DNA of 64,000 nucleotides from Pedobacter frigiditerrae. Lineage in GTDB: Bacteria; Bacteroidota; Bacteroidia; Sphingobacteriales; Sphingobacteriaceae. Below, piece by piece: positions 1 to 64,000 of this stretch. How positions within the stretch are numbered: position 1 is the first letter of the stretch; each line of letters begins with the position of its first letter. The DNA is taken from assembly GCF_004331645.1 (NCBI RefSeq), contig NZ_SJSK01000005.1, positions 1-64,000 on the forward strand, given 5' to 3'. Under the pieces are notes generated by a model, which was given only the letters and a program-made list of their open reading frames with translations, was not told the origin of the DNA and ran no database searches. The position numbers and the translations under genes are program-made.

Positions 1-1
1 A

Positions 2-265
2 AGAATAAATGGCATCCTTAAACACGAATACCTGAACCAATACAGAATCAACAATATAACAGATGCAAGAGAGTGCCTGCGATCTTCAGTCGAACTATAC
101 AACAATGAAAGACCGCACTTTAGCATTGGCCTGCTAACACCAGAACTTGTACATTCACAAGAACTGAATGTTGAAAGATTATGGAAAAACTATTATACAA
201 AAAATACTAAAATTGTAAACCCATTACAGGACAATGAAAAAACTGTAAATCAATATCAGGATTAA
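2..265 (+). CDS. IS3-family transposase (OrfB), C-terminal end, cut by window edge
   Basis: An open frame runs from the window edge to TAA at 263-265 (87 codons visible). It reads as the C-terminal part of an IS3-family DDE integrase-type transposase: NGILKHEY, then an ELYNNERPH segment and a TPELVHSQ tail, which is the usual ending of the OrfB catalytic domain after the last acidic residue. The rest of the element lies outside the window, so intactness cannot be judged. A terminal inverted repeat follows directly, so the insertion sequence ends here. Family assignment is confident; the exact subgroup is not. Confidence 0.85.
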   Translation, partial: RINGILKHEYLNQYRINNITDARECLRSSVELYNNERPHFSIGLLTPELVHSQELNVERLWKNYYTKNTKIVNPLQDNEKTVNQYQD

Positions 266-273
266 ATAAAAAA

Positions 274-299
274 CTGTAAACTTTTTTTAGGACGATACA
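274..299 (+). repeat. Right terminal inverted repeat of the IS3-family element
   Basis: Read on the minus strand this stretch begins TGTATCGTCC and continues with an A-run and GTTTACAG. That is the usual TG...CA end of IS3-family elements, placed a few bases after the transposase stop. The left end is outside the window, so the target duplication cannot be checked. Confidence 0.55.
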
Positions 300-316
300 A
301 CTCATCTCTGTAGTTA

Positions 317-434
317 CGTCATTCCCGTGCATACGGGAATCGTAATGCGATGGGAAGGAACGAGGATTAATAATAACTGTGCAATCGCATTACGATGCCC
401 TCCCGATAGCTATCGGGACAAGCTGAGCATGACG
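317..434 (+). repeat. Dispersed palindromic (MITE/REP-like) element, copy 1
   Basis: A 118-bp unit begins CGTCATTCCC and ends GCATGACG, so its outer ends are inverted repeats (CGTCAT/ATGACG). Inside are three more dyads: ATTCCCGT/ACGGGAAT around GCAT; ATCGTAATGCGAT with ATCGCATTACGAT about 35 bp later; and the perfect palindrome CCCGATAGCTATCGGG. Related copies occur at 2454-2573, 11370-11477 and 11676-12059. There is no coding capacity. It sits between the IS end and the ABC transporter gene. Confidence 0.7.
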
Positions 435-507
435 AACTAGATGTGTTAGGGAACTTTGCACCCCCTATTTTTACAAAAAACATAAAAAACTAATCCCCAA
501 TAAAAAT

Positions 508-515
508 TAGATTTG
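508..515 (+). promoter_or_regulatory. Candidate Bacteroidota -7 element for the ABC transporter gene
   Basis: TAGATTTG matches the TAnnTTTG -7 consensus of the Bacteroidota housekeeping sigma factor. It lies 14 bp before the ATG at 530. No convincing -33 TTTG was picked out. Confidence 0.35.
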
Positions 516-529
516 CCCTGTACCCGATT

Positions 530-2365
530 ATGGCAAAGAAAATAAATACAATACCCGTAGAAAACATTACGTTTAAGGAACGACTCTCCTCCTTGAGGAA
601 TTTGCCAAGTCTATTTAAACTCGTTTGGCAAAGCAGTCCAAGTAAAACCATCATCAGTTTTACATTGAGGATCTTACGTTCGGCCATGCCTGTTGCCTTG
701 CTCTATGTAGGTAAACTGATTATAGATGAGGTTGTGGTATTGCATACCAGCGCCTCAGGAGGTAACATGAACAGACTTTGGGAATTGGTAGGCCTTCAGT
801 TCTTTCTAGCGATCATGAACGATGCGCTGAGCAGGATGATTAACCTGACAGATAGCCTTTTGGGAGATCAGTTTTCAAATTATACCTCCATAAAAATAAT
901 GGAGCATGCCGCTACCCTCGACCTAGAGCAATTTGAAGATTCTGTATTTTATGATAAGCTGGAACGTGCCAGGCAACAGACCGTTGGTAGAAGTGTGATG
1001 CTTTCGCAAGTGATGAGCCAAATACAAGACTTAATCTCAATGGCCTTTCTGTTAACAGGCTTAATTGCCTTTAACCCCTGGTTGATTCTTTTATTGGTGC
1101 TTGCCATTATTCCTTCATTCTTGGGCGAATCTTATTTTAACAGCAAGAATTATGCTTTGTCTCGTAGCCAGACCCCAGAACGCAGGGAACTTGACTATGT
1201 ACGCTATTTGGGTGCTAGCGACGAAACGGCAAAGGAAGTGAAGATTTTTGGCCTTTCAGATTTCATTGTAAACAGGTTTAAGACCCTGTCGGGTAAATTT
1301 TATAGGGATAATAGCAAATTGGCCATACGTAGATCAATTTGGGGCACATTTTTTTCCATCTTAGGCACCATAGGCTATTACGCAGCATACGGATTTATTG
1401 TATACGAAACCGTTACCGGGAAATCAACCGTTGGTAACTTGACCTTTTTGGCAGGTTCATTTCGTCAATTGAGCAGCCTGATGGAGACTATGCTTTCTAG
1501 GTTTACGATGGTTTCTCAAGGTGCCATTTACCTGCAAGATTTTATTGATTTTTTTGAGATACAGCCAAAGATCACTAAACCAAAAGATGCCTTGCCTTTC
1601 CCAAATCCCATCAAATCGGGATTTGTATTCGAAAATGTAGGTTTCCAATACCACAATAGTGAGAGGTGGGCCAACAGGAATTTAAGCTTTGAACTAAAAC
1701 CTGGAGAGAAGTTGGCCCTTGTAGGCGAGAATGGTGCAGGTAAAACTACTTTGGTCAAACTCCTTGCCCGCTTGTATGATCCAAACGAGGGTCGTATTTT
1801 GCTAGACGGAAAGGATTTAAAGTCTTATGATTTAGATGACCTGAGGCATAACCTTGGTATCATCTTCCAAGATTACATCCGCTACCAGATGACTTTTTAT
1901 CAAAACATAGCTGTGGGCAATATCAAGGAAATTGATAACGAGGAATTAGTTAAGGCTGCAGCTGAATTGAGCTTGGCAGATGAGCTTGCCCAAAAACTAC
2001 CAGGTGCTTACCAGCAATGGTTGGGCAGGAAATTTAATGATGGAATTGAGCTTTCTGGTGGCGAATGGCAAAAGGTTGCCTTGGCTAGGGCATACATGAA
2101 GGATGCACAGGTATTGATTTTAGATGAGCCTACTTCGGCACTTGATGCCAGGGCAGAGTACGAGGTTTTTCAACGTTTTGCACAACTCACCACTGGAAAA
2201 TCTGCTGTTTTGATCTCGCATCGCTTCTCTACCGCACGCTTGGCTGATCGGATTTTAGTTTTGGAAAAGGGAACACTATTGGAATCGGGAACACATGAGC
2301 AACTCTTAGCAGCCGGTGGCAAATACGCGGAGCTATTTAACCTACAGGCAAAAGGTTATAAATAG
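530..2365 (+). CDS. ABC exporter: fused permease and ATP-binding protein
   Basis: A half-size ABC exporter (611 aa), expected to work as a homodimer in the inner membrane. The N-terminal ~340 residues carry hydrophobic segments (about 50-70, 85-110, 168-200, 270-295) of an ABC membrane domain. The C-terminal nucleotide-binding domain has Walker A GENGAGKTT (399-407), Q-loop Q447, signature LSGGE (508-512), Walker B VLILDEP (528-534) and the switch His in LISHR (564). Length and order are normal for the family. The substrate cannot be read from sequence; lipid, peptide or drug export are all possible. It is a single gene flanked by dispersed repeats on both sides. Confidence 0.93.
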   Translation: MAKKINTIPVENITFKERLSSLRNLPSLFKLVWQSSPSKTIISFTLRILRSAMPVALLYVGKLIIDEVVVLHTSASGGNMNRLWELVGLQFFLAIMNDALSRMINLTDSLLGDQFSNYTSIKIMEHAATLDLEQFEDSVFYDKLERARQQTVGRSVMLSQVMSQIQDLISMAFLLTGLIAFNPWLILLLVLAIIPSFLGESYFNSKNYALSRSQTPERRELDYVRYLGASDETAKEVKIFGLSDFIVNRFKTLSGKFYRDNSKLAIRRSIWGTFFSILGTIGYYAAYGFIVYETVTGKSTVGNLTFLAGSFRQLSSLMETMLSRFTMVSQGAIYLQDFIDFFEIQPKITKPKDALPFPNPIKSGFVFENVGFQYHNSERWANRNLSFELKPGEKLALVGENGAGKTTLVKLLARLYDPNEGRILLDGKDLKSYDLDDLRHNLGIIFQDYIRYQMTFYQNIAVGNIKEIDNEELVKAAAELSLADELAQKLPGAYQQWLGRKFNDGIELSGGEWQKVALARAYMKDAQVLILDEPTSALDARAEYEVFQRFAQLTTGKSAVLISHRFSTARLADRILVLEKGTLLESGTHEQLLAAGGKYAELFNLQAKGYK

Positions 2366-2377
2366 TTTGCCAATAGC

Positions 2378-2430
2378 TGTGCAATCGCATTACGATGCCC
2401 TCCCGATAGCTATCGGGACGAGCTGAGCAT
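2378..2430 (+). repeat. Partial dispersed palindromic element (right half)
   Basis: The right half of the element at 317-434 (GCAATCGCATTACGATGCCC, then the CCCGATAGCTATCGGG palindrome and GAGCTGAGCAT). It directly follows the ABC transporter stop and ends just before the full copy at 2454. The hairpins may also act at the 3' end of that transcript. Confidence 0.6.
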
Positions 2431-2453
2431 TGTATCGATCCCTCTTTAGTTCA

Positions 2454-2573
2454 CGTCATTCCCACGCAGGTGGGAATCGTAATGCAATAGAAAGGAGCGC
2501 AAAGTTAATAAATAGCTGTGCAGACGCATTACGATGCCCTCCCGATAGCTATCGGGACGAGCTGAGCATGACG
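2454..2573 (+). repeat. Dispersed palindromic (MITE/REP-like) element, copy 2
   Basis: A full copy with CGTCAT/ATGACG ends, ATTCCCAC/GTGGGAAT stem and CCCGATAGCTATCGGG. The central spacer differs in sequence from copy 1, while the stems keep complementarity by paired changes (CCGT/ACGG becomes CCAC/GTGG). It lies between the convergent ABC transporter and acetyltransferase genes. Confidence 0.7.
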
Positions 2574-2591
2574 ACTCTCGCTTGACCTAAA

Positions 2592-3113
2592 TTAATCCCC
2601 AAGCACTTTTTCCATTTCAATCAAACTAATAGCCTCCACCTTAGGATCACCGAACCTGCCTTCTATCTCATCAAATGCAATGGAACCTCCAGTGGGCAAA
2701 TAGCCATGGCGACCGTACCAGTTAATCAGTTCAACTCGGGTGCTGATGACAGAAATGACAATCTTAGCGCAATTATTTTCGAGCGCATGATCCTCTGCTG
2801 CCATTAAAAGCGACTTGCCCATGCCATTGCCCTGAGAAAGTGGTGATACGGCAAACATACCAAGGTGCAGCTCGTTTGGTTCTACCTCCAAGCAAACCGT
2901 ACCCAGGATCTTACCATTGCCATCGATAACCTTTAGGATCGTTAACCCTGGCTTTGCCAACATAATCTCCAATGCCTTTTCATCGATCCTAATCCCATCA
3001 AGTATTTCGGCCTCGGTTGTCCAGCCCTTTTTTGAATCCTCGCCACGGTAGGCAGAGTTTACCAGTTTGTCTAGTTCCTTAACGTCGGCAAGGTTAGCTC
3101 GGGTTATTTCCAT
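2592..3113 (-). CDS. GNAT family N-acetyltransferase
   Basis: A 173-aa protein of the Gcn5-related N-acetyltransferase superfamily, which transfers acetyl from acetyl-CoA to an amine. Central strands end in LHLGMFAVSPLSQGNGMGKSLL, where the QGNGMG segment is the Q/RxxGxG/A pyrophosphate-binding loop (motif A). This is followed by an acidic/His helix and a VELINWYGRHGYLPTG segment typical of motif B. The single domain fills the protein and the length is normal. The substrate is unknown. It is monocistronic and convergent with the ABC transporter gene. Confidence 0.88.
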   Translation of the reverse strand: MEITRANLADVKELDKLVNSAYRGEDSKKGWTTEAEILDGIRIDEKALEIMLAKPGLTILKVIDGNGKILGTVCLEVEPNELHLGMFAVSPLSQGNGMGKSLLMAAEDHALENNCAKIVISVISTRVELINWYGRHGYLPTGGSIAFDEIEGRFGDPKVEAISLIEMEKVLGD

Positions 3114-3317
3114 CTGATTGTTTGAGTGGCAAAAATAAGAAATTAGCTTTACCTTACAATGCGACGTTGAGTTTGTTTGTCGTTTTCATTGGGTAAAACA
3201 ACCAAGACGGTGGGCGATGGACAAGCTTAGGCACAAGTCACGCTTCGCTTAAGACTTGCACTAGACAGGGCACTGAACCAGCCATTTTGCTAAACTGCTA
3301 TTATATCTGATGCATTT

Positions 3318-4406
3318 TTAAAACATTCTTAGTGCCTTGTCAGCACCTGCTTTTATACCCTTACTTTCCATTTTACCTATCAATTCCTTCATTTCTTTTC
3401 GCTCTTTCTCTAGATTAAAAGGTTGCCTATTTTTATCCAATATTTTCCCGCCTAAGCGTGTTTGACAATACTCAACTGCTTTAAACATGAGTTCAAATAC
3501 ATGCTGTGGGTCGGCACTTCTAGGGACAGAGAAGCCAAAAACCAAATCATTAGGATTCATGTTCCCGTTCTTAACTTCTTCTGGCAAGAAGTATCCCGGC
3601 TCAGTGCTAGTCCAAACACTAAAATGTTGGTCGTCCCCATAATCTTTATGGTTACTCCAATGAAACAAGTCGCCATCTCCCCAATTTAATCCAACACTTT
3701 GCAGCGCATCCCACATTTTAATGCCGTTAAATTGCTTATCGCTCTGTAATACAATTATAGCATCTTGGTTAAATTCATGATACAATTGTACAAGAACTTT
3801 AGCCTTCTGAATAGCTTTCTCAATAGACTCCTGATGTGCAAGCCTTATTTTAGCAGGGTATTTTTTGATTCTTTTTTCAAGTTCAATGAGATATCGCTCC
3901 AGTTTTTTCGGGTCGTAATTAGGCTTTTCATCATTAAATACATCTTGAACATCAATTGCAACCTGAAGCTTACTGTATAGATCCGGAGCGTCTCCCGCAT
4001 CAGCAAATGTCCATCTGTTTTCTTCAATTGAAAACCCGTATATGGTCGATTCGAAATTACTTCTCCAGTCGTAATCAAACATTTTGGAAATATCGTCCTT
4101 TTTGAAATTCTCGCCATTTACAGGTATCAAATCAATAACCCAATCTTTGTCGGGATCAGCCTGGTATGCCGCATTTGCAGTTTCTCTTTTTAGGTTTGGA
4201 AATGATAGTTTAGTGGTATCCAATAGATAGGAAGCATCTTCAGAAGCTTTGTCGAGACCCAAATTTTGTATCCTTTCATTGCTTTCAGATTGGGTAGAGA
4301 TAAAATAGTTTGCTGTAGACGAAGGCTGTTTCAGCCTAAATAATAAATAGGCCACAAGACCAACCATTAAAAGTCCTGCAACGATGTATATTGTCATTCT
4401 GTTCAT
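3318..4406 (-). CDS. Membrane-anchored protein with ZipA-like C-terminal domain
   Basis: A 362-aa protein with one N-terminal membrane segment (residues ~5-23, followed by RLK), an acidic linker, a charged helical stretch (~165-205) and a C-terminal domain (~210-345). That domain runs FNGIKMWDALQSVGLNWGDG, LFHW, FSVWTSTEPGYFLP, LVFGFSVP and a FELMFKAVEYCQTRLGGKIL helix. Order and spacing resemble the FtsZ-binding domain of ZipA (G-D-nIFHR, F..aNm.pG.F, ...F..MLe.A..LA..LgG.ll). The topology, N-terminal anchor plus C-terminal domain, also matches ZipA. A division role is inference; a more distant fold relative is possible. It is followed 94 bp upstream by another leftward gene. Confidence 0.6.
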   Translation of the reverse strand: MNRMTIYIVAGLLMVGLVAYLLFRLKQPSSTANYFISTQSESNERIQNLGLDKASEDASYLLDTTKLSFPNLKRETANAAYQADPDKDWVIDLIPVNGENFKKDDISKMFDYDWRSNFESTIYGFSIEENRWTFADAGDAPDLYSKLQVAIDVQDVFNDEKPNYDPKKLERYLIELEKRIKKYPAKIRLAHQESIEKAIQKAKVLVQLYHEFNQDAIIVLQSDKQFNGIKMWDALQSVGLNWGDGDLFHWSNHKDYGDDQHFSVWTSTEPGYFLPEEVKNGNMNPNDLVFGFSVPRSADPQHVFELMFKAVEYCQTRLGGKILDKNRQPFNLEKERKEMKELIGKMESKGIKAGADKALRMF

Positions 4407-4500
4407 GTTTGTTCGGCTTCTGCTTTGTATTACAATGTTTTTTCGGCTTGGTGACGGGATGGGGATTCTTTAACAACAATCTCTTAAGCTACCGCTAAAT

Positions 4501-5079
4501 TTATTCAAAGCCAAAAAGTTTCTTTAACCATGTCTGTCTAGCTTTTGGCAAGGTGCTTTGAGCGACTGGGCTTTCTTCTTTGTTTGCATTGTATTCAAGC
4601 CTATGCCTGATAAAGTCATTAAGTAGGCTCAGTTCCTCTGGATCCGTTGATTTTGATTTTAGTTGATCAAAATAAGCTAATAATTCTTTTGCAGTTTGCG
4701 TTGAAATTGTCAGTATCCCTGACCTCATTCCTGTGTCCATTGAATGAGAAGCACCACGAATATAGTCAAGCAAATAGTCTGTTCCGCCACGTTTCAAAAG
4801 TTCGTCTGCAAAAAGATGAAATTTTAAGTAAACACCAAATGTCATTGGTGAAGTTTTGCCTGTCTCACAATATAAATCACGAATCAAGCCAAGTTTTACC
4901 TTCTCAATTTGCGGAACAACAAACTCGCAAACTTGTATACGGAAATCGTAATTGTCGTCTATAAAATCTTGCCCATACTTGCCATTCCAAATAAGTTTAA
5001 TTCGGTCAAAGTCTACCGTTGAATAGTTGTCAATAAATACCTGCAATTCTTCGTCTGTCATAGTTTTGGGTCTTGCCAT
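4501..5079 (-). CDS. Conserved protein of unknown function
   Basis: A 192-aa soluble protein with no signal peptide or membrane segment; I do not recognise the family. It is rich in charged and helical segments (VVPQIEKVKLGLIRDLYCE, FADELLKRGGTDYLLDYI, AKELLAYFDQLKSK) and ends in a basic/aromatic tail. ATG at 5079 is preferred over an in-frame TTG one codon earlier. It is transcribed leftward, 94 bp before the ZipA-like gene, so the two may share a transcript. Confidence 0.6.
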   Translation of the reverse strand: MARPKTMTDEELQVFIDNYSTVDFDRIKLIWNGKYGQDFIDDNYDFRIQVCEFVVPQIEKVKLGLIRDLYCETGKTSPMTFGVYLKFHLFADELLKRGGTDYLLDYIRGASHSMDTGMRSGILTISTQTAKELLAYFDQLKSKSTDPEELSLLNDFIRHRLEYNANKEESPVAQSTLPKARQTWLKKLFGFE

Positions 5080-5082
5080 CAA

Positions 5083-5566
5083 ATCTTAAATATACGTAAG
5101 TTTTTCATCGCTTCTAGGTATTACTTGGTTCGCCACTGAGTCGTATCTGAATCGCTACTGCGTCGTAACAGAAATGCAATGAGTCCAATATGAGTCCAAT
5201 ATAAGTCCAATATGTGTCCAACTATTTACATAAAAACTTGGACTTGCTATACTTATATTTTAGATTCATTATTTTAACATTACGATTCTGTTACGACACA
5301 GAACTTAACCAGTAGCGATGACGTCTACACTGTGTTACGAACAATAGACAAAGGAAAAGGGAACGATAAAGGGAAAATGGGTAGAAGATCTGATACGAGT
5401 TTTCCTTTACAGAAACTAATGCCTCCCCCCTGCCTACCGGCAGGCAGGCTTACCCCTCCGAATGGTCGGAGCAGGCTCTCGGAGAGGGTGACAGCATAGT
5501 TCAAGAACAGCAGGATGTAAAACCAATAAGAAAATAAATTGTGCTACTTGATATCAACCAAAAAAA
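5083..5566. other. Intergenic region with inverted repeats and short tandem repeats
   Basis: No gene is visible. It contains 11-bp tandem units (gagtccaatat, 5181-5224, four copies, the last degenerate) inside a larger imperfect inverted repeat: TCGCTACTG at 5152 pairs with CAGTAGCGA at 5310, and GTCGTAACAGAA at 5162 pairs with TTCTGTTACGAC at 5286. Further right (5428-5500) lies a GC-richer stretch with the palindromic core GCCTACCGGCAGGC, of a kind also seen near 11567. Confidence 0.6.
5181..5224 (+). repeat. Four 11-bp tandem repeats
   Basis: Units gagtccaatat, gagtccaatat, aagtccaatat and gtgtccaacta follow each other without spacers. They sit in the loop of a larger inverted repeat (5152-5318). 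Confidence 0.8.
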
Positions 5567-5585
5567 GCCCCACATGAAGTGGGGC
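5567..5585 (-). terminator. Rho-independent terminator of the OmpA-type gene
   Basis: Perfect 7-bp stem GCCCCAC/GTGGGGC with a 5-nt loop, 41 bp after the stop of the leftward OmpA-type gene. On the minus strand it is followed by TTTTTTTGG. A weaker T-rich tract also exists on the other side. Confidence 0.8.
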
Positions 5586-5626
5586 CTTTCTATTTTATAA
5601 TTTGAATATAGACAAGAGCAAGTAGC

Positions 5627-7564
5627 TTAGTTTGCTGTCTTGATATCGATCACAACTGTTCTGTTATAAAAACGTTCCTCAGGTTTTCCGTTTCCAAAAG
5701 GAGAACGATCTTCGGCTTCTCCCAAACCAGTGGTTTCAAACTTAACATTCCTTTTCCCAGCTTTTGCAAGTGCAGCTTCTAGAATTTGTTGTGTCTCTTG
5801 AGCTCTCCTTTTAGATAGCTCTAAATTGTACGTTTCGCTGCCAATTATATCTGTATGACCATGAATGTTAACTGTCGAATTTTCGCTGATTAAAGGAGCT
5901 ACTTCTTCTGTAAGGAATTTGGCATAGGTTGCAATGGTATTGGCTTTGTTAAAGTTGTATAGAATGCTATAACGTGTACCATTTTCTGTTTGCTCTTGCG
6001 TAGCAACAATGTCTACTGTGCTTTCTTTTTTAATGGTATTACCCATTTTTGTAGTACCAGTCATCACTACCTTATAGCTACCAGGGGTACCATTACCTAA
6101 AATGGTGTTTCCTGCAATGTGTTCTTCATTTTTAGTAAATGGACCATATTGTTTTGTTACCCCGTTTGGACTAGTTACATCAATCATATAAGAACTTAAC
6201 ACTTCATTTGCTTTGCCTACGTAGAAAATAACATCACCATCAGTACCATTTGACTGTGTGGTGTTAATGTATACAGGTTTCATGATTCCAGATCCAAGTT
6301 CCATCATTAGTGCGTTAGAATTACTTAGGATATCTACCCTGCGGTCACCTTCTCTCAATAGATTTAGCTCTTTTTTGCCACCTTTTTGTTCTGAAGGATT
6401 GATTGGCTTGATTCTTCCGTTTGTTGCAATTCTATTTTCGTTGATGTTAAATACATTTACTAAATACTTTTTAATTTCTGTAGCAAATAGGTTTCCTTCT
6501 TTAGCACCAGCTAATGATGCTCCAGATAAAGTAATATCTACCGCGGGATTTGCCCTCATTCTATCGCCTAAAATGTTAAGTACATTATAATACACATTCA
6601 ATTGTCTTTGAGAGCGGATGTTCATGCTCTCAGCAGGTTCTTGTTGTAAATCTTCTTGTTTAAATGTAGCTGCCTGAGAAGGAGATAACATGACATACCT
6701 TGATGGTATTGCTGTTGAACCCTCATCAAAGAATACATAATTAAGCAATGGTAAGGTTTCATTTACTTTACGTTTCATTACCACAGCTTTTGGTGCCCTA
6801 ACACTAAAGCTAACTTCTGCTAATGGTATAGGTGTTGATGTGGTTTCTTGCTTAGCTATAAGCTTAGCCTTACCAAATTTTAATGCAACACCCACTCTAA
6901 CGGTTGACATAGACCAGCTCTCAATTTCCCTAACATCTTGTCCAAAATAAGGATGAAATGATACAAAAGGAGAAACAACAAATTTACTGGTACTTGTAGG
7001 TGCCGACATGTCGATATCGTAACCTGCACCTACTTGTGCAGAGATTACACTTTTACGCACCTCACTTAATTCACCTGAAGTATTTGGCTGCTTAAGTTGT
7101 GTGTAGTCGAAATCTTTTTGCAGGTTAAAGGCAAACCTAGGGCCTGTAAAAAAATACAGGTTACCACCCCAAGGGTTTACACGTAATGTAGGTTCGATTG
7201 TGATATAACTTACATTAGTAGCCAAGGTTGCAGGGCAATCACATGGTGCAATTACATCATCAAATTTTCCGCCCCTGCCATCATAGCCAATGTTAAGTGA
7301 ACCACCCCATATTGGTGTAGGGCGATATTCTACTAGCACAGATCCGAATGGACGAATCCCCTTACCTTTATGGAATGCACTAGGCACAATCAATCCATTA
7401 TTTAGGCGCTGTGTTGTACCATCAAAAAAGTTAGCATTAGCTCCTGCGGCTGCACCAAACCACCATTTAGGTGATGTGGTTTGAGCCGAGGTTGTGGTTT
7501 GCAAAAACAGTAGTATTAAGCAACACCCTACTGTTTTTTGGATTATTTTATTTAGAGATAACAT
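5627..7564 (-). CDS. OmpA-family outer-membrane protein (N-terminal barrel, C-terminal peptidoglycan-binding domain)
   Basis: A secreted protein of about 645 aa. The chosen ATG at 7564 gives a signal peptide (basic MLSLNKIIQK, then a hydrophobic stretch ending TTTSAQ); an earlier in-frame ATG at 7630 would add 22 non-signal residues. After the signal comes a beta-rich region typical of an outer-membrane barrel (GGSLNIGYDGRGG, YFFTGPRFAF, VGAGYDID). The C-terminal ~110 residues form an OmpA domain with VNIHGHTDIIGSETYNLELSKRRAQ, including the peptidoglycan-contacting Asp/Arg residues. It lies downstream of the ice-binding-type lipoprotein gene, 65 bp away, and probably shares its transcript. 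It likely links outer membrane and cell wall. Confidence 0.85.
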   Translation of the reverse strand: MLSLNKIIQKTVGCCLILLFLQTTTSAQTTSPKWWFGAAAGANANFFDGTTQRLNNGLIVPSAFHKGKGIRPFGSVLVEYRPTPIWGGSLNIGYDGRGGKFDDVIAPCDCPATLATNVSYITIEPTLRVNPWGGNLYFFTGPRFAFNLQKDFDYTQLKQPNTSGELSEVRKSVISAQVGAGYDIDMSAPTSTSKFVVSPFVSFHPYFGQDVREIESWSMSTVRVGVALKFGKAKLIAKQETTSTPIPLAEVSFSVRAPKAVVMKRKVNETLPLLNYVFFDEGSTAIPSRYVMLSPSQAATFKQEDLQQEPAESMNIRSQRQLNVYYNVLNILGDRMRANPAVDITLSGASLAGAKEGNLFATEIKKYLVNVFNINENRIATNGRIKPINPSEQKGGKKELNLLREGDRRVDILSNSNALMMELGSGIMKPVYINTTQSNGTDGDVIFYVGKANEVLSSYMIDVTSPNGVTKQYGPFTKNEEHIAGNTILGNGTPGSYKVVMTGTTKMGNTIKKESTVDIVATQEQTENGTRYSILYNFNKANTIATYAKFLTEEVAPLISENSTVNIHGHTDIIGSETYNLELSKRRAQETQQILEAALAKAGKRNVKFETTGLGEAEDRSPFGNGKPEERFYNRTVVIDIKTAN

Positions 7565-7629
7565 AGTTTTATTTTTAATTGATAAATTAATTTGAGTATC
7601 CGTTTTTACCGGTGATAGGATAACTACCA

Positions 7630-9729
7630 TTATTGCGGTACATTAATCGTAGTGTTAACCATTGTAACCGATGCAACTAAAGAAATTGCTCTGCCGTTAA
7701 GGACAGTTTGCACTGCATTACCTGCTGTAGAGAAAGTTATTCCAGCGGTAGAGATAATGTTACCTGTCATGATACCACCACCAGCAGCATTGATTGTTGC
7801 CGAACTACCCACATACCAATATACATTTTTAGCCAAGCCGCCATTGATCAGGGTTACGCTTCTAGCACCTGCTGGGCCCGCAACACCTACTGTTAAGCCT
7901 GCGGCAGTCTGGAAAATCCACTCTGCATTAGGATTGCCTTGTGCATCTAATGTTAGATTGCCATTTGTGATTTTAAATGTACCACTTGCCGATTTATAAA
8001 TACCTGGAGCTAAAGTTAAGCCACCAAGTTCTCCAGCACCTGGATCAGATCCTCCTGGTTTAGCAGCAGGCGAAATGCTATTATAGGCAACAGTTGCATC
8101 AGCAAGCCCTTGAGTGGCCATGGCAAATGAGATTGCGTTTCCTGGTGCAGGTGGCGCCGTGTAAATCCTACCTGTAACATTACCTTTATTTAATGGTGTT
8201 TCGGTATAGATATCAGCAGTAGTACCATCATGAAAACCAGTTATTAAAGTAGAGGCGGCAGTTGTGCCAATACTTCCGTTGTTAATTACCGTATTTAAGC
8301 CCATATTGGTGATACCAGCGTTACCGCCAAATGCACCAAATAAACTTACACTACCTAAAATATTAAGAGGAACAATAGCTGTAAAATTAGCCGTAATATT
8401 TTTATTTGCCGTCATTAAAACGGTTAATGGATTGGTAGAACCAGTTGCATCACCTGTCCATGATGAAAATACATAACCTGGGTTGGCAACAGCAGTAAGC
8501 ACAACGGTAGACCCATGATTATAAGTTGCTGTATTTGGAGTTTTAACAACTGTTCCGTTAACAGCAGTAACGTTTAAGGTATAGGTATTGAGAATGAAAT
8601 TTGCTATAAAACTTCTATTTGCAGCTAAGGCAAATGTATAGCTTGCACTGGTAGAAACAATCGTTCCATTGGCTTTATCGATCCAGTTAACAAAGGTATA
8701 ACCTATGTTTCTAGTAGCAGAAATTGTTACCGAAGTTCCGCTTGGATATGATCCTTCGCCATCGGTAGTACCTCCACTTAATGGATTTGATGCCAGTGTT
8801 ACTGCAAATTGAGAAGCAGGAACCGCCCTATAATTTGCTACCAATGATCTGCTAGCCGTTACCACAAGTTGGAAACTAGCACTTGTAGATACAATATTTC
8901 CATTTTCTGTCCAGTTCAAGAAGGTGTATCCAGTATTTGCCGCAGCAGTTACCGTAACAACCGAACCTGCTACATAAGATCCAGAACCACTGTTTATTCC
9001 ACCTGCTGCAGGGTTTGATGATAAATTAACAGCAAAGCTGCCTGGGGGAATGGGAGCAAAATTAGCAATCAATGTTTTATTTCCAGCAACTACAAACTGA
9101 TAACTTGAGCTTGTAGAAACAACTACACCGTTTTCTGTCCAATTGGCAAAGGTGAAACCCGTACTTGGTGTTGCTGAAACAGTTGTTGTAGATGACTGTG
9201 CAAATTGCCCAGCACCCGCCACTGTTCCACCAACTGTTGGGTTAGCCGATAATGTAATTAATGGGATGGTTGTAAACGACCAAGTAAAGTCTTTCACCAT
9301 GGCCGTATTAAATGTATCCTTTACAGCAGCTGTAATCGTGCCTGTATAAACCGCAAAAGGGTTAAGGGGTACATCTGGCTTAAAAGTATAGACCTTTAAA
9401 TCTGCAGTAGCAGCTATTTTTCCTGAAATTAACGTTCCGGCCTGTTTGATGGTAAAGGTAGAGGCATTAATGGAAGTAGCATCCATGTTGGTGTTAAAAG
9501 TAATGGTGATCAATTTATCCAATACCACATCTACAGCTTTATCCATGGGATCTGTGGAGGTAACTACTGGACAAAGACCAACGAGTTCGTCTTTAAAGTC
9601 ATCTTTTTTACAGCCTAGCATTGACATTGCAATCAATACAATAGCTAAGGAGAGATAACTGATGCTTTTAACATAGCGCAGGGATGGGCGCAACAGGGTA
9701 ATGCCCTCTGTTGGAGTAGATTTTTTCAT
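7630..9729 (-). CDS. Lipoprotein with Ig-like and repeat domains and a C-terminal ice-binding-type (DUF3494) domain
   Basis: A 699-aa surface lipoprotein. The signal ends in lipobox MLGC followed by KKDD. Next come an SbsA-type Ig-like domain (TSTDPMDKAVDV ... FTTIPL, ~55-155), then four InlB-type beta repeats of ~75 aa (GYTFVNWTENG... ANRSFIANF motif), and from ~residue 460 a DUF3494 ice-binding domain (SLFGAFGGNAGITNMG ... GELGGLTLAPGIYKS ... AEWIFQ ... VYWYVGSSATI). Ice-binding, cell-surface adhesion or both are known or proposed for this family; which applies here cannot be told. It lies upstream of the OmpA-type gene in the same direction. Confidence 0.85.
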   Translation of the reverse strand: MKKSTPTEGITLLRPSLRYVKSISYLSLAIVLIAMSMLGCKKDDFKDELVGLCPVVTSTDPMDKAVDVVLDKLITITFNTNMDATSINASTFTIKQAGTLISGKIAATADLKVYTFKPDVPLNPFAVYTGTITAAVKDTFNTAMVKDFTWSFTTIPLITLSANPTVGGTVAGAGQFAQSSTTTVSATPSTGFTFANWTENGVVVSTSSSYQFVVAGNKTLIANFAPIPPGSFAVNLSSNPAAGGINSGSGSYVAGSVVTVTAAANTGYTFLNWTENGNIVSTSASFQLVVTASRSLVANYRAVPASQFAVTLASNPLSGGTTDGEGSYPSGTSVTISATRNIGYTFVNWIDKANGTIVSTSASYTFALAANRSFIANFILNTYTLNVTAVNGTVVKTPNTATYNHGSTVVLTAVANPGYVFSSWTGDATGSTNPLTVLMTANKNITANFTAIVPLNILGSVSLFGAFGGNAGITNMGLNTVINNGSIGTTAASTLITGFHDGTTADIYTETPLNKGNVTGRIYTAPPAPGNAISFAMATQGLADATVAYNSISPAAKPGGSDPGAGELGGLTLAPGIYKSASGTFKITNGNLTLDAQGNPNAEWIFQTAAGLTVGVAGPAGARSVTLINGGLAKNVYWYVGSSATINAAGGGIMTGNIISTAGITFSTAGNAVQTVLNGRAISLVASVTMVNTTINVPQ

Positions 9730-10243
9730 GATAAATATTGTTTAATTGGGATAGATGAGGCCTAACAATAACAGTTTATTGTTGATATAATTAGAATTTT
9801 ATAATTAAGCCATAAGTTACCACCTAACTTGCAAAGCAAGTGCCACCAAATAAAACGTACCAAAACTAAAGGTTTGGGATTCCAGTTGATAACATTAATA
9901 TTACATTTAAGGAGTAGCGATGCCTTTTAATTAAAAAATCAAGTCGGAAAAGGCATTGAAATTAAAAAAAATCAGGAAATACCTTAATGCTCTGTTTAAA
10001 GGATTTATTGTAAGATTTTAACTAAAAAGCAAAATACCCATAGGTATCTCAGCCTAACTTGACTTATGGAAAAGCCTAATGATGCCCCTAAAACATACAC
10101 TCGTCAGTGGCTAACCAAGGCAAGCTATGAGCGTGGGAAGTAGACATCATAAAACACAAAATAGCTATCAACTCGCTCCCGAAGATCCCGATAGCTATCG
10201 GGACGGGACAGGTGCACTACGTTCATTGTCACGCCATTCTGCA
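9730..10243. other. Intergenic region, AT-rich, with one palindrome
   Basis: No gene is visible. The left part should hold the promoter of the leftward lipoprotein gene. At 10187-10202 lies the perfect palindrome CCCGATAGCTATCGGG that is also the core of the dispersed elements, here without their outer ends. Confidence 0.5.
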
Positions 10244-10513
10244 CTAACCATAAATACTAAGTAAGATAAGCCATGTAACAAAACCTACTGGCACCAGTAC
10301 AGCCGCACTTATAAAAAAGGATTTAACCAACTCTCGCCTACCCATTATTAATAAGACAATACCAACAACTACGTTCAGCATGACTTGTATAAAGATGCAT
10401 AAGCCCATACCAATGGCAATACTAAAGCCCATATTTGCCATGGAGGTGTTTAGGATAATGAGCAAGCCATAGATCACAAATACTAACAGATTTATACCTA
10501 AGATTTTTAACAT
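10244..10513 (-). CDS. Small multi-pass membrane protein
   Basis: An 89-aa very hydrophobic protein with about three membrane segments (INLLVFVIYGLLIIL, IAIGMGLCIFIQVMLNVVVGIVLLIMG, FISAAVLVPVGFVTWLIL). No recognised family; similar small membrane proteins are common in Bacteroidota. It has its own start (ATG at 10513) with AT-rich upstream sequence and no obvious operon partner. Function unknown. Confidence 0.6.
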   Translation of the reverse strand: MLKILGINLLVFVIYGLLIILNTSMANMGFSIAIGMGLCIFIQVMLNVVVGIVLLIMGRRELVKSFFISAAVLVPVGFVTWLILLSIYG

Positions 10514-10756
10514 CGCTTAAATTTTAATGAGTATGGAATTTTTGAAGCTATACCATGATAATAAGTTCAAAACCGTTGAAAAAGTTTTGATAATTCATCT
10601 ATTTTATAGTACAAGTCTTTAGAGCACCCCCTGCTTGTAACGCTTTATTTATTTTAACCCCAAGTCGCTTCTGTCTCAAACACCTCTTTTTTTGTCCCAA
10701 CAAGTCCTTACAGCTATTGGCGTAATCATTTATATTTGATTAACAAAACTACCATT

Positions 10757-11320
10757 ATGAGAAATGTAATTTATGGGATGAACATCAGTATTGATGGCAA
10801 TTGCGACCATACCAAAGCTAATCCTGATGAGGAGCTTTATGATTATTTTACCCATCAAATGGATGATGTTGACTTGATTGTTTATGGGCGTAAAACCTAT
10901 GAGTTGATGGTGCCTTACTGGCCAGATGTGGCAAAAGCACAATCGGGTACAAAAGCAGCCAATGAATTTGCAGAAAGACACAATGCCATCAACAAGATTG
11001 TTTTTTCCCGAACCTTAAAAAACGCTGATGGAAATACAAGGATCATTCGCAATAACCTCGAGGCTGAGATCATGAAACTGAAGCAAGAACCTGGTAAAAA
11101 GATTTCTATCGGGGGGGTAAGCCTACGTTCGCAGTTAATGGCATTAGGCTTAATAGATGAGTATTATTTTGTGGTACATCCCATTATTGCGGGTAATGGA
11201 AAACGCTTGTTGGAAGATATTACCCTCCAAGAAAACATCAACTTAAAACTGGTTAACGTGAAGGTTTTTAAATCGGGATGTGTGGGTTTGCATTATTTGA
11301 AAGAGGAGTTGGGATTATAG
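10757..11320 (+). CDS. Dihydrofolate reductase-family protein (RibD C-terminal type)
   Basis: A 187-aa protein of the DHFR/RibD-C reductase superfamily. The start MRNVIYGMNISIDG and the DLIVYGRKTYELM segment are the usual first strand and first NADPH-contact region of this family. KISIGGVSLRSQLMALGLIDEYYFVVHPIIAGNGKRL is its conserved C-terminal part. ATG at 10757 is preferred over an upstream in-frame TTG at 10736. Such YyaP/YwjB-type proteins are widespread and most have unknown substrates. A TATATTTG sequence at 10731 could be the -7 element. Monocistronic. Confidence 0.88.
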   Translation: MRNVIYGMNISIDGNCDHTKANPDEELYDYFTHQMDDVDLIVYGRKTYELMVPYWPDVAKAQSGTKAANEFAERHNAINKIVFSRTLKNADGNTRIIRNNLEAEIMKLKQEPGKKISIGGVSLRSQLMALGLIDEYYFVVHPIIAGNGKRLLEDITLQENINLKLVNVKVFKSGCVGLHYLKEELGL

Positions 11321-11369
11321 ATTGGTACATGATGAATCATATCGTGCGGACAAAAATTCGAAAATCTGT

Positions 11370-11477
11370 CGTCATTCCCGTGCAAACGGGAACCTTAAAT
11401 CGCTATACCTACCAATTCGACTTTCTACAGCATTAGGATTGCCTTCCGATAGCTATCGGAACGAGCTGGCAATGACG
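11370..11477 (+). repeat. Dispersed palindromic (MITE/REP-like) element, copy 3
   Basis: Starts CGTCATTCCC, ends ATGACG. It has stem TTCCCGT/ACGGGAA, the palindromic core TCCGATAGCTATCGGA (both arms changed together compared with other copies) and GAGCTGGCAATGACG at the right end. Confidence 0.65.
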
Positions 11478-11675
11478 ACCTAAATGCGGAGAAAAAAGAC
11501 CACAACCGAAACGACTTGATCCATCTGCTGTCAAAGCCTATTCGATTTATCTTCCGCTAACCCTGTCTGCCGGCAGGCAGGCAAGGCAAGCTGGAGCGTG
11601 GGGCAAATGCAATGATGAAAAAACAGATATCTCCTCGCTGCGCTTCGTTCGACATGACGGTTCTTCTCGAGTTCA

Positions 11676-12059
11676 CGTCATTCCCACGCAGGTGGGAATC
11701 GTAAAGCAAAGGGAAGGTGCGAAGATTTAACAAACAGCTGTGCAGTCGAGCTGAGCATGACGAACGTTGAGTGATAGAGTTCACGTCATTCCCACGCAGG
11801 TGGGAACCCCGAAGGGCTCAGCACAGCTAATCGTAATGCAAAGGGAAGGTGCGAAGATTTAACAAACAGCTGTGCAGTCGAGCTGAGCATGACGAACGTT
11901 GAGTGATAGAGTTCACGTCATTCCCACGCAGGTGGGAACCCCGAAGGGCTCAGCACAGCTAATCGTAATGCAAAGGGAAGGTGCGAAGATTTAACAAACA
12001 GCTGTGCAATCGCATTAGGATGCCCTCCCGATAGCTATCTGGACGAACTGAGCATGACG
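11676..12059 (+). repeat. Three tandem units of the dispersed palindromic element
   Basis: Three units begin with CGTCATTCCCACGCAGG at about 11676, 11784 and 11916. The first two steps are 108 and 132 bp. Units 2 and 3 carry an extra 24-bp module (ccccgaagggctcagcacagctaa) after GGTGGGAA that unit 1 lacks; sequence between units 2 and 3 is otherwise almost identical. Only the last unit keeps the BIME-like right half with CCCGATAGCTATC. Confidence 0.85.
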
Positions 12060-12132
12060 ACTCCCGTTTAAAACCAACGAAAACTTAACCTTTACCGAGA
12101 TTACAATTAACATCCACTTAATATCACTACCC

Positions 12133-12140
12133 TAATTTTG
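12133..12140 (+). promoter_or_regulatory. Candidate -7 element before the alkaline phosphatase gene
   Basis: TAATTTTG matches TAnnTTTG but is only 4 bp before the ATG at 12145, which would give an almost leaderless transcript. Weak call. Confidence 0.25.
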
Positions 12141-12144
12141 GAAC

Positions 12145-13551
12145 ATGATCAGAAGAGATTTTTTCAAAAAAGGTTCATTGGCCGTATTAGGCACTTCCCT
12201 ATTAAGCCCATTAAGTTCGGCCGCAGAAATACTTACGCCAACAGAAGAAAAAGCATGGGGTACTGCCACAAACATTATTTTCATGGTAAGCGACGGCATG
12301 AGTACAGGCACCTTGAACATGGCAAACTTACTTTTAGAAAGGAAAGAAGGTCGTGAGAGCAAATGGATTTCCTTATACAGGGAAAACAAAGTGGTAAGAG
12401 CTTTTATGGATACCGCTTCTGCAAATGCCATGGTAACCGATTCAGCTGCCTCAAGCTCTGCCTGGGGAGGTGGTGTAAGGGTTAATAATGGGAAACTCAA
12501 TGCCAATGCTGATGGTAGTTTTAACACCCCTATTTTACAGAAATTTAAAAACGCAGGTAAAAAAGTAGGTTGTGTTACCACGGTTCCAATTACTCACGCC
12601 ACACCTGCCGGCTTTTGTATCACCAACAATTCAAGGGGCGACCAAAGCGAAATAGCCTTACAATATTTACCCCTTCAGTTTGATGTGATGATGGGTGGTG
12701 GCAACCAATATTTTAACCCCACAAAAAGAAAGGATAAAGTTGATGTATACGCCAAATTTGAGGAGGCAGGTTATCAACTGGTACGCACAAAAGCAGAAAT
12801 GCTTAAACTAAGCAACAAAAAACCAATTCTTGGCGTGTTTGATGATGATGCTCTTCCTTTTAGTGTTGACCATGCAAATGATGTTGCACTTCAAGATCGC
12901 GTACCAACCTTGGCAGAGATGACAGTTAAGGCAATAGACCTGATGAAAGACAGCAAGAATGGCTTTGTTTTGCAAGTAGAAGGCGGAAAAGTAGATTGGG
13001 CAGCACACTCAAACGATGCACCAGGATTGCTTTACGATCAAATTGCATTCGACTTAGCTGTAGAAAAAGCAATTGCATTTGCAGAGACTGATAAAAATAC
13101 ATTGGTTATCGTTACAACAGACCATGGCAATGGTAATCCCGGACTTTTTGGAGACACCGATAGCAACAAAAAGTTCGACACGCTACAGCATTTCAAGCAT
13201 AGCAATGATTGGGTGCTCAATTCAATCAAACCAGGTTTCAGTACAACGAAGCTAATAGATGTGATAGCTGCAGCACAGGGTTATGTAATTACAGCTGATG
13301 AGGCTAAAAGTTTACTGGCACATTATGAAAAACTAGATGGTGGCGGCATTTATAATAACCGTAAACTCCCATTCGAATTATTGGGACAGCTACAGGAAAA
13401 CTATACCGCTATTGGTTGGGGTTCCATGGAACACTCGGCAGATTATGTAGAACTGGCGGCTTACGGGCCAGGCAGCACTTTAATGAAACCATTTGTTCGC
13501 AATACAGAACTGCACAACCTGATGTTAAATGCTACTGGGGTTAAAGTTTAA
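12145..13551 (+). CDS. Alkaline phosphatase (PhoA-type), Tat-exported
   Basis: A 468-aa phosphomonoesterase of the alkaline phosphatase superfamily. The N-terminus MIRRDFFKKGSLAVLGTSLL is a twin-arginine (Tat) signal, consistent with export of a folded metalloenzyme. Catalytic features are in place: metal Asp in FMVSDGMS (D50), nucleophile S100 in VTDSAASSSAW, the THATPA segment, EGGKVDWAAHSND (Glu, Asp, His ligands), TTDHGNG and EHSADYVELAAYGPG. All the expected zinc/magnesium ligands are therefore visible. It should release phosphate from organic esters in the periplasm. It follows the repeat block and stands alone. Confidence 0.93.
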   Translation: MIRRDFFKKGSLAVLGTSLLSPLSSAAEILTPTEEKAWGTATNIIFMVSDGMSTGTLNMANLLLERKEGRESKWISLYRENKVVRAFMDTASANAMVTDSAASSSAWGGGVRVNNGKLNANADGSFNTPILQKFKNAGKKVGCVTTVPITHATPAGFCITNNSRGDQSEIALQYLPLQFDVMMGGGNQYFNPTKRKDKVDVYAKFEEAGYQLVRTKAEMLKLSNKKPILGVFDDDALPFSVDHANDVALQDRVPTLAEMTVKAIDLMKDSKNGFVLQVEGGKVDWAAHSNDAPGLLYDQIAFDLAVEKAIAFAETDKNTLVIVTTDHGNGNPGLFGDTDSNKKFDTLQHFKHSNDWVLNSIKPGFSTTKLIDVIAAAQGYVITADEAKSLLAHYEKLDGGGIYNNRKLPFELLGQLQENYTAIGWGSMEHSADYVELAAYGPGSTLMKPFVRNTELHNLMLNATGVKV

Positions 13552-14094
13552 ATAGAGAAAATTCCTTTTTAAACCCAAAGGCCTAACAAGCACATATTAC
13601 GCTTTACGATTAGCTTTGCTGAGCCCTTCTGGGTTTCTCCGAAGTCGGATCCTATGTCCGTAAAATTTGCAAAAAGGAGGTCACCACAACCAACGCAAGA
13701 TTGGGATCGCACTGACACATCGTTTGTAGAAATTTGAGGCTTAGTTGTGTATAAAGCTACCTGATCAATTGCCCATATATTTTTAAACCCAAGATCAAAG
13801 GTTTATCTTTTTCATTTACTTAGTGTATAAAAGGAAGTATTTTTTGGTTGAGTCAAGATATCTTTTAAACCTTAGTTATAAGACAAGTTAAAATCGTGCA
13901 TCTTCTTGTTAATCTCTTTTATGGCTATATTATTTATTGATGCAAAAATAACATATGGGTATCATTAGGTAAAAACAAAGAACGAACAAGGCTGACTTAG
14001 TGTTTATTTCTTAACAGACATTAAAGTGTAAAATAAGTTTTACCAGTGTGTGGTATTGATCTTGCCAATGAGGGTTGTATTTAACCCCCATTCA
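13552..14094. other. Intergenic region with one repeat-module fragment
   Basis: No gene is visible. At 13598-13632 there is an inverted copy of the 24-bp module found in the tandem block (TTACGATTAGCTTTGCTGAG, then CCCTTCTGGGTTT). The rest is AT-rich sequence that should include the promoter of the next gene. Confidence 0.5.
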
Positions 14095-14496
14095 ATGAAA
14101 AAGGTATGCTTAATAGGTTGTCTCCTTATGCTAAGTATTTTAACAAAGGCGCAAACTCCTGGATGCTTGTATGGTAATGAGTTGTATACTACGTTGGCGC
14201 CTGGTGGCAAATATGGAAACAATTCTTCTTATGGCGCAAAGATCACGCCGTCTGCCGATCAATGTTTTTATACCACAAACCCCTCTCCAAATGCGTGTAC
14301 CATATGTGTGTATGGGGTAAATCCAGCTGGTAACTGTAGGTCTGGGCTGGCACCAGTTGCCTATAGCGGCCTGGAGGCAAGCTATGCTTTGGTGTCTTGT
14401 CCAATTGATGATTATATTCCTTTTTTAACCATCCTTATAAGTGGAATGGGTTTTTTCTACTTACGTAAACGGATGACAGGTTTTTGTCATGCCTAG
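14095..14496 (+). CDS. Small secreted cysteine-containing protein with C-terminal sorting-like tail
   Basis: A 133-aa protein starting MKKVCLIGCLLMLSILTKAQ, a clear signal peptide (an upstream in-frame ATG at 14050 would bury it). The mature part has several cysteines and NSSYGAKITP, CTICVYG and NCRSG segments. The C-terminus has a short motif (CPIDDYIPF), a hydrophobic stretch (LTILISGMGFFYL) and a basic RKR. This tripartite tail resembles exosortase-type sorting signals. Family not recognised. Being sorted is inference; a simple C-terminal anchor is the alternative. Confidence 0.6.
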   Translation: MKKVCLIGCLLMLSILTKAQTPGCLYGNELYTTLAPGGKYGNNSSYGAKITPSADQCFYTTNPSPNACTICVYGVNPAGNCRSGLAPVAYSGLEASYALVSCPIDDYIPFLTILISGMGFFYLRKRMTGFCHA

Positions 14497-14531
14497 TTTG
14501 ATGCGGGTAGAAATCTTATCTTTCAATCCCG

Positions 14532-15380
14532 CTAAAGGTTATTCTTTGCAATAACGCTCCAGTCGTCTGTACCATGCCCTTTTGCAATCCAATTGTCCAT
14601 CTCTGCAGCTACAGCAGGCAATACAGTTAGCTTAATTCCTTTTTCACTGGCAGCGTCCATCATCAATCCCGCATCCTTACGGGCCATGTCTAATTCCCAT
14701 GATGGCTTGCTGAACTCACCAGCCCTTAACTTATCCAATCTTGCAGGTGCACCTGCTCCCGGGTTCCATGAAGCAAACAGTTCTGCAATATTTGCAGCAT
14801 CAATGCTTAACGCCTTTGCCAGTGCAAGTGCGTCTGACAAGCCCGCAGTCATCGAGATTAAAAAAAGGTTACCAATCAGTTTTATGCCTGCGGCTTTGCC
14901 TTCTTCTGAGCCAAAGTTGATCAGCTTGCCGGTCATCTTAGCCAATTCTGCTTCTACGCTTTTGATTACTTGCTGATCACCAGACACCAGCATGTTACCG
15001 CTACTTTCTAGCGCATTAGGTGGCCCCATGAATACTGGTGCGTGTAGATAGGTAAATCCCATGGCCTTCCATTTGGCAGTTCTTTCCACTGCGCCATCGG
15101 CAGAGGTGGTGGTATGGTCAATGATCGTTACCCCGGGTTCAAACCCCGAACTTGCAGCGGCTAATACCTCATTTACTGCAGCATCGTCTTTTAACGTCAA
15201 GTGGATCAGCTTCGCTCCCCTTACTGCGTCAATTATGTTTTCGAACGCTTTTGCGCCATCAGTTTCAAGCGCCTTGGCCTTTGATGCCGTTCTGTTCCAT
15301 ACCTGAACCTGATCTCCCCTACGGAGCATCGCTTTTACAAAATTAGCGCCCAAAAGGCCTGTTCCTACAAATGCTTTCAT
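14532..15380 (-). CDS. NAD(P)-dependent oxidoreductase (6-phosphogluconate/3-hydroxyisobutyrate dehydrogenase-like)
   Basis: A 282-aa beta-hydroxyacid dehydrogenase-family protein. The N-terminal Rossmann fold has VGTGLLGANFVKAMLRRG (GxGxxG) with VWNRTASKAKAL as the following strand; Arg at that position suggests NADP. The IIDHTTTS segment matches the substrate-binding motif and GIKLIGNLFL contains the expected catalytic Lys. The C-terminal helical domain is complete. The first strand is short (MKAFVGTG rather than MKIAFIGTG), within normal variation. Substrate unknown; single gene. Confidence 0.85.
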   Translation of the reverse strand: MKAFVGTGLLGANFVKAMLRRGDQVQVWNRTASKAKALETDGAKAFENIIDAVRGAKLIHLTLKDDAAVNEVLAAASSGFEPGVTIIDHTTTSADGAVERTAKWKAMGFTYLHAPVFMGPPNALESSGNMLVSGDQQVIKSVEAELAKMTGKLINFGSEEGKAAGIKLIGNLFLISMTAGLSDALALAKALSIDAANIAELFASWNPGAGAPARLDKLRAGEFSKPSWELDMARKDAGLMMDAASEKGIKLTVLPAVAAEMDNWIAKGHGTDDWSVIAKNNL

Positions 15381-15466
15381 GAAATGATTTTATAATTTAA
15401 AGGTAAGGATCAGACAGCGTGTTTCGCAACAAAAGAAATAGGCCAAACAAGCTCTTCTCAGCTCAG

Positions 15467-15676
15467 CTAAAGGTTTGATTCTATTAACAGTTTAAAAGCC
15501 AACAGGCGATCTAGCAAAGGTTGGTTAATGCTTGTGATGGGGGTATCTCGCAGTGGAGAGAAATGACTTTCGAGAAAATAGTTTACGTCATTAATTTTTG
15601 TGGCTGGGTTTAAATATAAGGGTGCAGCTGGAAGTTCTACACTTTTAAACCATTGCTCTAGTTCTGGGATTGTCAT
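15467..15676 (-). CDS. Small conserved protein, DUF6965-like
   Basis: A 69-aa soluble protein (MTIPELEQWFKSVELPAAPLYLNPATKINDVNYFLESH...), resembling a small family common in Bacteroidota that I know as DUF6965: an N-terminal amphipathic helix, an LNPATKINDVNYFLESH segment, and a C-terminal helix with LLDRLLAFK. Function unknown. It is the last gene before a run of tiny leftward ORFs and may be transcribed with them. Confidence 0.65.
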   Translation of the reverse strand: MTIPELEQWFKSVELPAAPLYLNPATKINDVNYFLESHFSPLRDTPITSINQPLLDRLLAFKLLIESNL

Positions 15677-15760
15677 GGCACAAAATTAAGGATTTATTGA
15701 AGCACTAGGAACTAAATCTATTAACAAGAAGCAAAAAGGCTCTTTGTCAATCTGATATAT

Positions 15761-15823
15761 TTAAGCCGCCAAGTTGTACTGGTCGAACAATTCCGCATCA
15801 TCAGTTTCATGTTCCCTACCCAT
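15761..15823 (-). CDS. Tiny acidic ORF (20 aa), doubtful
   Basis: Reads MGREHETDDAELFDQYNLAA then TAA. Acidic and protein-like. It starts 16 bp after the stop of the small membrane ORF at 15840-15956. Could be the remaining C-terminus of a larger decayed gene. Confidence 0.2.
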   Translation of the reverse strand: MGREHETDDAELFDQYNLAA

Positions 15824-15839
15824 TGTTCTAATGGTATGC

Positions 15840-15956
15840 CTAACGTGGTAAAAACGAAATCGCTAAAGCTAATAACCCCATCAATACCATAGCAATAATT
15901 AATTCGCACCAAGGGGAAATTGCCTTGTTTTCTTTTGAAACTAGCAGAGAGAACAT
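15840..15956 (-). CDS. Small single-pass membrane ORF (38 aa)
   Basis: MFSLLVSKENKAISPWCELI followed by a continuous hydrophobic segment (IAMVLMGLLALAISFL) and PR. A predicted membrane microprotein; no family recognised. Part of a chain of short minus-strand ORFs. Confidence 0.3.
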   Translation of the reverse strand: MFSLLVSKENKAISPWCELIIAMVLMGLLALAISFLPR

Positions 15957-16069
15957 GGTTAATGTATTTTTTAATTTTAATAAAAGCAATTAATACCCCT
16001 ATGTTAACTACAGCAGGTAGCGGTGCAGTGGGCAAAAGTTAACCATGACCATGACTTTCATAAAAGTGC

Positions 16070-16207
16070 TTACAAAAAAGATGCTACCAAAAAAACAAGC
16101 CCAAATAGCATTGCATCTAAAACCAATTCGTTCAAGTTACTTAGTCCATTTTGATTGGGTACAAGTGGAGAAAAAATGTCTGATAAGGCGTCCTTTAGTT
16201 TATGCAT
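16070..16207 (-). CDS. Small membrane ORF (45 aa)
   Basis: MHKLKDALSDIFSPLVPNQ, a GLSNLNELVLDA helix, then a hydrophobic C-terminus (MLFGLVFLVASFL). Its start overlaps the stop of a 14-codon ORF (ATGCATAA), a layout that allows translational coupling. No family recognised. Confidence 0.3.
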   Translation of the reverse strand: MHKLKDALSDIFSPLVPNQNGLSNLNELVLDAMLFGLVFLVASFL

Positions 16208-16243
16208 TTGATTGTATTTGGTTTTTATGGGCAATAAAGGCCA

Positions 16244-16396
16244 TCAGCCTTCGCAAAGAAGAAATTTCCAGTAATAACAAGACAACACGATTATTGTAAT
16301 TCTGATAATTAGATGCGACCAACCATAAATATTCCTGTATTGCTTGGGCAATAGCAAGGCATAAATATTAGTGAGTGTATTCATCAACCGTTTCAT
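16244..16396 (-). CDS. Small membrane ORF (50 aa)
   Basis: MKRLMNTLTNIYALLLPKQY, then GWSH and a hydrophobic stretch (LIIRITIIVLSCYYWKFLL). The stop and next ATG overlap (TGATG at 16242-16246). Not recognised; could equally be frameshift debris. Confidence 0.3.
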   Translation of the reverse strand: MKRLMNTLTNIYALLLPKQYRNIYGWSHLIIRITIIVLSCYYWKFLLCEG

Positions 16397-16535
16397 ATTA
16401 ATCGTTGCTTATCTTTTAAACAATAGGGATGATTAAAATATGCCTATCCATATCCCGATCATTAATTGTGAAGAGGATAATACAACAGCAGTGCCGATTC
16501 TTTAAAAAAGTGTAAATGACTTAATTATTAACAAG

Positions 16536-16713
16536 TTAAGCCACCACATCAATACCAAATGCACATATAGGTAAACCTGCACCTAATGCACCATTGGCAA
16601 TAACAGTATTTAATGGAATCATTATGCGCAGCAATCTCAACAAAACGAGCTATTTTTACCCAACTTCCCCAATCCGATAATGCCCATTCATGGGCTTTAC
16701 TAAGTATTAACCC
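16536..16713 (-). pseudogene. Possible frameshifted gene relic
   Basis: On the minus strand one frame reads KGLILSKAHEWALSDWGSW and VKIARFVEIAAHND. A second frame then continues NTVIANGALGAGLPICAFGI to a stop. Protein-like stretches joined across a frame change suggest a decayed gene; alternatively a separate 28-aa ORF starts at ATG 16622. No homologue recognised. Confidence 0.3.
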
Positions 16714-16773
16714 TTTGGTACGATATTTCTAATAACGATAGCTTAAACTAACCATTTATTATAAAAATTAACC

Positions 16774-17106
16774 ATGGGTAAATTTGTAATCACAAAAAGG
16801 AAAAACGGAGAGTTCCAATTTAACCTTAAGGCCGGTAATGGCCAAGTAATTTTAGCTAGCGAGGGCTATAAAACAAAGGCTAGCTGCGAAAATGGCATTT
16901 CATCTGTTAGCAACAATGCAGCCGACCTTGACAAATACGAACGTAATACTTCAAAAAATGGCAAGGCTTATTTTAACTTAAAGGCTAGCAATGGGCAAAT
17001 TATTGGCACAAGTGAAATGTATGAAAGTGAAGCAGCTAGAGATAAGGGTATTGAGTCTGTAAAGAACAATGCACCTGATGCCACTATAGAAGACGAAACG
17101 ATTTAG
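16774..17106 (+). CDS. YegP family protein (two DUF1508 repeats)
   Basis: A 110-aa protein with two ~45-residue DUF1508 repeats: GKFVITKRKNGEFQFNLKAG ... NGQVILASEGYKTKASCENGI, and KYERNTSKNGKAYFNLKASN ... GQIIGTSEMYESEAARDKGI. Each repeat has the conserved FNLKA.NGQ.I..SE.Y.....A..GI pattern. YegP-type proteins are small cytoplasmic proteins of unknown function. Length and repeat number are normal. Monocistronic. Confidence 0.92.
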   Translation: MGKFVITKRKNGEFQFNLKAGNGQVILASEGYKTKASCENGISSVSNNAADLDKYERNTSKNGKAYFNLKASNGQIIGTSEMYESEAARDKGIESVKNNAPDATIEDETI

Positions 17107-17390
17107 TAATTGTTCGTAATTATTGGGTGGGTTTAGTTCGTGTGTACCTAACCTGCCCAAATTTATGGCCTACACCTTAATAATTTTAGGCGCCTATCCT
17201 TGTTCATTTTTATAAGCAATAAGATTAAATAATTTTGGCAAAGAAGCCAAAAACCCATAAAATTTACGTTAATGCAGCATTTTTAATAAAGCACTCTTTT
17301 TTTCTCAAACGCTCTAAAACAATCAGTTATTTGGCAGGTGGCATATATGTTGCAATAAACCAAGTGACAATAAATATTTAGCAGTGGCCC

Positions 17391-17780
17391 ATGAGACAGA
17401 AAATTTTAATTATTGAAGACGAGTTTTTGATGTTGTCATTTTTACAACAGCGCTTACAGAAAGAAGATTTAGCCGTATCAATAGCTAGTGATGGCGACCA
17501 AGCAATGGAGCTCATCAACACAAACAAGTACGATTGTATCTTAGTTGACCTTATGCTGCCATTTATTTCTGGTTTTGAGCTCATTTCTCATATAAGAGCA
17601 AACACAATAAACCAAGCCACACCCATCATCGTACTTTCTGCATTGGGTAATGAAAAAACAATTGTAGAAGCCATTTCAATTGGCGCTAACGATTTCCTAA
17701 AAAAACCATTTGCCTTAAATGTTTTGGTAATTAAGTTGAAACTGTTACTTAAAGGGCACTTTATTTCACATACCGCGTAA
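17391..17780 (+). CDS. Stand-alone response-regulator receiver protein
   Basis: A 129-aa single REC domain with no output domain. Acidic pocket IIEDE (E9, D10), phosphoacceptor D53 in ILVDLMLP, S83 in IVLSA and K105 in LKKPF are all present, so it should be phosphorylatable. Its stop codon overlaps the ATG of the next gene (TAATG), pointing to translational coupling with a membrane protein that carries HEAT-like repeats. No histidine kinase is adjacent. Confidence 0.88.
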   Translation: MRQKILIIEDEFLMLSFLQQRLQKEDLAVSIASDGDQAMELINTNKYDCILVDLMLPFISGFELISHIRANTINQATPIIVLSALGNEKTIVEAISIGANDFLKKPFALNVLVIKLKLLLKGHFISHTA

Positions 17781-18610
17781 TGTTAGCTCAAGATCAAAAT
17801 GTATTGTTTTTATTTGATCGATCGTTCGATCATTTCCCTCTATTTATTCAAATAGCTATCATGATCATTTTACTATCGGTGTTTTTATTTCTGACAGGCA
17901 TTAGCTATTTATTTCTAAACCGCACCATATCAAAACACGTAGAACTAAGGTTAAAGAGCATAAGGGATTTAGTTGCAGGGCAATTAATGGTCGACTTGCT
18001 TAATGACAAAGAGTTATCAACCCATGAGTTAAATAGTTGGGCAAGTAAAATCATATCGCTATCGCGAAAAAAAAGGGGGTATAATCAAATTTTGATTGAC
18101 CAGATTATTTTTTATCATCACAACTTTACGGGTCATACCACGATAATGCTTAAAAGCCTTTTCAATAAACTCAAGCTTGCAGCGTATGCTGAGCGAAAGT
18201 TAAAGAAAAATAATTGGGTACTGAAAGCAAAAGGTTTAAGGGAGATACAAGAAATGACACCTATAACTAAAGAAGATATGCTGAAACCCTTAATCAATCA
18301 TAAAAACGATGACCTGAGGATAGAGGCACAAGCCACATACATCAGGCTAAACCAAACAAATCCGTTTGATTTTTTTGAGCATATTAACGAGGAACTCTCG
18401 GTATGGCATCAAATTCTATTATTTGAAACCGTAACCAATACGCCAAATTTAGCAATACCTAGATTTAGCCAATTCTTAGGTGTAAAAAATCCTTCGCTAG
18501 TTTCCTTTTATTTAAAATTAATAGCCCATTACCATCAGCTAGATGCCGTAATGGCCCTCATCAATTTACTAAATCTATCAAGTGCACTGAGGTTTTCGAA
18601 TTTAGCATAA
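17780..18610 (+). pseudogene. Membrane protein with HEAT-like repeats, probably 3'-truncated
   Basis: A 276-aa reading frame with a membrane segment near the N-terminus (~22-50) and a long helical cytoplasmic part containing HEAT-like repeats (WVLKAKGLREIQEMTPITKED, HKNDDLRIEAQATYIRLNQ, PSLVSFYLKLIAHYHQLDAV). Proteins with this layout often follow a receiver-domain gene in Bacteroidota. The repeats break off in a repeat (ALINLL), and the last residues read into the complement of an opposing lipoprotein gene. The gene therefore looks truncated by a deletion; a shortened functional protein remains possible. Confidence 0.55.
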
Positions 18611-18801
18611 GAACTGTCTAAATATTTAATGGCAATATTTCCTTTTCCAGAATTTAACATTCCATTATATTGCGCAAGCATGGTGTTAACATCAAGCCTT
18701 AGTTTAGATGTTCCATTATCTTTCTTTTGCTTACAGGCAGCAAATAAAGCTATTGCAATGAATATGTGAATTAAATAAGTTATATGTATGCGTTTCTGCA
18801 T
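18535..18801 (-). pseudogene. Small lipoprotein, probably 3'-truncated
   Basis: Begins MQKRIHITYLIHIFIAIALFAACKQKKDN, a lipoprotein signal with lipobox LFAAC. A helical segment follows (LRLDVNTMLAQYNGMLNSGK), resembling small periplasmic TPR-free helical lipoproteins. Only 88 aa, and its last ~25 codons overlap tail-to-tail with the HEAT-repeat gene by 76 bp. The sequence after ~ENLSALDRF is the complement of HEAT coding DNA. Best read as an N-terminal fragment left by the same deletion. Confidence 0.5.
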
Positions 18802-19340
18802 CTAAAAGGGATCAAATAATACTTTGCAATATATAGAGGAGCTCATGATAAGCTAAAACCATTAGGTTTCTTTTAATGCTTATATATTAATTACAAATTA
18901 AATATAATGTTTTGCTGTTGCAACTCATATAAAATATTAGTTAAATGGTGAATGATCAAAAATAAATTGCCACATCCAAATGAGCAAGTAGACTGAACAC
19001 GATAATGAGACAAGGGATAAGCTCACTTTCAAAAACCCCTAAAGCCATGAGTATTGAAAATAGATTCTTTCCAGAAGATTCGGGGTCTATGGCGTGCATA
19101 ATTCGAGCCATTTTATTGACTAATTGATTGAAATTTTGAGGTTTACGAAAATTTAAACGAATAGCATGCACTTGAGTATTGTATCTATTTACTGATAACC
19201 AGTCTATACGGTATTACAAATTTCATCACATTTATCCCACATTCTGTCACATTTCCCATTTCACTTCATCCATCCAGACTATATTGCTTCACATTCAAAA
19301 ATTAATAATAACAAGGGATAAAATTCCTTAAATTAAAACG
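18802..19340. other. AT-rich intergenic region
   Basis: Very AT-rich. A weak leftward ORF of 71 codons (18956-19171) ends in a hydrophobic segment (LIPCLIIVFSLLAHLDVAIYF) but has no other support. The promoter of the next hydrolase gene should lie here; no clear element was identified. Confidence 0.4.
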
Positions 19341-20231
19341 ATGAAATTATATTTATTTATTTCCTTCTTCTGTTTAAGTAGCAGATTATTTGGTCAAACC
19401 GATCCTGATTCTACTCAAGTAACAGAATTCACCACAGAAAATGTCAAGTTTAAAAGTGCTGGTATCATCCTTAGCGGAACCATCTTCAAACCTAAACATC
19501 CCGAGGCATCTTTAGTGCTGGTACATGGCTCTGGTCAGGAAAAAAGAATGACAAAAATGGCTACTCTTTTAGCTGCGAGGGGCATTGCTGTATTAACTTA
19601 TGATAAACGAGGTGTTGGGGAGTCAGGTGGGATTTATGCCGGGCCTGAAGTTGGCACAAACAACATTGATTCAGCAAACTTGAACCTATTGGCTTTAGAT
19701 GCGAGTGAAGCATGTAATACACTATTGGCACACTTGTCAGGCAAACATGGTAAAATAGGGCTAATGGGATTTAGCCAGGCAGGATGGGTAATTCCTCTCG
19801 CCGCAGCAAAAAACCAAAAAATTAAATTTATGTTGATATTTAGCGGACCAGTGGTGTCTACGCTTGAACAACTCCGTTTCCAGTTTTATACTCAAGGTAA
19901 TTCAAAGTTCTGGGAGACCCACACTGAAGCCGAGGCTCGAGCACACATGCGTAACGACCCAGACAAGTACAAATTTGAACCTACCGACCCTCGAGATGCG
20001 CTTTCAAAGCTATCCATCCCAGGTCTATGGATCTTTGGAGGAAGAGATATTCAGGCTCCAGTAGGCCTGTCAATTGAACATCTTGATGAACTTAAAGCGA
20101 AGGGCAAGCCTTATGCGCACCAATTGTTTCCAGAGTTTGGACATAATACTGCGTTTTCAAAATCACCCGAACCCGTCAATTTTGCTGTCCGATGGATAAA
20201 AACTTCTGCTAGCCAAAAGAAACGAAAATAA
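19341..20231 (+). CDS. Secreted alpha/beta hydrolase
   Basis: A 296-aa alpha/beta-hydrolase with a signal peptide (MKLYLFISFF...LFGQ). Core features: LVLVHGSGQEK (oxyanion loop), YDKRGVGESGG, nucleophile S145 in GFSQAG, a DP/D segment in WIFGGRDIQAP and the catalytic His in FPEFGHNTAF. The order fits serine esterase/peptidase-type hydrolases (S9/DLH-like). Substrate unknown; location periplasmic or extracellular. It stands alone before a short repeat (20271-20314). Confidence 0.85.
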   Translation: MKLYLFISFFCLSSRLFGQTDPDSTQVTEFTTENVKFKSAGIILSGTIFKPKHPEASLVLVHGSGQEKRMTKMATLLAARGIAVLTYDKRGVGESGGIYAGPEVGTNNIDSANLNLLALDASEACNTLLAHLSGKHGKIGLMGFSQAGWVIPLAAAKNQKIKFMLIFSGPVVSTLEQLRFQFYTQGNSKFWETHTEAEARAHMRNDPDKYKFEPTDPRDALSKLSIPGLWIFGGRDIQAPVGLSIEHLDELKAKGKPYAHQLFPEFGHNTAFSKSPEPVNFAVRWIKTSASQKKRK

Positions 20232-20270
20232 TTTAAAATCCTTAAAGGCAATAGCGGTGGGTGTGAACGC

Positions 20271-20314
20271 ATTGATTGAAATAGGAGGTTTTTTTCGAAA
20301 ATTTTGGAAGAATA
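20271..20314 (+). repeat. 44-bp direct repeat, left copy
   Basis: Begins attgattgaaatagg and has about 40 of 45 positions in common with 54887-54930, in the same orientation. Similarity extends a few bases to the left (tgtg-aacgc versus tgtggacga). No gene is visible in either copy. Confidence 0.55.
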
Positions 20315-20371
20315 ACAACCAACATATAATTGAAAGAAAGAATGCAGTTTGGTACCGATTAACGGTTATAG

Positions 20372-21397
20372 TTAAAGATTTTTCCCATAGAATATTGTAA
20401 GTTTTTTTACGATTTGAGATACATATTCTGGAGTATCATACAGTGCCACATGTGTAGCTCCTTCAATAGTATATAGTTCTTTCGGTTCCTGGGCCTGAGC
20501 ATATGCCTGCTGACTGTAATAATAGGTATCTGCTATACTTCCGGCAATGAGTAATAGCGGGCGTGGAGAGATTAGTTCAACATGGTCAAGAGCTGTAAAG
20601 CCAATGAGTTTATCCAGACTTGTAAAAAGATATTTATTGGTTGAGTTGGGATGCTGTCCTCTTTTTGTGCGGTAATACTCATAACCTTCCTGATACATAA
20701 CAGGAGCGTTAGCAGGAATATCCTGAAGAGAGTTTGGAACATAATTCATGTACCTTATTTCTCCACCATTCGCTTCCTTAGTTCGTTGTTTGGCTACGTC
20801 ATCCAAACGTTGCTGAACCTGGGCTTTCATTGTCCCATTAAGACCATCCCTGCGAAGCTGCCCAAGATCAGCCATGCTAATGGTTGCCACTGCCTTGAGG
20901 CGATGTTCGGTTTCGGCTGCCTTTATAGCGAAACCTCCTCCTGCACAGATACCCAGTAAACCAATTTTAGTCGGATCAACAGAAGGATGGATACTTAGGT
21001 AATCCGTAGCGGCACGGAAATCTTCTACACGTACGGCAGGATCTTCCAAAAATCGGGGTTCTCCCCCACTCTCACCCTGATAGGATGCGTCAAATGCCAG
21101 TGCAATATATCCTTGTTCTGCTAGTTTTTGTGCATACAATCCGGCAGTTTGCTCTTTTACACCTCCAGCCGGATGCCCGACCAATATGGTGGGATACTTT
21201 TTATTCTTATCAAATGCTTTCGGCAAATAAAGATTTCCAACAAGGATAACGTTTCTATTGGGAAAGGTTACCCTTTGTATCGTTGTTACTGATGTACTGG
21301 AAGTATTTGCTTCTGTGTTGGTTTGGCTTTTGGCTGTATGGCAGCAAACAAATAATGCCATCGAGATACAGACTGATTTTATCTTTAGATTTTTCAT
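20372..21397 (-). CDS. Secreted alpha/beta hydrolase with Cys nucleophile (YcjY/dienelactone-hydrolase-like)
   Basis: A 341-aa alpha/beta hydrolase with an N-terminal signal (MKNLKIKSVCISMALFVCC...AKSQ). The elbow reads LLGICAGGGFA with Cys (C151) in the nucleophile position, as in dienelactone hydrolases and YcjY-type proteins, rather than Ser. VGHPAGGVKEQ is the oxyanion region; the C-terminus has LIAGSIADTYYYSQ and the catalytic His in EGATHVALYDTP. The DLH-like triad is therefore intact. Substrate unknown. The adjacent aldo-keto reductase gene lies 48 bp upstream in the same direction, so they likely form an operon. Confidence 0.85.
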   Translation of the reverse strand: MKNLKIKSVCISMALFVCCHTAKSQTNTEANTSSTSVTTIQRVTFPNRNVILVGNLYLPKAFDKNKKYPTILVGHPAGGVKEQTAGLYAQKLAEQGYIALAFDASYQGESGGEPRFLEDPAVRVEDFRAATDYLSIHPSVDPTKIGLLGICAGGGFAIKAAETEHRLKAVATISMADLGQLRRDGLNGTMKAQVQQRLDDVAKQRTKEANGGEIRYMNYVPNSLQDIPANAPVMYQEGYEYYRTKRGQHPNSTNKYLFTSLDKLIGFTALDHVELISPRPLLLIAGSIADTYYYSQQAYAQAQEPKELYTIEGATHVALYDTPEYVSQIVKKLTIFYGKNL

Positions 21398-21445
21398 TTA
21401 AATTAATTTTTGGTTATTAATCTGTGTGTGATTGAATTAAGGAGA

Positions 21446-22423
<978 letters not shown>

Positions 22424-22513
22424 AACTGAATATATTTTTATGTGCTAAATTGTTAGTTAACAGTACAAAATTCCACTTAAAATTGAACATTTGATTTATA
22501 CAGATTACTGTAT

Positions 22514-22535
22514 TACTTACCAGTTTAACTGGTAT
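22514..22535. promoter_or_regulatory. Inverted repeat in the aldo-keto reductase/AraC intergenic region
   Basis: Contains ACCAGTTTAACTGGT, a near-perfect dyad (ACCAGTT-t-AACTGGT), midway between the divergent starts. A candidate regulator binding site, possibly for the adjacent AraC-family protein, although AraC proteins more often use direct repeats. Confidence 0.35.
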
Positions 22536-22570
22536 GACCATGCGATACATGTAGCCTTTAAAAGAATTCT

Positions 22571-22578
22571 TAAATTTG
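22571..22578 (+). promoter_or_regulatory. Candidate -7 element of the AraC-family gene
   Basis: TAAATTTG matches TAnnTTTG and lies 19 bp before the ATG at 22598, a common distance in Bacteroidota. Confidence 0.4.
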
Positions 22579-22597
22579 TTTAGTTATTATATAAAAG

Positions 22598-23494
22598 ATG
22601 GAAAATACGTTCAACTTTAACACCGTATCCCAATACAATGATTTTAATAATCATGAAACCCTGCACCCTATGGTAAGCGTATTGGATTTTTCAAAAGCTG
22701 TTCAAAGGAACGGTGGCCGTATGACTTTTGGGATATATGCCATTTTTTTAAAAGAAGTAGAATGTGGAGACTTAAAATATGGGCGTGAGGTTTACGATTA
22801 TCAGGACCGTACTTTGGTATTTCTTGCACCTGGACAGGTAATTGAGGTAGACAGTAATGGTAGTTATTATCAGCCAAAGGGCCAGGGTTTGATATTTCAT
22901 CAAGATTTAATATTAGGTACTTCACTCGCTAAAAAAATGGATCAGTACCATTTCTTTAGTTATCATTCCAATGAAGCGTTGCATTTATCTACACGTGAAA
23001 AAAAGCTTGTTTTGGATTGTTTCTCAAAAATCGAATACGAACTACAACAGTCTATTGACAGACATAGCAAAGAGATTATGGTTTCTAATATTGAGCTTTT
23101 TTTAAACTATTGTATCCGTTTCTACGACCGCCAGTTCATCACCAGGGAGCATATTAACAAAGGTATTCTGGCAAAATTCGAAGAATTATTGAACAGCTAT
23201 TTCAATTCTGCCAGACCAAAAGAAAAAGGATTGCCTTCGGTCTCCTATTTTGCAGAACAATTGCACCTTTCTGCTAACTATTTTGGTGACCTTATTAAAA
23301 AGGATACTGGAAAATCTGCCAAGGAATATGTACAGACCAAAATCATAGAAATAGCCAAGGAAAAAATATATGACCGAAATAGATCATTGAGTGAAATTTC
23401 GTATGATCTGGGCTTTAAATATCCGCAGCATTTTACAAGGTTATTCAAACAAAAAACAGGATTTACCCCCAATGAATATCGGGGTCTAAATTGA
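22598..23494 (+). CDS. AraC family transcriptional regulator
   Basis: A 298-aa regulator with an N-terminal cupin-like sensor half (~30-150, with PGQVIEVDSNG) and a C-terminal AraC DNA-binding domain. The domain has two helix-turn-helix units: SVSYFAEQLHLSANYFGDLIKKDTG and RSLSEISYDLGFKYPQHFTRLFKQKTGFTPNEYR, the second being the conserved signature. It is divergent from the aldo-keto reductase and Cys-hydrolase pair, which is the usual arrangement for a local regulator of those genes. Confidence 0.92.
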   Translation: MENTFNFNTVSQYNDFNNHETLHPMVSVLDFSKAVQRNGGRMTFGIYAIFLKEVECGDLKYGREVYDYQDRTLVFLAPGQVIEVDSNGSYYQPKGQGLIFHQDLILGTSLAKKMDQYHFFSYHSNEALHLSTREKKLVLDCFSKIEYELQQSIDRHSKEIMVSNIELFLNYCIRFYDRQFITREHINKGILAKFEELLNSYFNSARPKEKGLPSVSYFAEQLHLSANYFGDLIKKDTGKSAKEYVQTKIIEIAKEKIYDRNRSLSEISYDLGFKYPQHFTRLFKQKTGFTPNEYRGLN

Positions 23495-23598
23495 AGATCG
23501 CCGATAGCGCTTTAGATTAACTGTATTAGTTATTACCAACCTGAACAACTACCTAAACAAAAAAGGTTCAAATCTTGCGAAATGAACTTTAATATAAT

Positions 23599-23859
23599 TT
23601 ATCTCATGACATCATTTACCGTTTGGCTATCTACAAACTGCTCAAAGCTGATTATTTTTCCGTCCTTCAATTTCCAAATATGGGCCACTCTTGCTTCAAA
23701 TGGCTTGCCTGTAATTTTGTAGGTTCCATTATAGGTTCCATAGGCCACCACCGTGTCCTGGCTGGCTACATAATCTTCCGGCGTAAATTTGTAATCAATC
23801 CATTCGCTCATTCCCAAAATCGACATTTCGGCAACCAGTGACATATCGGTAATTTCCAA
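23599..23859 (-). pseudogene. NTF2/SnoaL-like protein, 5'-truncated remnant
   Basis: Only 86 codons are open. They match the C-terminal two thirds of the NTF2-like (SnoaL) fold: DTVVAYGTYNGTYKITGKPF, ARVAHIWKLKDGKIISFEQF, then DSQTVNDV. Intact members are about 125-135 aa and start with an helical hairpin that is missing here. Upstream sequence shows no continuation in any frame, so it looks like a remnant; a short functional form cannot be excluded. Confidence 0.55.
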
Positions 23860-23958
23860 AGCCTATTCAGACAATAAAAACCTGTAAATCAGATATATAA
23901 AAAAAGGCACACCAATGGTAGGGTAACAATTAGAATTGACAATTAAACCTAAACAATC

Positions 23959-24897
23959 ATGAATGCTAAAAAAATTATCTATTTGATACTCTTTTTGCTT
24001 TGGGCAGCTTCAACCTTTGCAAGCACTCAAAAAAGATCAAAAAAAACAGAAAAACAAAACAACGTAACTGCGGTAAATGCAAAAACACAGTTTATCCAAG
24101 CTGGCAACAATAAGATTGCCTATCGTACTATAGGGAGCGGAAGTCCATTAATCCTATGCAATCGCCTTCGTGGGATACTGGATACCTGGGACCCTTTATT
24201 CTTGGACAACTTAGCGAAAACCAACAAGGTCATCATTTTCGACTACCCTGGCATAGGCCTATCATCGGGCCGATTGGCACCCACCATGCTTGGGGTTGCA
24301 ACTGATGTGAAACAATTTGCTGCTGCACTTAAATTATCAAAATTTAGGCTGTTGGGATGGTCTTACGGTGGCGCAGTTGCGCAAAGTTTTGCTGCTCATT
24401 TTCCCGAAATGGTGTCTCATCTTATCCTTATAGGAGCAAATCCCCCAGGAAAAAATGACACTCCTTATGAACAAGCATTTTTAGATGCAGCCTTTAAACC
24501 TGTAAACGATCTACAGGATGAAGAGATTTTATTTTTTGAACCTAGCTCTGCAAAAAGCAGGGCCGCAGCTAAGGCTTCTAATCTAAGGATTGCCGCCAGA
24601 AAAACAGACCGAAGCATAATGGTAACTCCTGAAAAATTCGGGGACTACTTTAAAGGAGTTGCCGACTATCAGAAAGACGAGTTCAATTCAAGAGAAAAAC
24701 TTGCAGGAACCAAGGTGCCAATCCTGGTCATCATGGGCGATCATGATCCAAGCTGTCCGGTTGAAAACTGGTTTCCATTAAGCAAAAAATGGAAAACGAT
24801 GCAACTGATAGTTATACCTAGTTCAGGCCACGGTGTACAGCATGAGTTTCCAAAATACATTGCATCACAGATTGAGCTTTTCGTAACGGCAACTTAA
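23959..24897 (+). CDS. Secreted alpha/beta hydrolase (non-haem haloperoxidase-like)
   Basis: A 312-aa alpha/beta hydrolase with an N-terminal hydrophobic signal (MNAKKIIYLILFLLWAASTFA). It has the oxyanion region RGILDTWDP, FDYPGIGLSSG, nucleophile S135 in GWSYGGAVAQ, Asp in IMGDHDPS and His in SGHGVQHEFP. The triad is complete and the core resembles haloperoxidase/epoxide-hydrolase-type enzymes. A cytoplasmic paralogue without the signal is at 37400-38251 (same RGTLDTWDP and GWSYGGLVVQ motifs). Substrate unknown. Confidence 0.87.
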   Translation: MNAKKIIYLILFLLWAASTFASTQKRSKKTEKQNNVTAVNAKTQFIQAGNNKIAYRTIGSGSPLILCNRLRGILDTWDPLFLDNLAKTNKVIIFDYPGIGLSSGRLAPTMLGVATDVKQFAAALKLSKFRLLGWSYGGAVAQSFAAHFPEMVSHLILIGANPPGKNDTPYEQAFLDAAFKPVNDLQDEEILFFEPSSAKSRAAAKASNLRIAARKTDRSIMVTPEKFGDYFKGVADYQKDEFNSREKLAGTKVPILVIMGDHDPSCPVENWFPLSKKWKTMQLIVIPSSGHGVQHEFPKYIASQIELFVTAT

Positions 24898-24939
24898 GCC
24901 TATTTCTAAGCCGAATGGCTGACCTCCAAAAAAAATATT

Positions 24940-24982
24940 TTTCTTGTCCTAGTTCAATGCACAGGTTTTTTAAACACCGCAA
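24940..24982 (+). promoter_or_regulatory. Shared 43-bp upstream element (first copy)
   Basis: The sequence tcttgtcctagttcaatgca, followed by a T-run and aaacacc, recurs with only a few changes at 27574-27616. Each copy is 43-50 bp before a start codon (25032 and 27660). Likely a common operator/promoter for the isochorismatase-like and dioxygenase transcripts. Confidence 0.6.
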
Positions 24983-25031
24983 CTTTGAGTTGTAAAAAGA
25001 AAACAAAATAACCTTTTAAAAAAATAACAAA

Positions 25032-25721
25032 ATGAAAAAATTAATTCTATCGGCATTAGTTGCCATCGCCTCATTAAACAGTTTTGCACAAAAACCAAGT
25101 CCATTATTACTAACACCCACCAACCATACACTGGTTATGATTGATTATGAAAGCCAGATGGCCTTTCCTGTTCAAAGCATCACTGTTGACCAACTTAGAA
25201 ACAACACTGCAATTGTAGCTGGTGCATCAAAAATCTTTAAGGTTCCAACAGTGGTAACCACCGTTGCAGAAAAATCATTCAGTGGCCCGGTTTTCCCTGA
25301 GCTACTGGAATTTTATCCTAAAGCAAGTTCTAATTATATAGACCGCACCACCATGAACACCTGGGAAGATGTAAATGCACACAAAGCCATCACAGCTAAG
25401 GGAAAGAAAACATTGGTAATGGGTGGTTTATGGACAAGTGTATGTATCGTTGGCCCAGTACTTTCAGCAATTAATGAAGGGTATACCGTATATGTAATTA
25501 CTGATGCAAGTGGAGACGTTTCTAAAGAGGCACATGACCAAGCGGTAACTCGTATGGTTCAAGCTGGCGCACATCCAATCACATCAATTCAATATTTACT
25601 AGAATTACAACGTGATTGGGCAAGAGGAGAAACTTACAAACCTGTAACAGACCTTGTTAAAAAATATGGAGGTGCTTATGGTATCGGGATTCAATATGCT
25701 CATGAGATGTTAGCACACTAA
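25032..25721 (+). CDS. Isochorismatase-family cysteine hydrolase (YcaC-like), exported
   Basis: A 229-aa cysteine hydrolase of the isochorismatase/YcaC family with a signal peptide (MKKLILSALVAIASLNSFA). Catalytic Asp in VMIDYESQM (D38), the IDRTTMNTWED segment characteristic of YcaC-like members, and nucleophile C138 in LWTSVCIVGP. The N-terminal signal is unusual because most relatives are cytoplasmic. Reaction unknown. It is preceded by the shared upstream element and followed by a strong terminator, so it is probably monocistronic. Confidence 0.87.
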   Translation: MKKLILSALVAIASLNSFAQKPSPLLLTPTNHTLVMIDYESQMAFPVQSITVDQLRNNTAIVAGASKIFKVPTVVTTVAEKSFSGPVFPELLEFYPKASSNYIDRTTMNTWEDVNAHKAITAKGKKTLVMGGLWTSVCIVGPVLSAINEGYTVYVITDASGDVSKEAHDQAVTRMVQAGAHPITSIQYLLELQRDWARGETYKPVTDLVKKYGGAYGIGIQYAHEMLAH

Positions 25722-25728
25722 GAAAAAA

Positions 25729-25756
25729 AGCAGGGCACGCAAGCCCTGCTTTTTTT
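25729..25756 (+). terminator. Rho-independent terminator
   Basis: Perfect 8-bp stem AGCAGGGC/GCCCTGCT with a 6-nt loop followed by eight T. An A-run upstream makes it potentially bidirectional. Ends the isochorismatase-like gene. Confidence 0.9.
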
Positions 25757-25790
25757 TCCATAACAAATTCCCCATTCTAAAGAATAAATC

Positions 25791-27560
25791 ATGAAATCAC
25801 GTTTTACACTAATTTTGATTTTTATATTGTTCGCAAATTTTGCAATAGCGCAGCAAAAGGCAGATATAATTATCAGTAATGCGAAAATCATTACGCTAGA
25901 TGACTCCAAAAAAGCAGCTCAGGCCGTAGCCATAGCAGGCAATAAAATTATCGCCGTTGGCAATAATAATGAAGTATTAAAATTAAAGTCCAAAAATACT
26001 AAGCTGATAGATGCGATGGGTAATACCCTAATCCCAGGCTTATATGATTCACATCTACACGTAATAAGGGGCGGAAGGTTTTACAATACCGAATTACGCT
26101 GGGATGGGGTTAAAACACTCGCAAGAGCATTAGAAATGCTGAAAGAACAAGCAGCCAGAACACCTGAAGGACAATGGGTTAGAGTGGTAGGTGGATGGTC
26201 TGAATACCAGTTTGCAGAAAAAAGACTTCCTACACTTAAAGAAATTAACGATGCTACGGGTAAAACACCTGCATTTGTACTTCATTTATACGGTCAGGCA
26301 TTTTTAAACAAAGCAGGACTAGAAAAATTAGGCCTTGATGAAAATACGCCAAATCCAAATGGGGGCTTAATCCAGAAAGACATGCACGGGCAACCAACTG
26401 GCTTACTGGTTGCAGAACCTAATGCGCTTATCTTATATTCTACCTTGGCAAAACTGCCTGAGTTAAGTCAACAGGAAAAGATAAACTCTACCAAACTGTT
26501 CATGTCAGAACTTAACTCGCTTGGGGTAACCAGTGTGATAGATGCAGGTGGAGGTTTCCAAAACTTCCCTGATGATTATGCCATTACTGATTTGCTAACT
26601 AAAACTGGAGAATTAACAGTTAGGCTCCCCTACTATCTCTTCGCCCAAAAGCCAGGGTCAGAGTTACAAGATTATCAAAAATGGATCAACATGGTTGATA
26701 TTACTGACCAGCATAACCATGCTACAGAATACCATGTACAAGGTGGTGGCGAGAATTTGGTAGCCGCTGCTGGAGATTTTGAGAACTTTACTAAGCCTCG
26801 TCCAGAATTGGTAAATGCCATGGAGCCGCAATTAAAGGCGGTGATTGGCACTTTGGTTAAAAATCGTTGGCCATTCCGTTTGCATGCCACCTATAACGAA
26901 AGCATTACCAGATTTTTAAATGTAATTGAGGAAGTAAACAAAGAAACTCCCTTAGCTAACTTAAACTGGTTTTTTGACCACGCAGAAACCGTTTCCATTG
27001 AAAACCTACAAAGAATTAAAGCGCTTGGAGGTGGTATTGCCATACAGGATAGGATGGTTTTTCAGGCGGAGACATTTATTGGTAGGTATGGAAAAAAGGC
27101 AGCATTAAATACACCTCCAATAAAACAGATGATAGACATGGGGATTAAATTAGGTGGTGGTACCGACGGGACCAGAGTTTCTAGCTATAACCCATGGGTT
27201 GGTATTTATTGGTTGGTTACCGGAGAGTCTATTGGGGGATTAGAATTTGCCGCCAAGGAAAATCAGTTGGACAGGACAACAGCCCTTAAAATTTATACCC
27301 AAGGCAGTGCATCATTAATTAACCAGAATACAGACAGGGGTATGATCAGGCCTGGTTTCTTAGCAGATATGGTCATCTTATCTGCAGATTACCTAAACAT
27401 AAATCCCGAAGAGATAAAGGACATAAGAGCTAAACTTACCATCTTAAATGGGAAACCTGTTTATGGCGATGTTGACTTCAGTCAATATGCACCAATTATT
27501 CCAAAGGCAATTCCAGCGTGGAGCCCTGTAAATTTTTACGGAGGCTATCAGTACAAATAA
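25791..27560 (+). CDS. Amidohydrolase family protein (YtcJ-like), exported
   Basis: A 589-aa metal-dependent amidohydrolase with a signal peptide (MKSRFTLILIFILFANFAIAQ). It opens with ADIIISNAKIITLDD (small beta domain), then LIPGLYDSHLHVIRGG (HxH metal site). Later it has FRLHATYNESITR (His ligand), WFFDHAETVS (His) and GGGTDGTRVSSYNPW (Asp), ending in PGFLADMVILSADYL. This is the order of the YtcJ/Amidohydrolase_3 subgroup. Substrate unknown. It lies between a terminator and the dioxygenase gene. Confidence 0.9.
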   Translation: MKSRFTLILIFILFANFAIAQQKADIIISNAKIITLDDSKKAAQAVAIAGNKIIAVGNNNEVLKLKSKNTKLIDAMGNTLIPGLYDSHLHVIRGGRFYNTELRWDGVKTLARALEMLKEQAARTPEGQWVRVVGGWSEYQFAEKRLPTLKEINDATGKTPAFVLHLYGQAFLNKAGLEKLGLDENTPNPNGGLIQKDMHGQPTGLLVAEPNALILYSTLAKLPELSQQEKINSTKLFMSELNSLGVTSVIDAGGGFQNFPDDYAITDLLTKTGELTVRLPYYLFAQKPGSELQDYQKWINMVDITDQHNHATEYHVQGGGENLVAAAGDFENFTKPRPELVNAMEPQLKAVIGTLVKNRWPFRLHATYNESITRFLNVIEEVNKETPLANLNWFFDHAETVSIENLQRIKALGGGIAIQDRMVFQAETFIGRYGKKAALNTPPIKQMIDMGIKLGGGTDGTRVSSYNPWVGIYWLVTGESIGGLEFAAKENQLDRTTALKIYTQGSASLINQNTDRGMIRPGFLADMVILSADYLNINPEEIKDIRAKLTILNGKPVYGDVDFSQYAPIIPKAIPAWSPVNFYGGYQYK

Positions 27561-27573
27561 TAAACATAAGCGT

Positions 27574-27616
27574 TTTCTTGTCCTAGTTCAATGCACAGGT
27601 TTTAAAAACACCTCAA
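27574..27616 (+). promoter_or_regulatory. Shared 43-bp upstream element (second copy)
   Basis: Near-identical to 24940-24982 (tcttgtcctagttcaatgca then aggtttt and aaacacc). It lies 43 bp before the dioxygenase ATG at 27660. Confidence 0.6.
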
Positions 27617-27659
27617 ATTTGTTTGTAAACAAAGAAGATAAACTATAAAAAACAAAATC

Positions 27660-28595
27660 ATGAACAATCAGATATTAGGCATCCATCACATTACAGCGAT
27701 CGCTGGCAACGCAAAAAGAAATTTCGACTTTTACACTAAAGTAATCGGACTTCGTTTCATTAAAAAAACAGTCAACTTTGACGATCCACACACCTACCAC
27801 TTCTATTTTGGGGATGAAAAAGGAAGTGCAGGCACTATTTTAACTTTTTTCCCTTGGGGAGATGAAATCGCTCAAGGTAGAAAGGGTGCTGGAATGGCAA
27901 CAGAAATTGGCTATTCAGTACCTGAGGGCAGCTTAGAAAAATGGATAACCCGTTTCGAGGAACATAACGTAACCTATAACAAACCAGCTGTTAAATTTGG
28001 CGAGAAGTACCTTACGTTTCTTGATCCAGATGGACTTAAACTCGAATTAACCGAAGTTAAAAATGATGATAGAAAACCTTGGGAAACTGACCAGGTTAAA
28101 GCAGATATCGCTACTAAGGGCTTTCATCACATTACCTTAACCTTAAATAACATTGCTGCAACAGCAAAGATATTAACTGAAATATTTGGTTACGAACTAA
28201 GTGCAAAAGAGGGTAATAGAACAAGATATATTACTAAGGCAGTAACAAATGCAGCAATTGTTGATTTGGTAGAAATTGAAAGCGAGAAAAGAGGTTTTAA
28301 TGCAAATGGAACCATTCACCATGTGGCATTTAGGGTTAAAAACGATGAAGTATTAATGGAATTCCGCAAAAAAATTGTGGAGCTTGGTTTAGGCATCACT
28401 CCTCAGATAGACAGGAATTATTTCCACTCTCTATATTTCAGGGAACCGGGAGGTGTATTGTTCGAAATCGCAACCGAAAACCCAGGTTTCACCGTTGATG
28501 AACCACTTGAAGAACTTGGCAAAAACTTAAAATTACCAATCCAATATGAAGAACAACGTGATGAAATTATTAAACAACTCGTAGCCTTAGATTAA
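27660..28595 (+). CDS. Ring-cleaving dioxygenase (MhqO/hydroquinone dioxygenase-like)
   Basis: A 311-aa glyoxalase-fold (VOC) protein with two modules. The first begins ILGIHHITAIAGNAKRNFDFYTKVIGLRF, the second GFHHITLTLNNIAATAKILTEIFGYEL. Candidate iron ligands are His in GIHHIT, His in TIHHVAFRV and Glu in GVLFEIATE, as in MhqO/MhqA-type enzymes. These open hydroquinone-type rings and protect against quinones. Followed 5 bp later by an MhqD-like hydrolase and then a cupin, so it heads an operon. Shared element upstream. Confidence 0.87.
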   Translation: MNNQILGIHHITAIAGNAKRNFDFYTKVIGLRFIKKTVNFDDPHTYHFYFGDEKGSAGTILTFFPWGDEIAQGRKGAGMATEIGYSVPEGSLEKWITRFEEHNVTYNKPAVKFGEKYLTFLDPDGLKLELTEVKNDDRKPWETDQVKADIATKGFHHITLTLNNIAATAKILTEIFGYELSAKEGNRTRYITKAVTNAAIVDLVEIESEKRGFNANGTIHHVAFRVKNDEVLMEFRKKIVELGLGITPQIDRNYFHSLYFREPGGVLFEIATENPGFTVDEPLEELGKNLKLPIQYEEQRDEIIKQLVALD

Positions 28596-28600
28596 CTAAC

Positions 28601-29239
28601 ATGGAATATCAATCATTAAAATACATTTACCAAGCAGCTCCAATACAACCCGCAGCGACACTTTTATTGTTGCATGGAACTGGAGGCAATGAAACAGACT
28701 TATTGCCATTAGCATCAAACTTTGGTAATAACATCAATATACTTTCGGTAAGGGGAAACGTTACAGAACATGGAATGCCAAGGTTTTTTAAACGCTTGGG
28801 AATGGGAATATTTGATGAAAAAGATTTATCATTTAGAACCCAAGAGTTAATTCATTTTTTAAGGGAAACTTCTAAAAAAGAAAACTTCGATATTAACAAG
28901 GTAATTGCATTGGGTTATTCTAATGGGGCAAACATAGCGGGCGCTGTATTAATAGACGAACCTGGACTTTTAGCGGGTGCTATTTTATTCAGGCCAATGC
29001 AACCCTATAAACAATTGCCAGCTTTCAAAGCAGTTAACCAAGCTCCTGTATTGTTAACTTTAGGTCAATTTGACACAACCATAGATCCGGATGCAACAAA
29101 TGCCTATGTTACTGCCTTGCAAAACAATGGCTTTGCAACTACTGCCATGAACTTAAGCACAGGCCACAACCTTATCCAAGAAGACATTTCACTTGCCCTA
29201 GATTGGTACCATAAAAACTTTAGCAATGGAAACATTTAA
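28601..29239 (+). CDS. Alpha/beta hydrolase (carboxylesterase, MhqD-like)
   Basis: A 212-aa carboxylesterase/phospholipase-type hydrolase: LLLLHGTGGNETDLLPLA (oxyanion loop), nucleophile S107 in ALGYSNGANIA, Asp in LGQFDTTIDP and His in STGHNLIQEDI. This is the pattern of MhqD and related YpfH-type hydrolases. It starts 5 bp after the dioxygenase stop and overlaps the following cupin gene by 14 bp. The pairing with an MhqO-like dioxygenase suggests cooperation in quinone or hydroquinone detoxification (known for Bacillus mhq genes; inferred here). Confidence 0.88.
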   Translation: MEYQSLKYIYQAAPIQPAATLLLLHGTGGNETDLLPLASNFGNNINILSVRGNVTEHGMPRFFKRLGMGIFDEKDLSFRTQELIHFLRETSKKENFDINKVIALGYSNGANIAGAVLIDEPGLLAGAILFRPMQPYKQLPAFKAVNQAPVLLTLGQFDTTIDPDATNAYVTALQNNGFATTAMNLSTGHNLIQEDISLALDWYHKNFSNGNI

Positions 29240-29582
29240 AATTACCAGGATATTTCCAGATGCCAAGGGAGATAGTCATTTTCAAGACTTAGAAATCCCT
29301 ATGGCAGCAAATGGAGAAATTGGTTTTCTTTCGGAAGCACAAAAAGTTGGGAATATTATCTTTAGAAAAGTGAAGCCTGATTACGACTACGATTTTCATC
29401 AGGCACCTGCCAAACAATACATTATCTTATTGGATGGCACTATAGAAATAGAAACTTCTACTGGTGCAAAACGAACATTTTTAAGTGGCGATGTACTATT
29501 ACTTGAAGACACCTGGGGAAAGGGCCATCGCACCAAAAACATCACCAAGCAAATTCGGTCTAGCATATTTATTACACTATAG
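29226..29582 (+). CDS. Cupin-domain protein
   Basis: A 118-aa single cupin: strand FRKVKPDYDYDFHQAPAKQYIILLDGTIEIET (motif 1 with His and Gln) and GDVLLLEDTWGKGHRTKN (motif 2 with His). No signal peptide. Overlaps the MhqD-like gene by 14 bp, so translation is likely coupled, and it ends the operon before a terminator. Cupins in this context may isomerise or cleave small aromatic-derived products; the activity here is unknown. Confidence 0.85.
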   Translation: METFKITRIFPDAKGDSHFQDLEIPMAANGEIGFLSEAQKVGNIIFRKVKPDYDYDFHQAPAKQYIILLDGTIEIETSTGAKRTFLSGDVLLLEDTWGKGHRTKNITKQIRSSIFITL

Positions 29583-29603
29583 TTTTTTTTCATGTTTTTC
29601 GTT

Positions 29604-29636
29604 AGGCAACCCCAATAACATGTGGTTGCCTTTTTT
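29604..29636 (+). terminator. Rho-independent terminator
   Basis: Stem AGGCAACC/GGTTGCCT with a 12-nt loop, followed by a T-run. Ends the dioxygenase-hydrolase-cupin operon. Confidence 0.85.
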
Positions 29637-29818
29637 CGGTTCACAGTAGCTAGCAATCCAAAGTCCTTTAATGGCGCTATGTCACAAAACAATGTCGAAA
29701 ATTGGCGTAATACCATTGCTGACTCAATTCTTAAGCAATTTAACTAATTGATTATCAAAATTTTAAAAATATGGCTTGAAATTTATGAAAGAGAAGTAGC
29801 CTTTAAACAATAACTAAT

Positions 29819-30163
29819 ATGAAAACTCAATTTCCACCTAAACTTAACACCAATCACAACATTACCAAATGGATCATCGAGCTCCATGAACAAGGGTATC
29901 ACATGGACTTCCAGTACCATGATCGTAAAAAAATTATCTGCATACAAGACAATTTTCATTTCGAGATACATGAACTATCCATCAATCTAGTCGATCAGGT
30001 CTTCGATCAATTTACCAAAAGCTTTAAGTACATACATAGCGTGGAAACTACTTCAGGCTATAAGGGAGTACTTTTATGTGACACCGTCTTTACAACTCCA
30101 ATTAGACAATTCGAGGCACTTAAGCTACAAAAAGATACTTTCCCCCATAAATTCGTCGATTGA
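29819..30163 (+). CDS. Small conserved hypothetical protein
   Basis: A 114-aa protein (ITKWIIELHEQGYHMDFQYHDRKKIICIQDNFHFEIHELSINLVDQVF...). It has alternating beta and helical character and is rich in His and aromatic residues. No signal peptide, membrane segment or recognised domain. It lies between the terminator and the convergent outer-membrane kinase-like gene. Function unknown; probably a lineage-specific small protein. Confidence 0.5.
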   Translation: MKTQFPPKLNTNHNITKWIIELHEQGYHMDFQYHDRKKIICIQDNFHFEIHELSINLVDQVFDQFTKSFKYIHSVETTSGYKGVLLCDTVFTTPIRQFEALKLQKDTFPHKFVD

Positions 30164-30211
30164 TGGAGTAGCGAGAATGAAAGGTTTACACCATTGAGAT
30201 TTAAGCACTAA

Positions 30212-32767
30212 TTAATACCTGAAACCCAATGACACATATGGGTACCACCCTTCATTGGAATGGCTAGCCATAACCCTTAAAACCGTTAGTGATGCTGGTG
30301 CAAAATAAAATCCACCGCCAAAGCCTTGATGTAATGAATTACTTTTTTCATTTGGCACCCATACCCTGCCAACATCATAAAGCCCCAGTAAGCCAATTTC
30401 ACCTGGAATGATGTAATTAACAAAGTTACCTAACCTAAGGCGTATTTCTAGATTGTTGTAAACAATATGCTTACCTGCAAATCTGTACTGCCTAAAACCC
30501 GAAAGATTTCCTTGGCCTCCCAAAAACTGCGACTGGAAAAAAGCTGGCCTGCCAGCCGTAATTCCACCACCTATTCTTTCGGCAATAGTCAAATTGCCGC
30601 TCGGCCCTATTTTTTGATAAAAAGAAAAATCGATGTTCAGCTGTGCAAAAGACTCAGCATAACGATTTAGTCCCTTATGACCTTGTAATTTCAACTCCAA
30701 CAAAGCTCCAGTTTTTGGCAGGATGGAATTATCTCGGCTATCAAATATCAAGTCAGTAGTCAATCCAGCATAAACCTTGTCCTTTGCAATTGTTAAACTA
30801 TCATTGGAATGGAGTAACTCGCTGTTTGTGATGAATCTTCCCAGGTTATCATCAACATTATAGCGGTAATAGCTTAACGATGGTCCAAATTTTACAGCTA
30901 TCTTATCGTTTTGATAGCTCAAAGAAGGATCAAAATGATAACGATCAAACCTTGTCCGGTAATAGCTTATCCCATCAACTGAATCGTCAAACTTTGTTTG
31001 GTTGCCAAAGCCAAAGAAATTCTGCGTATTGCTTGGCGCATTTGCCTCTGCATCAATCAAAAAGTCGAGATTTCCTAGCAGCTTATTCCACTGCCCTTTG
31101 TAGTTAAACTTAAATGCAGAGGTGGCAAAGGAATGTAAGAAGGAGAATGTTTGGCTATCTCTATAGGGGCTCTTTCTAAAACCTGGATGCTTGATTCGGT
31201 AAGACATGCCAAGCAGCAATCCATCATCAGGGTTATAGCCTGCATTTAAGAAGGTGAACTTCCTTTTGTAGAGATCCTTTGCCACATAGGCAACATTTGC
31301 GCTATCATCAGCTAAACTTTTGGTTAGCTTTCTAATAGCGGCCCCTTTGTAAGTTGCATTAGTTGTTTTACCGTACAGTAATATTGCTCGATGAGACTGC
31401 TCTATTTGATAAAGTTTATTTCCCTCTCCCCCTATAATCCTAATTTTAACGGGAGAGGTCTTATTGTTAATGAGTAAGCTATCATTACCGTTATGGGTGT
31501 AAATCCTAATCTCTTTTGTTAATCCAGGATCAAAGACCTTATCAAATATAATGGCATTTCCTTGCTTTGCTTTTGTGACTTTAACATACAAGGCCTTGTT
31601 CCCAGTATCACTAACTTCTATCTTTTCATCTTTGTTGGTAACCTCTATGTCTATGATTTTATGGTAAAAATGGTAGTATTTGGTCATCATTTCAGGCAAT
31701 GCTTTTCGTCTTCGTTTCAATTGTTCCAGAAATCCATATTGAAGTTGGCTGTTACTGATTGGCAGTTTCATCAACGACCTTTCTAACACTTGATCGGTTA
31801 TCTCCGAACAGAAACCTTCAATTGTTGCATTCCATTCCTGCTCACTCATATTCGCAAAAAACCTGCTATTCAGCTCTCTTCCCTCCCATAAGAACCAATT
31901 AATGTCTTTAATATCTCGTTCATACCCTTGCATCATAGGTAATAACCAAGATGATTGTGCTAATTTTTGTATCAAACCATCCGATCTAAAAAACACCTGA
32001 TCTCTGTCTCTCGGAATAGGAACATAAACTGTTCCTTGCTTTCCTTTAAGTTGCTTCCACCTCCACTGATCTTCGTGCCTATCCCAATCACCAATCAGTA
32101 CATCGAGCGCCTTAGCCTTAAGGTATAAATTGGCATCGAATAAAATATCATTATCGTTGTTTAACTTGACATACATTTTCTCTGTATTGTCCGAGTTACC
32201 CAATGGCTCACGCAATTCCAACAGGCACAAAGAGTTGGCAAAATCACTCGAAAATTCGCCTAAGTTTGGGTCTGCAACAACCCAACCTATCACTGGAGTA
32301 CTATGTGGAACACCAACTGCGGCTGCAAGTTCTGCAACCACCAATGCTGAAAAAGGATGCTGTGACACCATATTGTCCTTAATGATGTCTTTGGCAACGG
32401 TATTTCTGAAGGATGGGGGCAATAGCACTTCTGGATATTTTTCTACACTTCTTAATACCCATTCAGCTCCATTCTTATCTACCAGCCTTAAAGACCTTGA
32501 CTGGTTCCCGCCTCCTTTCTCGGTTGCCATTAACCCTCCGTGAAGCTGCGACATTCTCAGTACGGGCACCTTGGTAGCCATTGCGTATTCCTTACGGTAA
32601 TTTTCTCCAAAGACTTTACGATGAAACTTACTTACGCTGTCATAACTTGGCTTAACCCTAATCCAAAGGCTATCAACAACATTTGCCTGTTGTCCATAAA
32701 TCAAATTTGCCAATAACAGCAGTAAAATTGTACCTATTAAGTTTCGAATTATTTGCATTTTCCCCAT
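30212..32767 (-). CDS. Outer-membrane beta-barrel protein with N-terminal atypical kinase-like domain
   Basis: An 851-aa protein with a signal peptide (IIRNLIGTILLLLLANLIYGQ). The C-terminal ~290 residues are a BamA/TamA-like beta-barrel (GLLLGMSYRIKH ... LTTDLIFDSRDNSILPKTGALLELKLQ ... GFGGGFYFAPASL) ending in Tyr. The N-terminal half is not POTRA. It contains GGGNQSRSLRL (85-95), VLRSVEK (104-110), MYVKL (198-202), a DWDRHEDQW loop (227-235) and PRDRDQVFF (252-260), a layout resembling atypical secreted kinases (Fam20/CotH type: D-R-H..., then D.D). Kinase activity is inference. Upstream: paired palindromes and a near-match sigma-54 promoter. Confidence 0.7.
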   Translation of the reverse strand: MGKMQIIRNLIGTILLLLLANLIYGQQANVVDSLWIRVKPSYDSVSKFHRKVFGENYRKEYAMATKVPVLRMSQLHGGLMATEKGGGNQSRSLRLVDKNGAEWVLRSVEKYPEVLLPPSFRNTVAKDIIKDNMVSQHPFSALVVAELAAAVGVPHSTPVIGWVVADPNLGEFSSDFANSLCLLELREPLGNSDNTEKMYVKLNNDNDILFDANLYLKAKALDVLIGDWDRHEDQWRWKQLKGKQGTVYVPIPRDRDQVFFRSDGLIQKLAQSSWLLPMMQGYERDIKDINWFLWEGRELNSRFFANMSEQEWNATIEGFCSEITDQVLERSLMKLPISNSQLQYGFLEQLKRRRKALPEMMTKYYHFYHKIIDIEVTNKDEKIEVSDTGNKALYVKVTKAKQGNAIIFDKVFDPGLTKEIRIYTHNGNDSLLINNKTSPVKIRIIGGEGNKLYQIEQSHRAILLYGKTTNATYKGAAIRKLTKSLADDSANVAYVAKDLYKRKFTFLNAGYNPDDGLLLGMSYRIKHPGFRKSPYRDSQTFSFLHSFATSAFKFNYKGQWNKLLGNLDFLIDAEANAPSNTQNFFGFGNQTKFDDSVDGISYYRTRFDRYHFDPSLSYQNDKIAVKFGPSLSYYRYNVDDNLGRFITNSELLHSNDSLTIAKDKVYAGLTTDLIFDSRDNSILPKTGALLELKLQGHKGLNRYAESFAQLNIDFSFYQKIGPSGNLTIAERIGGGITAGRPAFFQSQFLGGQGNLSGFRQYRFAGKHIVYNNLEIRLRLGNFVNYIIPGEIGLLGLYDVGRVWVPNEKSNSLHQGFGGGFYFAPASLTVLRVMASHSNEGWYPYVSLGFRY

Positions 32768-32782
32768 AAAGTATCATTGGTA

Positions 32783-32798
32783 AACAATTCGCATACCA
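32783..32798 (-). promoter_or_regulatory. Candidate sigma-54 promoter of the outer-membrane kinase-like gene
   Basis: On the minus strand TGGTATGCGAATTGTT: GG, 10 bp, GT. This matches TGGCACGnnnnTTGCW except for T at the -12 C position and two changes in the -24 arm. It lies 15 bp before the start codon and 51 bp from the nearer paired palindrome. Confidence 0.5.
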
Positions 32799-32849
32799 TA
32801 AAACAATAACCTAAAAATCAAGCAATTACAGCAAAAACCTAAAAACTAA

Positions 32850-32897
32850 ATACCGATATATCGATAATATTTAACGTGGTTAACGACATATGGTAAT
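32850..32897. promoter_or_regulatory. Paired 18-bp palindromes (regulon operator), 30 bp apart
   Basis: Sites ATACCGATATATCGATAA (32850) and TTAACGACATATGGTAAT (32880), start to start exactly 30 bp. The first is a near-perfect match to the consensus TTRYCGAYATWTCGNYAA; the second has a weaker right half. Located between the outer-membrane kinase-like gene and the CRP-type gene. Confidence 0.7.
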
Positions 32898-32961
32898 TTA
32901 GCTAAAATATGAACTCGGCCTTAATTTGCTTGATATGGAAATTTTTAACACAAGAAGATAT

Positions 32962-33552
32962 TCAAGAATGACTTCCCCTTTTCGCTAACTTTTTCCTCAC
33001 TTTACTTAAAAATTCGGCCGACATACCCAAATAAGATGCTATGTGATGCTGGGCAACACGTTGTGGAATGCTAGGATAATTTTCTAGGAAATCAAGATAT
33101 TTCTCCTCCGCAGTCTTGGAGATACTAAAGTGCAAGCGATTGTGCAGCAAAGATACATTCCGCTCTACCAATTTGCGGTAAAACCTTTCAAACTTTGGCA
33201 CACGTGACAACAACTCTTCCTTGCTTTGCGGATTGAGGTAGAGTATAGATGATTCCTCCAGTGTTTCAATAAACAGCTTACCTGGTTGTTGATTAGAAAA
33301 ACTTGCAATATCGCTGATCCAATTATTTTCTACAGCAAACTGGATGATTACCTCTTGCCCATTCTCATCTATATAGTACTTTCGCAAACATCCTTTAACC
33401 ACAAAGCCTTCGAAATTACAAACCTCATCGGCTCGCAACAAAAAATGCTTCTTTGGAATTGTCCTATGTTTTAAGAGCTGATTAAATATTTGCAGTTCTT
33501 CTGGATTAAAGGCAATATAATTGCTTACACTCGTATTGATCTGTTCGAACAC
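32962..33552 (-). CDS. Crp/Fnr family transcriptional regulator
   Basis: A 196-aa protein with a cyclic-nucleotide-binding-type beta-roll (FNQLLKHRTIPKKHFLLRADEV ... GFVVKGCLRKYYIDENGQEVIIQFA ... EESSILYLN). Its C-terminal winged helix is AQHHIASYLGMSAEFLSKVRKKLAK. The canonical cAMP-binding phosphate cassette is not obvious, as in many Bacteroidota members, so the ligand is uncertain. It is the last gene of a leftward hydrolase operon (gap of 61 bp), under the paired-palindrome promoter at 36397-36501. Confidence 0.88.
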   Translation of the reverse strand: MFEQINTSVSNYIAFNPEELQIFNQLLKHRTIPKKHFLLRADEVCNFEGFVVKGCLRKYYIDENGQEVIIQFAVENNWISDIASFSNQQPGKLFIETLEESSILYLNPQSKEELLSRVPKFERFYRKLVERNVSLLHNRLHFSISKTAEEKYLDFLENYPSIPQRVAQHHIASYLGMSAEFLSKVRKKLAKRGSHS

Positions 33553-33613
33553 TTTTTGATATAGATTTAAACCTTAAATATAGCTTAAAATCATAACATT
33601 TGTAGCTGTACCT

Positions 33614-34396
33614 TTAAATCCTTGTTTTTACACCTGATTCAAGAAACAAAGTTTTATCTCTAAAATGCGTGTCGTCTTTAATAATAAGCTCTAAGTCCGA
33701 TTCCTTTTCCTTAAAGTGTGTCCAGCCTTCTCTATGAATAGGAATTACCAACCTTGGCTTCATTAATCCAGCCGCTTTTAGCAAGCCTTTGGCATCCATT
33801 GTATACATGCCCAAACCCGTCAAATACCTAAATTGTACTGATCCCACATGAAAAATACCAACATCTATCTTAAATTGTTTTGCCACCTCAACCAAGCCAT
33901 CAAAATATACAGTATCCCCAGAGATATAAATTACGCCATTTTCCTGTCCATCAAATTCGATGATAAAACCAATTACCTTTCCTGATACAAACTCCGGAAT
34001 CCACCATGGCCGATGTTGTGCTGGCGTTGCAGTTATCTTGAGGTTTTTTAACCGATCCGTTTTCACCTCAAAACTTTCCCAATCATCTAGGCCTTTCACG
34101 CCATCCATTTCTTTTGCAGCAGCCTTTGTTGAAATTATATTCCCATTTTTAAAGGCAAAAGCTTTACCCTTAATATCAAAATTATCTTTATGCTGGTGGT
34201 GGCTTAATATTATCAAATCAACATCTTCCAGTTCAGACTCTGCAACTGCAGGGCTGCTTGTCTTACTGGAAAAGGCACCGAATCCATGGTAATAGGTCCC
34301 ACCAGCCCCATCCAATGTAGGGTCAGTAAGAATTTTATAACCATTAATTTCCAACAGTACACAAGCAGTATCTATGTGTGTAATATTAATTTCCAT
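33614..34396 (-). CDS. MBL-fold metallo-hydrolase (UlaG-like)
   Basis: A 260-aa metallo-beta-lactamase-fold enzyme: N-terminal ITHIDTACVLLEINGYKILTDPTLD, metal motif LSHHQHKDNFD (HxHxDxx variant with HHQHKD), VIYISGDTVYFDG and IPIHREGWTHF (His ligands). Similar to UlaG-type L-ascorbate-6-phosphate-lactonase relatives, but the substrate cannot be inferred. Operon: 8 bp after the upstream hydrolase gene and before the CRP-type gene. A second MBL-fold gene (36688) heads the divergent operon. Confidence 0.87.
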   Translation of the reverse strand: MEINITHIDTACVLLEINGYKILTDPTLDGAGGTYYHGFGAFSSKTSSPAVAESELEDVDLIILSHHQHKDNFDIKGKAFAFKNGNIISTKAAAKEMDGVKGLDDWESFEVKTDRLKNLKITATPAQHRPWWIPEFVSGKVIGFIIEFDGQENGVIYISGDTVYFDGLVEVAKQFKIDVGIFHVGSVQFRYLTGLGMYTMDAKGLLKAAGLMKPRLVIPIHREGWTHFKEKESDLELIIKDDTHFRDKTLFLESGVKTRI

Positions 34397-34404
34397 GATA
34401 TTGA

Positions 34405-35292
34405 TTAAAAACTAAGCCAATCTAAGATATAATCTGCATCTTCTCTCCAAGTTGACTGACTTAATGAATAATGGTTTCGACCAGCAAAGACCTTATATTC
34501 TGTAATGGAATTTTTATCCTTATATCGTTTAAAATTCTTCCTGTTCAATGATGATGGAATGATATGGTCCTTATCGCCCGACACAAATAATAAAGGCACA
34601 TGTGGTTTCTTGAAATCAACTTTACCTTCTTTTGTTAGTGCGCCCTTTGCCGCTCTCTTTGATTCTGGGATAACCAATCTATCATAAGATTCTTGTTGCT
34701 CTTGCAAGCTCATCCCATTGGTAAAAGTATATTGCCATTGTTTAAAGGTCATTAAATAGGTTTTATCTTTTGAAGTAAATAAGCCAAGCGCAGGTGTCAC
34801 AGATTTAATGAAAGACCATCTTGTAGAAATTACTCCTTTTGGGGCAACAGAATGATAAATGATCCCCGCCTCTGCTAGATTTCGCTGTACTAGTAATTGA
34901 GTAATCAAACCACCAAAAGAATGTCCCATTACAATCGGTTTTTCTGGTAGCTTGCTAATAATCGAAGCATAATGATCAACAACCTGCGTTAAGGTTAAAG
35001 CGGCAATTGCACTATCTGGGTGTTTTTGACGCAAGGCAGAAGGAACCCCTTCTTTATTTGGCCAGGCTGGCGCAATGGTTTTATAACCCCTTTCTTTAAA
35101 ATATTGTTCCCATTCTGCCCAGCATTCATTGCTTACAAAGGCCCCAGTTACAAATACAATCGTTTTAGATTTTAAAGACTTAGCATCAAAATTTGTTTGC
35201 GCATTTAGCCTAGGAATATATAGGATGGCGAATAAGCAAGTCAAAACGAATATCAATCGTTGACTGCTTCTTGTTTGCGTTAAATTGTTCAT
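34405..35292 (-). CDS. Secreted alpha/beta hydrolase
   Basis: A 295-aa alpha/beta hydrolase with a signal peptide (LIFVLTCLFAILYIPRLNAQ). It has VTGAFVSNECWAEWEQYF, nucleophile Ser in VMGHSFGGLITQLLVQR, Asp in FVSGDKDHIIP and His in AGRNHYSLSQ. A cytoplasmic paralogue without the signal is at 49816-50598 (about half of residues shared, identical motif order: ITGAFVSYAGWEEW, GHSLGGLVTQ, GRNHYAMSQ). Second gene of the leftward operon, 37 bp after the HSL-type hydrolase. Confidence 0.86.
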   Translation of the reverse strand: MNNLTQTRSSQRLIFVLTCLFAILYIPRLNAQTNFDAKSLKSKTIVFVTGAFVSNECWAEWEQYFKERGYKTIAPAWPNKEGVPSALRQKHPDSAIAALTLTQVVDHYASIISKLPEKPIVMGHSFGGLITQLLVQRNLAEAGIIYHSVAPKGVISTRWSFIKSVTPALGLFTSKDKTYLMTFKQWQYTFTNGMSLQEQQESYDRLVIPESKRAAKGALTKEGKVDFKKPHVPLLFVSGDKDHIIPSSLNRKNFKRYKDKNSITEYKVFAGRNHYSLSQSTWREDADYILDWLSF

Positions 35293-35329
35293 TTTTTTTT
35301 ATTAAAGTATTTAAAAAATTTATCTGAGA

Positions 35330-36337
35330 TTAAATGACCGGTTTTAAATAAGCTTTTAGCTCTGCGGCGGCGTGCAAGAAAAGGGACTTGGCCTGAGCAG
35401 TATGCGCCAACGGATTCAATAACCCAAAATCGTGAATGGCACCAGCATACACCATAGTGGTAACGTTAACACCCGCCTCATCCAATTTTCTACCATAAGC
35501 TAAACACTCATCATAAAATATGTCTGCTTCGCCTACCTGAATCAATGTTGGAGGTAACCCCCTTAACTTCTCAATTGGCGCAAGTAATGGAGCGGCATAG
35601 ATTTCTTTCCTGGTCTCGTGGCCAGGAATGTAGTTGTCGTACATCCATTTGATCAATGGAGTGGTTAAAAATCGCTCCTTTCCATACCTTTGATAAGAGG
35701 ACGTTTCGAAATCGCTGTTTACCGTAGGCCAGAAAAGGATTTGAAGTTTAATTTCAGGTCCATTATGCTCCAGTGCCTTAATTGCCGTTACGGTAGCCAT
35801 ATTTCCTCCAGCGCTATTACCAACCAAAGCGATATTCTTGCCGTCTATACCAAATTGACTGCCATTTTCAGCTATCCATTTGGTTACTGCATAAATCTCA
35901 TTGGTTTGTGTGGGATATTGTTTATCCGGAGCAGGTGTATAGTTTACAAAAATCCCCACCGTACCTGAAAGAACAACCAAATCCCTTACCATCCTACGGT
36001 GCGTGGGATAATCTCCCAATACCCAACCACCACCATGGATGAAAATAAATGCTGGTAGAACACCAACTGTGCCTGTAGGCTTAACAATGTTTAGCTTAAC
36101 AGAGTAGCCATCTGCAATTACAATATTTTCGGTTTCCGTAATCCCTGAAGTGTCAACCTCCACTGAGGACTGTGCGCCTACCAATACTTTTCTTGCCGCT
36201 ATTGGTGCCATAGATTCAATTGGCTCACCTCCACTATTGTTCAGGGCGGTTAAAAAATGCTTGGTTTCACTTGATAATGCTGGATCATCGCCTACCGAGG
36301 GAACCATAATTGCTTTTAGAGGTTTTGTTGCTTCCAT
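35330..36337 (-). CDS. Alpha/beta hydrolase-3 (HSL family) esterase
   Basis: A 335-aa esterase of the hormone-sensitive-lipase family. HGGGW (101-105) forms the oxyanion hole and the nucleophile is S175 in LVGNSAGGNMAT. Asp is in IQVGEADIFYDE and His in YAGAIHDFG. No signal peptide, so cytoplasmic. A paralogue with a signal is at 47150-48214 (same SSxxxxTxTxNxxxADG region and GNSAGGN). First gene of a four-gene leftward operon (HSL esterase, alpha/beta hydrolase, MBL hydrolase, CRP-type regulator). Confidence 0.9.
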   Translation of the reverse strand: MEATKPLKAIMVPSVGDDPALSSETKHFLTALNNSGGEPIESMAPIAARKVLVGAQSSVEVDTSGITETENIVIADGYSVKLNIVKPTGTVGVLPAFIFIHGGGWVLGDYPTHRRMVRDLVVLSGTVGIFVNYTPAPDKQYPTQTNEIYAVTKWIAENGSQFGIDGKNIALVGNSAGGNMATVTAIKALEHNGPEIKLQILFWPTVNSDFETSSYQRYGKERFLTTPLIKWMYDNYIPGHETRKEIYAAPLLAPIEKLRGLPPTLIQVGEADIFYDECLAYGRKLDEAGVNVTTMVYAGAIHDFGLLNPLAHTAQAKSLFLHAAAELKAYLKPVI

Positions 36338-36396
36338 ATATTTTAATCTTATTGTTTTATAGAACTGAGTTCCTGGTTTAATGATATCATCTTAAT

Positions 36397-36412
36397 TACT
36401 AATGATATGCCA
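36397..36412 (-). promoter_or_regulatory. Candidate sigma-54 promoter of the leftward hydrolase operon
   Basis: On the minus strand TGGCATATCATTAGTA: a good -24 arm (TGGCA), GG-10-GT spacing, but a weak -12 arm (TAGTA rather than TTGCW). It lies 53 bp from the nearer operator of the adjacent pair. Confidence 0.4.
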
Positions 36413-36465
36413 TTAAATCAATCAATTGATTATCAAATAATTAATAACAAAAAAACAGTAAGACC

Positions 36466-36501
36466 CTATCGACATTTCGTTATTGTACGTGATATCGATA
36501 A
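36466..36501. promoter_or_regulatory. Paired 18-bp palindromes, 18 bp apart (leftward operon)
   Basis: CTATCGACATTTCGTTAT (36466) and TGTACGTGATATCGATAA (36484). The two sites abut; both keep CG, six bases, then CG. The first has a clean left half, the second a clean right half. Confidence 0.65.
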
Positions 36502-36573
36502 TTGCGATTGTCAGGGAACTTAATTTTAGATGGCTTAAAAACAGAGACAAAAAGCTCCAACGAGTCAAGCAGA

Positions 36574-36609
36574 TTATCGACAATTAGTTAACTCTCGATA
36601 TTTCGGCAA
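36574..36609. promoter_or_regulatory. Paired 18-bp palindromes, 18 bp apart (rightward operon)
   Basis: TTATCGACAATTAGTTAA (36574) and CTCTCGATATTTCGGCAA (36592), abutting. The first has one half degenerate, the second is close to consensus. Same 18-bp step as the pair at 36466. Confidence 0.65.
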
Positions 36610-36651
36610 ACCTGAAAAACATAAACAACTGATATTCAAAAGCTTAATATT

Positions 36652-36667
36652 TGGTCTGATAGTAGTA
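36652..36667 (+). promoter_or_regulatory. Candidate sigma-54 promoter of the rightward MBL operon
   Basis: TGGTCTGATAGTAGTA has GG, 10 bp, GT. The -12 arm (TAGTA) is the same non-consensus form as on the other side of this region. It starts 42 bp after the operator pair, one helical turn shorter than at the other promoters. Weak as a sigma-54 match on its own. Confidence 0.35.
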
Positions 36668-36687
36668 TTTCAACATTCAAATAAAAA

Positions 36688-37374
36688 ATGAATATGAAAC
36701 TAACCTACTATGGACACTCTTGCTTCGCTGTTGAGCTGGGTGGAAAAAAAATACTTTTCGACCCTTTTATAACAGGCAACGAACTAGCGAAGGATGTTGA
36801 TGTGAAATCAATAGCCTGCGATTACATTTTTATTTCCCATGGCCATTTTGATCACATTTTGGATGCAGTTGACATTGCCATACACACTGGTGCAACAGTA
36901 GTTGCCAATTGGGAAATAAGGGACTGGCTTACAAAGAAAGGAGTAAAAAATACACATCCCATGAATCCAGGAGGTCAATGGCAGTTTGAATTTGGTAAAG
37001 TGAAGTGTGTAACCGCCGTGCATTCGAGCAGTATGCCCGATGGTAGTTATGGCGGTGCGCCGAGTGGCTTCGTATTTAAAACCAATAAAGGTAGTTTTTA
37101 TTACAGTGGCGATACAGCACTTACCAAAGACATGGAATTGATCAAGGCTTGGAGTTCAATAGATTTAGCCATACTTCCCATTGGCGATGATCTTACCATT
37201 GGTGCTGAAGATGCAATACTGGCTTGTAAAATGGTAGGCGCAACAAAAGCAATGGGCGTTCATTACGACACCTTTGCCTTGATCGTAATCGACCACCAAA
37301 AGACTATCGAACAATTTGCCAAGGAAGGCATCGAGCTCTTGCTCCCAAAAATTGGACAGACCATCGAATGCTGA
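36688..37374 (+). CDS. MBL-fold metal-dependent hydrolase (UPF0173 type)
   Basis: A 228-aa metallo-beta-lactamase-fold hydrolase of the UPF0173 type: KLTYYGHSCFAVELGGKKILFDPFITGNE, ISHGHFDHILDAVD (HxHxDH metal motif), the SYGGAPSGFVFKT segment, YYSGDTALTKDMELI and the HYDTFALI His. All metal ligands are visible. The start MNMKLT... could also be at the second Met; I kept ATG 36688. First gene of a five-gene rightward operon. Confidence 0.9.
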   Translation: MNMKLTYYGHSCFAVELGGKKILFDPFITGNELAKDVDVKSIACDYIFISHGHFDHILDAVDIAIHTGATVVANWEIRDWLTKKGVKNTHPMNPGGQWQFEFGKVKCVTAVHSSSMPDGSYGGAPSGFVFKTNKGSFYYSGDTALTKDMELIKAWSSIDLAILPIGDDLTIGAEDAILACKMVGATKAMGVHYDTFALIVIDHQKTIEQFAKEGIELLLPKIGQTIEC

Positions 37375-37399
37375 GTTAAACCATCAAAATTAATAAATC

Positions 37400-38251
37400 A
37401 TGTCAATTTCATTAAAAGCTGCAATCACAGCACCAAATTTATTCATCGCTACGGCTAGTGGAAAAATTGCCTATCGCACAATAGGCAAAGGAAAGCCTCT
37501 TTTATTGTGCAATCGTTTTAGAGGAACGCTAGACACCTGGGACCCTAAATTCTTGGCCCATCTGGCCAAGAGGTTTCAGGTAATCACATTTGATTATCCA
37601 GGTATTGGTTTATCAGAAGGCAAGCATCAGGTTACTACTGAGCTACTATCAAAGGACATTCAGCTTTTTATAGACGTCCTTGGTCTCCATAAAGTAATTA
37701 TCGGTGGCTGGTCTTATGGAGGTCTTGTGGTACAATCATTTGCAGCAATGTATCCAAAATTGGTATCCCATGTCATTATCATTGGATCCAATCCCCTCGG
37801 CGAAAACCCGGTTGCACCAGAACAAATATTTTTTGATTCTGCCTTAAAGCCTGTTTATGATTTTAACGACGAGCTGATTTTATTTTTCGAGCCTTTATCA
37901 AAAGAAAGTATAGCCATGGCGAAAAAATCTCACGAGCGTTTAGCACTGAGAAAATCAGATCTAGACCTTCCAGTAAAACCAGAGCAATTCGAAAATTACT
38001 TTCAAGGTGGAGTTAGTTTCAGGGAAGATAAATTTAACGCTAAAGAGAAATTATACCAGTCGAGCATTCCCATTCTGGTTTTAATGGGTGATCATGATCC
38101 AAGCTTTGCTGTAGAAAATTGGTTCCCATTAGTCAAAAACGTGAAAGCAATGCAACTGATTATCTTTTCAAAAGCTGGTCACGGCCCTCAACATCAACAC
38201 CCAAAGTTGTGCGCAGATTACATCAAGAAATTCACTTCCAACACTAAATAA
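37400..38251 (+). CDS. Alpha/beta hydrolase
   Basis: A 283-aa cytoplasmic alpha/beta hydrolase: IAYRTIGKGKPLLLCNRFRG, FDYPGIGLSEG, nucleophile Ser in GGWSYGGLVVQSFA, Asp in LMGDHDPSFAVENWFP and His in KAGHGPQHQHP. It is the cytoplasmic paralogue of the secreted hydrolase at 23959, with matching motifs through the whole length. Lies 25 bp after the MBL gene and before a secreted unknown protein in the same operon. Confidence 0.88.
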   Translation: MSISLKAAITAPNLFIATASGKIAYRTIGKGKPLLLCNRFRGTLDTWDPKFLAHLAKRFQVITFDYPGIGLSEGKHQVTTELLSKDIQLFIDVLGLHKVIIGGWSYGGLVVQSFAAMYPKLVSHVIIIGSNPLGENPVAPEQIFFDSALKPVYDFNDELILFFEPLSKESIAMAKKSHERLALRKSDLDLPVKPEQFENYFQGGVSFREDKFNAKEKLYQSSIPILVLMGDHDPSFAVENWFPLVKNVKAMQLIIFSKAGHGPQHQHPKLCADYIKKFTSNTK

Positions 38252-38278
38252 TCAATTCATTAATAATAAAAAATCAAT

Positions 38279-39022
38279 ATGAAAACTTTAATTATCAGTG
38301 CTCTTTTTTTTCTGTGCGCTACAAATGCAGCCATCGCTTGCGAAAAATGCAGTGCCTATGCCAACTCTGAAGACTTCAACATAAAGGCAGCAAGGATTAC
38401 CCAAAACAAGTTAAACAATACACTCGAGTTCGAGATCACAGTAGGTGGCAAGGCAGGAGAAACAAAGCCCAAGGCTATCTGGAAATTTGACATGGCACCT
38501 GTACTTGGCTATGTATTCCCAACTACACTTAAACCCGAAGACATTGGTTTCAGCAGTACCCAAGGAATTGTTGCCTTGGCACTTACCTCACATCCTGATT
38601 TTGATGACACACCACTTTGGGACGAAAACAATGATAGAAACTTTGCCAATGATGGAATCCTCTGGCATCCGCATTGGGTAATCCTGATCAAGGATGATCG
38701 CGTGGGTGGCGGGCTTTCCGTAAAGGAGCATAAAAAGGCCGATTTAGTCACAAAACCAAAAACTGCACCAGAAATGAACATGTATATGGATTCTCCTGGT
38801 TATCCCGTGGCAACGGTAGGTAAGGTAATCAGGGTATCAGTTCCATTGTTCCATGTCAATAATCAAACAAAATTCAAATTCGATGCGGTTGCCTGCTACA
38901 TGGAAATCAGTGCGCCCGATGGAAAGGAAATGGAAAAAAAAATGGATAAACCCATGTTGGGCGTATATAACGTATTCAGCATATTATCCAAAAACCTCTC
39001 TCTGCCATTTGAAGTAAAATAA
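38279..39022 (+). CDS. Secreted protein of unknown function
   Basis: A 247-aa protein with a signal peptide (MKTLIISALFFLCATNAAIACEKC). A mature-domain CEKC pair near the N-terminus could bind metal or form a disulfide. Several segments look beta-rich (KLNNTLEFEITVGGKAGETKPKAIWKFDM, GILWHPHWVILIKDDRVGG, VRVSVPLFHVNN) and His residues cluster around HPHW. I do not recognise the family. It lies inside the MBL/hydrolase operon, 27 bp after the hydrolase, so a role with periplasmic substrates is inferred from context only. Confidence 0.6.
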   Translation: MKTLIISALFFLCATNAAIACEKCSAYANSEDFNIKAARITQNKLNNTLEFEITVGGKAGETKPKAIWKFDMAPVLGYVFPTTLKPEDIGFSSTQGIVALALTSHPDFDDTPLWDENNDRNFANDGILWHPHWVILIKDDRVGGGLSVKEHKKADLVTKPKTAPEMNMYMDSPGYPVATVGKVIRVSVPLFHVNNQTKFKFDAVACYMEISAPDGKEMEKKMDKPMLGVYNVFSILSKNLSLPFEVK

Positions 39023-39051
39023 AACATTTCAACCCTATTAAACTTAACATC

Positions 39052-39660
39052 ATGGAAACAAAAAAAACAGCCTTCGTATTGATCGATCCATTCAACGATT
39101 TTTTAGCCGAGGGCGGAAAACTCTGGGAACAGACCAAGACAACAGTAACAGAAAGCAACATGATTGCCAATCTACAGCAGCTCCTTTCCCTGTCTAGGGC
39201 AAAGGGAATCAAGGTAATCTATGCACCGCATCACCACACCACAATAAATGACTACCAGCAATGGAAATTCCTCTCCCCATCTCACCTTGGCAGCAAAAAC
39301 CTAATGCTTTTTGAAAAGGGAAGCTGGGGCGCAGAATTCCACCCAGATCTAGCGCCACAAGAAGGTGACCTTGTTGCTCAAAATCATTGGACGGCAAGCG
39401 GTTTTGCTAACACAGATCTTGATTTTTTATTGAAACAGCATGACATAGATTCGGTAATCATCGCTGGTATGCGTGCCAATACCTGTATCGATTCTACAGC
39501 ACGTTATGCCGTTGAACTGGGCTACCATGTAACCTTGGTTAGCGATGGTATCGCAGCCTTTGCTTGGGAAGAAGTAAATGCCGTGACCGGTATCACCTTT
39601 CCAAATTATGGGCATTCCCTTAAAACAACAGCAGAGCTTATTAAAGTGATCTCCATATGA
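39052..39660 (+). CDS. Isochorismatase-family cysteine hydrolase
   Basis: A 202-aa cysteine hydrolase: FVLIDPFNDF (D12) and nucleophile C145 in GMRANTCIDSTARYAVELG. The middle motif reads VAQNHWTASGFANTDLD: the family's usual Lys is replaced here, a variant seen in a subgroup of isochorismatase-like proteins. Cytoplasmic, unlike the exported paralogue at 25032. Fourth gene of the MBL-hydrolase operon; its stop overlaps the start of the next gene by 4 bp (ATGA). Confidence 0.86.
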   Translation: METKKTAFVLIDPFNDFLAEGGKLWEQTKTTVTESNMIANLQQLLSLSRAKGIKVIYAPHHHTTINDYQQWKFLSPSHLGSKNLMLFEKGSWGAEFHPDLAPQEGDLVAQNHWTASGFANTDLDFLLKQHDIDSVIIAGMRANTCIDSTARYAVELGYHVTLVSDGIAAFAWEEVNAVTGITFPNYGHSLKTTAELIKVISI

Positions 39661-40187
39661 AAATCATTGCAGAAAGCACATCTAGGGCAAACATAAAGGC
39701 TCCTTTTGATGAAATCAACCTTACCGAATGGCTGTTTAGTCTTAAAAACCATGAATATCAGGCCTGCTCAAGTTCACACATCGCAAGTGGCATATCGTTT
39801 AACGAGAATGGCAAACGCGTGTCTATCAATGTAGAGCTCATTGCGGGCAATCTGCTCGTACAGCATTACCAGGAGGATATTTCCAAGCCAAGCCACTGTA
39901 GGGTCAATTCCATCTCCGATTCCATTTCAGGTCTAGGAAACACCAAGCTGGGCATCACTTGGGAACTGGTACTACATCGCCTCACTGCAAGCACTTGCGA
40001 ATTGGAAAACCATGTGGTAGTTTCCTTTACCGACCAATTCCTCGAACTGCTCAAAAAGGCAGGGATAACCGACCTTGAAGCAGTTAAGGCCGGGATGGCC
40101 GAGAACCTGGCTGCGCATAACCTTGAAGAAACACCTTTATTTGCCATTGATATTGAAAAAAAGGCAAGATTGGGTCTGTGGGTTTAA
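39657..40187 (+). CDS. SRPBCC-like protein of unknown function
   Basis: A 176-aa protein translationally coupled (ATGA overlap) to the isochorismatase-like gene. The sequence alternates beta strands (GISFNENGKRVSINVELIAGNLLVQHY, LGITWELVLHRLTASTCELENHVVVSF) and a C-terminal helix (DFLELLKKAGITDLEAVKAGMAENLAAHN). This strand-rich start and long last helix resemble SRPBCC/START-type ligand-binding folds, but no signature is decisive. Probably a small-molecule-binding partner of the operon. Confidence 0.5.
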   Translation: MKIIAESTSRANIKAPFDEINLTEWLFSLKNHEYQACSSSHIASGISFNENGKRVSINVELIAGNLLVQHYQEDISKPSHCRVNSISDSISGLGNTKLGITWELVLHRLTASTCELENHVVVSFTDQFLELLKKAGITDLEAVKAGMAENLAAHNLEETPLFAIDIEKKARLGLWV

Positions 40188-40404
40188 AAAAAATAAACAA
40201 TCATATCCATACAAAGACAGGGCTCAATTCTTTGCCCATCATACCTAATCGAACCATTGGACATTGCCGCTCAACAATACAAAAACTTGAACGGTTTTAG
40301 TTTCAAAACATTCCCAAAAAAACATTTAAACACCTATATTAGAGGAACATAAACCAATAAAAAAAGCAATATACATTTTATTGATTTCATTAAACGCTCA
40401 TTGC

Positions 40405-42795
40405 ATGAAATTTAAATTATTGATTTTGGCCCTATCCTTATGTGTGGCTACAAAGACTTTCGCACAACAGATTTATCCTATGCTCACACCAATCGAGCTT
40501 AAACATACACGCTTAAAGCTCGCACAGACAAGTTCAAATATCGAACGTACCCAACTATTACTTAAACTCAGCTACCACTACATTATCAAAGGTGGAGAAT
40601 ATAATTCTGATCTGGACAGTGCATCTTTTTTTTTAAATAGAGCGCAAAAACTGAGTAAAAAATTTAATCTCGTAAGGGATCAGATCCACGGCACGATGCT
40701 ATTTGGTCTTTTGAGAAATGAAAAAGGGGAGTATGATAAATTCCGTGAAATTCTATATGAGGTGATATCCGAGGCAGACAGTAGAAAACTGTTTCATGAA
40801 AAAGGCGAAGCACTATACTTTCTTGGTTGTTTCGATCGTACGAATGAGCTCGAACAATACAAAAGAGCATTATCGTGCTTTCAGTCATCAAAAAGCCTAA
40901 AAGAGGAAGCCTACGTGCACTTTAGCATATCAAAACTATATACAAGAACGAGTAATGGAAACAAGGAACTTTCCTTGCAGTCTGCAATCAAGTCACTAGC
41001 ATTATATAAAAAAACAAAAGGCACTGACCTGCAGTATCTATACCATCATATATCAAATGTAAGTGGGTCACTCAATAATTGGCCAGACCGTGTTGGCTAT
41101 CTTTTATTGGCAATAGATGAGGTGAAAAGAACGGGTAATTCAACTCAGATAGGTCGATATTATTCAGATCTTGGCGGCACCTATCAGGGGCTAAAACAAC
41201 ACTCAGATGCGTTAAAATACCTTTTGCTCGCTCAGAATAGATTTGAAGCTCAGGGTGACCAGAATTACATATACTACAATGCCAATATGATTTGTAATGT
41301 CTTTAGTACCTTGAATCAAAAAAATAAGGCTATTGAATTTTACAAAAGTGTAATTAAAAAATTCCCACCTACCACTTCAGAACACTCAATAAGAATTGCG
41401 AGCCACCTTGCAACTTACTACACGCAAATGAAGCGCTTTGACTTGGCGGAGCCGTACGTAAAAGAAATGTTAGGTATGGAGGCAAAGATTGGTCGAAAAA
41501 ACTTTGCCACTATTTTATCCTATTCAGTTGCGGTTAATTTTTACCTCGCCGTAAAGGACCTAGCAAAAGCAGAATTCTACCTTAATGAAGTGTCAAAAAA
41601 TAATGCAACAAACCCTACTTCCTATATAAGTTGGACTTATCTAAATCACTTTAGGCTAGATTCGGCTAGGGGTAATTTTTTAAGTGCAATACAATATTAC
41701 CAAAAATATAAGTTGTTGAATGATAGCGTCCTTAATGAAGGTAAACTTAAACAGATCGCTGAACTACAGATACAATATGAAACGAAAAAGAAGGAAGCAG
41801 ACCTACTAATCAAGGATAAAAACATCTTTGCTCTTAACGAGCGTACCTTATTTTTAGATCAGGAAGCAAAAAACCGACAAACACTATTGGATAAGGCATT
41901 ACTGCAATCACAAAAATCAGATCTTCTTCGAAAAAATAAGGATGCTGAACTAGCAATCAGGTTAAAAAACATCAAATTGTTAAAGCAACAATCCGAACTT
42001 CAAAAAAGCCAATTGAACCAAGCCTATCTCACAAGGACGATAGTTATCTGCTTTTCTGTGTTATTGATTACTTTATTGGCGCTATTATTTAGACAATTTC
42101 GCCTTAAACAGTCAGCGAATCAAATCATAGCACAAAAAAACGACCGACTGCAAAGCTTGGTCACGGAAAAAAACTGGCTCCTGAAAGAAGTGCACCACAG
42201 GGTAAAAAACAACCTACAAACAGTAATTAGCCTTTTAGAATCCCAGGCCTTTTATTTAAAGGATGATGCCTACAAGGCCATGCAAAATTGCCAGCACAGG
42301 ATCTATGTCATGTCTCTTATCCACCAAAAACTCTATCAGTCAGATGAAGTGAAGTCGATACTGATGCCACTTTACATTTCCGAATTTGTAAGTTACCTAT
42401 CCGAAAGCCTCGAAGTAAGGCAGAACATTAGTTTTCAGCAAGACATAGACGAGATTGAACTAAACATTAACCAAGCAGTTCCATTGGCATTGATCATTAA
42501 TGAAGCCGTAACCAATTCAATCAAATATGCATTTCCAAATAGACAATTCGGTATAATCCACTTATCGCTTAAGAGGATTGCAGACCAAATCTTCTTGTGC
42601 ATTAGTGATAATGGAATCGGTATAACAAATTCTAATCTCAATCAAAATACAGATACCTTAGGCCTAAAACTGATGAAGGGACTATGCCAAGACCTGAATG
42701 CGGACATCAAGATCGATAACACCAATGGCACCTCGATCATGATTAATTTTGAGATTATAATTCCTTACCAAATAGAGCTTCTAGATGCCGTTTAA
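40405..42795 (+). CDS. Sensor histidine kinase, TPR-HisKA_2 type (first paralogue)
   Basis: A 796-aa membrane sensor kinase (ATG 40405 gives a signal peptide MKFKLLILALSLCVATKTFAQ; an in-frame TTG at 40381 adds 8 residues). The periplasmic part has TPR-like helical repeats (~40-430). A coiled coil and one membrane segment (TIVICFSVLLITLLALLF) follow. The kinase core has HisKA_2 H-box EVHHRVKNNLQTVISLLESQ with the phosphorylated His, and a HATPase domain with NEAVTNSIKYAFP (N-box), SDNGIG and GLKLMKGL. Phosphotransfer partner is probably the sigma-54 regulator at 45268. 82 bp before the second paralogue. Confidence 0.9.
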   Translation: MKFKLLILALSLCVATKTFAQQIYPMLTPIELKHTRLKLAQTSSNIERTQLLLKLSYHYIIKGGEYNSDLDSASFFLNRAQKLSKKFNLVRDQIHGTMLFGLLRNEKGEYDKFREILYEVISEADSRKLFHEKGEALYFLGCFDRTNELEQYKRALSCFQSSKSLKEEAYVHFSISKLYTRTSNGNKELSLQSAIKSLALYKKTKGTDLQYLYHHISNVSGSLNNWPDRVGYLLLAIDEVKRTGNSTQIGRYYSDLGGTYQGLKQHSDALKYLLLAQNRFEAQGDQNYIYYNANMICNVFSTLNQKNKAIEFYKSVIKKFPPTTSEHSIRIASHLATYYTQMKRFDLAEPYVKEMLGMEAKIGRKNFATILSYSVAVNFYLAVKDLAKAEFYLNEVSKNNATNPTSYISWTYLNHFRLDSARGNFLSAIQYYQKYKLLNDSVLNEGKLKQIAELQIQYETKKKEADLLIKDKNIFALNERTLFLDQEAKNRQTLLDKALLQSQKSDLLRKNKDAELAIRLKNIKLLKQQSELQKSQLNQAYLTRTIVICFSVLLITLLALLFRQFRLKQSANQIIAQKNDRLQSLVTEKNWLLKEVHHRVKNNLQTVISLLESQAFYLKDDAYKAMQNCQHRIYVMSLIHQKLYQSDEVKSILMPLYISEFVSYLSESLEVRQNISFQQDIDEIELNINQAVPLALIINEAVTNSIKYAFPNRQFGIIHLSLKRIADQIFLCISDNGIGITNSNLNQNTDTLGLKLMKGLCQDLNADIKIDNTNGTSIMINFEIIIPYQIELLDAV

Positions 42796-42877
42796 ATAAG
42801 TACGCAAATAAGTTTTTTTGCCTAAATTAGATTTTACATCCACCTTATTAGATATCTATCAATTCATTTTTATTATC

Positions 42878-45271
42878 ATGTTAAAAGCATTAACGCTCTT
42901 ATGGTTGCTGCTAACTATAAATTCATATGGATTTGGTCAAGTAAAGGTTGGCGCAAATGGCAACTACTCTTCGCTGTCAAATCTAAGTGGAGGCAAACCA
43001 GACCTCGCTAGGGTTAAATCATTGTTGAATTTGAGCCAACAATCTATTGATAAACCTGGTGAGGTTAAAGAGGACCTGGACAAGGCGGTTCAATGGGCTA
43101 TCGAGGCCCAAAGCCTAAGCAAGCAAATCAGCTACCAAGCAGGAATCCAGCAATCGCTGTATCTCCTTGGGCTGGCAAACTTAGAAGAGCGAAAAATTAT
43201 CGCTGCGAAAACTATACTTCCTCTATTAAGTGATACCTTAAAAATTAAGTTATTGAATAAACTTTATGCCCATTATCGATATTTTGGATCTCGAGAATCT
43301 AAGGCCAATGATGCCTTGTTAGATACTGCACTTCGTTATGTGAAAGAGTCATTTCAGCTCAGTGTGGCCCTAAAAAGAACCAGCTTTGCTAAAGCTTCAT
43401 TTGATGATTTTTATTGGATCTCTTACTTATATAAAAACAGTGGAAACTACAAAACTGCAAGAGATATACTGCTTTATGCGATTGATAGAGCCAAACTCGT
43501 ACCAGAGTTTTCTCCTACACCTTTATTTATCGACCTTAGCAATACCTACATTGGTCTTTCGGAATATACCATCGCACTCGAGTGTCTGATTAAAGCTGAA
43601 AAAATCATTAAGCCTTATGAGATTAGCGCTTATTTAAAAATCATTTATTCTGGCATTTCACAGGTTTATCGGTTCAATTCCAATTATCAAAAAAGCATGG
43701 ATTATGCCATGATGGCACTCGATGTACCAATGGGCAATAATAAATCTGGCTCTCTATGGATATTTGTAGAAGTAATCACACTTAACTATCTGCAGCTTAA
43801 AAAACCAAAAGAGGCAAAAGCCTTTATCGAAAAAATGCGACCTAAACTTGGTGTAAATAACGACCTTGACTACCTGTTCTATCATAAATGCATGGCCATG
43901 GCATCTTTTGCGTTTAATCAACCTACAGATGCTATTCAACATTACTTATCCGCAATTGAGTATAAAATAAAAACCAAAGAAAATCCAGCTGGCATATATA
44001 CTGACCTTGGTAATGTTTATTCTTCAATCGGAGATTATAAAAATGCTGCCTATTACCTAAATAAGGCACAATCCTTATCCTTCCAATTTTCTAAAAATTC
44101 ACTCGCACAATTACACTATAATTTATACAAGTTGGAATTTGCAAATGGTGATTATAAATCAGCGGTCAACCATTTATTAATCAATAAAAATTTAAACGAT
44201 TCCATTAATAATATCAAAAAGAATAATCAACTGCAACAACTTACAATTCAGTACGAAACGGCGAAGAAAGATGCTCAACTTTTATTAAAAGAAAAGAATA
44301 TCATTAACCTAGGCCAACAAGCCAAATTGTTAGACCAAGCCAATAAATTGCAGCAAAATCAACTGGAAAAAGCAAGTATCGAAACTCAAAGAGCAACATT
44401 GCTTGTTAAACAAAAAGACAATGATTTCCAACTTCAACAAAAAGATATTCGGCTACTTAAACAGAATGTGTTGTTGCAACATAATAATTTGGAAAGATCA
44501 AATTTAATTCGGCAGGCCATTACCTGTATTATTGTTCTCTTGGCTATACTTTTGATCTTGGTTTTTAGGCAAATGAAGTTGAAACAGAAATCCAATCAGG
44601 TCATCGGTCAAAAAAACGAACTTTTAAGCAAACTGCTGATTGAAAAAAATTGGTTATTGAAAGAAGTGCATCACAGGGTAAAGAACAACCTACAAACGGT
44701 AATCAGCCTTCTAGAATCTCAGGCTTTTTATTTAAAGGACGATGCATACACGGCCATGCAGAATTGCCAGCACAGGATCTATGTCATGTCACTCATCCAT
44801 CAAAAGCTTTACCAATCTGAGGAAGTCAAATCTATAGCTATGCCCCTCTATATAGCAGAATTTATCAGCTATCTATCAGAAAGCCTTGAAGTGAGGCAAA
44901 GTATCCACTTCGAACAAAAGATTGACCCAATAGAACTCAATGTTAGTCAAGCAGTTCCACTGGCCCTGATCATTAATGAAGCGGTAACCAATTCTATTAA
45001 ATATGCCTTTCCAAACAGCCCATTTGGGATGATCAGCATTTCCTTGAAGCAGGTTTCGAACAAAATCTATTTAGAGATCTCCGACAATGGAATCGGAATT
45101 CCCATTACAAAATTGAACCAGAACACCGACACACTTGGCCTAAAATTAATGAGGGGACTATCTTGCGATTTAAATGGCATAATCGAAATTAGCAATAGTA
45201 ACGGAACATCAATCAAGGTAAATTTCGAAATAAACGAGCCTTATCAGGTAACGCTATTAAACGCCGTTTAA
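42878..45271 (+). CDS. Sensor histidine kinase, TPR-HisKA_2 type (second paralogue)
   Basis: A 797-aa sensor kinase, tandem paralogue of the gene at 40405. The chosen ATG at 42878 starts a signal peptide (MLKALTLLWLLLTINSYGFGQ); an upstream TTG adds 20 residues. Periplasmic TPR-like repeats, a coiled coil, membrane segment (AITCIIVLLAILLILVF) and HisKA_2 core EVHHRVKNNLQTVISLLESQ. The C-terminal ~200 residues are much more alike between the two copies than the sensor parts. This suggests the same regulator is served by sensors with different inputs. The gene overlaps the convergent response-regulator gene by 4 bp. Confidence 0.9.
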   Translation: MLKALTLLWLLLTINSYGFGQVKVGANGNYSSLSNLSGGKPDLARVKSLLNLSQQSIDKPGEVKEDLDKAVQWAIEAQSLSKQISYQAGIQQSLYLLGLANLEERKIIAAKTILPLLSDTLKIKLLNKLYAHYRYFGSRESKANDALLDTALRYVKESFQLSVALKRTSFAKASFDDFYWISYLYKNSGNYKTARDILLYAIDRAKLVPEFSPTPLFIDLSNTYIGLSEYTIALECLIKAEKIIKPYEISAYLKIIYSGISQVYRFNSNYQKSMDYAMMALDVPMGNNKSGSLWIFVEVITLNYLQLKKPKEAKAFIEKMRPKLGVNNDLDYLFYHKCMAMASFAFNQPTDAIQHYLSAIEYKIKTKENPAGIYTDLGNVYSSIGDYKNAAYYLNKAQSLSFQFSKNSLAQLHYNLYKLEFANGDYKSAVNHLLINKNLNDSINNIKKNNQLQQLTIQYETAKKDAQLLLKEKNIINLGQQAKLLDQANKLQQNQLEKASIETQRATLLVKQKDNDFQLQQKDIRLLKQNVLLQHNNLERSNLIRQAITCIIVLLAILLILVFRQMKLKQKSNQVIGQKNELLSKLLIEKNWLLKEVHHRVKNNLQTVISLLESQAFYLKDDAYTAMQNCQHRIYVMSLIHQKLYQSEEVKSIAMPLYIAEFISYLSESLEVRQSIHFEQKIDPIELNVSQAVPLALIINEAVTNSIKYAFPNSPFGMISISLKQVSNKIYLEISDNGIGIPITKLNQNTDTLGLKLMRGLSCDLNGIIEISNSNGTSIKVNFEINEPYQVTLLNAV

Positions 45272-46650
45272 TCCTTATAAATCATTTCCTTGGTAATCCC
45301 ATATTTTTTAATCCTTGAAGTAAGGGTCGAATAAGGTAAATCGAGCATTTCCGCAGCTCCACCCGGCCCAGAGATTTTGCCTTTGCAGATTTTTAGAACG
45401 GTTATGATGTGATCAATTTCGTTTTCTCTGATAGTCTTTATCCTATTGGCTTCATTAACATCAATAACAGAGCTTCCTTCTGTTAATGGCAAGAAAACTT
45501 CTGCAATCTGATCTCCCTTGTTCAGTAGCACGCTGCGTTCCATAAGGTGTTCAAGCTCTCTAATGTTCCCAGGCCATGAATAGTTCTCCATCTGCTCCAT
45601 TGCACGGGCCGAAATTGAACTGAACTTTTTGTTATTGATTCTTGAATACTGTCCCAAAAAATGTTGCGCTAATAATGGGATATCTTCCTTGCGTTGCCTT
45701 AATGCGGGCAAATGAATTGGGAAAACATTGATCCGGTAATAAAGATCTATCCTAAACCTCCCTTCTGCAACCTCCCTTTCTAGGTTTCTATTGGTGGCAG
45801 CTACAAATCTAACATTTACCTTGATAGAGGACCTGCCTCCTATCCGTTCTATTTCCTTTTCCTGCAGTACCCGAAGCAATTTTGATTGCAAATCCAGTGG
45901 GAGTTCGCCTATTTCATCTAAAAATATCGTCCCTCCTTGCGCCTGCTCAAATTTGCCTACCCTGGTTTCATGTGCCCCAGAAAAAGACCCTTTTTCAAAA
46001 CCAAACAACTCCGATTCAATCAACGTAGCGGGTAAAACCGCGCAGTTTACCTTTACCAGTGGTTTATTCCTTCTTTCAGAATTTTCGTGGATACACTCTA
46101 ATACCCGTTCTTTACCTGTGCCACTTTCCCCTGTAATCAGTACCGAGGTATCTGTGGGTGCCACTATCCTCATCAGATCAAGAACCTTAGCTAATTGTGG
46201 GCTTTTGCCAACTATGCCTGTAAACTGGGCAACTTCCTTAACCTTGCTCAAACGATCCTCTTGTCTGTGGATCGCCAATTTTTGTTCATGCAAATACTGG
46301 GCAATATCCAGTGTTGCCAACACATCCTTCTCCCTGAAAGGCTTTACCAAAAAACCATAAGGTTCAGTTTTTTTAGCGGCCGCGAATATTTCTTTATTTG
46401 AATTTGCTGATAAATAAACAAATGCAATGCTTTTCTTGCGCAACACATGGGCCAGGTCTATACCAGTCTGTTTTCCTTTCAGGAAGATATCCAACAAAAC
46501 AAGTTCCGGTTTTTCATTTTCAACGATCTCAATTGCCAATGCAACGGAATTAGCAACGGTGCATACCTTATATCCATTTCTCTCCAAGATCATCCTGAGG
46601 TTATTGGCCTCTATGAATTCGTCCTCAACAATAAGTATCCGTTTTTCCAT
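45268..46650 (-). CDS. Sigma-54-dependent response regulator (NtrC-like)
   Basis: A 460-aa enhancer-binding response regulator: REC domain (E9/D10/E11, phosphoacceptor D54 in LLDIF, K103 in VKPF), AAA+ domain with Walker A GESGTGK (174-180) and Walker B TIFLDEIGEL (241-250), and a Fis-type helix-turn-helix (GGAAEMLDLPYSTLTSRIKKYGI) near the C-terminus. The sigma-54-contacting loop reads GSFSGA (221-226), a variant of GAFTGA. It is flanked by HisKA_2 kinases and its own promoter region has the 18-bp palindromes and a good sigma-54 promoter, indicating autoregulation. Confidence 0.92.
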   Translation of the reverse strand: MEKRILIVEDEFIEANNLRMILERNGYKVCTVANSVALAIEIVENEKPELVLLDIFLKGKQTGIDLAHVLRKKSIAFVYLSANSNKEIFAAAKKTEPYGFLVKPFREKDVLATLDIAQYLHEQKLAIHRQEDRLSKVKEVAQFTGIVGKSPQLAKVLDLMRIVAPTDTSVLITGESGTGKERVLECIHENSERRNKPLVKVNCAVLPATLIESELFGFEKGSFSGAHETRVGKFEQAQGGTIFLDEIGELPLDLQSKLLRVLQEKEIERIGGRSSIKVNVRFVAATNRNLEREVAEGRFRIDLYYRINVFPIHLPALRQRKEDIPLLAQHFLGQYSRINNKKFSSISARAMEQMENYSWPGNIRELEHLMERSVLLNKGDQIAEVFLPLTEGSSVIDVNEANRIKTIRENEIDHIITVLKICKGKISGPGGAAEMLDLPYSTLTSRIKKYGITKEMIYKD

Positions 46651-46703
46651 TTTTTATGAGATTAAGATTTTTTTGCGATCAAAAATCAAGCTGCTTCACG
46701 CCT

Positions 46704-46720
46704 AGCAAAAACCTGCCCAA
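46704..46720 (-). promoter_or_regulatory. Sigma-54 promoter of the response-regulator gene
   Basis: On the minus strand TTGGGCAGGTTTTTGCT: GG, 10 bp, GC with TTGCT at -12. Good match to TGGCACGnnnnTTGCW. It lies 53 bp before the response-regulator start. The paired palindromes are 104 bp upstream. Confidence 0.7.
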
Positions 46721-46823
46721 TCTTATGGTTTGATTGAACATTTCCTATTTAGGGCTCAAATTAATAAAAATGCTGCTAAATACAATGAAATCACACCATT
46801 GTACGGTCGTAGATTTAATCAAA

Positions 46824-46871
46824 TTGCCGATATATCGGCAATTCAGATATAGAGTTGCCAAATATCGACAG
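46824..46871. promoter_or_regulatory. Paired 18-bp palindromes, 30 bp apart (response regulator)
   Basis: TTGCCGATATATCGGCAA (46824), the best symmetric site, embedded in a perfect 22-bp palindrome. The second site (46854), read on the minus strand, is CTGTCGATATTTGGCAAC. Start-to-start distance is exactly 30 bp. Confidence 0.75.
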
Positions 46872-46954
46872 CACAAAGGATCTCCAGTAGTTAACCCACT
46901 ATCCATAGTCAACAATACCCGGCATCCTCAGTTCACACTGATCAATCAATCGAA

Positions 46955-47010
46955 GTTACAGCATATCGAAAATCATCCCAGCTAATCAGCAAATTGTGAT
47001 ATATCGATAA
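46955..47010. promoter_or_regulatory. Operator site before the hydrolase-catalase operon
   Basis: ATTGTGATATATCGATAA (46993) keeps a full right half (ATATATCGATAA) and lies 53 bp before the promoter candidate at 47064. A much weaker partial match lies at 46955 (38 bp earlier), so this side is not a clear pair. Confidence 0.5.
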
Positions 47011-47063
47011 TATCAACCTCCGCAAACAAGCACAACATACTGTTTATCAAGTAAATAAAACTT

Positions 47064-47079
47064 AGGCACTCGTTTTGAA
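47064..47079 (+). promoter_or_regulatory. Candidate sigma-54 promoter of the hydrolase-catalase operon
   Basis: AGGCACTCGTTTTGAA: GG, 10 bp, GA. The -24 arm (GGCAC) is good; the -12 position is GA rather than GC. Distance to the operator (53 bp) matches other promoters of the set. Confidence 0.45.
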
Positions 47080-47149
47080 AAGTATAGCGCAAGCACATAT
47101 TATTTGTTGCCAGATAAAAAACAAATCAAAACTATTAACCTAGCTCAAA

Positions 47150-48214
47150 ATGAAAAAAATTCAACAACAACTGCTTATTCAAACGAAAAAACTGTTAACT
47201 GCAATCATAATGCTTTTACTATTGTTAACAGGATACCAGTCTATGGCGCAAGTTAAGAACTGGGCAACTGACGACCGTATTAGCACCGGCACCAAGGCTT
47301 TTCTTAAAATGCTAAACACAGGTGGTCCTGGGCTCGAAACCTTACCTACAGCGCAAATGAGATTGGTATTGGTTAATGCACAAAAAGCCATGAAAGTTGA
47401 TCTTTCTGGAGTAATGGTAACCCGAAAGACAATAAATGCCGATGGCCACAAGATCATCATCGACATCATGAAACCAATTGGTGCAAAAAAGAGCCTACCA
47501 GTATTCATGTTTACACATGGTGGAGGCTGGATCCTTGGTGATTTTCCAACACACCAACGAATGGTAAGAGACCTGGTGGTTCGTTCTGGGGTGGCAGCGG
47601 TATTTATCAATTATACCAGAACTCCAGAAGCAAAATATCCACAAGCATTAAATGAGTGTTATGCTGCCACAAAATGGGTTGCAGCACATGGTGCCGAAAT
47701 TGGGGTAAACGGAAAAAACCTTGCAATTGTTGGCAATAGCGCAGGTGGCAATTTAGCAACTGCAACCGCCTTGATGGCTAAAGCTAAAAATGGCCCAAAC
47801 ATCAAACTCCAAATCCTAATGTGGCCAACAATCGATACAGACTACAGTCGTGAATCTTATCAACAGTTTGGAACTGATCGTTTCCTTACCGCCTCTGTGA
47901 TGAAGTTCATGTACAATTTATACAGTACAGATCCTGCAGACCGTAGGGAAATCTATTTTTCACCTTTAAAAGCCTCAATAGAACAATTGAAAGGCCTGCC
48001 CCCGACGTTGATCCAGGTTGCTGAAAATGATATTTTAAGAGATGAAGGTGAGGCTTATGGTCGCAAGCTAGATGCAGCTGGTGTAAAGGTTACCACCTTA
48101 AGATATGACGGCATGATCCATGACTTTGGATTATTAAATGGCTTGGCAAATCTAACCCAAACAAAGGCGCTGTTCGACCATGCGGCTTTAGCACTTAAAC
48201 AGTATTTAAAATAA
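47150..48214 (+). CDS. Exported alpha/beta hydrolase-3 (HSL family) esterase
   Basis: A 354-aa HSL-family esterase with an N-terminal signal (KKLLTAIIMLLLLLTGYQSMAQ). THGGGWILGD (oxyanion hole), nucleophile Ser in IVGNSAGGNLATA, Asp in IQVAENDILRDE and His in YDGMIHDFGLL. Closely related to the cytoplasmic esterase at 35330, differing mainly by the signal peptide, so the two copies should act on similar esters in different compartments. First gene of an operon with catalase (4 bp gap) and another hydrolase. Confidence 0.9.
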   Translation: MKKIQQQLLIQTKKLLTAIIMLLLLLTGYQSMAQVKNWATDDRISTGTKAFLKMLNTGGPGLETLPTAQMRLVLVNAQKAMKVDLSGVMVTRKTINADGHKIIIDIMKPIGAKKSLPVFMFTHGGGWILGDFPTHQRMVRDLVVRSGVAAVFINYTRTPEAKYPQALNECYAATKWVAAHGAEIGVNGKNLAIVGNSAGGNLATATALMAKAKNGPNIKLQILMWPTIDTDYSRESYQQFGTDRFLTASVMKFMYNLYSTDPADRREIYFSPLKASIEQLKGLPPTLIQVAENDILRDEGEAYGRKLDAAGVKVTTLRYDGMIHDFGLLNGLANLTQTKALFDHAALALKQYLK

Positions 48215-48218
48215 CCTA

Positions 48219-49706
48219 ATGAGAAATATCATGGAAAAACTTACAACGGCTTCTGGAATCCCCTATTTTAACCACGAAGACACATTAAGTGTTGGTGCAA
48301 GGGGTCCATTATTACTCGAAGATTTTATCCTGCATGAAAAGCTGGCCCATTTTAATAGAGAGAGAATTCCAGAGCGGGTGGTTCATGCAAAGGGCTCAGG
48401 GGCTTTTGGAACATTTACAGTAACTCAAAATATAACTCAGTTTACTAAGGCTAAACTATTCAATGAAGTTGAAAAAAAAACAAATCTATTTTTAAGGTTT
48501 AGTACGGTTGGTGGCGAAAAAGGTAGTGCAGATACGGAAAGGGATCCAAGAGGTTTTGCAGTGAAATTTTACACAGAAGATGGAAATTGGGATTTAGTGG
48601 GCAACAATACGCCTATCTTTTTCCTGAAGGATCCAAAAAAATTTCCAGATTTTATCCATACTCAAAAAAGAGATCCATATACCAATTGCAAAAACCCTAC
48701 GATGGTTTGGGATTTTTTCAGCCTCAATCCTGAAACCTTACATCAGGTCATGTTTTTAATGAGTGATAGAGGCACACCGTATGGTTACCGTTATATGCAT
48801 GGTTTTGCTAGTCATACCTATACGTTACTCAATGATAAAAATGAAGTGACCTATGTAAAGTTTCACTTCAAATCACAACAAGGTATTAAAAATTTAACAG
48901 CCAATGAGGCTAATAAAATGAAAGCAGAAGATCCTGATTTCGGACAACGTGATCTGGTTAATGCCATAGATAGTGGAGATTTCCCCAAGTGGACCTTAAA
49001 AATGCAGTTAATGGGTAAGGATCAAGCTAGAAATCATCATTTTAATCCTTTCGACCTAACCAAAACATGGAGCCAGAAAGAGTTTCCGTTGATGGAAATT
49101 GGTGTTTTAGAACTCAATGAAAATCCAACCAACTATTTTGCAACCGTAGAGCAAGCTGCTTTTTCCCCTTCTAGAATAGTAGATGGAATTGGATTTTCGC
49201 CAGACAAAATGCTCCAGGGAAGGATTTTGTCTTATCCAGACGCTCAACGTTATAGACTGGGAACCAACTACGAGCAGATACCAATAAACACTTGCCCTTT
49301 TATGTCTCATAATTATCAAAGAGATGGACAGATGACGGTAAACGCAAATGGAGGCAAAGCTGTCAATTATTACCCGAACAGCTTTCAGCAAATCGAACCG
49401 GACCCTAGCTATATGCGTCCAGCTACGGCTTTAGATTCTAATATTGCCGATTGGTATAATAGAAATGCACCAGGAGAAGACGATCATTTTACACAGCCAG
49501 GGCTTTTCTTTAGAGATGTATTAACCGACATAGAAAAATTGAGCTTGATAGGCAACATCGTTGATTCGATGAAAGGGATTGCGGGCGATTTGAAGGAGAC
49601 CATTATCAATAGGCAACTTTGTCATTTCTTCAGGGCAGATCTCAATCTTGGAATTGCCATCGCAAATGGGCTTGATATTGAAGTTGGTGATAAAATAAAA
49701 CATTAA
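48219..49706 (+). CDS. Catalase (monofunctional haem catalase, small-subunit type)
   Basis: A 495-aa catalase that splits hydrogen peroxide. N-terminal TTASGIPYFNHEDTLSVGARGPLLLEDF. The haem-pocket His is in RIPERVVHAKGSGAFG, and the essential Asn follows in DLVGNNTPIFF. The proximal Tyr-containing motif is RILSYPDAQRYRLGTNY (RxxxYxxxxxxR). All catalytic residues are present. Length is that of clade-3-type small catalases. The start at MRNIMEKL could also be the second Met. It follows the exported esterase by 4 bp, which places peroxide removal inside this hydrolase operon. Confidence 0.95.
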   Translation: MRNIMEKLTTASGIPYFNHEDTLSVGARGPLLLEDFILHEKLAHFNRERIPERVVHAKGSGAFGTFTVTQNITQFTKAKLFNEVEKKTNLFLRFSTVGGEKGSADTERDPRGFAVKFYTEDGNWDLVGNNTPIFFLKDPKKFPDFIHTQKRDPYTNCKNPTMVWDFFSLNPETLHQVMFLMSDRGTPYGYRYMHGFASHTYTLLNDKNEVTYVKFHFKSQQGIKNLTANEANKMKAEDPDFGQRDLVNAIDSGDFPKWTLKMQLMGKDQARNHHFNPFDLTKTWSQKEFPLMEIGVLELNENPTNYFATVEQAAFSPSRIVDGIGFSPDKMLQGRILSYPDAQRYRLGTNYEQIPINTCPFMSHNYQRDGQMTVNANGGKAVNYYPNSFQQIEPDPSYMRPATALDSNIADWYNRNAPGEDDHFTQPGLFFRDVLTDIEKLSLIGNIVDSMKGIAGDLKETIINRQLCHFFRADLNLGIAIANGLDIEVGDKIKH

Positions 49707-49815
49707 TGAAATAAAAATACGATCCACTAAAAGATCGACAACGTTTAGAGAAATAACTGCTTAAATAATTTGTATAAACTGTAAAAACATTAATCAAACA
49801 ATTAAACCTAAAAAC

Positions 49816-50598
49816 ATGAAAATAGTTAAACCTAAAACGATCGTACTCATTACGGGTGCCTTTGTAAGTTATGCCGGTTGGGAAGAATGGAAAACATTCT
49901 TTGAAGAGAACGGCTACACGGTTATTGTTCCGTCTGGACCCCATAAAGAAGCTCCTGCGCCAGTGCTCAGACAGCGGCATCCTGATGCTGCAATAGCATC
50001 TTTAACAATGGCCCAGCTTCTCGACTATTATCAGAACATCATTACGCAATTACCAGAAAAACCAATTCTTATTGGCCATTCGCTCGGCGGTCTAGTTACC
50101 CAGTTATTGGTACAACGAGGTTTGGCAACAATGGGTGTGTGCTATCATTCGGTTGCCCCTGCAGGAGTATTGTCATTTGCATGGTCCTTCTTAAAATCGG
50201 TTACCCCTGCATTAGGCATCTTTTCATCTACAAAAAAAACCTACTTAATGTCCTTCAAACATTGGCAATATACCTTTACCAATGGGATGTCCCTTGCAGA
50301 TCAACAAGACAGTTATAATAAATCTGTTATTCCAGAATCGAGAAACCTGATGCGAGATGGGCTAAGAAGTATTTCAAAAGTTGATTTCAATAGACCGCAT
50401 GTACCATTGCTATTTGTCTCTGGCGACATTGATCATATCATGCCTGCATCGCTTAACCTTACCAATTTTAAAAAGTACAAGCATAAAAATTCAGTAACCG
50501 AATACAAAGAGTTCAAAGGGCGCAATCACTACGCCATGTCGCAGCCAACCTGGAAAGAAGACATCAACTTTATTCTAAATTGGATTAGAGAACGTTAA
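49816..50598 (+). CDS. Cytoplasmic alpha/beta hydrolase
   Basis: A 260-aa alpha/beta hydrolase without signal peptide: LITGAFVSYAGWEEW, nucleophile Ser in LIGHSLGGLVTQLLVQRG, Asp in FVSGDIDHIMP and His in GRNHYAMSQPTW. Paralogue of the secreted hydrolase at 34405. Lies 109 bp after catalase in the same direction; probably part of the same operon or with a weak own promoter. Followed by a terminator. Confidence 0.87.
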   Translation: MKIVKPKTIVLITGAFVSYAGWEEWKTFFEENGYTVIVPSGPHKEAPAPVLRQRHPDAAIASLTMAQLLDYYQNIITQLPEKPILIGHSLGGLVTQLLVQRGLATMGVCYHSVAPAGVLSFAWSFLKSVTPALGIFSSTKKTYLMSFKHWQYTFTNGMSLADQQDSYNKSVIPESRNLMRDGLRSISKVDFNRPHVPLLFVSGDIDHIMPASLNLTNFKKYKHKNSVTEYKEFKGRNHYAMSQPTWKEDINFILNWIRER

Positions 50599-50620
50599 GA
50601 AAAAGCCCATCAAATTACAA

Positions 50621-50657
50621 GCCCCCAAAAAGTTAATTAACTATTGGGGGCATTTTT
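50621..50657 (+). terminator. Rho-independent terminator
   Basis: Stem GCCCCCAA/TTGGGGGC with the inner dyad AAGTTAATTAACT extending the hairpin, followed by ATTTTTT. Ends the esterase-catalase-hydrolase operon ahead of the convergent kinase gene. Confidence 0.85.
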
Positions 50658-50684
50658 TGGAGAAAAACAGGAGACTAAAAAATA

Positions 50685-53129
50685 TCAATTCAAATCTTTT
50701 AACTCGACTAAAGTTTCACCTATAAATTCAACGATTAGCGTCGTCCCCTCTGCTGATGTCATGGTCAGTTCAGCTCCAAGATCCCTACTCAGTCCAGTGA
50801 TTAAACTAAGTCCCAGCGAATTTGTATGGGCATTGTCCATCTGTGGAGGCACGCCTTTACCATTATCACTAATTACCAAACATAAACTGTCCATCGGCTG
50901 TTTTTTAAAAGAAACGGTAACCGTGCCCATCTTATCACTATCAAAGGCATGCTTAATGGAATTTGTAATTGCCTCGTTCACGATCAAGCCAATAGAGATG
51001 GCCTGCGAAACATTAAGCTCTACCTGATCAAAATCCGTACAAAAAACAATATAAGGCCTATCAAAACTATCCTTTAACGATCCTACGAGCTCCTGTAAAT
51101 AAATATCCATCCGGATTGCGCTACTATCATTATTCATGTACAGTTTCTGGTGTATCAAGGCCATCGCCTGTATCCTATTCTGACTATTCTGAACGGCCGA
51201 CAAGGCATCGTCTCGAAGGTAAGCAGCCTGAGATTCAAGTAAGCTCATGACCGTATGTAAATTATTTTTTACCCGATGATGGATCTCATTTACCAACATT
51301 TCCTTCTCTTTCACTAAGCGTTCCAAATTCTGGTTCTTTTTATTGATAACCTCATTGGTTTGTTGTTTAATCCGATACCTATTATAGAACAGACCTCCTG
51401 TTAATAACAACATACAAAAGCCCGCTAAGGTCATGTTCCTGGTCGATCTGGATTGTTCCAGTTCATTATCCTTCAACCTGTTTTCACTCCGCAACAGCCT
51501 GTTATCCTTCTCTCTGTTCGCAGACTGGGCCTCTTGTAGGGTAAACCTTGACCGCATGAGCTGCAACACACGCTCACGGTCCATGGCTTCATATTCCTTT
51601 AATTTGTACCTATTGGCCAATAGCTGCAGTCGTTGTGCCCTATTTGCAGATTCGGCCATTTGCAGGTTCAGCTTCCCAGCAAGTATCAAATTGTCTTTTT
51701 CTTTTTTGGCAGTTTCATATTGTATCGCATATTCCCCTATGCTCATCCTTGTCCTATAGTCGGCCAATGAATCACGATACCGATAAAAATCCCGCATCTT
51801 TGATAATGCAGAAAGGTAGTTACCCTTTGCAGAATCTATGTAATACAACATCCTGTTTGCTTCCTTTTGGTTGCGAAAGGTAAGTTTGCCTCTTCCTGTA
51901 TCAACTGCTTTTTTTACATAATACGCTGCCCTTTCATAATTCTTAGCTCTTATATTAGCTTCGCTAAGTTCTATATAGGTATTAACAATATTGGTAATAC
52001 TCTTGTCATCATAAAACTTAGCTGCAGTGGCAAAATACTGCTCTGCCTTGGCTGGCGATTCTAGTGTTGCATATAAAGAAGCAACTCCTCGGTAATAAAT
52101 ATATTTATCATAGTTATTGTAGTATGGAGAATTGATCTTGAACTTAACCAAGAGATGTAACGGCTCCATATTTCCTCGATTTGCCCAGAGTGAAGAAACA
52201 ACATAATATTTCAAGAAATCGGTCTCCATTGGACGATTAAATTTTTCGCATGAATGGATATAAGCTTTATAGTTTTGATCAGAATGCTTCCAATTATTTT
52301 CAGAATAATAGATTCTACCCAATAGTTTATGAATAAGCCCTATCGCAATCCCGTCACCAGACTCATCGGCTTTTGTCCTAGCCTTTATTACATTCGCCAT
52401 TGCTCTGGTATAATCGTCAGCTTCAATATCTATTTTGGCCAATAGATAATAAGGTTCATATCCGTTTTCATACTTCCTTAAACCTTGTAATGCAATTAAC
52501 TTATTGGCCTCGCTTTTCGCAAGTTCCAATCTATCTTTTGAAAGATAATAATAGCCAAGCTGCAAGCCAATTTTACACTGTAGCCCTACATTTTTATCAA
52601 GTATGGCCAGTTTTTCGCTTTTCTCAAGTGCTATTAAGTATTTATTCTCATATACTGGCTTGAGCAATATAGTTTCTGAAAAATAGTTAAAGGAAAAATA
52701 GCTGGTTCTTAACATGCTAACGGCAAAGGCATACCAAGCATTTGCCTCTGCACCCTTTTTTTCCGAGGTTGCAAATCTCCCTATGATCTTTTTAAACAGT
52801 TCCTCCCCTTTTTTCAAATCGCCCCTTTTAATTTCCAATTTAGCCAATAGCAAATCGGAACGATCCTCCAGCTCCCTGTTTTTCAACTGTTTACTTAGCT
52901 GCAACGCCAGCTGAAGGTAATTTGCCGCAGTGTCCAGTTTCTTAATCGTTGATGAAGGTTTATGAATATAATAATCGCCAATTTGAAGCATCGTGACAAC
53001 TTTATCCCTGTTTGTCTTATCTACCTTAAGCTGGTTAAATAATTGATCAGGTGGCTTAGTGAGATCTTGCGCAAAATTTATTTTCGCAAACAACAAAAGG
53101 ATAATCAAGAGGTAAGTTTTGCCAAGCAT
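50685..53129 (-). CDS. Sensor histidine kinase, TPR-HisKA_2 type (third paralogue)
   Basis: An 814-aa sensor kinase with signal peptide (MLGKTYLLIILLLFAKINFAQ), periplasmic TPR-like repeats, a long coiled coil and one membrane segment (NMTLAGFCMLLLTGGLFY). HisKA_2 core EIHHRVKNNLHTVMSLLESQ, HATPase N-box NEAITNSIKHAF, SDNGKG. It is more divergent than the tandem pair at 40-45 kb. Separate leftward gene with its own near-perfect sigma-54 promoter and paired palindromes, so it is likely under the local sigma-54 regulator and may form a feedback loop. Confidence 0.9.
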   Translation of the reverse strand: MLGKTYLLIILLLFAKINFAQDLTKPPDQLFNQLKVDKTNRDKVVTMLQIGDYYIHKPSSTIKKLDTAANYLQLALQLSKQLKNRELEDRSDLLLAKLEIKRGDLKKGEELFKKIIGRFATSEKKGAEANAWYAFAVSMLRTSYFSFNYFSETILLKPVYENKYLIALEKSEKLAILDKNVGLQCKIGLQLGYYYLSKDRLELAKSEANKLIALQGLRKYENGYEPYYLLAKIDIEADDYTRAMANVIKARTKADESGDGIAIGLIHKLLGRIYYSENNWKHSDQNYKAYIHSCEKFNRPMETDFLKYYVVSSLWANRGNMEPLHLLVKFKINSPYYNNYDKYIYYRGVASLYATLESPAKAEQYFATAAKFYDDKSITNIVNTYIELSEANIRAKNYERAAYYVKKAVDTGRGKLTFRNQKEANRMLYYIDSAKGNYLSALSKMRDFYRYRDSLADYRTRMSIGEYAIQYETAKKEKDNLILAGKLNLQMAESANRAQRLQLLANRYKLKEYEAMDRERVLQLMRSRFTLQEAQSANREKDNRLLRSENRLKDNELEQSRSTRNMTLAGFCMLLLTGGLFYNRYRIKQQTNEVINKKNQNLERLVKEKEMLVNEIHHRVKNNLHTVMSLLESQAAYLRDDALSAVQNSQNRIQAMALIHQKLYMNNDSSAIRMDIYLQELVGSLKDSFDRPYIVFCTDFDQVELNVSQAISIGLIVNEAITNSIKHAFDSDKMGTVTVSFKKQPMDSLCLVISDNGKGVPPQMDNAHTNSLGLSLITGLSRDLGAELTMTSAEGTTLIVEFIGETLVELKDLN

Positions 53130-53197
53130 CGAATTTTCTACAAAGGCTTAAAAATAATTATTTGTTCATAAAAAGAGAACATTTACAGTATAGCCCC

Positions 53198-53213
53198 TGC
53201 AAGAGACGTACCA
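53198..53213 (-). promoter_or_regulatory. Sigma-54 promoter of the third histidine kinase gene
   Basis: On the minus strand TGGTACGTCTCTTGCA. It matches TGGCACGnnnnTTGCW at all but one position, with GG-10-GC spacing. It is the best sigma-54 promoter in the window; it lies 68 bp before the start codon and 50 bp from the nearer palindrome. Confidence 0.8.
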
Positions 53214-53263
53214 TCAGGCAAGAACCTGTTAAACAGTCAACTAGGCAACGGCAAATTATACAG

Positions 53264-53311
53264 TTGTCGATATTTCGCTAAGCATCCACGCAATTGTCGA
53301 CATATCGTTCT
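53264..53311. promoter_or_regulatory. Paired 18-bp palindromes, 30 bp apart (third kinase)
   Basis: TTGTCGATATTTCGCTAA (53264) and TTGTCGACATATCGTTCT (53294), exactly 30 bp start to start, same orientation. Both left halves are identical (TTGTCGAYAT). Confidence 0.75.
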
Positions 53312-53371
53312 CAAAATTATTGAATAACCATCCTATACCATTTTCATGCATATATAATAAACATAAGCTAT

Positions 53372-54430
53372 CTATAAATTTTGTAACTGATTTATTGCAA
53401 CAAGTTGCATTTCCTTATCTTTTCCCCTAAGTTTTATACAACCCAGCATCAAAGAATGATAACGGTCATTAAGTTCAAGTTCTTCCATCAAGGTGATCGA
53501 AACGACCATCTCCTGATTGAACTCTTTACACATCTGCTGAATTCTAGAAGTCGTGTTCAAAACATCCCCCGAGTAGGTGATGTCCCTCTTGATTACACCA
53601 ACTTCACCTGCGATTACAGTACCACAGTGTATCCCGGCTTTAAACGTTGGTAATAAATGATATTTTTGATGATACTTATCCCTTAAGGTATAAAGTTGAG
53701 ATTTGATATCAAAAAAGCAGTTGATACACTTGTTATTTTTCAATCCATCAAGATATCTCCAGGCAACCACCACCTCATCACCCACATACTGATAAATTTC
53801 ACCTTTATTTTCAAGTATCGGGTTGGTTATATCCTGAAAAATATCTTTAAGAAGCTGATGATAGGTCTTGTCTCCTAGGCTTTCGGCAATTGTTGTTGAA
53901 GAGTTTAAATCAAGAAACATGAATATTCGCTTTTCCTCTTTGGGTGTATTATATTTTCCGCGAATAATATCCCAAAAAATCCCCTGTCCAAACTTACTAT
54001 TTACTTGAAGTAAAAGCTGTGTCAGAGAAACCACCACTGCCCATACTAAACCGTTTTTATAAAATCGGAATTTATCACCATATGAGAAAGCATTTAACAC
54101 TTCATTAACCAACAGAATAACACATAGAAAAGATAGGGCAACAATTAAAAGTGTATATCCATAAGGTTTATCATTATACCTTACGTTAACAAAAAATACC
54201 AAGAAACTGCCACCAAGCAAAGCGCCAGAAAACCCAATGCCCATATTTAAGGCAATGGATGAAAGCAATGAATACCTTTCTACGGGTCCCAATGAATTTT
54301 GAGTGTGAAGCACAAGGTGTTCAAAAATGGCAATTACAGCTCCAGTAAACATCCAACATAATGCAATTACTATTAACTGTTGAAGTTTCTGATTTGTTCG
54401 TCGATTAGGTTTCAAAAAACTCATAGGCAT
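53372..54430 (-). CDS. Membrane class III adenylate/guanylate cyclase
   Basis: A 352-aa protein with about four membrane segments in the N-terminal ~145 residues and a C-terminal class III nucleotide cyclase domain. It has FMFLDLNSSTTIAE (metal Asp), YVGDEVVVAW (second metal Asp), KAGIHCGTVIAGEVG and the DVLNTTSRI segment (Asn/Arg). Converts ATP or GTP to a cyclic nucleotide; substrate not decidable by eye. It lies upstream of the third kinase in the same direction (243 bp) but has no operator pair next to its own start. Two CRP-type proteins are encoded nearby. Confidence 0.86.
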   Translation of the reverse strand: MPMSFLKPNRRTNQKLQQLIVIALCWMFTGAVIAIFEHLVLHTQNSLGPVERYSLLSSIALNMGIGFSGALLGGSFLVFFVNVRYNDKPYGYTLLIVALSFLCVILLVNEVLNAFSYGDKFRFYKNGLVWAVVVSLTQLLLQVNSKFGQGIFWDIIRGKYNTPKEEKRIFMFLDLNSSTTIAESLGDKTYHQLLKDIFQDITNPILENKGEIYQYVGDEVVVAWRYLDGLKNNKCINCFFDIKSQLYTLRDKYHQKYHLLPTFKAGIHCGTVIAGEVGVIKRDITYSGDVLNTTSRIQQMCKEFNQEMVVSITLMEELELNDRYHSLMLGCIKLRGKDKEMQLVAINQLQNL

Positions 54431-54950
54431 CTAATTCAACTAAGGAGAAAACGATATAAGCCAAGATAATAAAAATTGAATATTAAAATCATCTTTAAGA
54501 AAACTTCTTAAGCCTTTAGTGTGGACTAAAAGCATGACTTGATTTTTTGGCTTTTTCTCTGAAATACCCACAAAAACTTTGCAAAATATATCTATAACAT
54601 AGATTTAGAAACGGCTGAAAAGGTTATAGAACTAATGTATGACCTATCTGAACTTTCCGTAAAAACAGAAATAGAAGTTGTGCTAAAGAATGAAAGGTGT
54701 TCGAGAAGCACCATAAAGGGGGACAATGGGGCTCGAACTCTAAAAGTGAGATAATACACTCAATAATAAGGTTTTTGAAAACCTTGAGTTTTTAAGTAAG
54801 ATCTAGTATCAGTTATCTAACACTGGCAAAAGCCACTTGACAGTATAAAAAAAGGCCGTGCAGAATTCGAACCATTTTGTGGACGAATTGATTGAAATAG
54901 GCGGTTTTTCGAAAATTTCGAAAGAATAATTACTGATAATCCGTTGATAC
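54431..54950. other. Intergenic region with repeat copy and an orphan reading frame
   Basis: No clear gene. An open stretch at 54563-54754 (LETAEKVIELMYDLSELSVK...) reads protein-like but lacks a start and is not recognised. The right copy of a direct repeat lies at 54887-54930. Confidence 0.4.
54887..54930 (+). repeat. 44-bp direct repeat, right copy
   Basis: Begins attgattgaaataggcgg; about 40 of 45 positions agree with 20271-20314 in the same orientation. The two copies enclose about 34.6 kb. Confidence 0.55.
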
Positions 54951-55286
54951 CTATTTTAAGTAGGCCGATACCGTATGGAACTTGATTTTGTCTTGCTCGA
55001 AAACAAATGTATCACTACCATAAGGGATTTCTGCCGTACTAGATTTGCTTGACCATATAATATGTGCTACATTGAAAACAACGTTCATCTGCTTCATTTC
55101 AAATTCTGATCCTGAGGGAATCATTCGAAACATTTCTATAAAGAACTCCCGAATGGCTGAGATACCTGAAACAACTCCTGTTTCTGAAAAAACGATTGAT
55201 TCTTCTGTGTAGTCTTTTATGATTTCATCAAGGTCATTATTGCCAAAGGCACTGAGGTGATGGGAAAGGATCTGGTCTGCTGTCAT
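54951..55286 (-). CDS. NTF2-like (SnoaL) protein
   Basis: A 111-aa cone-shaped NTF2-like protein: MTADQILSHHLSAFGNNDLDEIIKDYTEESIVF (first helices) and the strands FFIEMFRMIPSGSEFEMKQMNV and DTFVFEQDKIKFHTVSAYL. Such proteins bind or isomerise small molecules. No signal peptide. Last gene of a leftward operon (gap 21 bp) with a secreted NTF2-like protein, a hydrolase and an oxidoreductase. Confidence 0.82.
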   Translation of the reverse strand: MTADQILSHHLSAFGNNDLDEIIKDYTEESIVFSETGVVSGISAIREFFIEMFRMIPSGSEFEMKQMNVVFNVAHIIWSSKSSTAEIPYGSDTFVFEQDKIKFHTVSAYLK

Positions 55287-55307
55287 ATATTTAAAGCTTC
55301 AAAATTT

Positions 55308-55760
55308 TTATTTGGATTTATTATACATATAACGTGCAATTTTCCATTGCCCATTTACCCTTTTAAGAATGAAGGTTTCCCTAAAATCATCTTCGTTTTT
55401 TTGGTTACTTGATTTTATTACAAATGAACCCTTTGAAGTTGATGCTACAAATGCATAGTCGCCCTCTACGGTTAAGTCGGCGATGGCAAACGCAAGAGTA
55501 TACGTGAAATTGTCGAACACATACTTAAATGTACCTTTCAATTGCTCGGTACCTGTGGCTGTTGGAGCACCGGGGGCTAATAAAACTCCTTCAGCGGTGA
55601 AATAGGATACTACTTTGTTAACGTCCGATGCATTTAAGGCATCAAAATAATTTTGAACTACTGTTTTAACCGAAGCCTGATCTTTAGACTGGGCATTAAT
55701 GGTTGTAGCAAAAAATAAAACTGTTAGGAAGGTCATAAGACCTGTTATTGATTTTTTCAT
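55308..55760 (-). CDS. Secreted NTF2-like (SgcJ/EcaC) protein
   Basis: A 150-aa protein with signal peptide (SITGLMTFLTVLFFATTINAQ). NTF2-like domain of SgcJ/EcaC type: VKTVVQNYFDALNASDVNKVVSYFTAEGVLLAPG, GTEQLKGTFKYVFDN, and the C-terminal FRETFILKRVNGQWKIARYMYN. Binding of a small ligand is likely; reaction unknown. Lies between the hydrolase gene (25 bp) and the shorter NTF2-like gene (21 bp). Confidence 0.85.
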   Translation of the reverse strand: MKKSITGLMTFLTVLFFATTINAQSKDQASVKTVVQNYFDALNASDVNKVVSYFTAEGVLLAPGAPTATGTEQLKGTFKYVFDNFTYTLAFAIADLTVEGDYAFVASTSKGSFVIKSSNQKNEDDFRETFILKRVNGQWKIARYMYNKSK

Positions 55761-55785
55761 ATTGATTTGTGTTATTGTTAATAAT

Positions 55786-56667
55786 TTACTTGTTACTATT
55801 TTCTTTCAAAAATGGTCCCATACTCGCCCAAACTGCAGCAAAGTTGACCAAGAAAACAGGATGCGGCGCTTTCGGTATAATACTTAATTGGCTATTGGGC
55901 ATCATTTGATACGCAGCAAAAATTGTCGCCAGGGGTGCATTCATATCCCGTTCGCCTGCAACAACCAACACCGGACATTTGATGGTTGCAAATAATTCCT
56001 TGCTCGCAATCATTGTATTATAAAATGATGCCATATTTGTCCAATATTCCTGAAGCCTATTTGGCTGGGGCATTAAAGCTAATTGCTGATCATAATATAA
56101 TTTGTCATAATTCGATGCTTCTTTTATGTCTAAAATTAGTTTTCGCAAACCTGGCACCTGTTCTCCTGCTCCAATTGCGATCACCTTCTCAACCCTTTCA
56201 GGATACATACTGGCTATTTTATAGGAGGTATATGCTCCATCGCTAAAGCCGAGGATATTTACTTTATCTTTTGTGACCTTGTTGATGACCGATATAACAT
56301 CGTTGGCACGTTGCTCGTAGGTGACTGGATCTTTCCCAATTTCTGACTTGCCGTGACCTCTTGTTGAAATAGCTATCACCTGATAGTTTTTCGAAAGGCT
56401 GTCAATTAACTGGTGCATTTCATAGATCGAGCCATAACCGCCACCGTGTAGCACAACAAATGGTTTCCCTTTCCCATAGATTTCATAATAGATTCTCGCA
56501 TCTCCTGCATTTGCATAATTGCCAGCAATGGCATTATTACCATATTGTATGGCCTTCGAAGATGATGGCTCTCCCTGCAAAAAATAACGGAGCGGTTTAG
56601 TTTGGCTATTTTGGGCAAAACTCTGCAGGCCAAAGAGAACGGATAATACTAACACTATTATTTTCAT
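55786..56667 (-). CDS. Secreted alpha/beta hydrolase
   Basis: A 293-aa alpha/beta hydrolase with signal peptide (MKIIVLVLSVLFGLQSFAQ). VVLHGGGYGSIYEM (oxyanion region), STRGHGKSE, nucleophile Ser in ILGFSDGAYTSYK, Asp in VVAGERDMNAP and His in KAPHPVFLV. Second gene of the leftward operon, between the NAD(P)-binding oxidoreductase and the secreted NTF2-like protein. No close resemblance to the paralogue groups at 23-50 kb. Confidence 0.87.
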   Translation of the reverse strand: MKIIVLVLSVLFGLQSFAQNSQTKPLRYFLQGEPSSSKAIQYGNNAIAGNYANAGDARIYYEIYGKGKPFVVLHGGGYGSIYEMHQLIDSLSKNYQVIAISTRGHGKSEIGKDPVTYEQRANDVISVINKVTKDKVNILGFSDGAYTSYKIASMYPERVEKVIAIGAGEQVPGLRKLILDIKEASNYDKLYYDQQLALMPQPNRLQEYWTNMASFYNTMIASKELFATIKCPVLVVAGERDMNAPLATIFAAYQMMPNSQLSIIPKAPHPVFLVNFAAVWASMGPFLKENSNK

Positions 56668-56698
56668 TTGATTTAAAGGTTAAAGGTGGATAGTTCTC

Positions 56699-57349
56699 TT
56701 AAATTTTTGCTTTTGCGCCCGTAACATTTACTGGTTTACCGATAGCGCCAAACTCGTGTAGATCGCCAAAAACCTCTATTCGAATAGACTGTTCTAAGCC
56801 GCCAACTTTCAAAGCATCAAATCCGCTTTCGGCTATCAATTCCTCCACAACATTATCAATTCTACTATCGTCTGTTGCATAAAATAGAACTACTTTTTCT
56901 CCCGTTTGTGAAGACGCATTTTCCAAAGAGGCTGCCCCCAATGTCCCGAATGCTTTTGCCAATTTCGCTCCGTGTGGTAATATCGCCGCATTCAGCTGTC
57001 CAGCAGATTCATTCTCCCCTATAATTTTCTTAAAACCTCCATTTTCGTCTGGAGCGATGGGATTGGAAGGGTCGATGATGATCTTGCCCTGAAGTTCGGT
57101 AGCATACGTTTTGAAAAACTCCTGTATGGTATTGAACCACACTGAAAGGATTACAACATCTGCCTGCTTGATTGCCTCGGCAGTTTCCAAAGCAGTTGCA
57201 AGGCTTCCCAATTCTTGCGCCATTGCATTTGCATCTGCTAAGTTTCTGCTGGCTACAATTACAGGTTGGTTTCCATTCACTAAATTTTTGGCAACTACTT
57301 TGCCAATGTTTCCTAAGCCGATAATGGCTACTTTCAATAATGTTTTCAT
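56699..57349 (-). CDS. NAD(P)-binding oxidoreductase (F420:NADP-reductase-like)
   Basis: A 216-aa Rossmann protein: VAIIGLGNIGKVVAKNLVNG (GxGxxG), VIVASRNLADANAMAQELG, DVVILSVWFNTIQEFFK and IIDPSNPIAPDENGGFK. The pattern fits the NADPH-dependent F420 reductase / pyrroline-carboxylate-like family. Cofactor specificity is not decidable. First gene of a four-gene leftward operon (gaps of 31, 25 and 21 bp), which starts 102 bp after the CRP-type regulator gene. Confidence 0.85.
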   Translation of the reverse strand: MKTLLKVAIIGLGNIGKVVAKNLVNGNQPVIVASRNLADANAMAQELGSLATALETAEAIKQADVVILSVWFNTIQEFFKTYATELQGKIIIDPSNPIAPDENGGFKKIIGENESAGQLNAAILPHGAKLAKAFGTLGAASLENASSQTGEKVVLFYATDDSRIDNVVEELIAESGFDALKVGGLEQSIRIEVFGDLHEFGAIGKPVNVTGAKAKI

Positions 57350-57451
57350 GTTATTTCTATTTATCGTTAATGATTAATTTAATAACACAAAGTTGCGGTT
57401 TCATCAGAGCTTCCTCCAATGAACTGCATCAAGAAATAACATTGATCTGGT

Positions 57452-58072
57452 TTAAGATTTTGCCTTTACCTGCTTATTGCGCAGTCGGCTCAAGAACTCT
57501 GGCGAAATGCCAATAAACGCCGCCATCTGCACCTGTGGCAGCCGATTGGTAAGATGGGAATAGCTTTGCATAAAAGAAAGATAGCGTTCTTCTGCTGTAG
57601 AGCTAATATTCTGCAACAGTCTTTTCTGGAGCGAAACGAAACTATTTTCAATCAGTACACGGAATATGAGATTGAATTTTGGAGCCCTAGTATAAAGTTC
57701 TATCAGATTTTCATGGCTGATCTGAAAAACCATAGTATCTTCAAGCGCATCGATATTGAGTTCAGATGGTGTCTTTCCATGAAAACTACCAATGTCCATT
57801 AGCCACCAGTTCTCTGCAGTGAATTGTATAATGTGGGTATTACCTTTCTCATCAATCTTATACATCCTCAAACATCCACGAACCACAAAATTAAACTGTA
57901 CACAGATATCCCCCTCTTGCAAAACGTACTGTCTTTTCCTGTACAAGCGTGGTTTGAACAACTCTGAAACCAATTGTTTTTCCTCTCCACTAAGGGGAAT
58001 GAAGCGATTGAAATAATCCAATAGTGGCTCAGTAGGGGTCTGTAAGAGATTTTCTTTCATAAGGGTCTTCAC
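57452..58072 (-). CDS. Crp/Fnr family transcriptional regulator
   Basis: A 206-aa regulator: beta-roll domain (GEEKQLVSELFKPRLYRKRQYVLQEGD ... FNFVVRGCLRMYKIDEKGNTHIIQFT) and C-terminal winged helix (QVQMAAFIGISPEFLSRLRNKQ). Ligand unknown. Upstream neighbour of the NTF2/hydrolase/oxidoreductase operon in the same direction; it could regulate those genes. A similar protein is encoded at 32962. Confidence 0.88.
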   Translation of the reverse strand: MKTLMKENLLQTPTEPLLDYFNRFIPLSGEEKQLVSELFKPRLYRKRQYVLQEGDICVQFNFVVRGCLRMYKIDEKGNTHIIQFTAENWWLMDIGSFHGKTPSELNIDALEDTMVFQISHENLIELYTRAPKFNLIFRVLIENSFVSLQKRLLQNISSTAEERYLSFMQSYSHLTNRLPQVQMAAFIGISPEFLSRLRNKQVKAKS

Positions 58073-58163
58073 CTCGTAAAGATAAGCAAATCTACTTCAA
58101 TCATTCTACCCATACCATATCAGCCTCGATGGGGCATATATCCACATTCCCAATCAAACATTA

Positions 58164-58199
58164 AAATAGCCAATGAAATCTAATCATCATTGGCTATTT
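58164..58199 (-). terminator. Rho-independent terminator
   Basis: Perfect 13-bp stem AAATAGCCAATGA/TCATTGGCTATTT with a 10-nt loop, directly after the leftward barrel gene. The U-run is short, partly inside the stem. Confidence 0.7.
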
Positions 58200-58209
58200 G
58201 ATAAAACTT

Positions 58210-59202
58210 CTATTTGTTCTTTTTAAGAAGCGTAAATGGATTGAAGGAAACCCCTACGTTAAAATAGAATGTCGGATCAGGCTTGGTTTCAAATACAGCA
58301 TCCTTGAATGAATCTTGTTTTCTAAATAATCTTCCAGAAGGAGTCATCTTAAACCCTGTTTTTCCAGTGATTACAAAATTACCTATTGCATGTTCATAGA
58401 TTACCCCACTATTAATATCTAACTGTCTATATTGATATCTCTGATCTGTACCATCTATGTTATATAGGTAAAATGAGGTTTGGTCCATTTCAGTACCTAA
58501 AGAAACGCGTCCGGTATTACTGAAAACATATTTTCTAAGATAGATACTTCTTGGAAGCGTAATATCGGCAATCAGACCATTATTGAATTTGTGTTCATAG
58601 GTAAATATCGGTATTACAGGCGTCTGTGCAGTAGGGTCAATATTGGCCGCTAACCCTAAAGTCATTTTTGTACGTTCATTGGCTTTTAAAACCATCACAC
58701 CTGTTATTACCCCCCTAATCCGTTCAAAATGCTTATCGCTACCATCTACTACAACACTAGAAGAGTAGATCGTTCTTTTTCCAAAAAGTTTCGAGAAATA
58801 GGTAAAGTTTAAAGATGAAAAAAGGTAGTGAAAATCTTCATCAAGCACCGTTGACTTTCCCGTAAAAGGATCGGTCATATCAGCTTCTGCACTAGTATAT
58901 CTATATCCCACAGTGGCACCCAATAACCATGTCTTTCTTTTGATAAAATTGAAGTTAGCACTGATCTTTGCTTGAGTAAAGTTGTTGACTTTACTTTCTT
59001 GTAAAGAAGTACTTCCCCGTTTAGAAGTAAAACTATAGGGTGCTGCGTTTGAGAACTCGATGTTTAAAGGACGGGCGATTGCAAATTTATCAGCTGCATA
59101 TGCAACTGCTCTTTTTGGGACACTGACACTATCCTGAGCAAAACATTCCATCGAGAAGAATAAAATACCTAATATTACTGTTGCTTTTTTTATCATTTTC
59201 AT
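58210..59202 (-). CDS. Outer-membrane beta-barrel protein, DUF6268-like
   Basis: A 330-aa protein with signal peptide (MIKKATVILGILFFSMECFAQ). The mature part is strand-rich with repeated aromatic/polar alternation (LLGATVGYRYTS, LFSSLNFTYFSKL, GLIADITLPRSIYLRKYV, YFNVGVSFNPF) and no membrane helices. Resembles Bacteroidota outer-membrane barrel proteins of the DUF6268 type; exact family uncertain. Follows the unknown gene at 59208 by 5 bp and likely shares its transcript. Probably a porin-like or structural envelope protein. Confidence 0.7.
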   Translation of the reverse strand: MKMIKKATVILGILFFSMECFAQDSVSVPKRAVAYAADKFAIARPLNIEFSNAAPYSFTSKRGSTSLQESKVNNFTQAKISANFNFIKRKTWLLGATVGYRYTSAEADMTDPFTGKSTVLDEDFHYLFSSLNFTYFSKLFGKRTIYSSSVVVDGSDKHFERIRGVITGVMVLKANERTKMTLGLAANIDPTAQTPVIPIFTYEHKFNNGLIADITLPRSIYLRKYVFSNTGRVSLGTEMDQTSFYLYNIDGTDQRYQYRQLDINSGVIYEHAIGNFVITGKTGFKMTPSGRLFRKQDSFKDAVFETKPDPTFYFNVGVSFNPFTLLKKNK

Positions 59203-59207
59203 TTTAT

Positions 59208-59657
59208 CTATTTTAAAATTTTAATTGTTGACTGAGAAGAATTAAAGTAAAAGATCTTATCATATAAGTTAGCCACCTTATTGTTTTTGATAAATTCTTT
59301 CGAGGTTGTTAGATCGCCCGCATAAAAGCTTTCCTCGATAATGACAAACCATAATTCTTTAATCCTTAATATTTTCCTCAAAGAAATCAGTTCGCTTGGC
59401 ATATATAAAAGTCTGTCAAAAGAATACCTGGTGTTGCAAAGAAGGTCACAGAAATAAATCCCCTTTTGAACACCATCCTCATCTACAATATTAATCGTAT
59501 CCCGATAATCGTTTATCTTCAAGGGCTGCTTGTAGGTGCGAATAAAACGGAACAGGTCAAAGACCTGGATGATCTTTTCCTCTTGCTGGACTTCTGATAA
59601 AAGACGATCATCCATTATCTGTGTGGTAAATTCCTGAAACATGTATGATAGATTCAT
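59208..59657 (-). CDS. Conserved protein of unknown function
   Basis: A 149-aa soluble protein (FQEFTTQIMDDRLLSEVQQEEKIIQVFDLFRFIRTYKQPLKI...), mostly helical, no signal peptide. Not recognised. First gene of a two-gene leftward unit with the barrel protein (5 bp apart) and divergent from the LytS/LytTR genes. That layout suggests regulation by the two-component pair, but no site was identified. Confidence 0.55.
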   Translation of the reverse strand: MNLSYMFQEFTTQIMDDRLLSEVQQEEKIIQVFDLFRFIRTYKQPLKINDYRDTINIVDEDGVQKGIYFCDLLCNTRYSFDRLLYMPSELISLRKILRIKELWFVIIEESFYAGDLTTSKEFIKNNKVANLYDKIFYFNSSQSTIKILK

Positions 59658-59823
59658 CGTTGCTTAAAAATATGAACAGGACAAAAGAAGTAATAAAAGG
59701 AAAGGCAATTTTCGTTATTATACCAACCGACTTACATTTTATACTAAATGCCAGCTCCCAATGGTTTAGTATAAAGAAAGGTATGGTTCGTATAATTTCT
59801 CATTATCGTGGCTTAGTTAGTCC

Positions 59824-59831
59824 TATATTTG
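59824..59831 (+). promoter_or_regulatory. Candidate -7 element of the LytS/LytTR operon
   Basis: TATATTTG matches TAnnTTTG, 28 bp before the ATG at 59860. Confidence 0.4.
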
Positions 59832-59859
59832 TTTAGCGTTTAATTTTTCACAAAAAGCT

Positions 59860-60942
59860 ATGGAATACGGCAAACAAGAGGTTCAGGAAACAAAGGTGAT
59901 CAGATTTATAACTGAAGATAATTATAGGCTCCTGCGCCATGTTGTACTTTTACTTGGCATCTTGGCTATCATATTCTTTTCAAAACAGGCAACAGAATAT
60001 AAGGGATCGATTAGGTATCTAAAAGTTTTGCTCATATACATCCCTTTGGTAGCCATGTGTTATATCAATATGAATATCCTAGTCCCGATACTTTTCTTTA
60101 AGGGCAAATATGTGATGTATTTTGTATCTCTTTTTATATTGGTCTTTATTTCCCTCGCAACCATTTCTAATGTTATGGAAGTGTATTTTCCACATAATGA
60201 CTTCATAGACAAAGAAATTGACCCCGATACCAGAAGAGGATTCTATGAGGGAATGGTGATATTGATCCCGATCATACTTGTTACCACAATGATTAAGCTT
60301 TTTCAGCAATGGATGAGGGATAATAAAAGGATCCGTGAGTTGAACAATATTACTTTCAAAATGGAATTGAATGAACTTAGAAACCAGATCAATCCACATT
60401 TTCTTTTCAATATGCTTAATGGGATCAAGTCTTTGGTTCGTGTAGATCCGGAAAAAGCGACGACCGTTATCATGAAACTATCCGAGTTTCTTCGCTATCA
60501 ACTTTATGAAAACAATGAAGAAAAAACACTGTTAAAGTCTGAAATACATTTTCTATCCAACTTTCTAGACCTGGAAAAACTGAGGAGGGATAATCTCTCG
60601 GTTAAGATTACAAGTAAGACAGAAGCTAAAATAATCAACAGTGTTTTTCTCCCACCAAACCTTTTTACCACTTTTGTAGAAAATGCGGTAAAGCATAGTG
60701 TAGATATCAATGGCTCAAAATCATTCATACATATCGACATTGATGTAGTTGGAGATCAACTTTTTTTTGATTGTGTCAATTCAAAAGACCCTAATTACAA
60801 ACCCTCTTCTAATATAAAAAGTGGAGGATTGGGATTGGGAAATATAAAACGCCGACTCGAACTTTTATATGGTGATAATCATATTCTTGATCTCAAATCG
60901 ACCCAGACCAAATATGAAATTAAATTAACAATACCATTATGA
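59860..60942 (+). CDS. LytS-type sensor histidine kinase
   Basis: A 360-aa kinase: four membrane segments in the N-terminal ~150 residues, then the LytS/His_kinase family H-box LRNQINPHFLFNMLNGIKSLV with the phosphorylated His and the FLDLEKLR segment. An ATP-binding domain follows (VENAVKHSV N-box, GGLGLGNIKRRL). Extracytoplasmic input is not apparent; the membrane domain itself may sense. Overlaps the LytTR regulator gene by 4 bp (ATGA), a classic two-component pair. Confidence 0.92.
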   Translation: MEYGKQEVQETKVIRFITEDNYRLLRHVVLLLGILAIIFFSKQATEYKGSIRYLKVLLIYIPLVAMCYINMNILVPILFFKGKYVMYFVSLFILVFISLATISNVMEVYFPHNDFIDKEIDPDTRRGFYEGMVILIPIILVTTMIKLFQQWMRDNKRIRELNNITFKMELNELRNQINPHFLFNMLNGIKSLVRVDPEKATTVIMKLSEFLRYQLYENNEEKTLLKSEIHFLSNFLDLEKLRRDNLSVKITSKTEAKIINSVFLPPNLFTTFVENAVKHSVDINGSKSFIHIDIDVVGDQLFFDCVNSKDPNYKPSSNIKSGGLGLGNIKRRLELLYGDNHILDLKSTQTKYEIKLTIPL

Positions 60943-61667
60943 ACTGTATCATAGTAGATGATGAACCCCTTGCAAGACAAGAAATGCAGGCCTTGATAAT
61001 GGATGTATCCGATTTGGAAATACTTGGCACATTCACTAATGCCCTAACGGCAATTATTTTTTTAAAAACAAATTCTGTAGACCTTATTTTTCTGGATATT
61101 GAAATGCCCATGGTTTCTGGACTGGAATTTGCAGCGCAACTTCCTAAAGACTCATTGATCATTTTCACTACAGCATATCCGAAGTATGCATTGGAAAGCT
61201 ACGAACTGGATGCGATTGACTATCTGTTGAAACCTATCGTAAAATCTAGACTCGAGAAAGCCATTAACAAAGCGAAATTATATAAGGGATTGCTAGCTGA
61301 TGACACTATAAAAAACACACTAGAAGCCAATACCGGAGATTTTTTATTGATAAAGGCAGATCGGAGATTTTACAAGATCAATTTCTTAGATATTCGCTTT
61401 ATAGAGGGCCTGAAAGACTATGTGGTTATATATGTCGGCAATCAGAAACTGATTACAGCCATGAACCTAAAGACTATCCATCAAAAAATTCCCCAACATC
61501 TATTTTTAAGGGTCAGCAAATCGTACGTCATCAATATCAATCTTGTGGATTCATTTGATCACCATAACATCTACCTTGGCGAAACAGAAATCCCATTGGG
61601 CGATGTATACAAAAAAGACTTCTTTAAATTATATTCGGGAGGAACGCTCAATTCCGATATGCCTTAG
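60939..61667 (+). CDS. LytTR-family response regulator
   Basis: A 242-aa regulator: REC domain (IIVDDE, phosphoacceptor Asp in LIFLDIEMP, Lys in LLKPI) and a C-terminal LytTR DNA-binding domain (FLLIKADRRFYKINFLDIRFIEGLKDYVVIYVGN ... RVSKSYVINI). It is translationally coupled to the LytS-type kinase. Targets unknown; the divergent barrel/unknown genes are plausible candidates. Confidence 0.94.
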   Translation: MNCIIVDDEPLARQEMQALIMDVSDLEILGTFTNALTAIIFLKTNSVDLIFLDIEMPMVSGLEFAAQLPKDSLIIFTTAYPKYALESYELDAIDYLLKPIVKSRLEKAINKAKLYKGLLADDTIKNTLEANTGDFLLIKADRRFYKINFLDIRFIEGLKDYVVIYVGNQKLITAMNLKTIHQKIPQHLFLRVSKSYVININLVDSFDHHNIYLGETEIPLGDVYKKDFFKLYSGGTLNSDMP

Positions 61668-61771
61668 ACAGTTAAAAAACATCCGAACTCAACGAACTGC
61701 ATAACCACCAATTTGAAGTTTTATTGACTTCCAATCGTCTCTGATGCTTTAAGGAAAAAACCTATTTCACA

Positions 61772-61798
61772 CATGCCTTCAAAAGAAAAGTAGGCATG
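61772..61798 (+). terminator. Hairpin after the LytTR gene
   Basis: Stem CATGCCT/AGGCATG around a 13-nt loop. There is no immediate T-run (TTTTT comes 12 bp later), so termination is uncertain. Confidence 0.35.
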
Positions 61799-61883
61799 AC
61801 ACTTACAATTTTTCGGATAGAAATCTCCTCAAGGATCCCAAGAGAGCAAACTTGTAACAAATTCATATATTAGTCTCCTCAAT

Positions 61884-62489
61884 ATGCAGGTAAATAATAT
61901 TCCAGATGACCGGACCCTTCTGGACGCAATGCGTCTAGGAGATGAACGTGCACTGGGGAAATTATACGACCGCTATTGGATGAAGCTGCTTTCAATTGCC
62001 ATGAATAGGCTCAATGTACAAACCGAGGCGGAGGAATGCGTTCAGGATGTTTTCATTGGAATATGGCGTAGAAGAGAATCGATTGTCGTTACCCATAACC
62101 TTGGCGCTTACCTTTCGGCTGCCATCAGAAATCAGGTACTCAATAGGTTGGCACAACGCTATACTAAAAAACATAATCCCGAGTTCCGACCGCAAAAAGA
62201 TTTGGCCTATGAAACAGCGGACTCAGGAATTTTAGCAAAAGATCTTTTGGCCCTTGTCGAAAATACCGTTTCTATACTTCCCGAAAAATGCCAAATGATC
62301 TACCGTTTGAGCCGAATGGATGGAAAGAGTAACAAGACCATTGCCTCCGAGCTTAATATCAGTGAAAAAACGGTAGAGGGTCATATCACAAAGGCGATTC
62401 AGGCCATTCGCAAACGTTTATCATCCGATATTACAATCATCCTTTGGACCACATTGGAATGGTATGTCAATTCCAAAATAAAAAATTGA
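61884..62489 (+). CDS. ECF-type RNA polymerase sigma factor
   Basis: A 201-aa sigma-70 family (ECF) factor. Region 2 is ALGKLYDRYWMKLLSIAMNRL ... AEECVQDVFIGIWRRRESI and region 4 is LPEKCQMIYRLSRMDGKSNKTIASELNISEKTVEGHITKAIQAIRKRL. It is typical of FecI-like factors of Bacteroidota that are paired with a FecR anti-sigma factor. The FecR gene follows 68 bp later, and a SusC-type receptor starts after that. It probably activates the receptor/outer-membrane genes in response to the receptor's ligand. Confidence 0.95.
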   Translation: MQVNNIPDDRTLLDAMRLGDERALGKLYDRYWMKLLSIAMNRLNVQTEAEECVQDVFIGIWRRRESIVVTHNLGAYLSAAIRNQVLNRLAQRYTKKHNPEFRPQKDLAYETADSGILAKDLLALVENTVSILPEKCQMIYRLSRMDGKSNKTIASELNISEKTVEGHITKAIQAIRKRLSSDITIILWTTLEWYVNSKIKN

Positions 62490-62557
62490 AAAATAATTGA
62501 TACCAAAGCAAGGGTAACATCAAAATGTCTTGACTTAGTAGGAAAACAGACTTATAG

Positions 62558-63688
62558 ATGAAGCCCATGATCAGCCAGTCCGAACTTGAAGAACTTGCGT
62601 ACAAATATCAAATTGGAACCATTACGGCAGCAGAAAAGTTATTGCTTGACGAATGGTACGGTGCCCATGATGATAGTTTTTTTTACCATAGTGATGAACG
62701 CGGTATTGTTCAACATCGGATGTGGAACGATATCCGTAATGCCATAAGCAAAAAAAGAAAGTTAAAGCTCTGGCCCAAACTGGTTGCAGCGGCCTGCATC
62801 GTCTTAATTAGCGGTGTTGCATTATATTTTACCTCAAAAGATAAAGTGTCAAGTGAAACCATATTCACAGGTACCCTAAAAGACATCAACCCGGGTAGTA
62901 ATAAGGCCATTCTCGTTCTTTCAGACGGAAAGCGTATAGACCTGACCACCTCAAACGGTGGCAACATTGCATATCAGTCTGGTACGGAGATCAAAAAACT
63001 TAATGGTGGTACATTGGAATATACTTCAAGTAACTCCGAAATTAAAAAAGCGGGTACGGGCTTTAATACCATTGAGACACCGGTTGGTGGAGAATACAAA
63101 TTAATCCTCCCCGATGGCTCAATGATATGGCTAAATTCCAGTTCGTCACTACGCTATCCTGTCAGCTTTGACAATAGAGAAACCAGAGAGGTAGAACTCA
63201 AGGGAGAAGCATATTTCGAGATTGCAAAGAACCCGTCCCATCCCTTCATCGTGCGCTCAAGAACACAAAAAATAACCGTACTTGGCACCCACTTCAACGT
63301 CAACAGCTATGATGATGAGCCCGAAACCAATACCGCTCTCCTTGAAGGTGCAATCAGCCTTTTCAATGGATCTATAAGTAAAAAATTGGAGCCAGGAGAG
63401 CGTTCCGTAAATAATGGAAAGGATATCAAGATTACCAAGGCTAATTTAAGCCAGGATATTGCATGGAAGAATGGATATTTTGAATTTCAGGAAACCGATC
63501 TAAAGACAGTAATGCGGCAGATCTCAAGATGGTACGGTCTTAGGGTATCGTATTCTGGGAAAATGCCTACGAAACGCTTTACAGGAAAGATCGGCAGGGA
63601 GCTCAAACTTTCAAGTGCACTTAAAATACTTCGGTACTTTGAGGTAAACTTCACTGTATCGGATAACGATATTTATATCAACAACTAA
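62558..63688 (+). CDS. FecR-family anti-sigma factor
   Basis: A 376-aa transmembrane anti-sigma factor. The cytoplasmic N-terminus ends near SKKRKLK, followed by a membrane segment (LVAAACIVLISGVALYF). The periplasmic FecR domain then has GGEYKLILPDGSMIWLNSSSSLRYP and ELKGEAYFEIAKNPSHPFIVRS, and the C-terminal DUF4974 part (FQETDLKTVMRQISRWYGLRVSY) interacts with the TonB receptor's signalling domain. All typical parts are present. Sits between the ECF sigma gene and the SusC-type gene. Confidence 0.94.
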   Translation: MKPMISQSELEELAYKYQIGTITAAEKLLLDEWYGAHDDSFFYHSDERGIVQHRMWNDIRNAISKKRKLKLWPKLVAAACIVLISGVALYFTSKDKVSSETIFTGTLKDINPGSNKAILVLSDGKRIDLTTSNGGNIAYQSGTEIKKLNGGTLEYTSSNSEIKKAGTGFNTIETPVGGEYKLILPDGSMIWLNSSSSLRYPVSFDNRETREVELKGEAYFEIAKNPSHPFIVRSRTQKITVLGTHFNVNSYDDEPETNTALLEGAISLFNGSISKKLEPGERSVNNGKDIKITKANLSQDIAWKNGYFEFQETDLKTVMRQISRWYGLRVSYSGKMPTKRFTGKIGRELKLSSALKILRYFEVNFTVSDNDIYINN

Positions 63689-63762
63689 CCTTTATCATTA
63701 ACCTAAACCAGACCACATGAGAGAAAACGTACATTAACCAATTTGACTGAGGAATCAAAAAA

Positions 63763-63793
63763 CCGCAGGGGCTCTTCGAACTTCCACCTGCGG
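63763..63793 (+). other. Hairpin in the leader before the SusC-type gene
   Basis: Stem CCGCAGG/CCTGCGG (7 bp) with a 17-nt loop, 98 bp before the receptor start. GC-rich in an AT-rich context. No T-run follows, so it is more likely a leader-RNA structure or a weak terminator between FecR and the receptor. Confidence 0.4.
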
Positions 63794-63890
63794 CCGTGAG
63801 GCCTTGGCTAAATCCCTTTCGACGCTTTGGTATATTCCAAGGACGTCCTGCTATTAAAAAAGATCAATTAACCAAAACCAAACAAAAGTA

Positions 63891-64000
63891 ATGAATTTTT
63901 ACACAAAGGCAGGGGCTGTATTCGCTATGCGATTTTTAGACGATCCCCAATTCAAAAAAAGGCTGATCATGAGAATTAACCTAACATTTTTTATCGTCCT
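63891..64000 (+). CDS. SusC/RagA-type TonB-dependent receptor, first codons only (cut by window edge)
   Basis: The frame starting MNFYTKAGAVFAM ... KKRLIMRINLTFFIV matches the N-terminal leader of SusC-type receptors that follow FecI/FecR pairs (MNFY..AG..., then a basic residue cluster and a hydrophobic signal stretch). Only 36 codons are inside the window. Receptors of this type import glycans or other oligomers with a SusD partner, expected just downstream. Confidence 0.7.
   Translation, partial: MNFYTKAGAVFAMRFLDDPQFKKRLIMRINLTFFIV

Follow-up and report, generated by a model that had tools for sequence, protein, structure and literature searches.

A protein of Pedobacter frigiditerrae joins a predicted kinase-fold domain, in which nearly all of the catalytic residues are kept, to a BamA-like outer-membrane barrel. 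Its sister proteins add a phosphatase and sit beside a polyphosphate-making enzyme, so it may belong to an unrecognised phosphate-transfer system in the bacterial envelope. The gene lies in the window, a stretch of 64,000 nucleotides (positions 1 to 64,000 of contig NZ_SJSK01000005.1, assembly GCF_004331645.1), at positions 30212-32767 on the minus strand. The original prediction, that an N-terminal region resembling Fam20/CotH-type secreted kinases is paired with a barrel lacking POTRA repeats, is supported by the predicted fold, although the fold alone does not show kinase activity. The family is widespread in the Bacteroidota, and no library searched here has a model for its kinase-fold domain.

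Domain organisation

The open reading frame begins with ATG and encodes 851 amino acids. It opens with a signal-peptide-like segment (residues 1-26; 32690..32767, minus strand), recognised by inspection from the hydrophobic run MQIIRNLIGTILLLLLANLIYGQ. Two short helices (residues 47-62) precede the kinase-fold domain, which covers residues about 65-370 (31658..32575, minus strand). This is followed by an all-beta domain of about 11 strands (residues 371-485; 31313..31657, minus strand), which stands in the place of POTRAs but shows no beta-alpha-alpha-beta-beta pattern, and finally by a 16-stranded Omp85 barrel (residues 502-849; 30221..31264, minus strand). Pfam sees only the barrel, with PF01103 matching residues 606-811 at 29.1 bits against a cut-off of 24, whilst NCBIfam gives a sub-threshold Omp85 match. 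A full-length model (pLDDT 86.8) contains 16 long barrel strands, and its best solved matches are BamA (Foldseek 2e-11), Sam50 and TamA. POTRA domains are not universal within the Omp85 superfamily, which includes 'noNterm' members; the survey of this superfamily mentions neither kinase nor phosphatase (PMC4104836).

The predicted kinase-fold domain

An alignment of 58 relatives was used to generate an AlphaFold2 model of residues 27-500, which has a mean pLDDT of 90.5 and a pTM of 0.90. Foldseek ranks the H. pylori kinase CtkA first (E 6e-7). VIA-align gives phosphatidylinositol 4-kinase type II (PI4KII) at Z 15.0-15.3, CotH (B. cereus, 5jda/5jd9) at 13.9 with an rmsd of 4.0 over 240 residues, CtkA at 13.1, HipA at 10.9 and Fam20C (4kqb) at 10.4, mostly over model residues about 40-343, that is, residues about 66-369 of the protein.

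The order of elements in the model fits a kinase. A glycine-rich turn, GGGNQS (residues 85-90; 32498..32515, minus strand), lies between two N-lobe strands and is followed by a strand containing the start of VLRSVEK (104-110; 32438..32458, minus strand). Next come an alphaC-like helix with Asp131 (32375..32377, minus strand), a possible ion-pair or metal residue, a hinge strand with Glu184 and a helix with Asp222. The catalytic-loop motif DWDRHEDQW (227-235; 32063..32089, minus strand) contains Asp229 and is followed by two strands and PRDRD (252-256; 32000..32014, minus strand), the DFG-equivalent metal-binding motif, which forms part of PRDRDQVFF (252-260). The aspartates placed at 253-255 in the original prediction are D254 and D256. 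Moreover, the residue in the VAIK-like strand, where kinases usually carry Lys, is Arg106, with Lys110 following four residues later.

These motifs are not there by chance. In 137 sequences K110 is kept in 132, R106 in 128, D131 in 132, E184 in 133, D222 in 136, D227 in 135, D229 in 130, D254 in 130 and D256 in 128, whilst the three glycines are kept in 127-130 and the PRDRD motif in 128-132. About ten relatives are degenerate, mainly one lineage (f17) and some long branches; members of f17 at four loci (L173, L176, L178 and L179) keep the domain and barrel but have lost D254 and D256, and are candidate pseudokinases.

Independent profile evidence points to CotH/Fam20. A family profile of the 137 sequences, aligned by hhalign with a CotH (PF08757) profile from this phylum, gives E 5.5e-6 and a probability of 86%, with GDWDRH falling on GSWD and IPRDRD on IPYDYD about 25 residues further on. 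In the same set-up, CotH against HipA, two accepted kinase-fold families, gives 0.0028, and the family against HipA gives 0.014. Phosphatase-domain and barrel profiles give 0.13 and 0.52, the best of 30 column-shuffled CotH profiles gives 0.048 and the reversed profile gives 0.45. The match covers mainly the C-lobe and does not align GGGNQS and VLRSVEK with CotH; the N-lobe rests on the model. Of 55 divergent relatives, one reaches Fam20C at 7e-4 and one reaches CotH at 0.024.

Sequence-only searches of the domain against Pfam, NCBIfam and PDB gave no kinase, and hits to EzrA, DUF3244 and a telomerase protein are weak and scattered. The window protein has no PF08757 hit at E up to 10, and the only PF08757 hit of its genome is a chance match in an MqnE-like protein. 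The best relative scores 20.4 bits against Fam20C (PF06702), below the cut-off of 26.8. The genome has no match to HipA (PF07804) or to PF00454, and PI3/PI4-kinase and Fam20C searches of the phylum gave only sub-threshold hits. PADLOC gave no hit for the window protein and weak PDC-M03A hits for two relatives. Fam20C shares the DRH catalytic motif and is exported, but has no barrel and clusters as Metazoa- or eukaryote-specific (PMC9758233). PI4KII, the closest fold by Z, is eukaryotic and cytosolic-facing, and no sequence match to it was found. No description of the present family was found in the open-licence literature searched, although an earlier description elsewhere is not excluded; a Flavobacterium BAM paper does not mention kinase or phosphatase, and a metallophosphoesterase of R. 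anatipestifer (AEM 2021) is listed as a T9SS effector.

Distribution and genomic context

A relative is present in 110 of 296 sampled genomes of the phylum. Of the 137 sequences, 64 are kinase-barrel proteins without phosphatase, 62 are phosphatase-kinase-barrel proteins and 11 lack a barrel. Several of the last group have, by inspection, membrane-anchor or lipoprotein-like N-termini, suggesting that the domain is modular and exported. One family (f9) has clusters of two to three barrel-less kinase-fold genes close together (locus L183:1-7576 and locus L184:1-4842), several with lipoprotein-like N-termini. The N-terminal phosphatase is calcineurin-like (PF00149), with its motifs kept in 45-46 of 46 copies. 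On a quick tree, the root of which was not inferred so that gain and loss of the phosphatase cannot be told apart, the window protein is nested among Pedobacter sequences, most of which have the phosphatase, whereas several deep lineages lack it.

The genome encodes a paralogue (56% identical) that carries the phosphatase, which could not be seen when the original prediction was made. It lies in a conserved row of five same-strand genes (locus L217:934-11141, contig C8 of the same genome), which encode HD-PycTM, PPK1, an SdiA-regulated-like propeller, the phosphatase-kinase-barrel protein and an 804-aa unknown protein. The PPK1 is the second copy in the genome and scores 661 bits against TIGR03705 (cut-off 466). 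The row is kept in nearly all phosphatase-type loci of the Pedobacter-Chitinophaga set and in about a third of the others, and Pfam confirms PycTM and all PPK1 domains. The last gene of the row recurs in distant loci, yet an 800-aa example (L051:8482-10881) matches no Pfam family and its counterpart in the present genome no NCBIfam family.

In 40 genomes from across the phylum, a PPK1 lies within 10 kb of a family member in 12, with 0.39 expected by random placement. HD-PycTM is essentially single-copy and lies within 10 kb in 18 of 21 genomes. In the larger sample, 93 of 110 genomes with the family have a strong PycTM match against 6 of 186 without it (odds ratio 164), and in 76 of the 93 it lies within 10 kb, at a median of 2.6 kb. 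Linked genomes share ancestry, so that P-values for these associations are nominal. Although PycTM is known as an anti-phage Pycsar effector domain, here it looks like a housekeeping part. In the same sample, six genomes have a CotH gene within 6 kb of a VTC-type polyphosphate polymerase. Extracytoplasmic CotH-like kinase folds thus lie near polyphosphate synthesis in two forms, although this is association only.

The window copy lacks the phosphatase. It lies outside the row, and hence its link to polyphosphate is by paralogy only. Its own neighbours (a cNMP-binding regulator, an MBL-fold protein, two alpha/beta hydrolases and a glyoxalase) recur beside relatives in at most two loci each, so its context is uninformative. 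Elsewhere in the window, three genes of about 800 codons (40381-45271 and 50685-53129) cluster together in the neighbour comparison and have relatives beside family members in four other loci.

Proposed role and alternatives

The protein is best explained, with a probability of roughly 0.6, as an exported outer-membrane protein in which an Omp85 barrel carries an atypical kinase-fold domain of the CotH/Fam20/PI4KII kind. Export is inferred, as is the placing of the domain in the periplasm, the side where Omp85 N-termini lie. With nearly all catalytic residues kept, it most likely transfers phosphate, or a nucleotidyl group, to an envelope target near the outer membrane (lipid, LPS/glycan or protein), while the phosphatase domain of its paralogues removes phosphate from the same class of target. 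This phosphotransfer is inferred from the conserved site, and a shared fold is not a function, since SidJ, SelO and pseudokinases share it. Through its sister the protein is tied to a second PPK1 and a membrane HD-PycTM protein, so the donor or target may be polyphosphate or a nucleotide, although both substrate and donor are speculative.

Regulated phosphorylation would then take place in a compartment that is not known to hold ATP; for CotH in the spore coat the source of ATP is also called an unanswered question (PMC7821199). A more far-reaching hypothesis, which is doubtful at present, is that the family is the outer-membrane end of an envelope system in which an inner-membrane HD-PycTM protein and a dedicated PPK1 supply polyphosphate or a nucleotide derivative. 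The barrel-tethered kinase and phosphatase domains would add and remove phosphate on outer-membrane targets, with polyphosphate in place of ATP as the donor outside the cytoplasm.

A narrower form of the main explanation, tentative but the strongest of the alternatives, is that the protein is a lipid or glycan kinase, acting on lipid A, LPS core or a lipid head group beside the barrel, rather than a protein kinase. The best structural match, PI4KII, is a membrane-bound lipid kinase, Fam20B phosphorylates xylose (PMC5865150), and members of the FAM20/CotH group in Legionella are suggested to act on phosphoinositides or other lipids (PMC9758233). However, CotH acts on proteins, its Z is not far below, and fold rank does not fix the substrate.

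It is also possible, though less likely, that the kinase fold does not mediate phosphotransfer, and that the domain binds a nucleotide or another ligand as a sensor or scaffold, or does other chemistry such as AMPylation or polyglutamylation, with the barrel acting as a regulated channel or assembly factor. Arg106 in place of Lys, the lack of known periplasmic ATP and the relatives that have lost D229, D254 or D256 yet keep domain and barrel favour this view. In contrast, D229, D254, D256 and K110 are kept in over 90% of the 137 sequences over a very broad phylogenetic range, more than a mere scaffold needs.

A self-translocating surface enzyme of type Vd is unlikely. PlpD-like proteins appear to fuse an enzyme to an Omp85 barrel, and ATP can be present outside the cell, but PlpD has a POTRA before the barrel whereas this protein has none, and some relatives keep only the domain with an N-terminal membrane segment or lipoprotein-like signal. 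An ordinary BamA/TamA-like insertase with a degenerate, unimportant N-terminus accounts for the PF01103 and barrel matches but is strongly disfavoured, as the N-terminal domain is as conserved as the barrel, has a confident predicted kinase fold and exists without the barrel.
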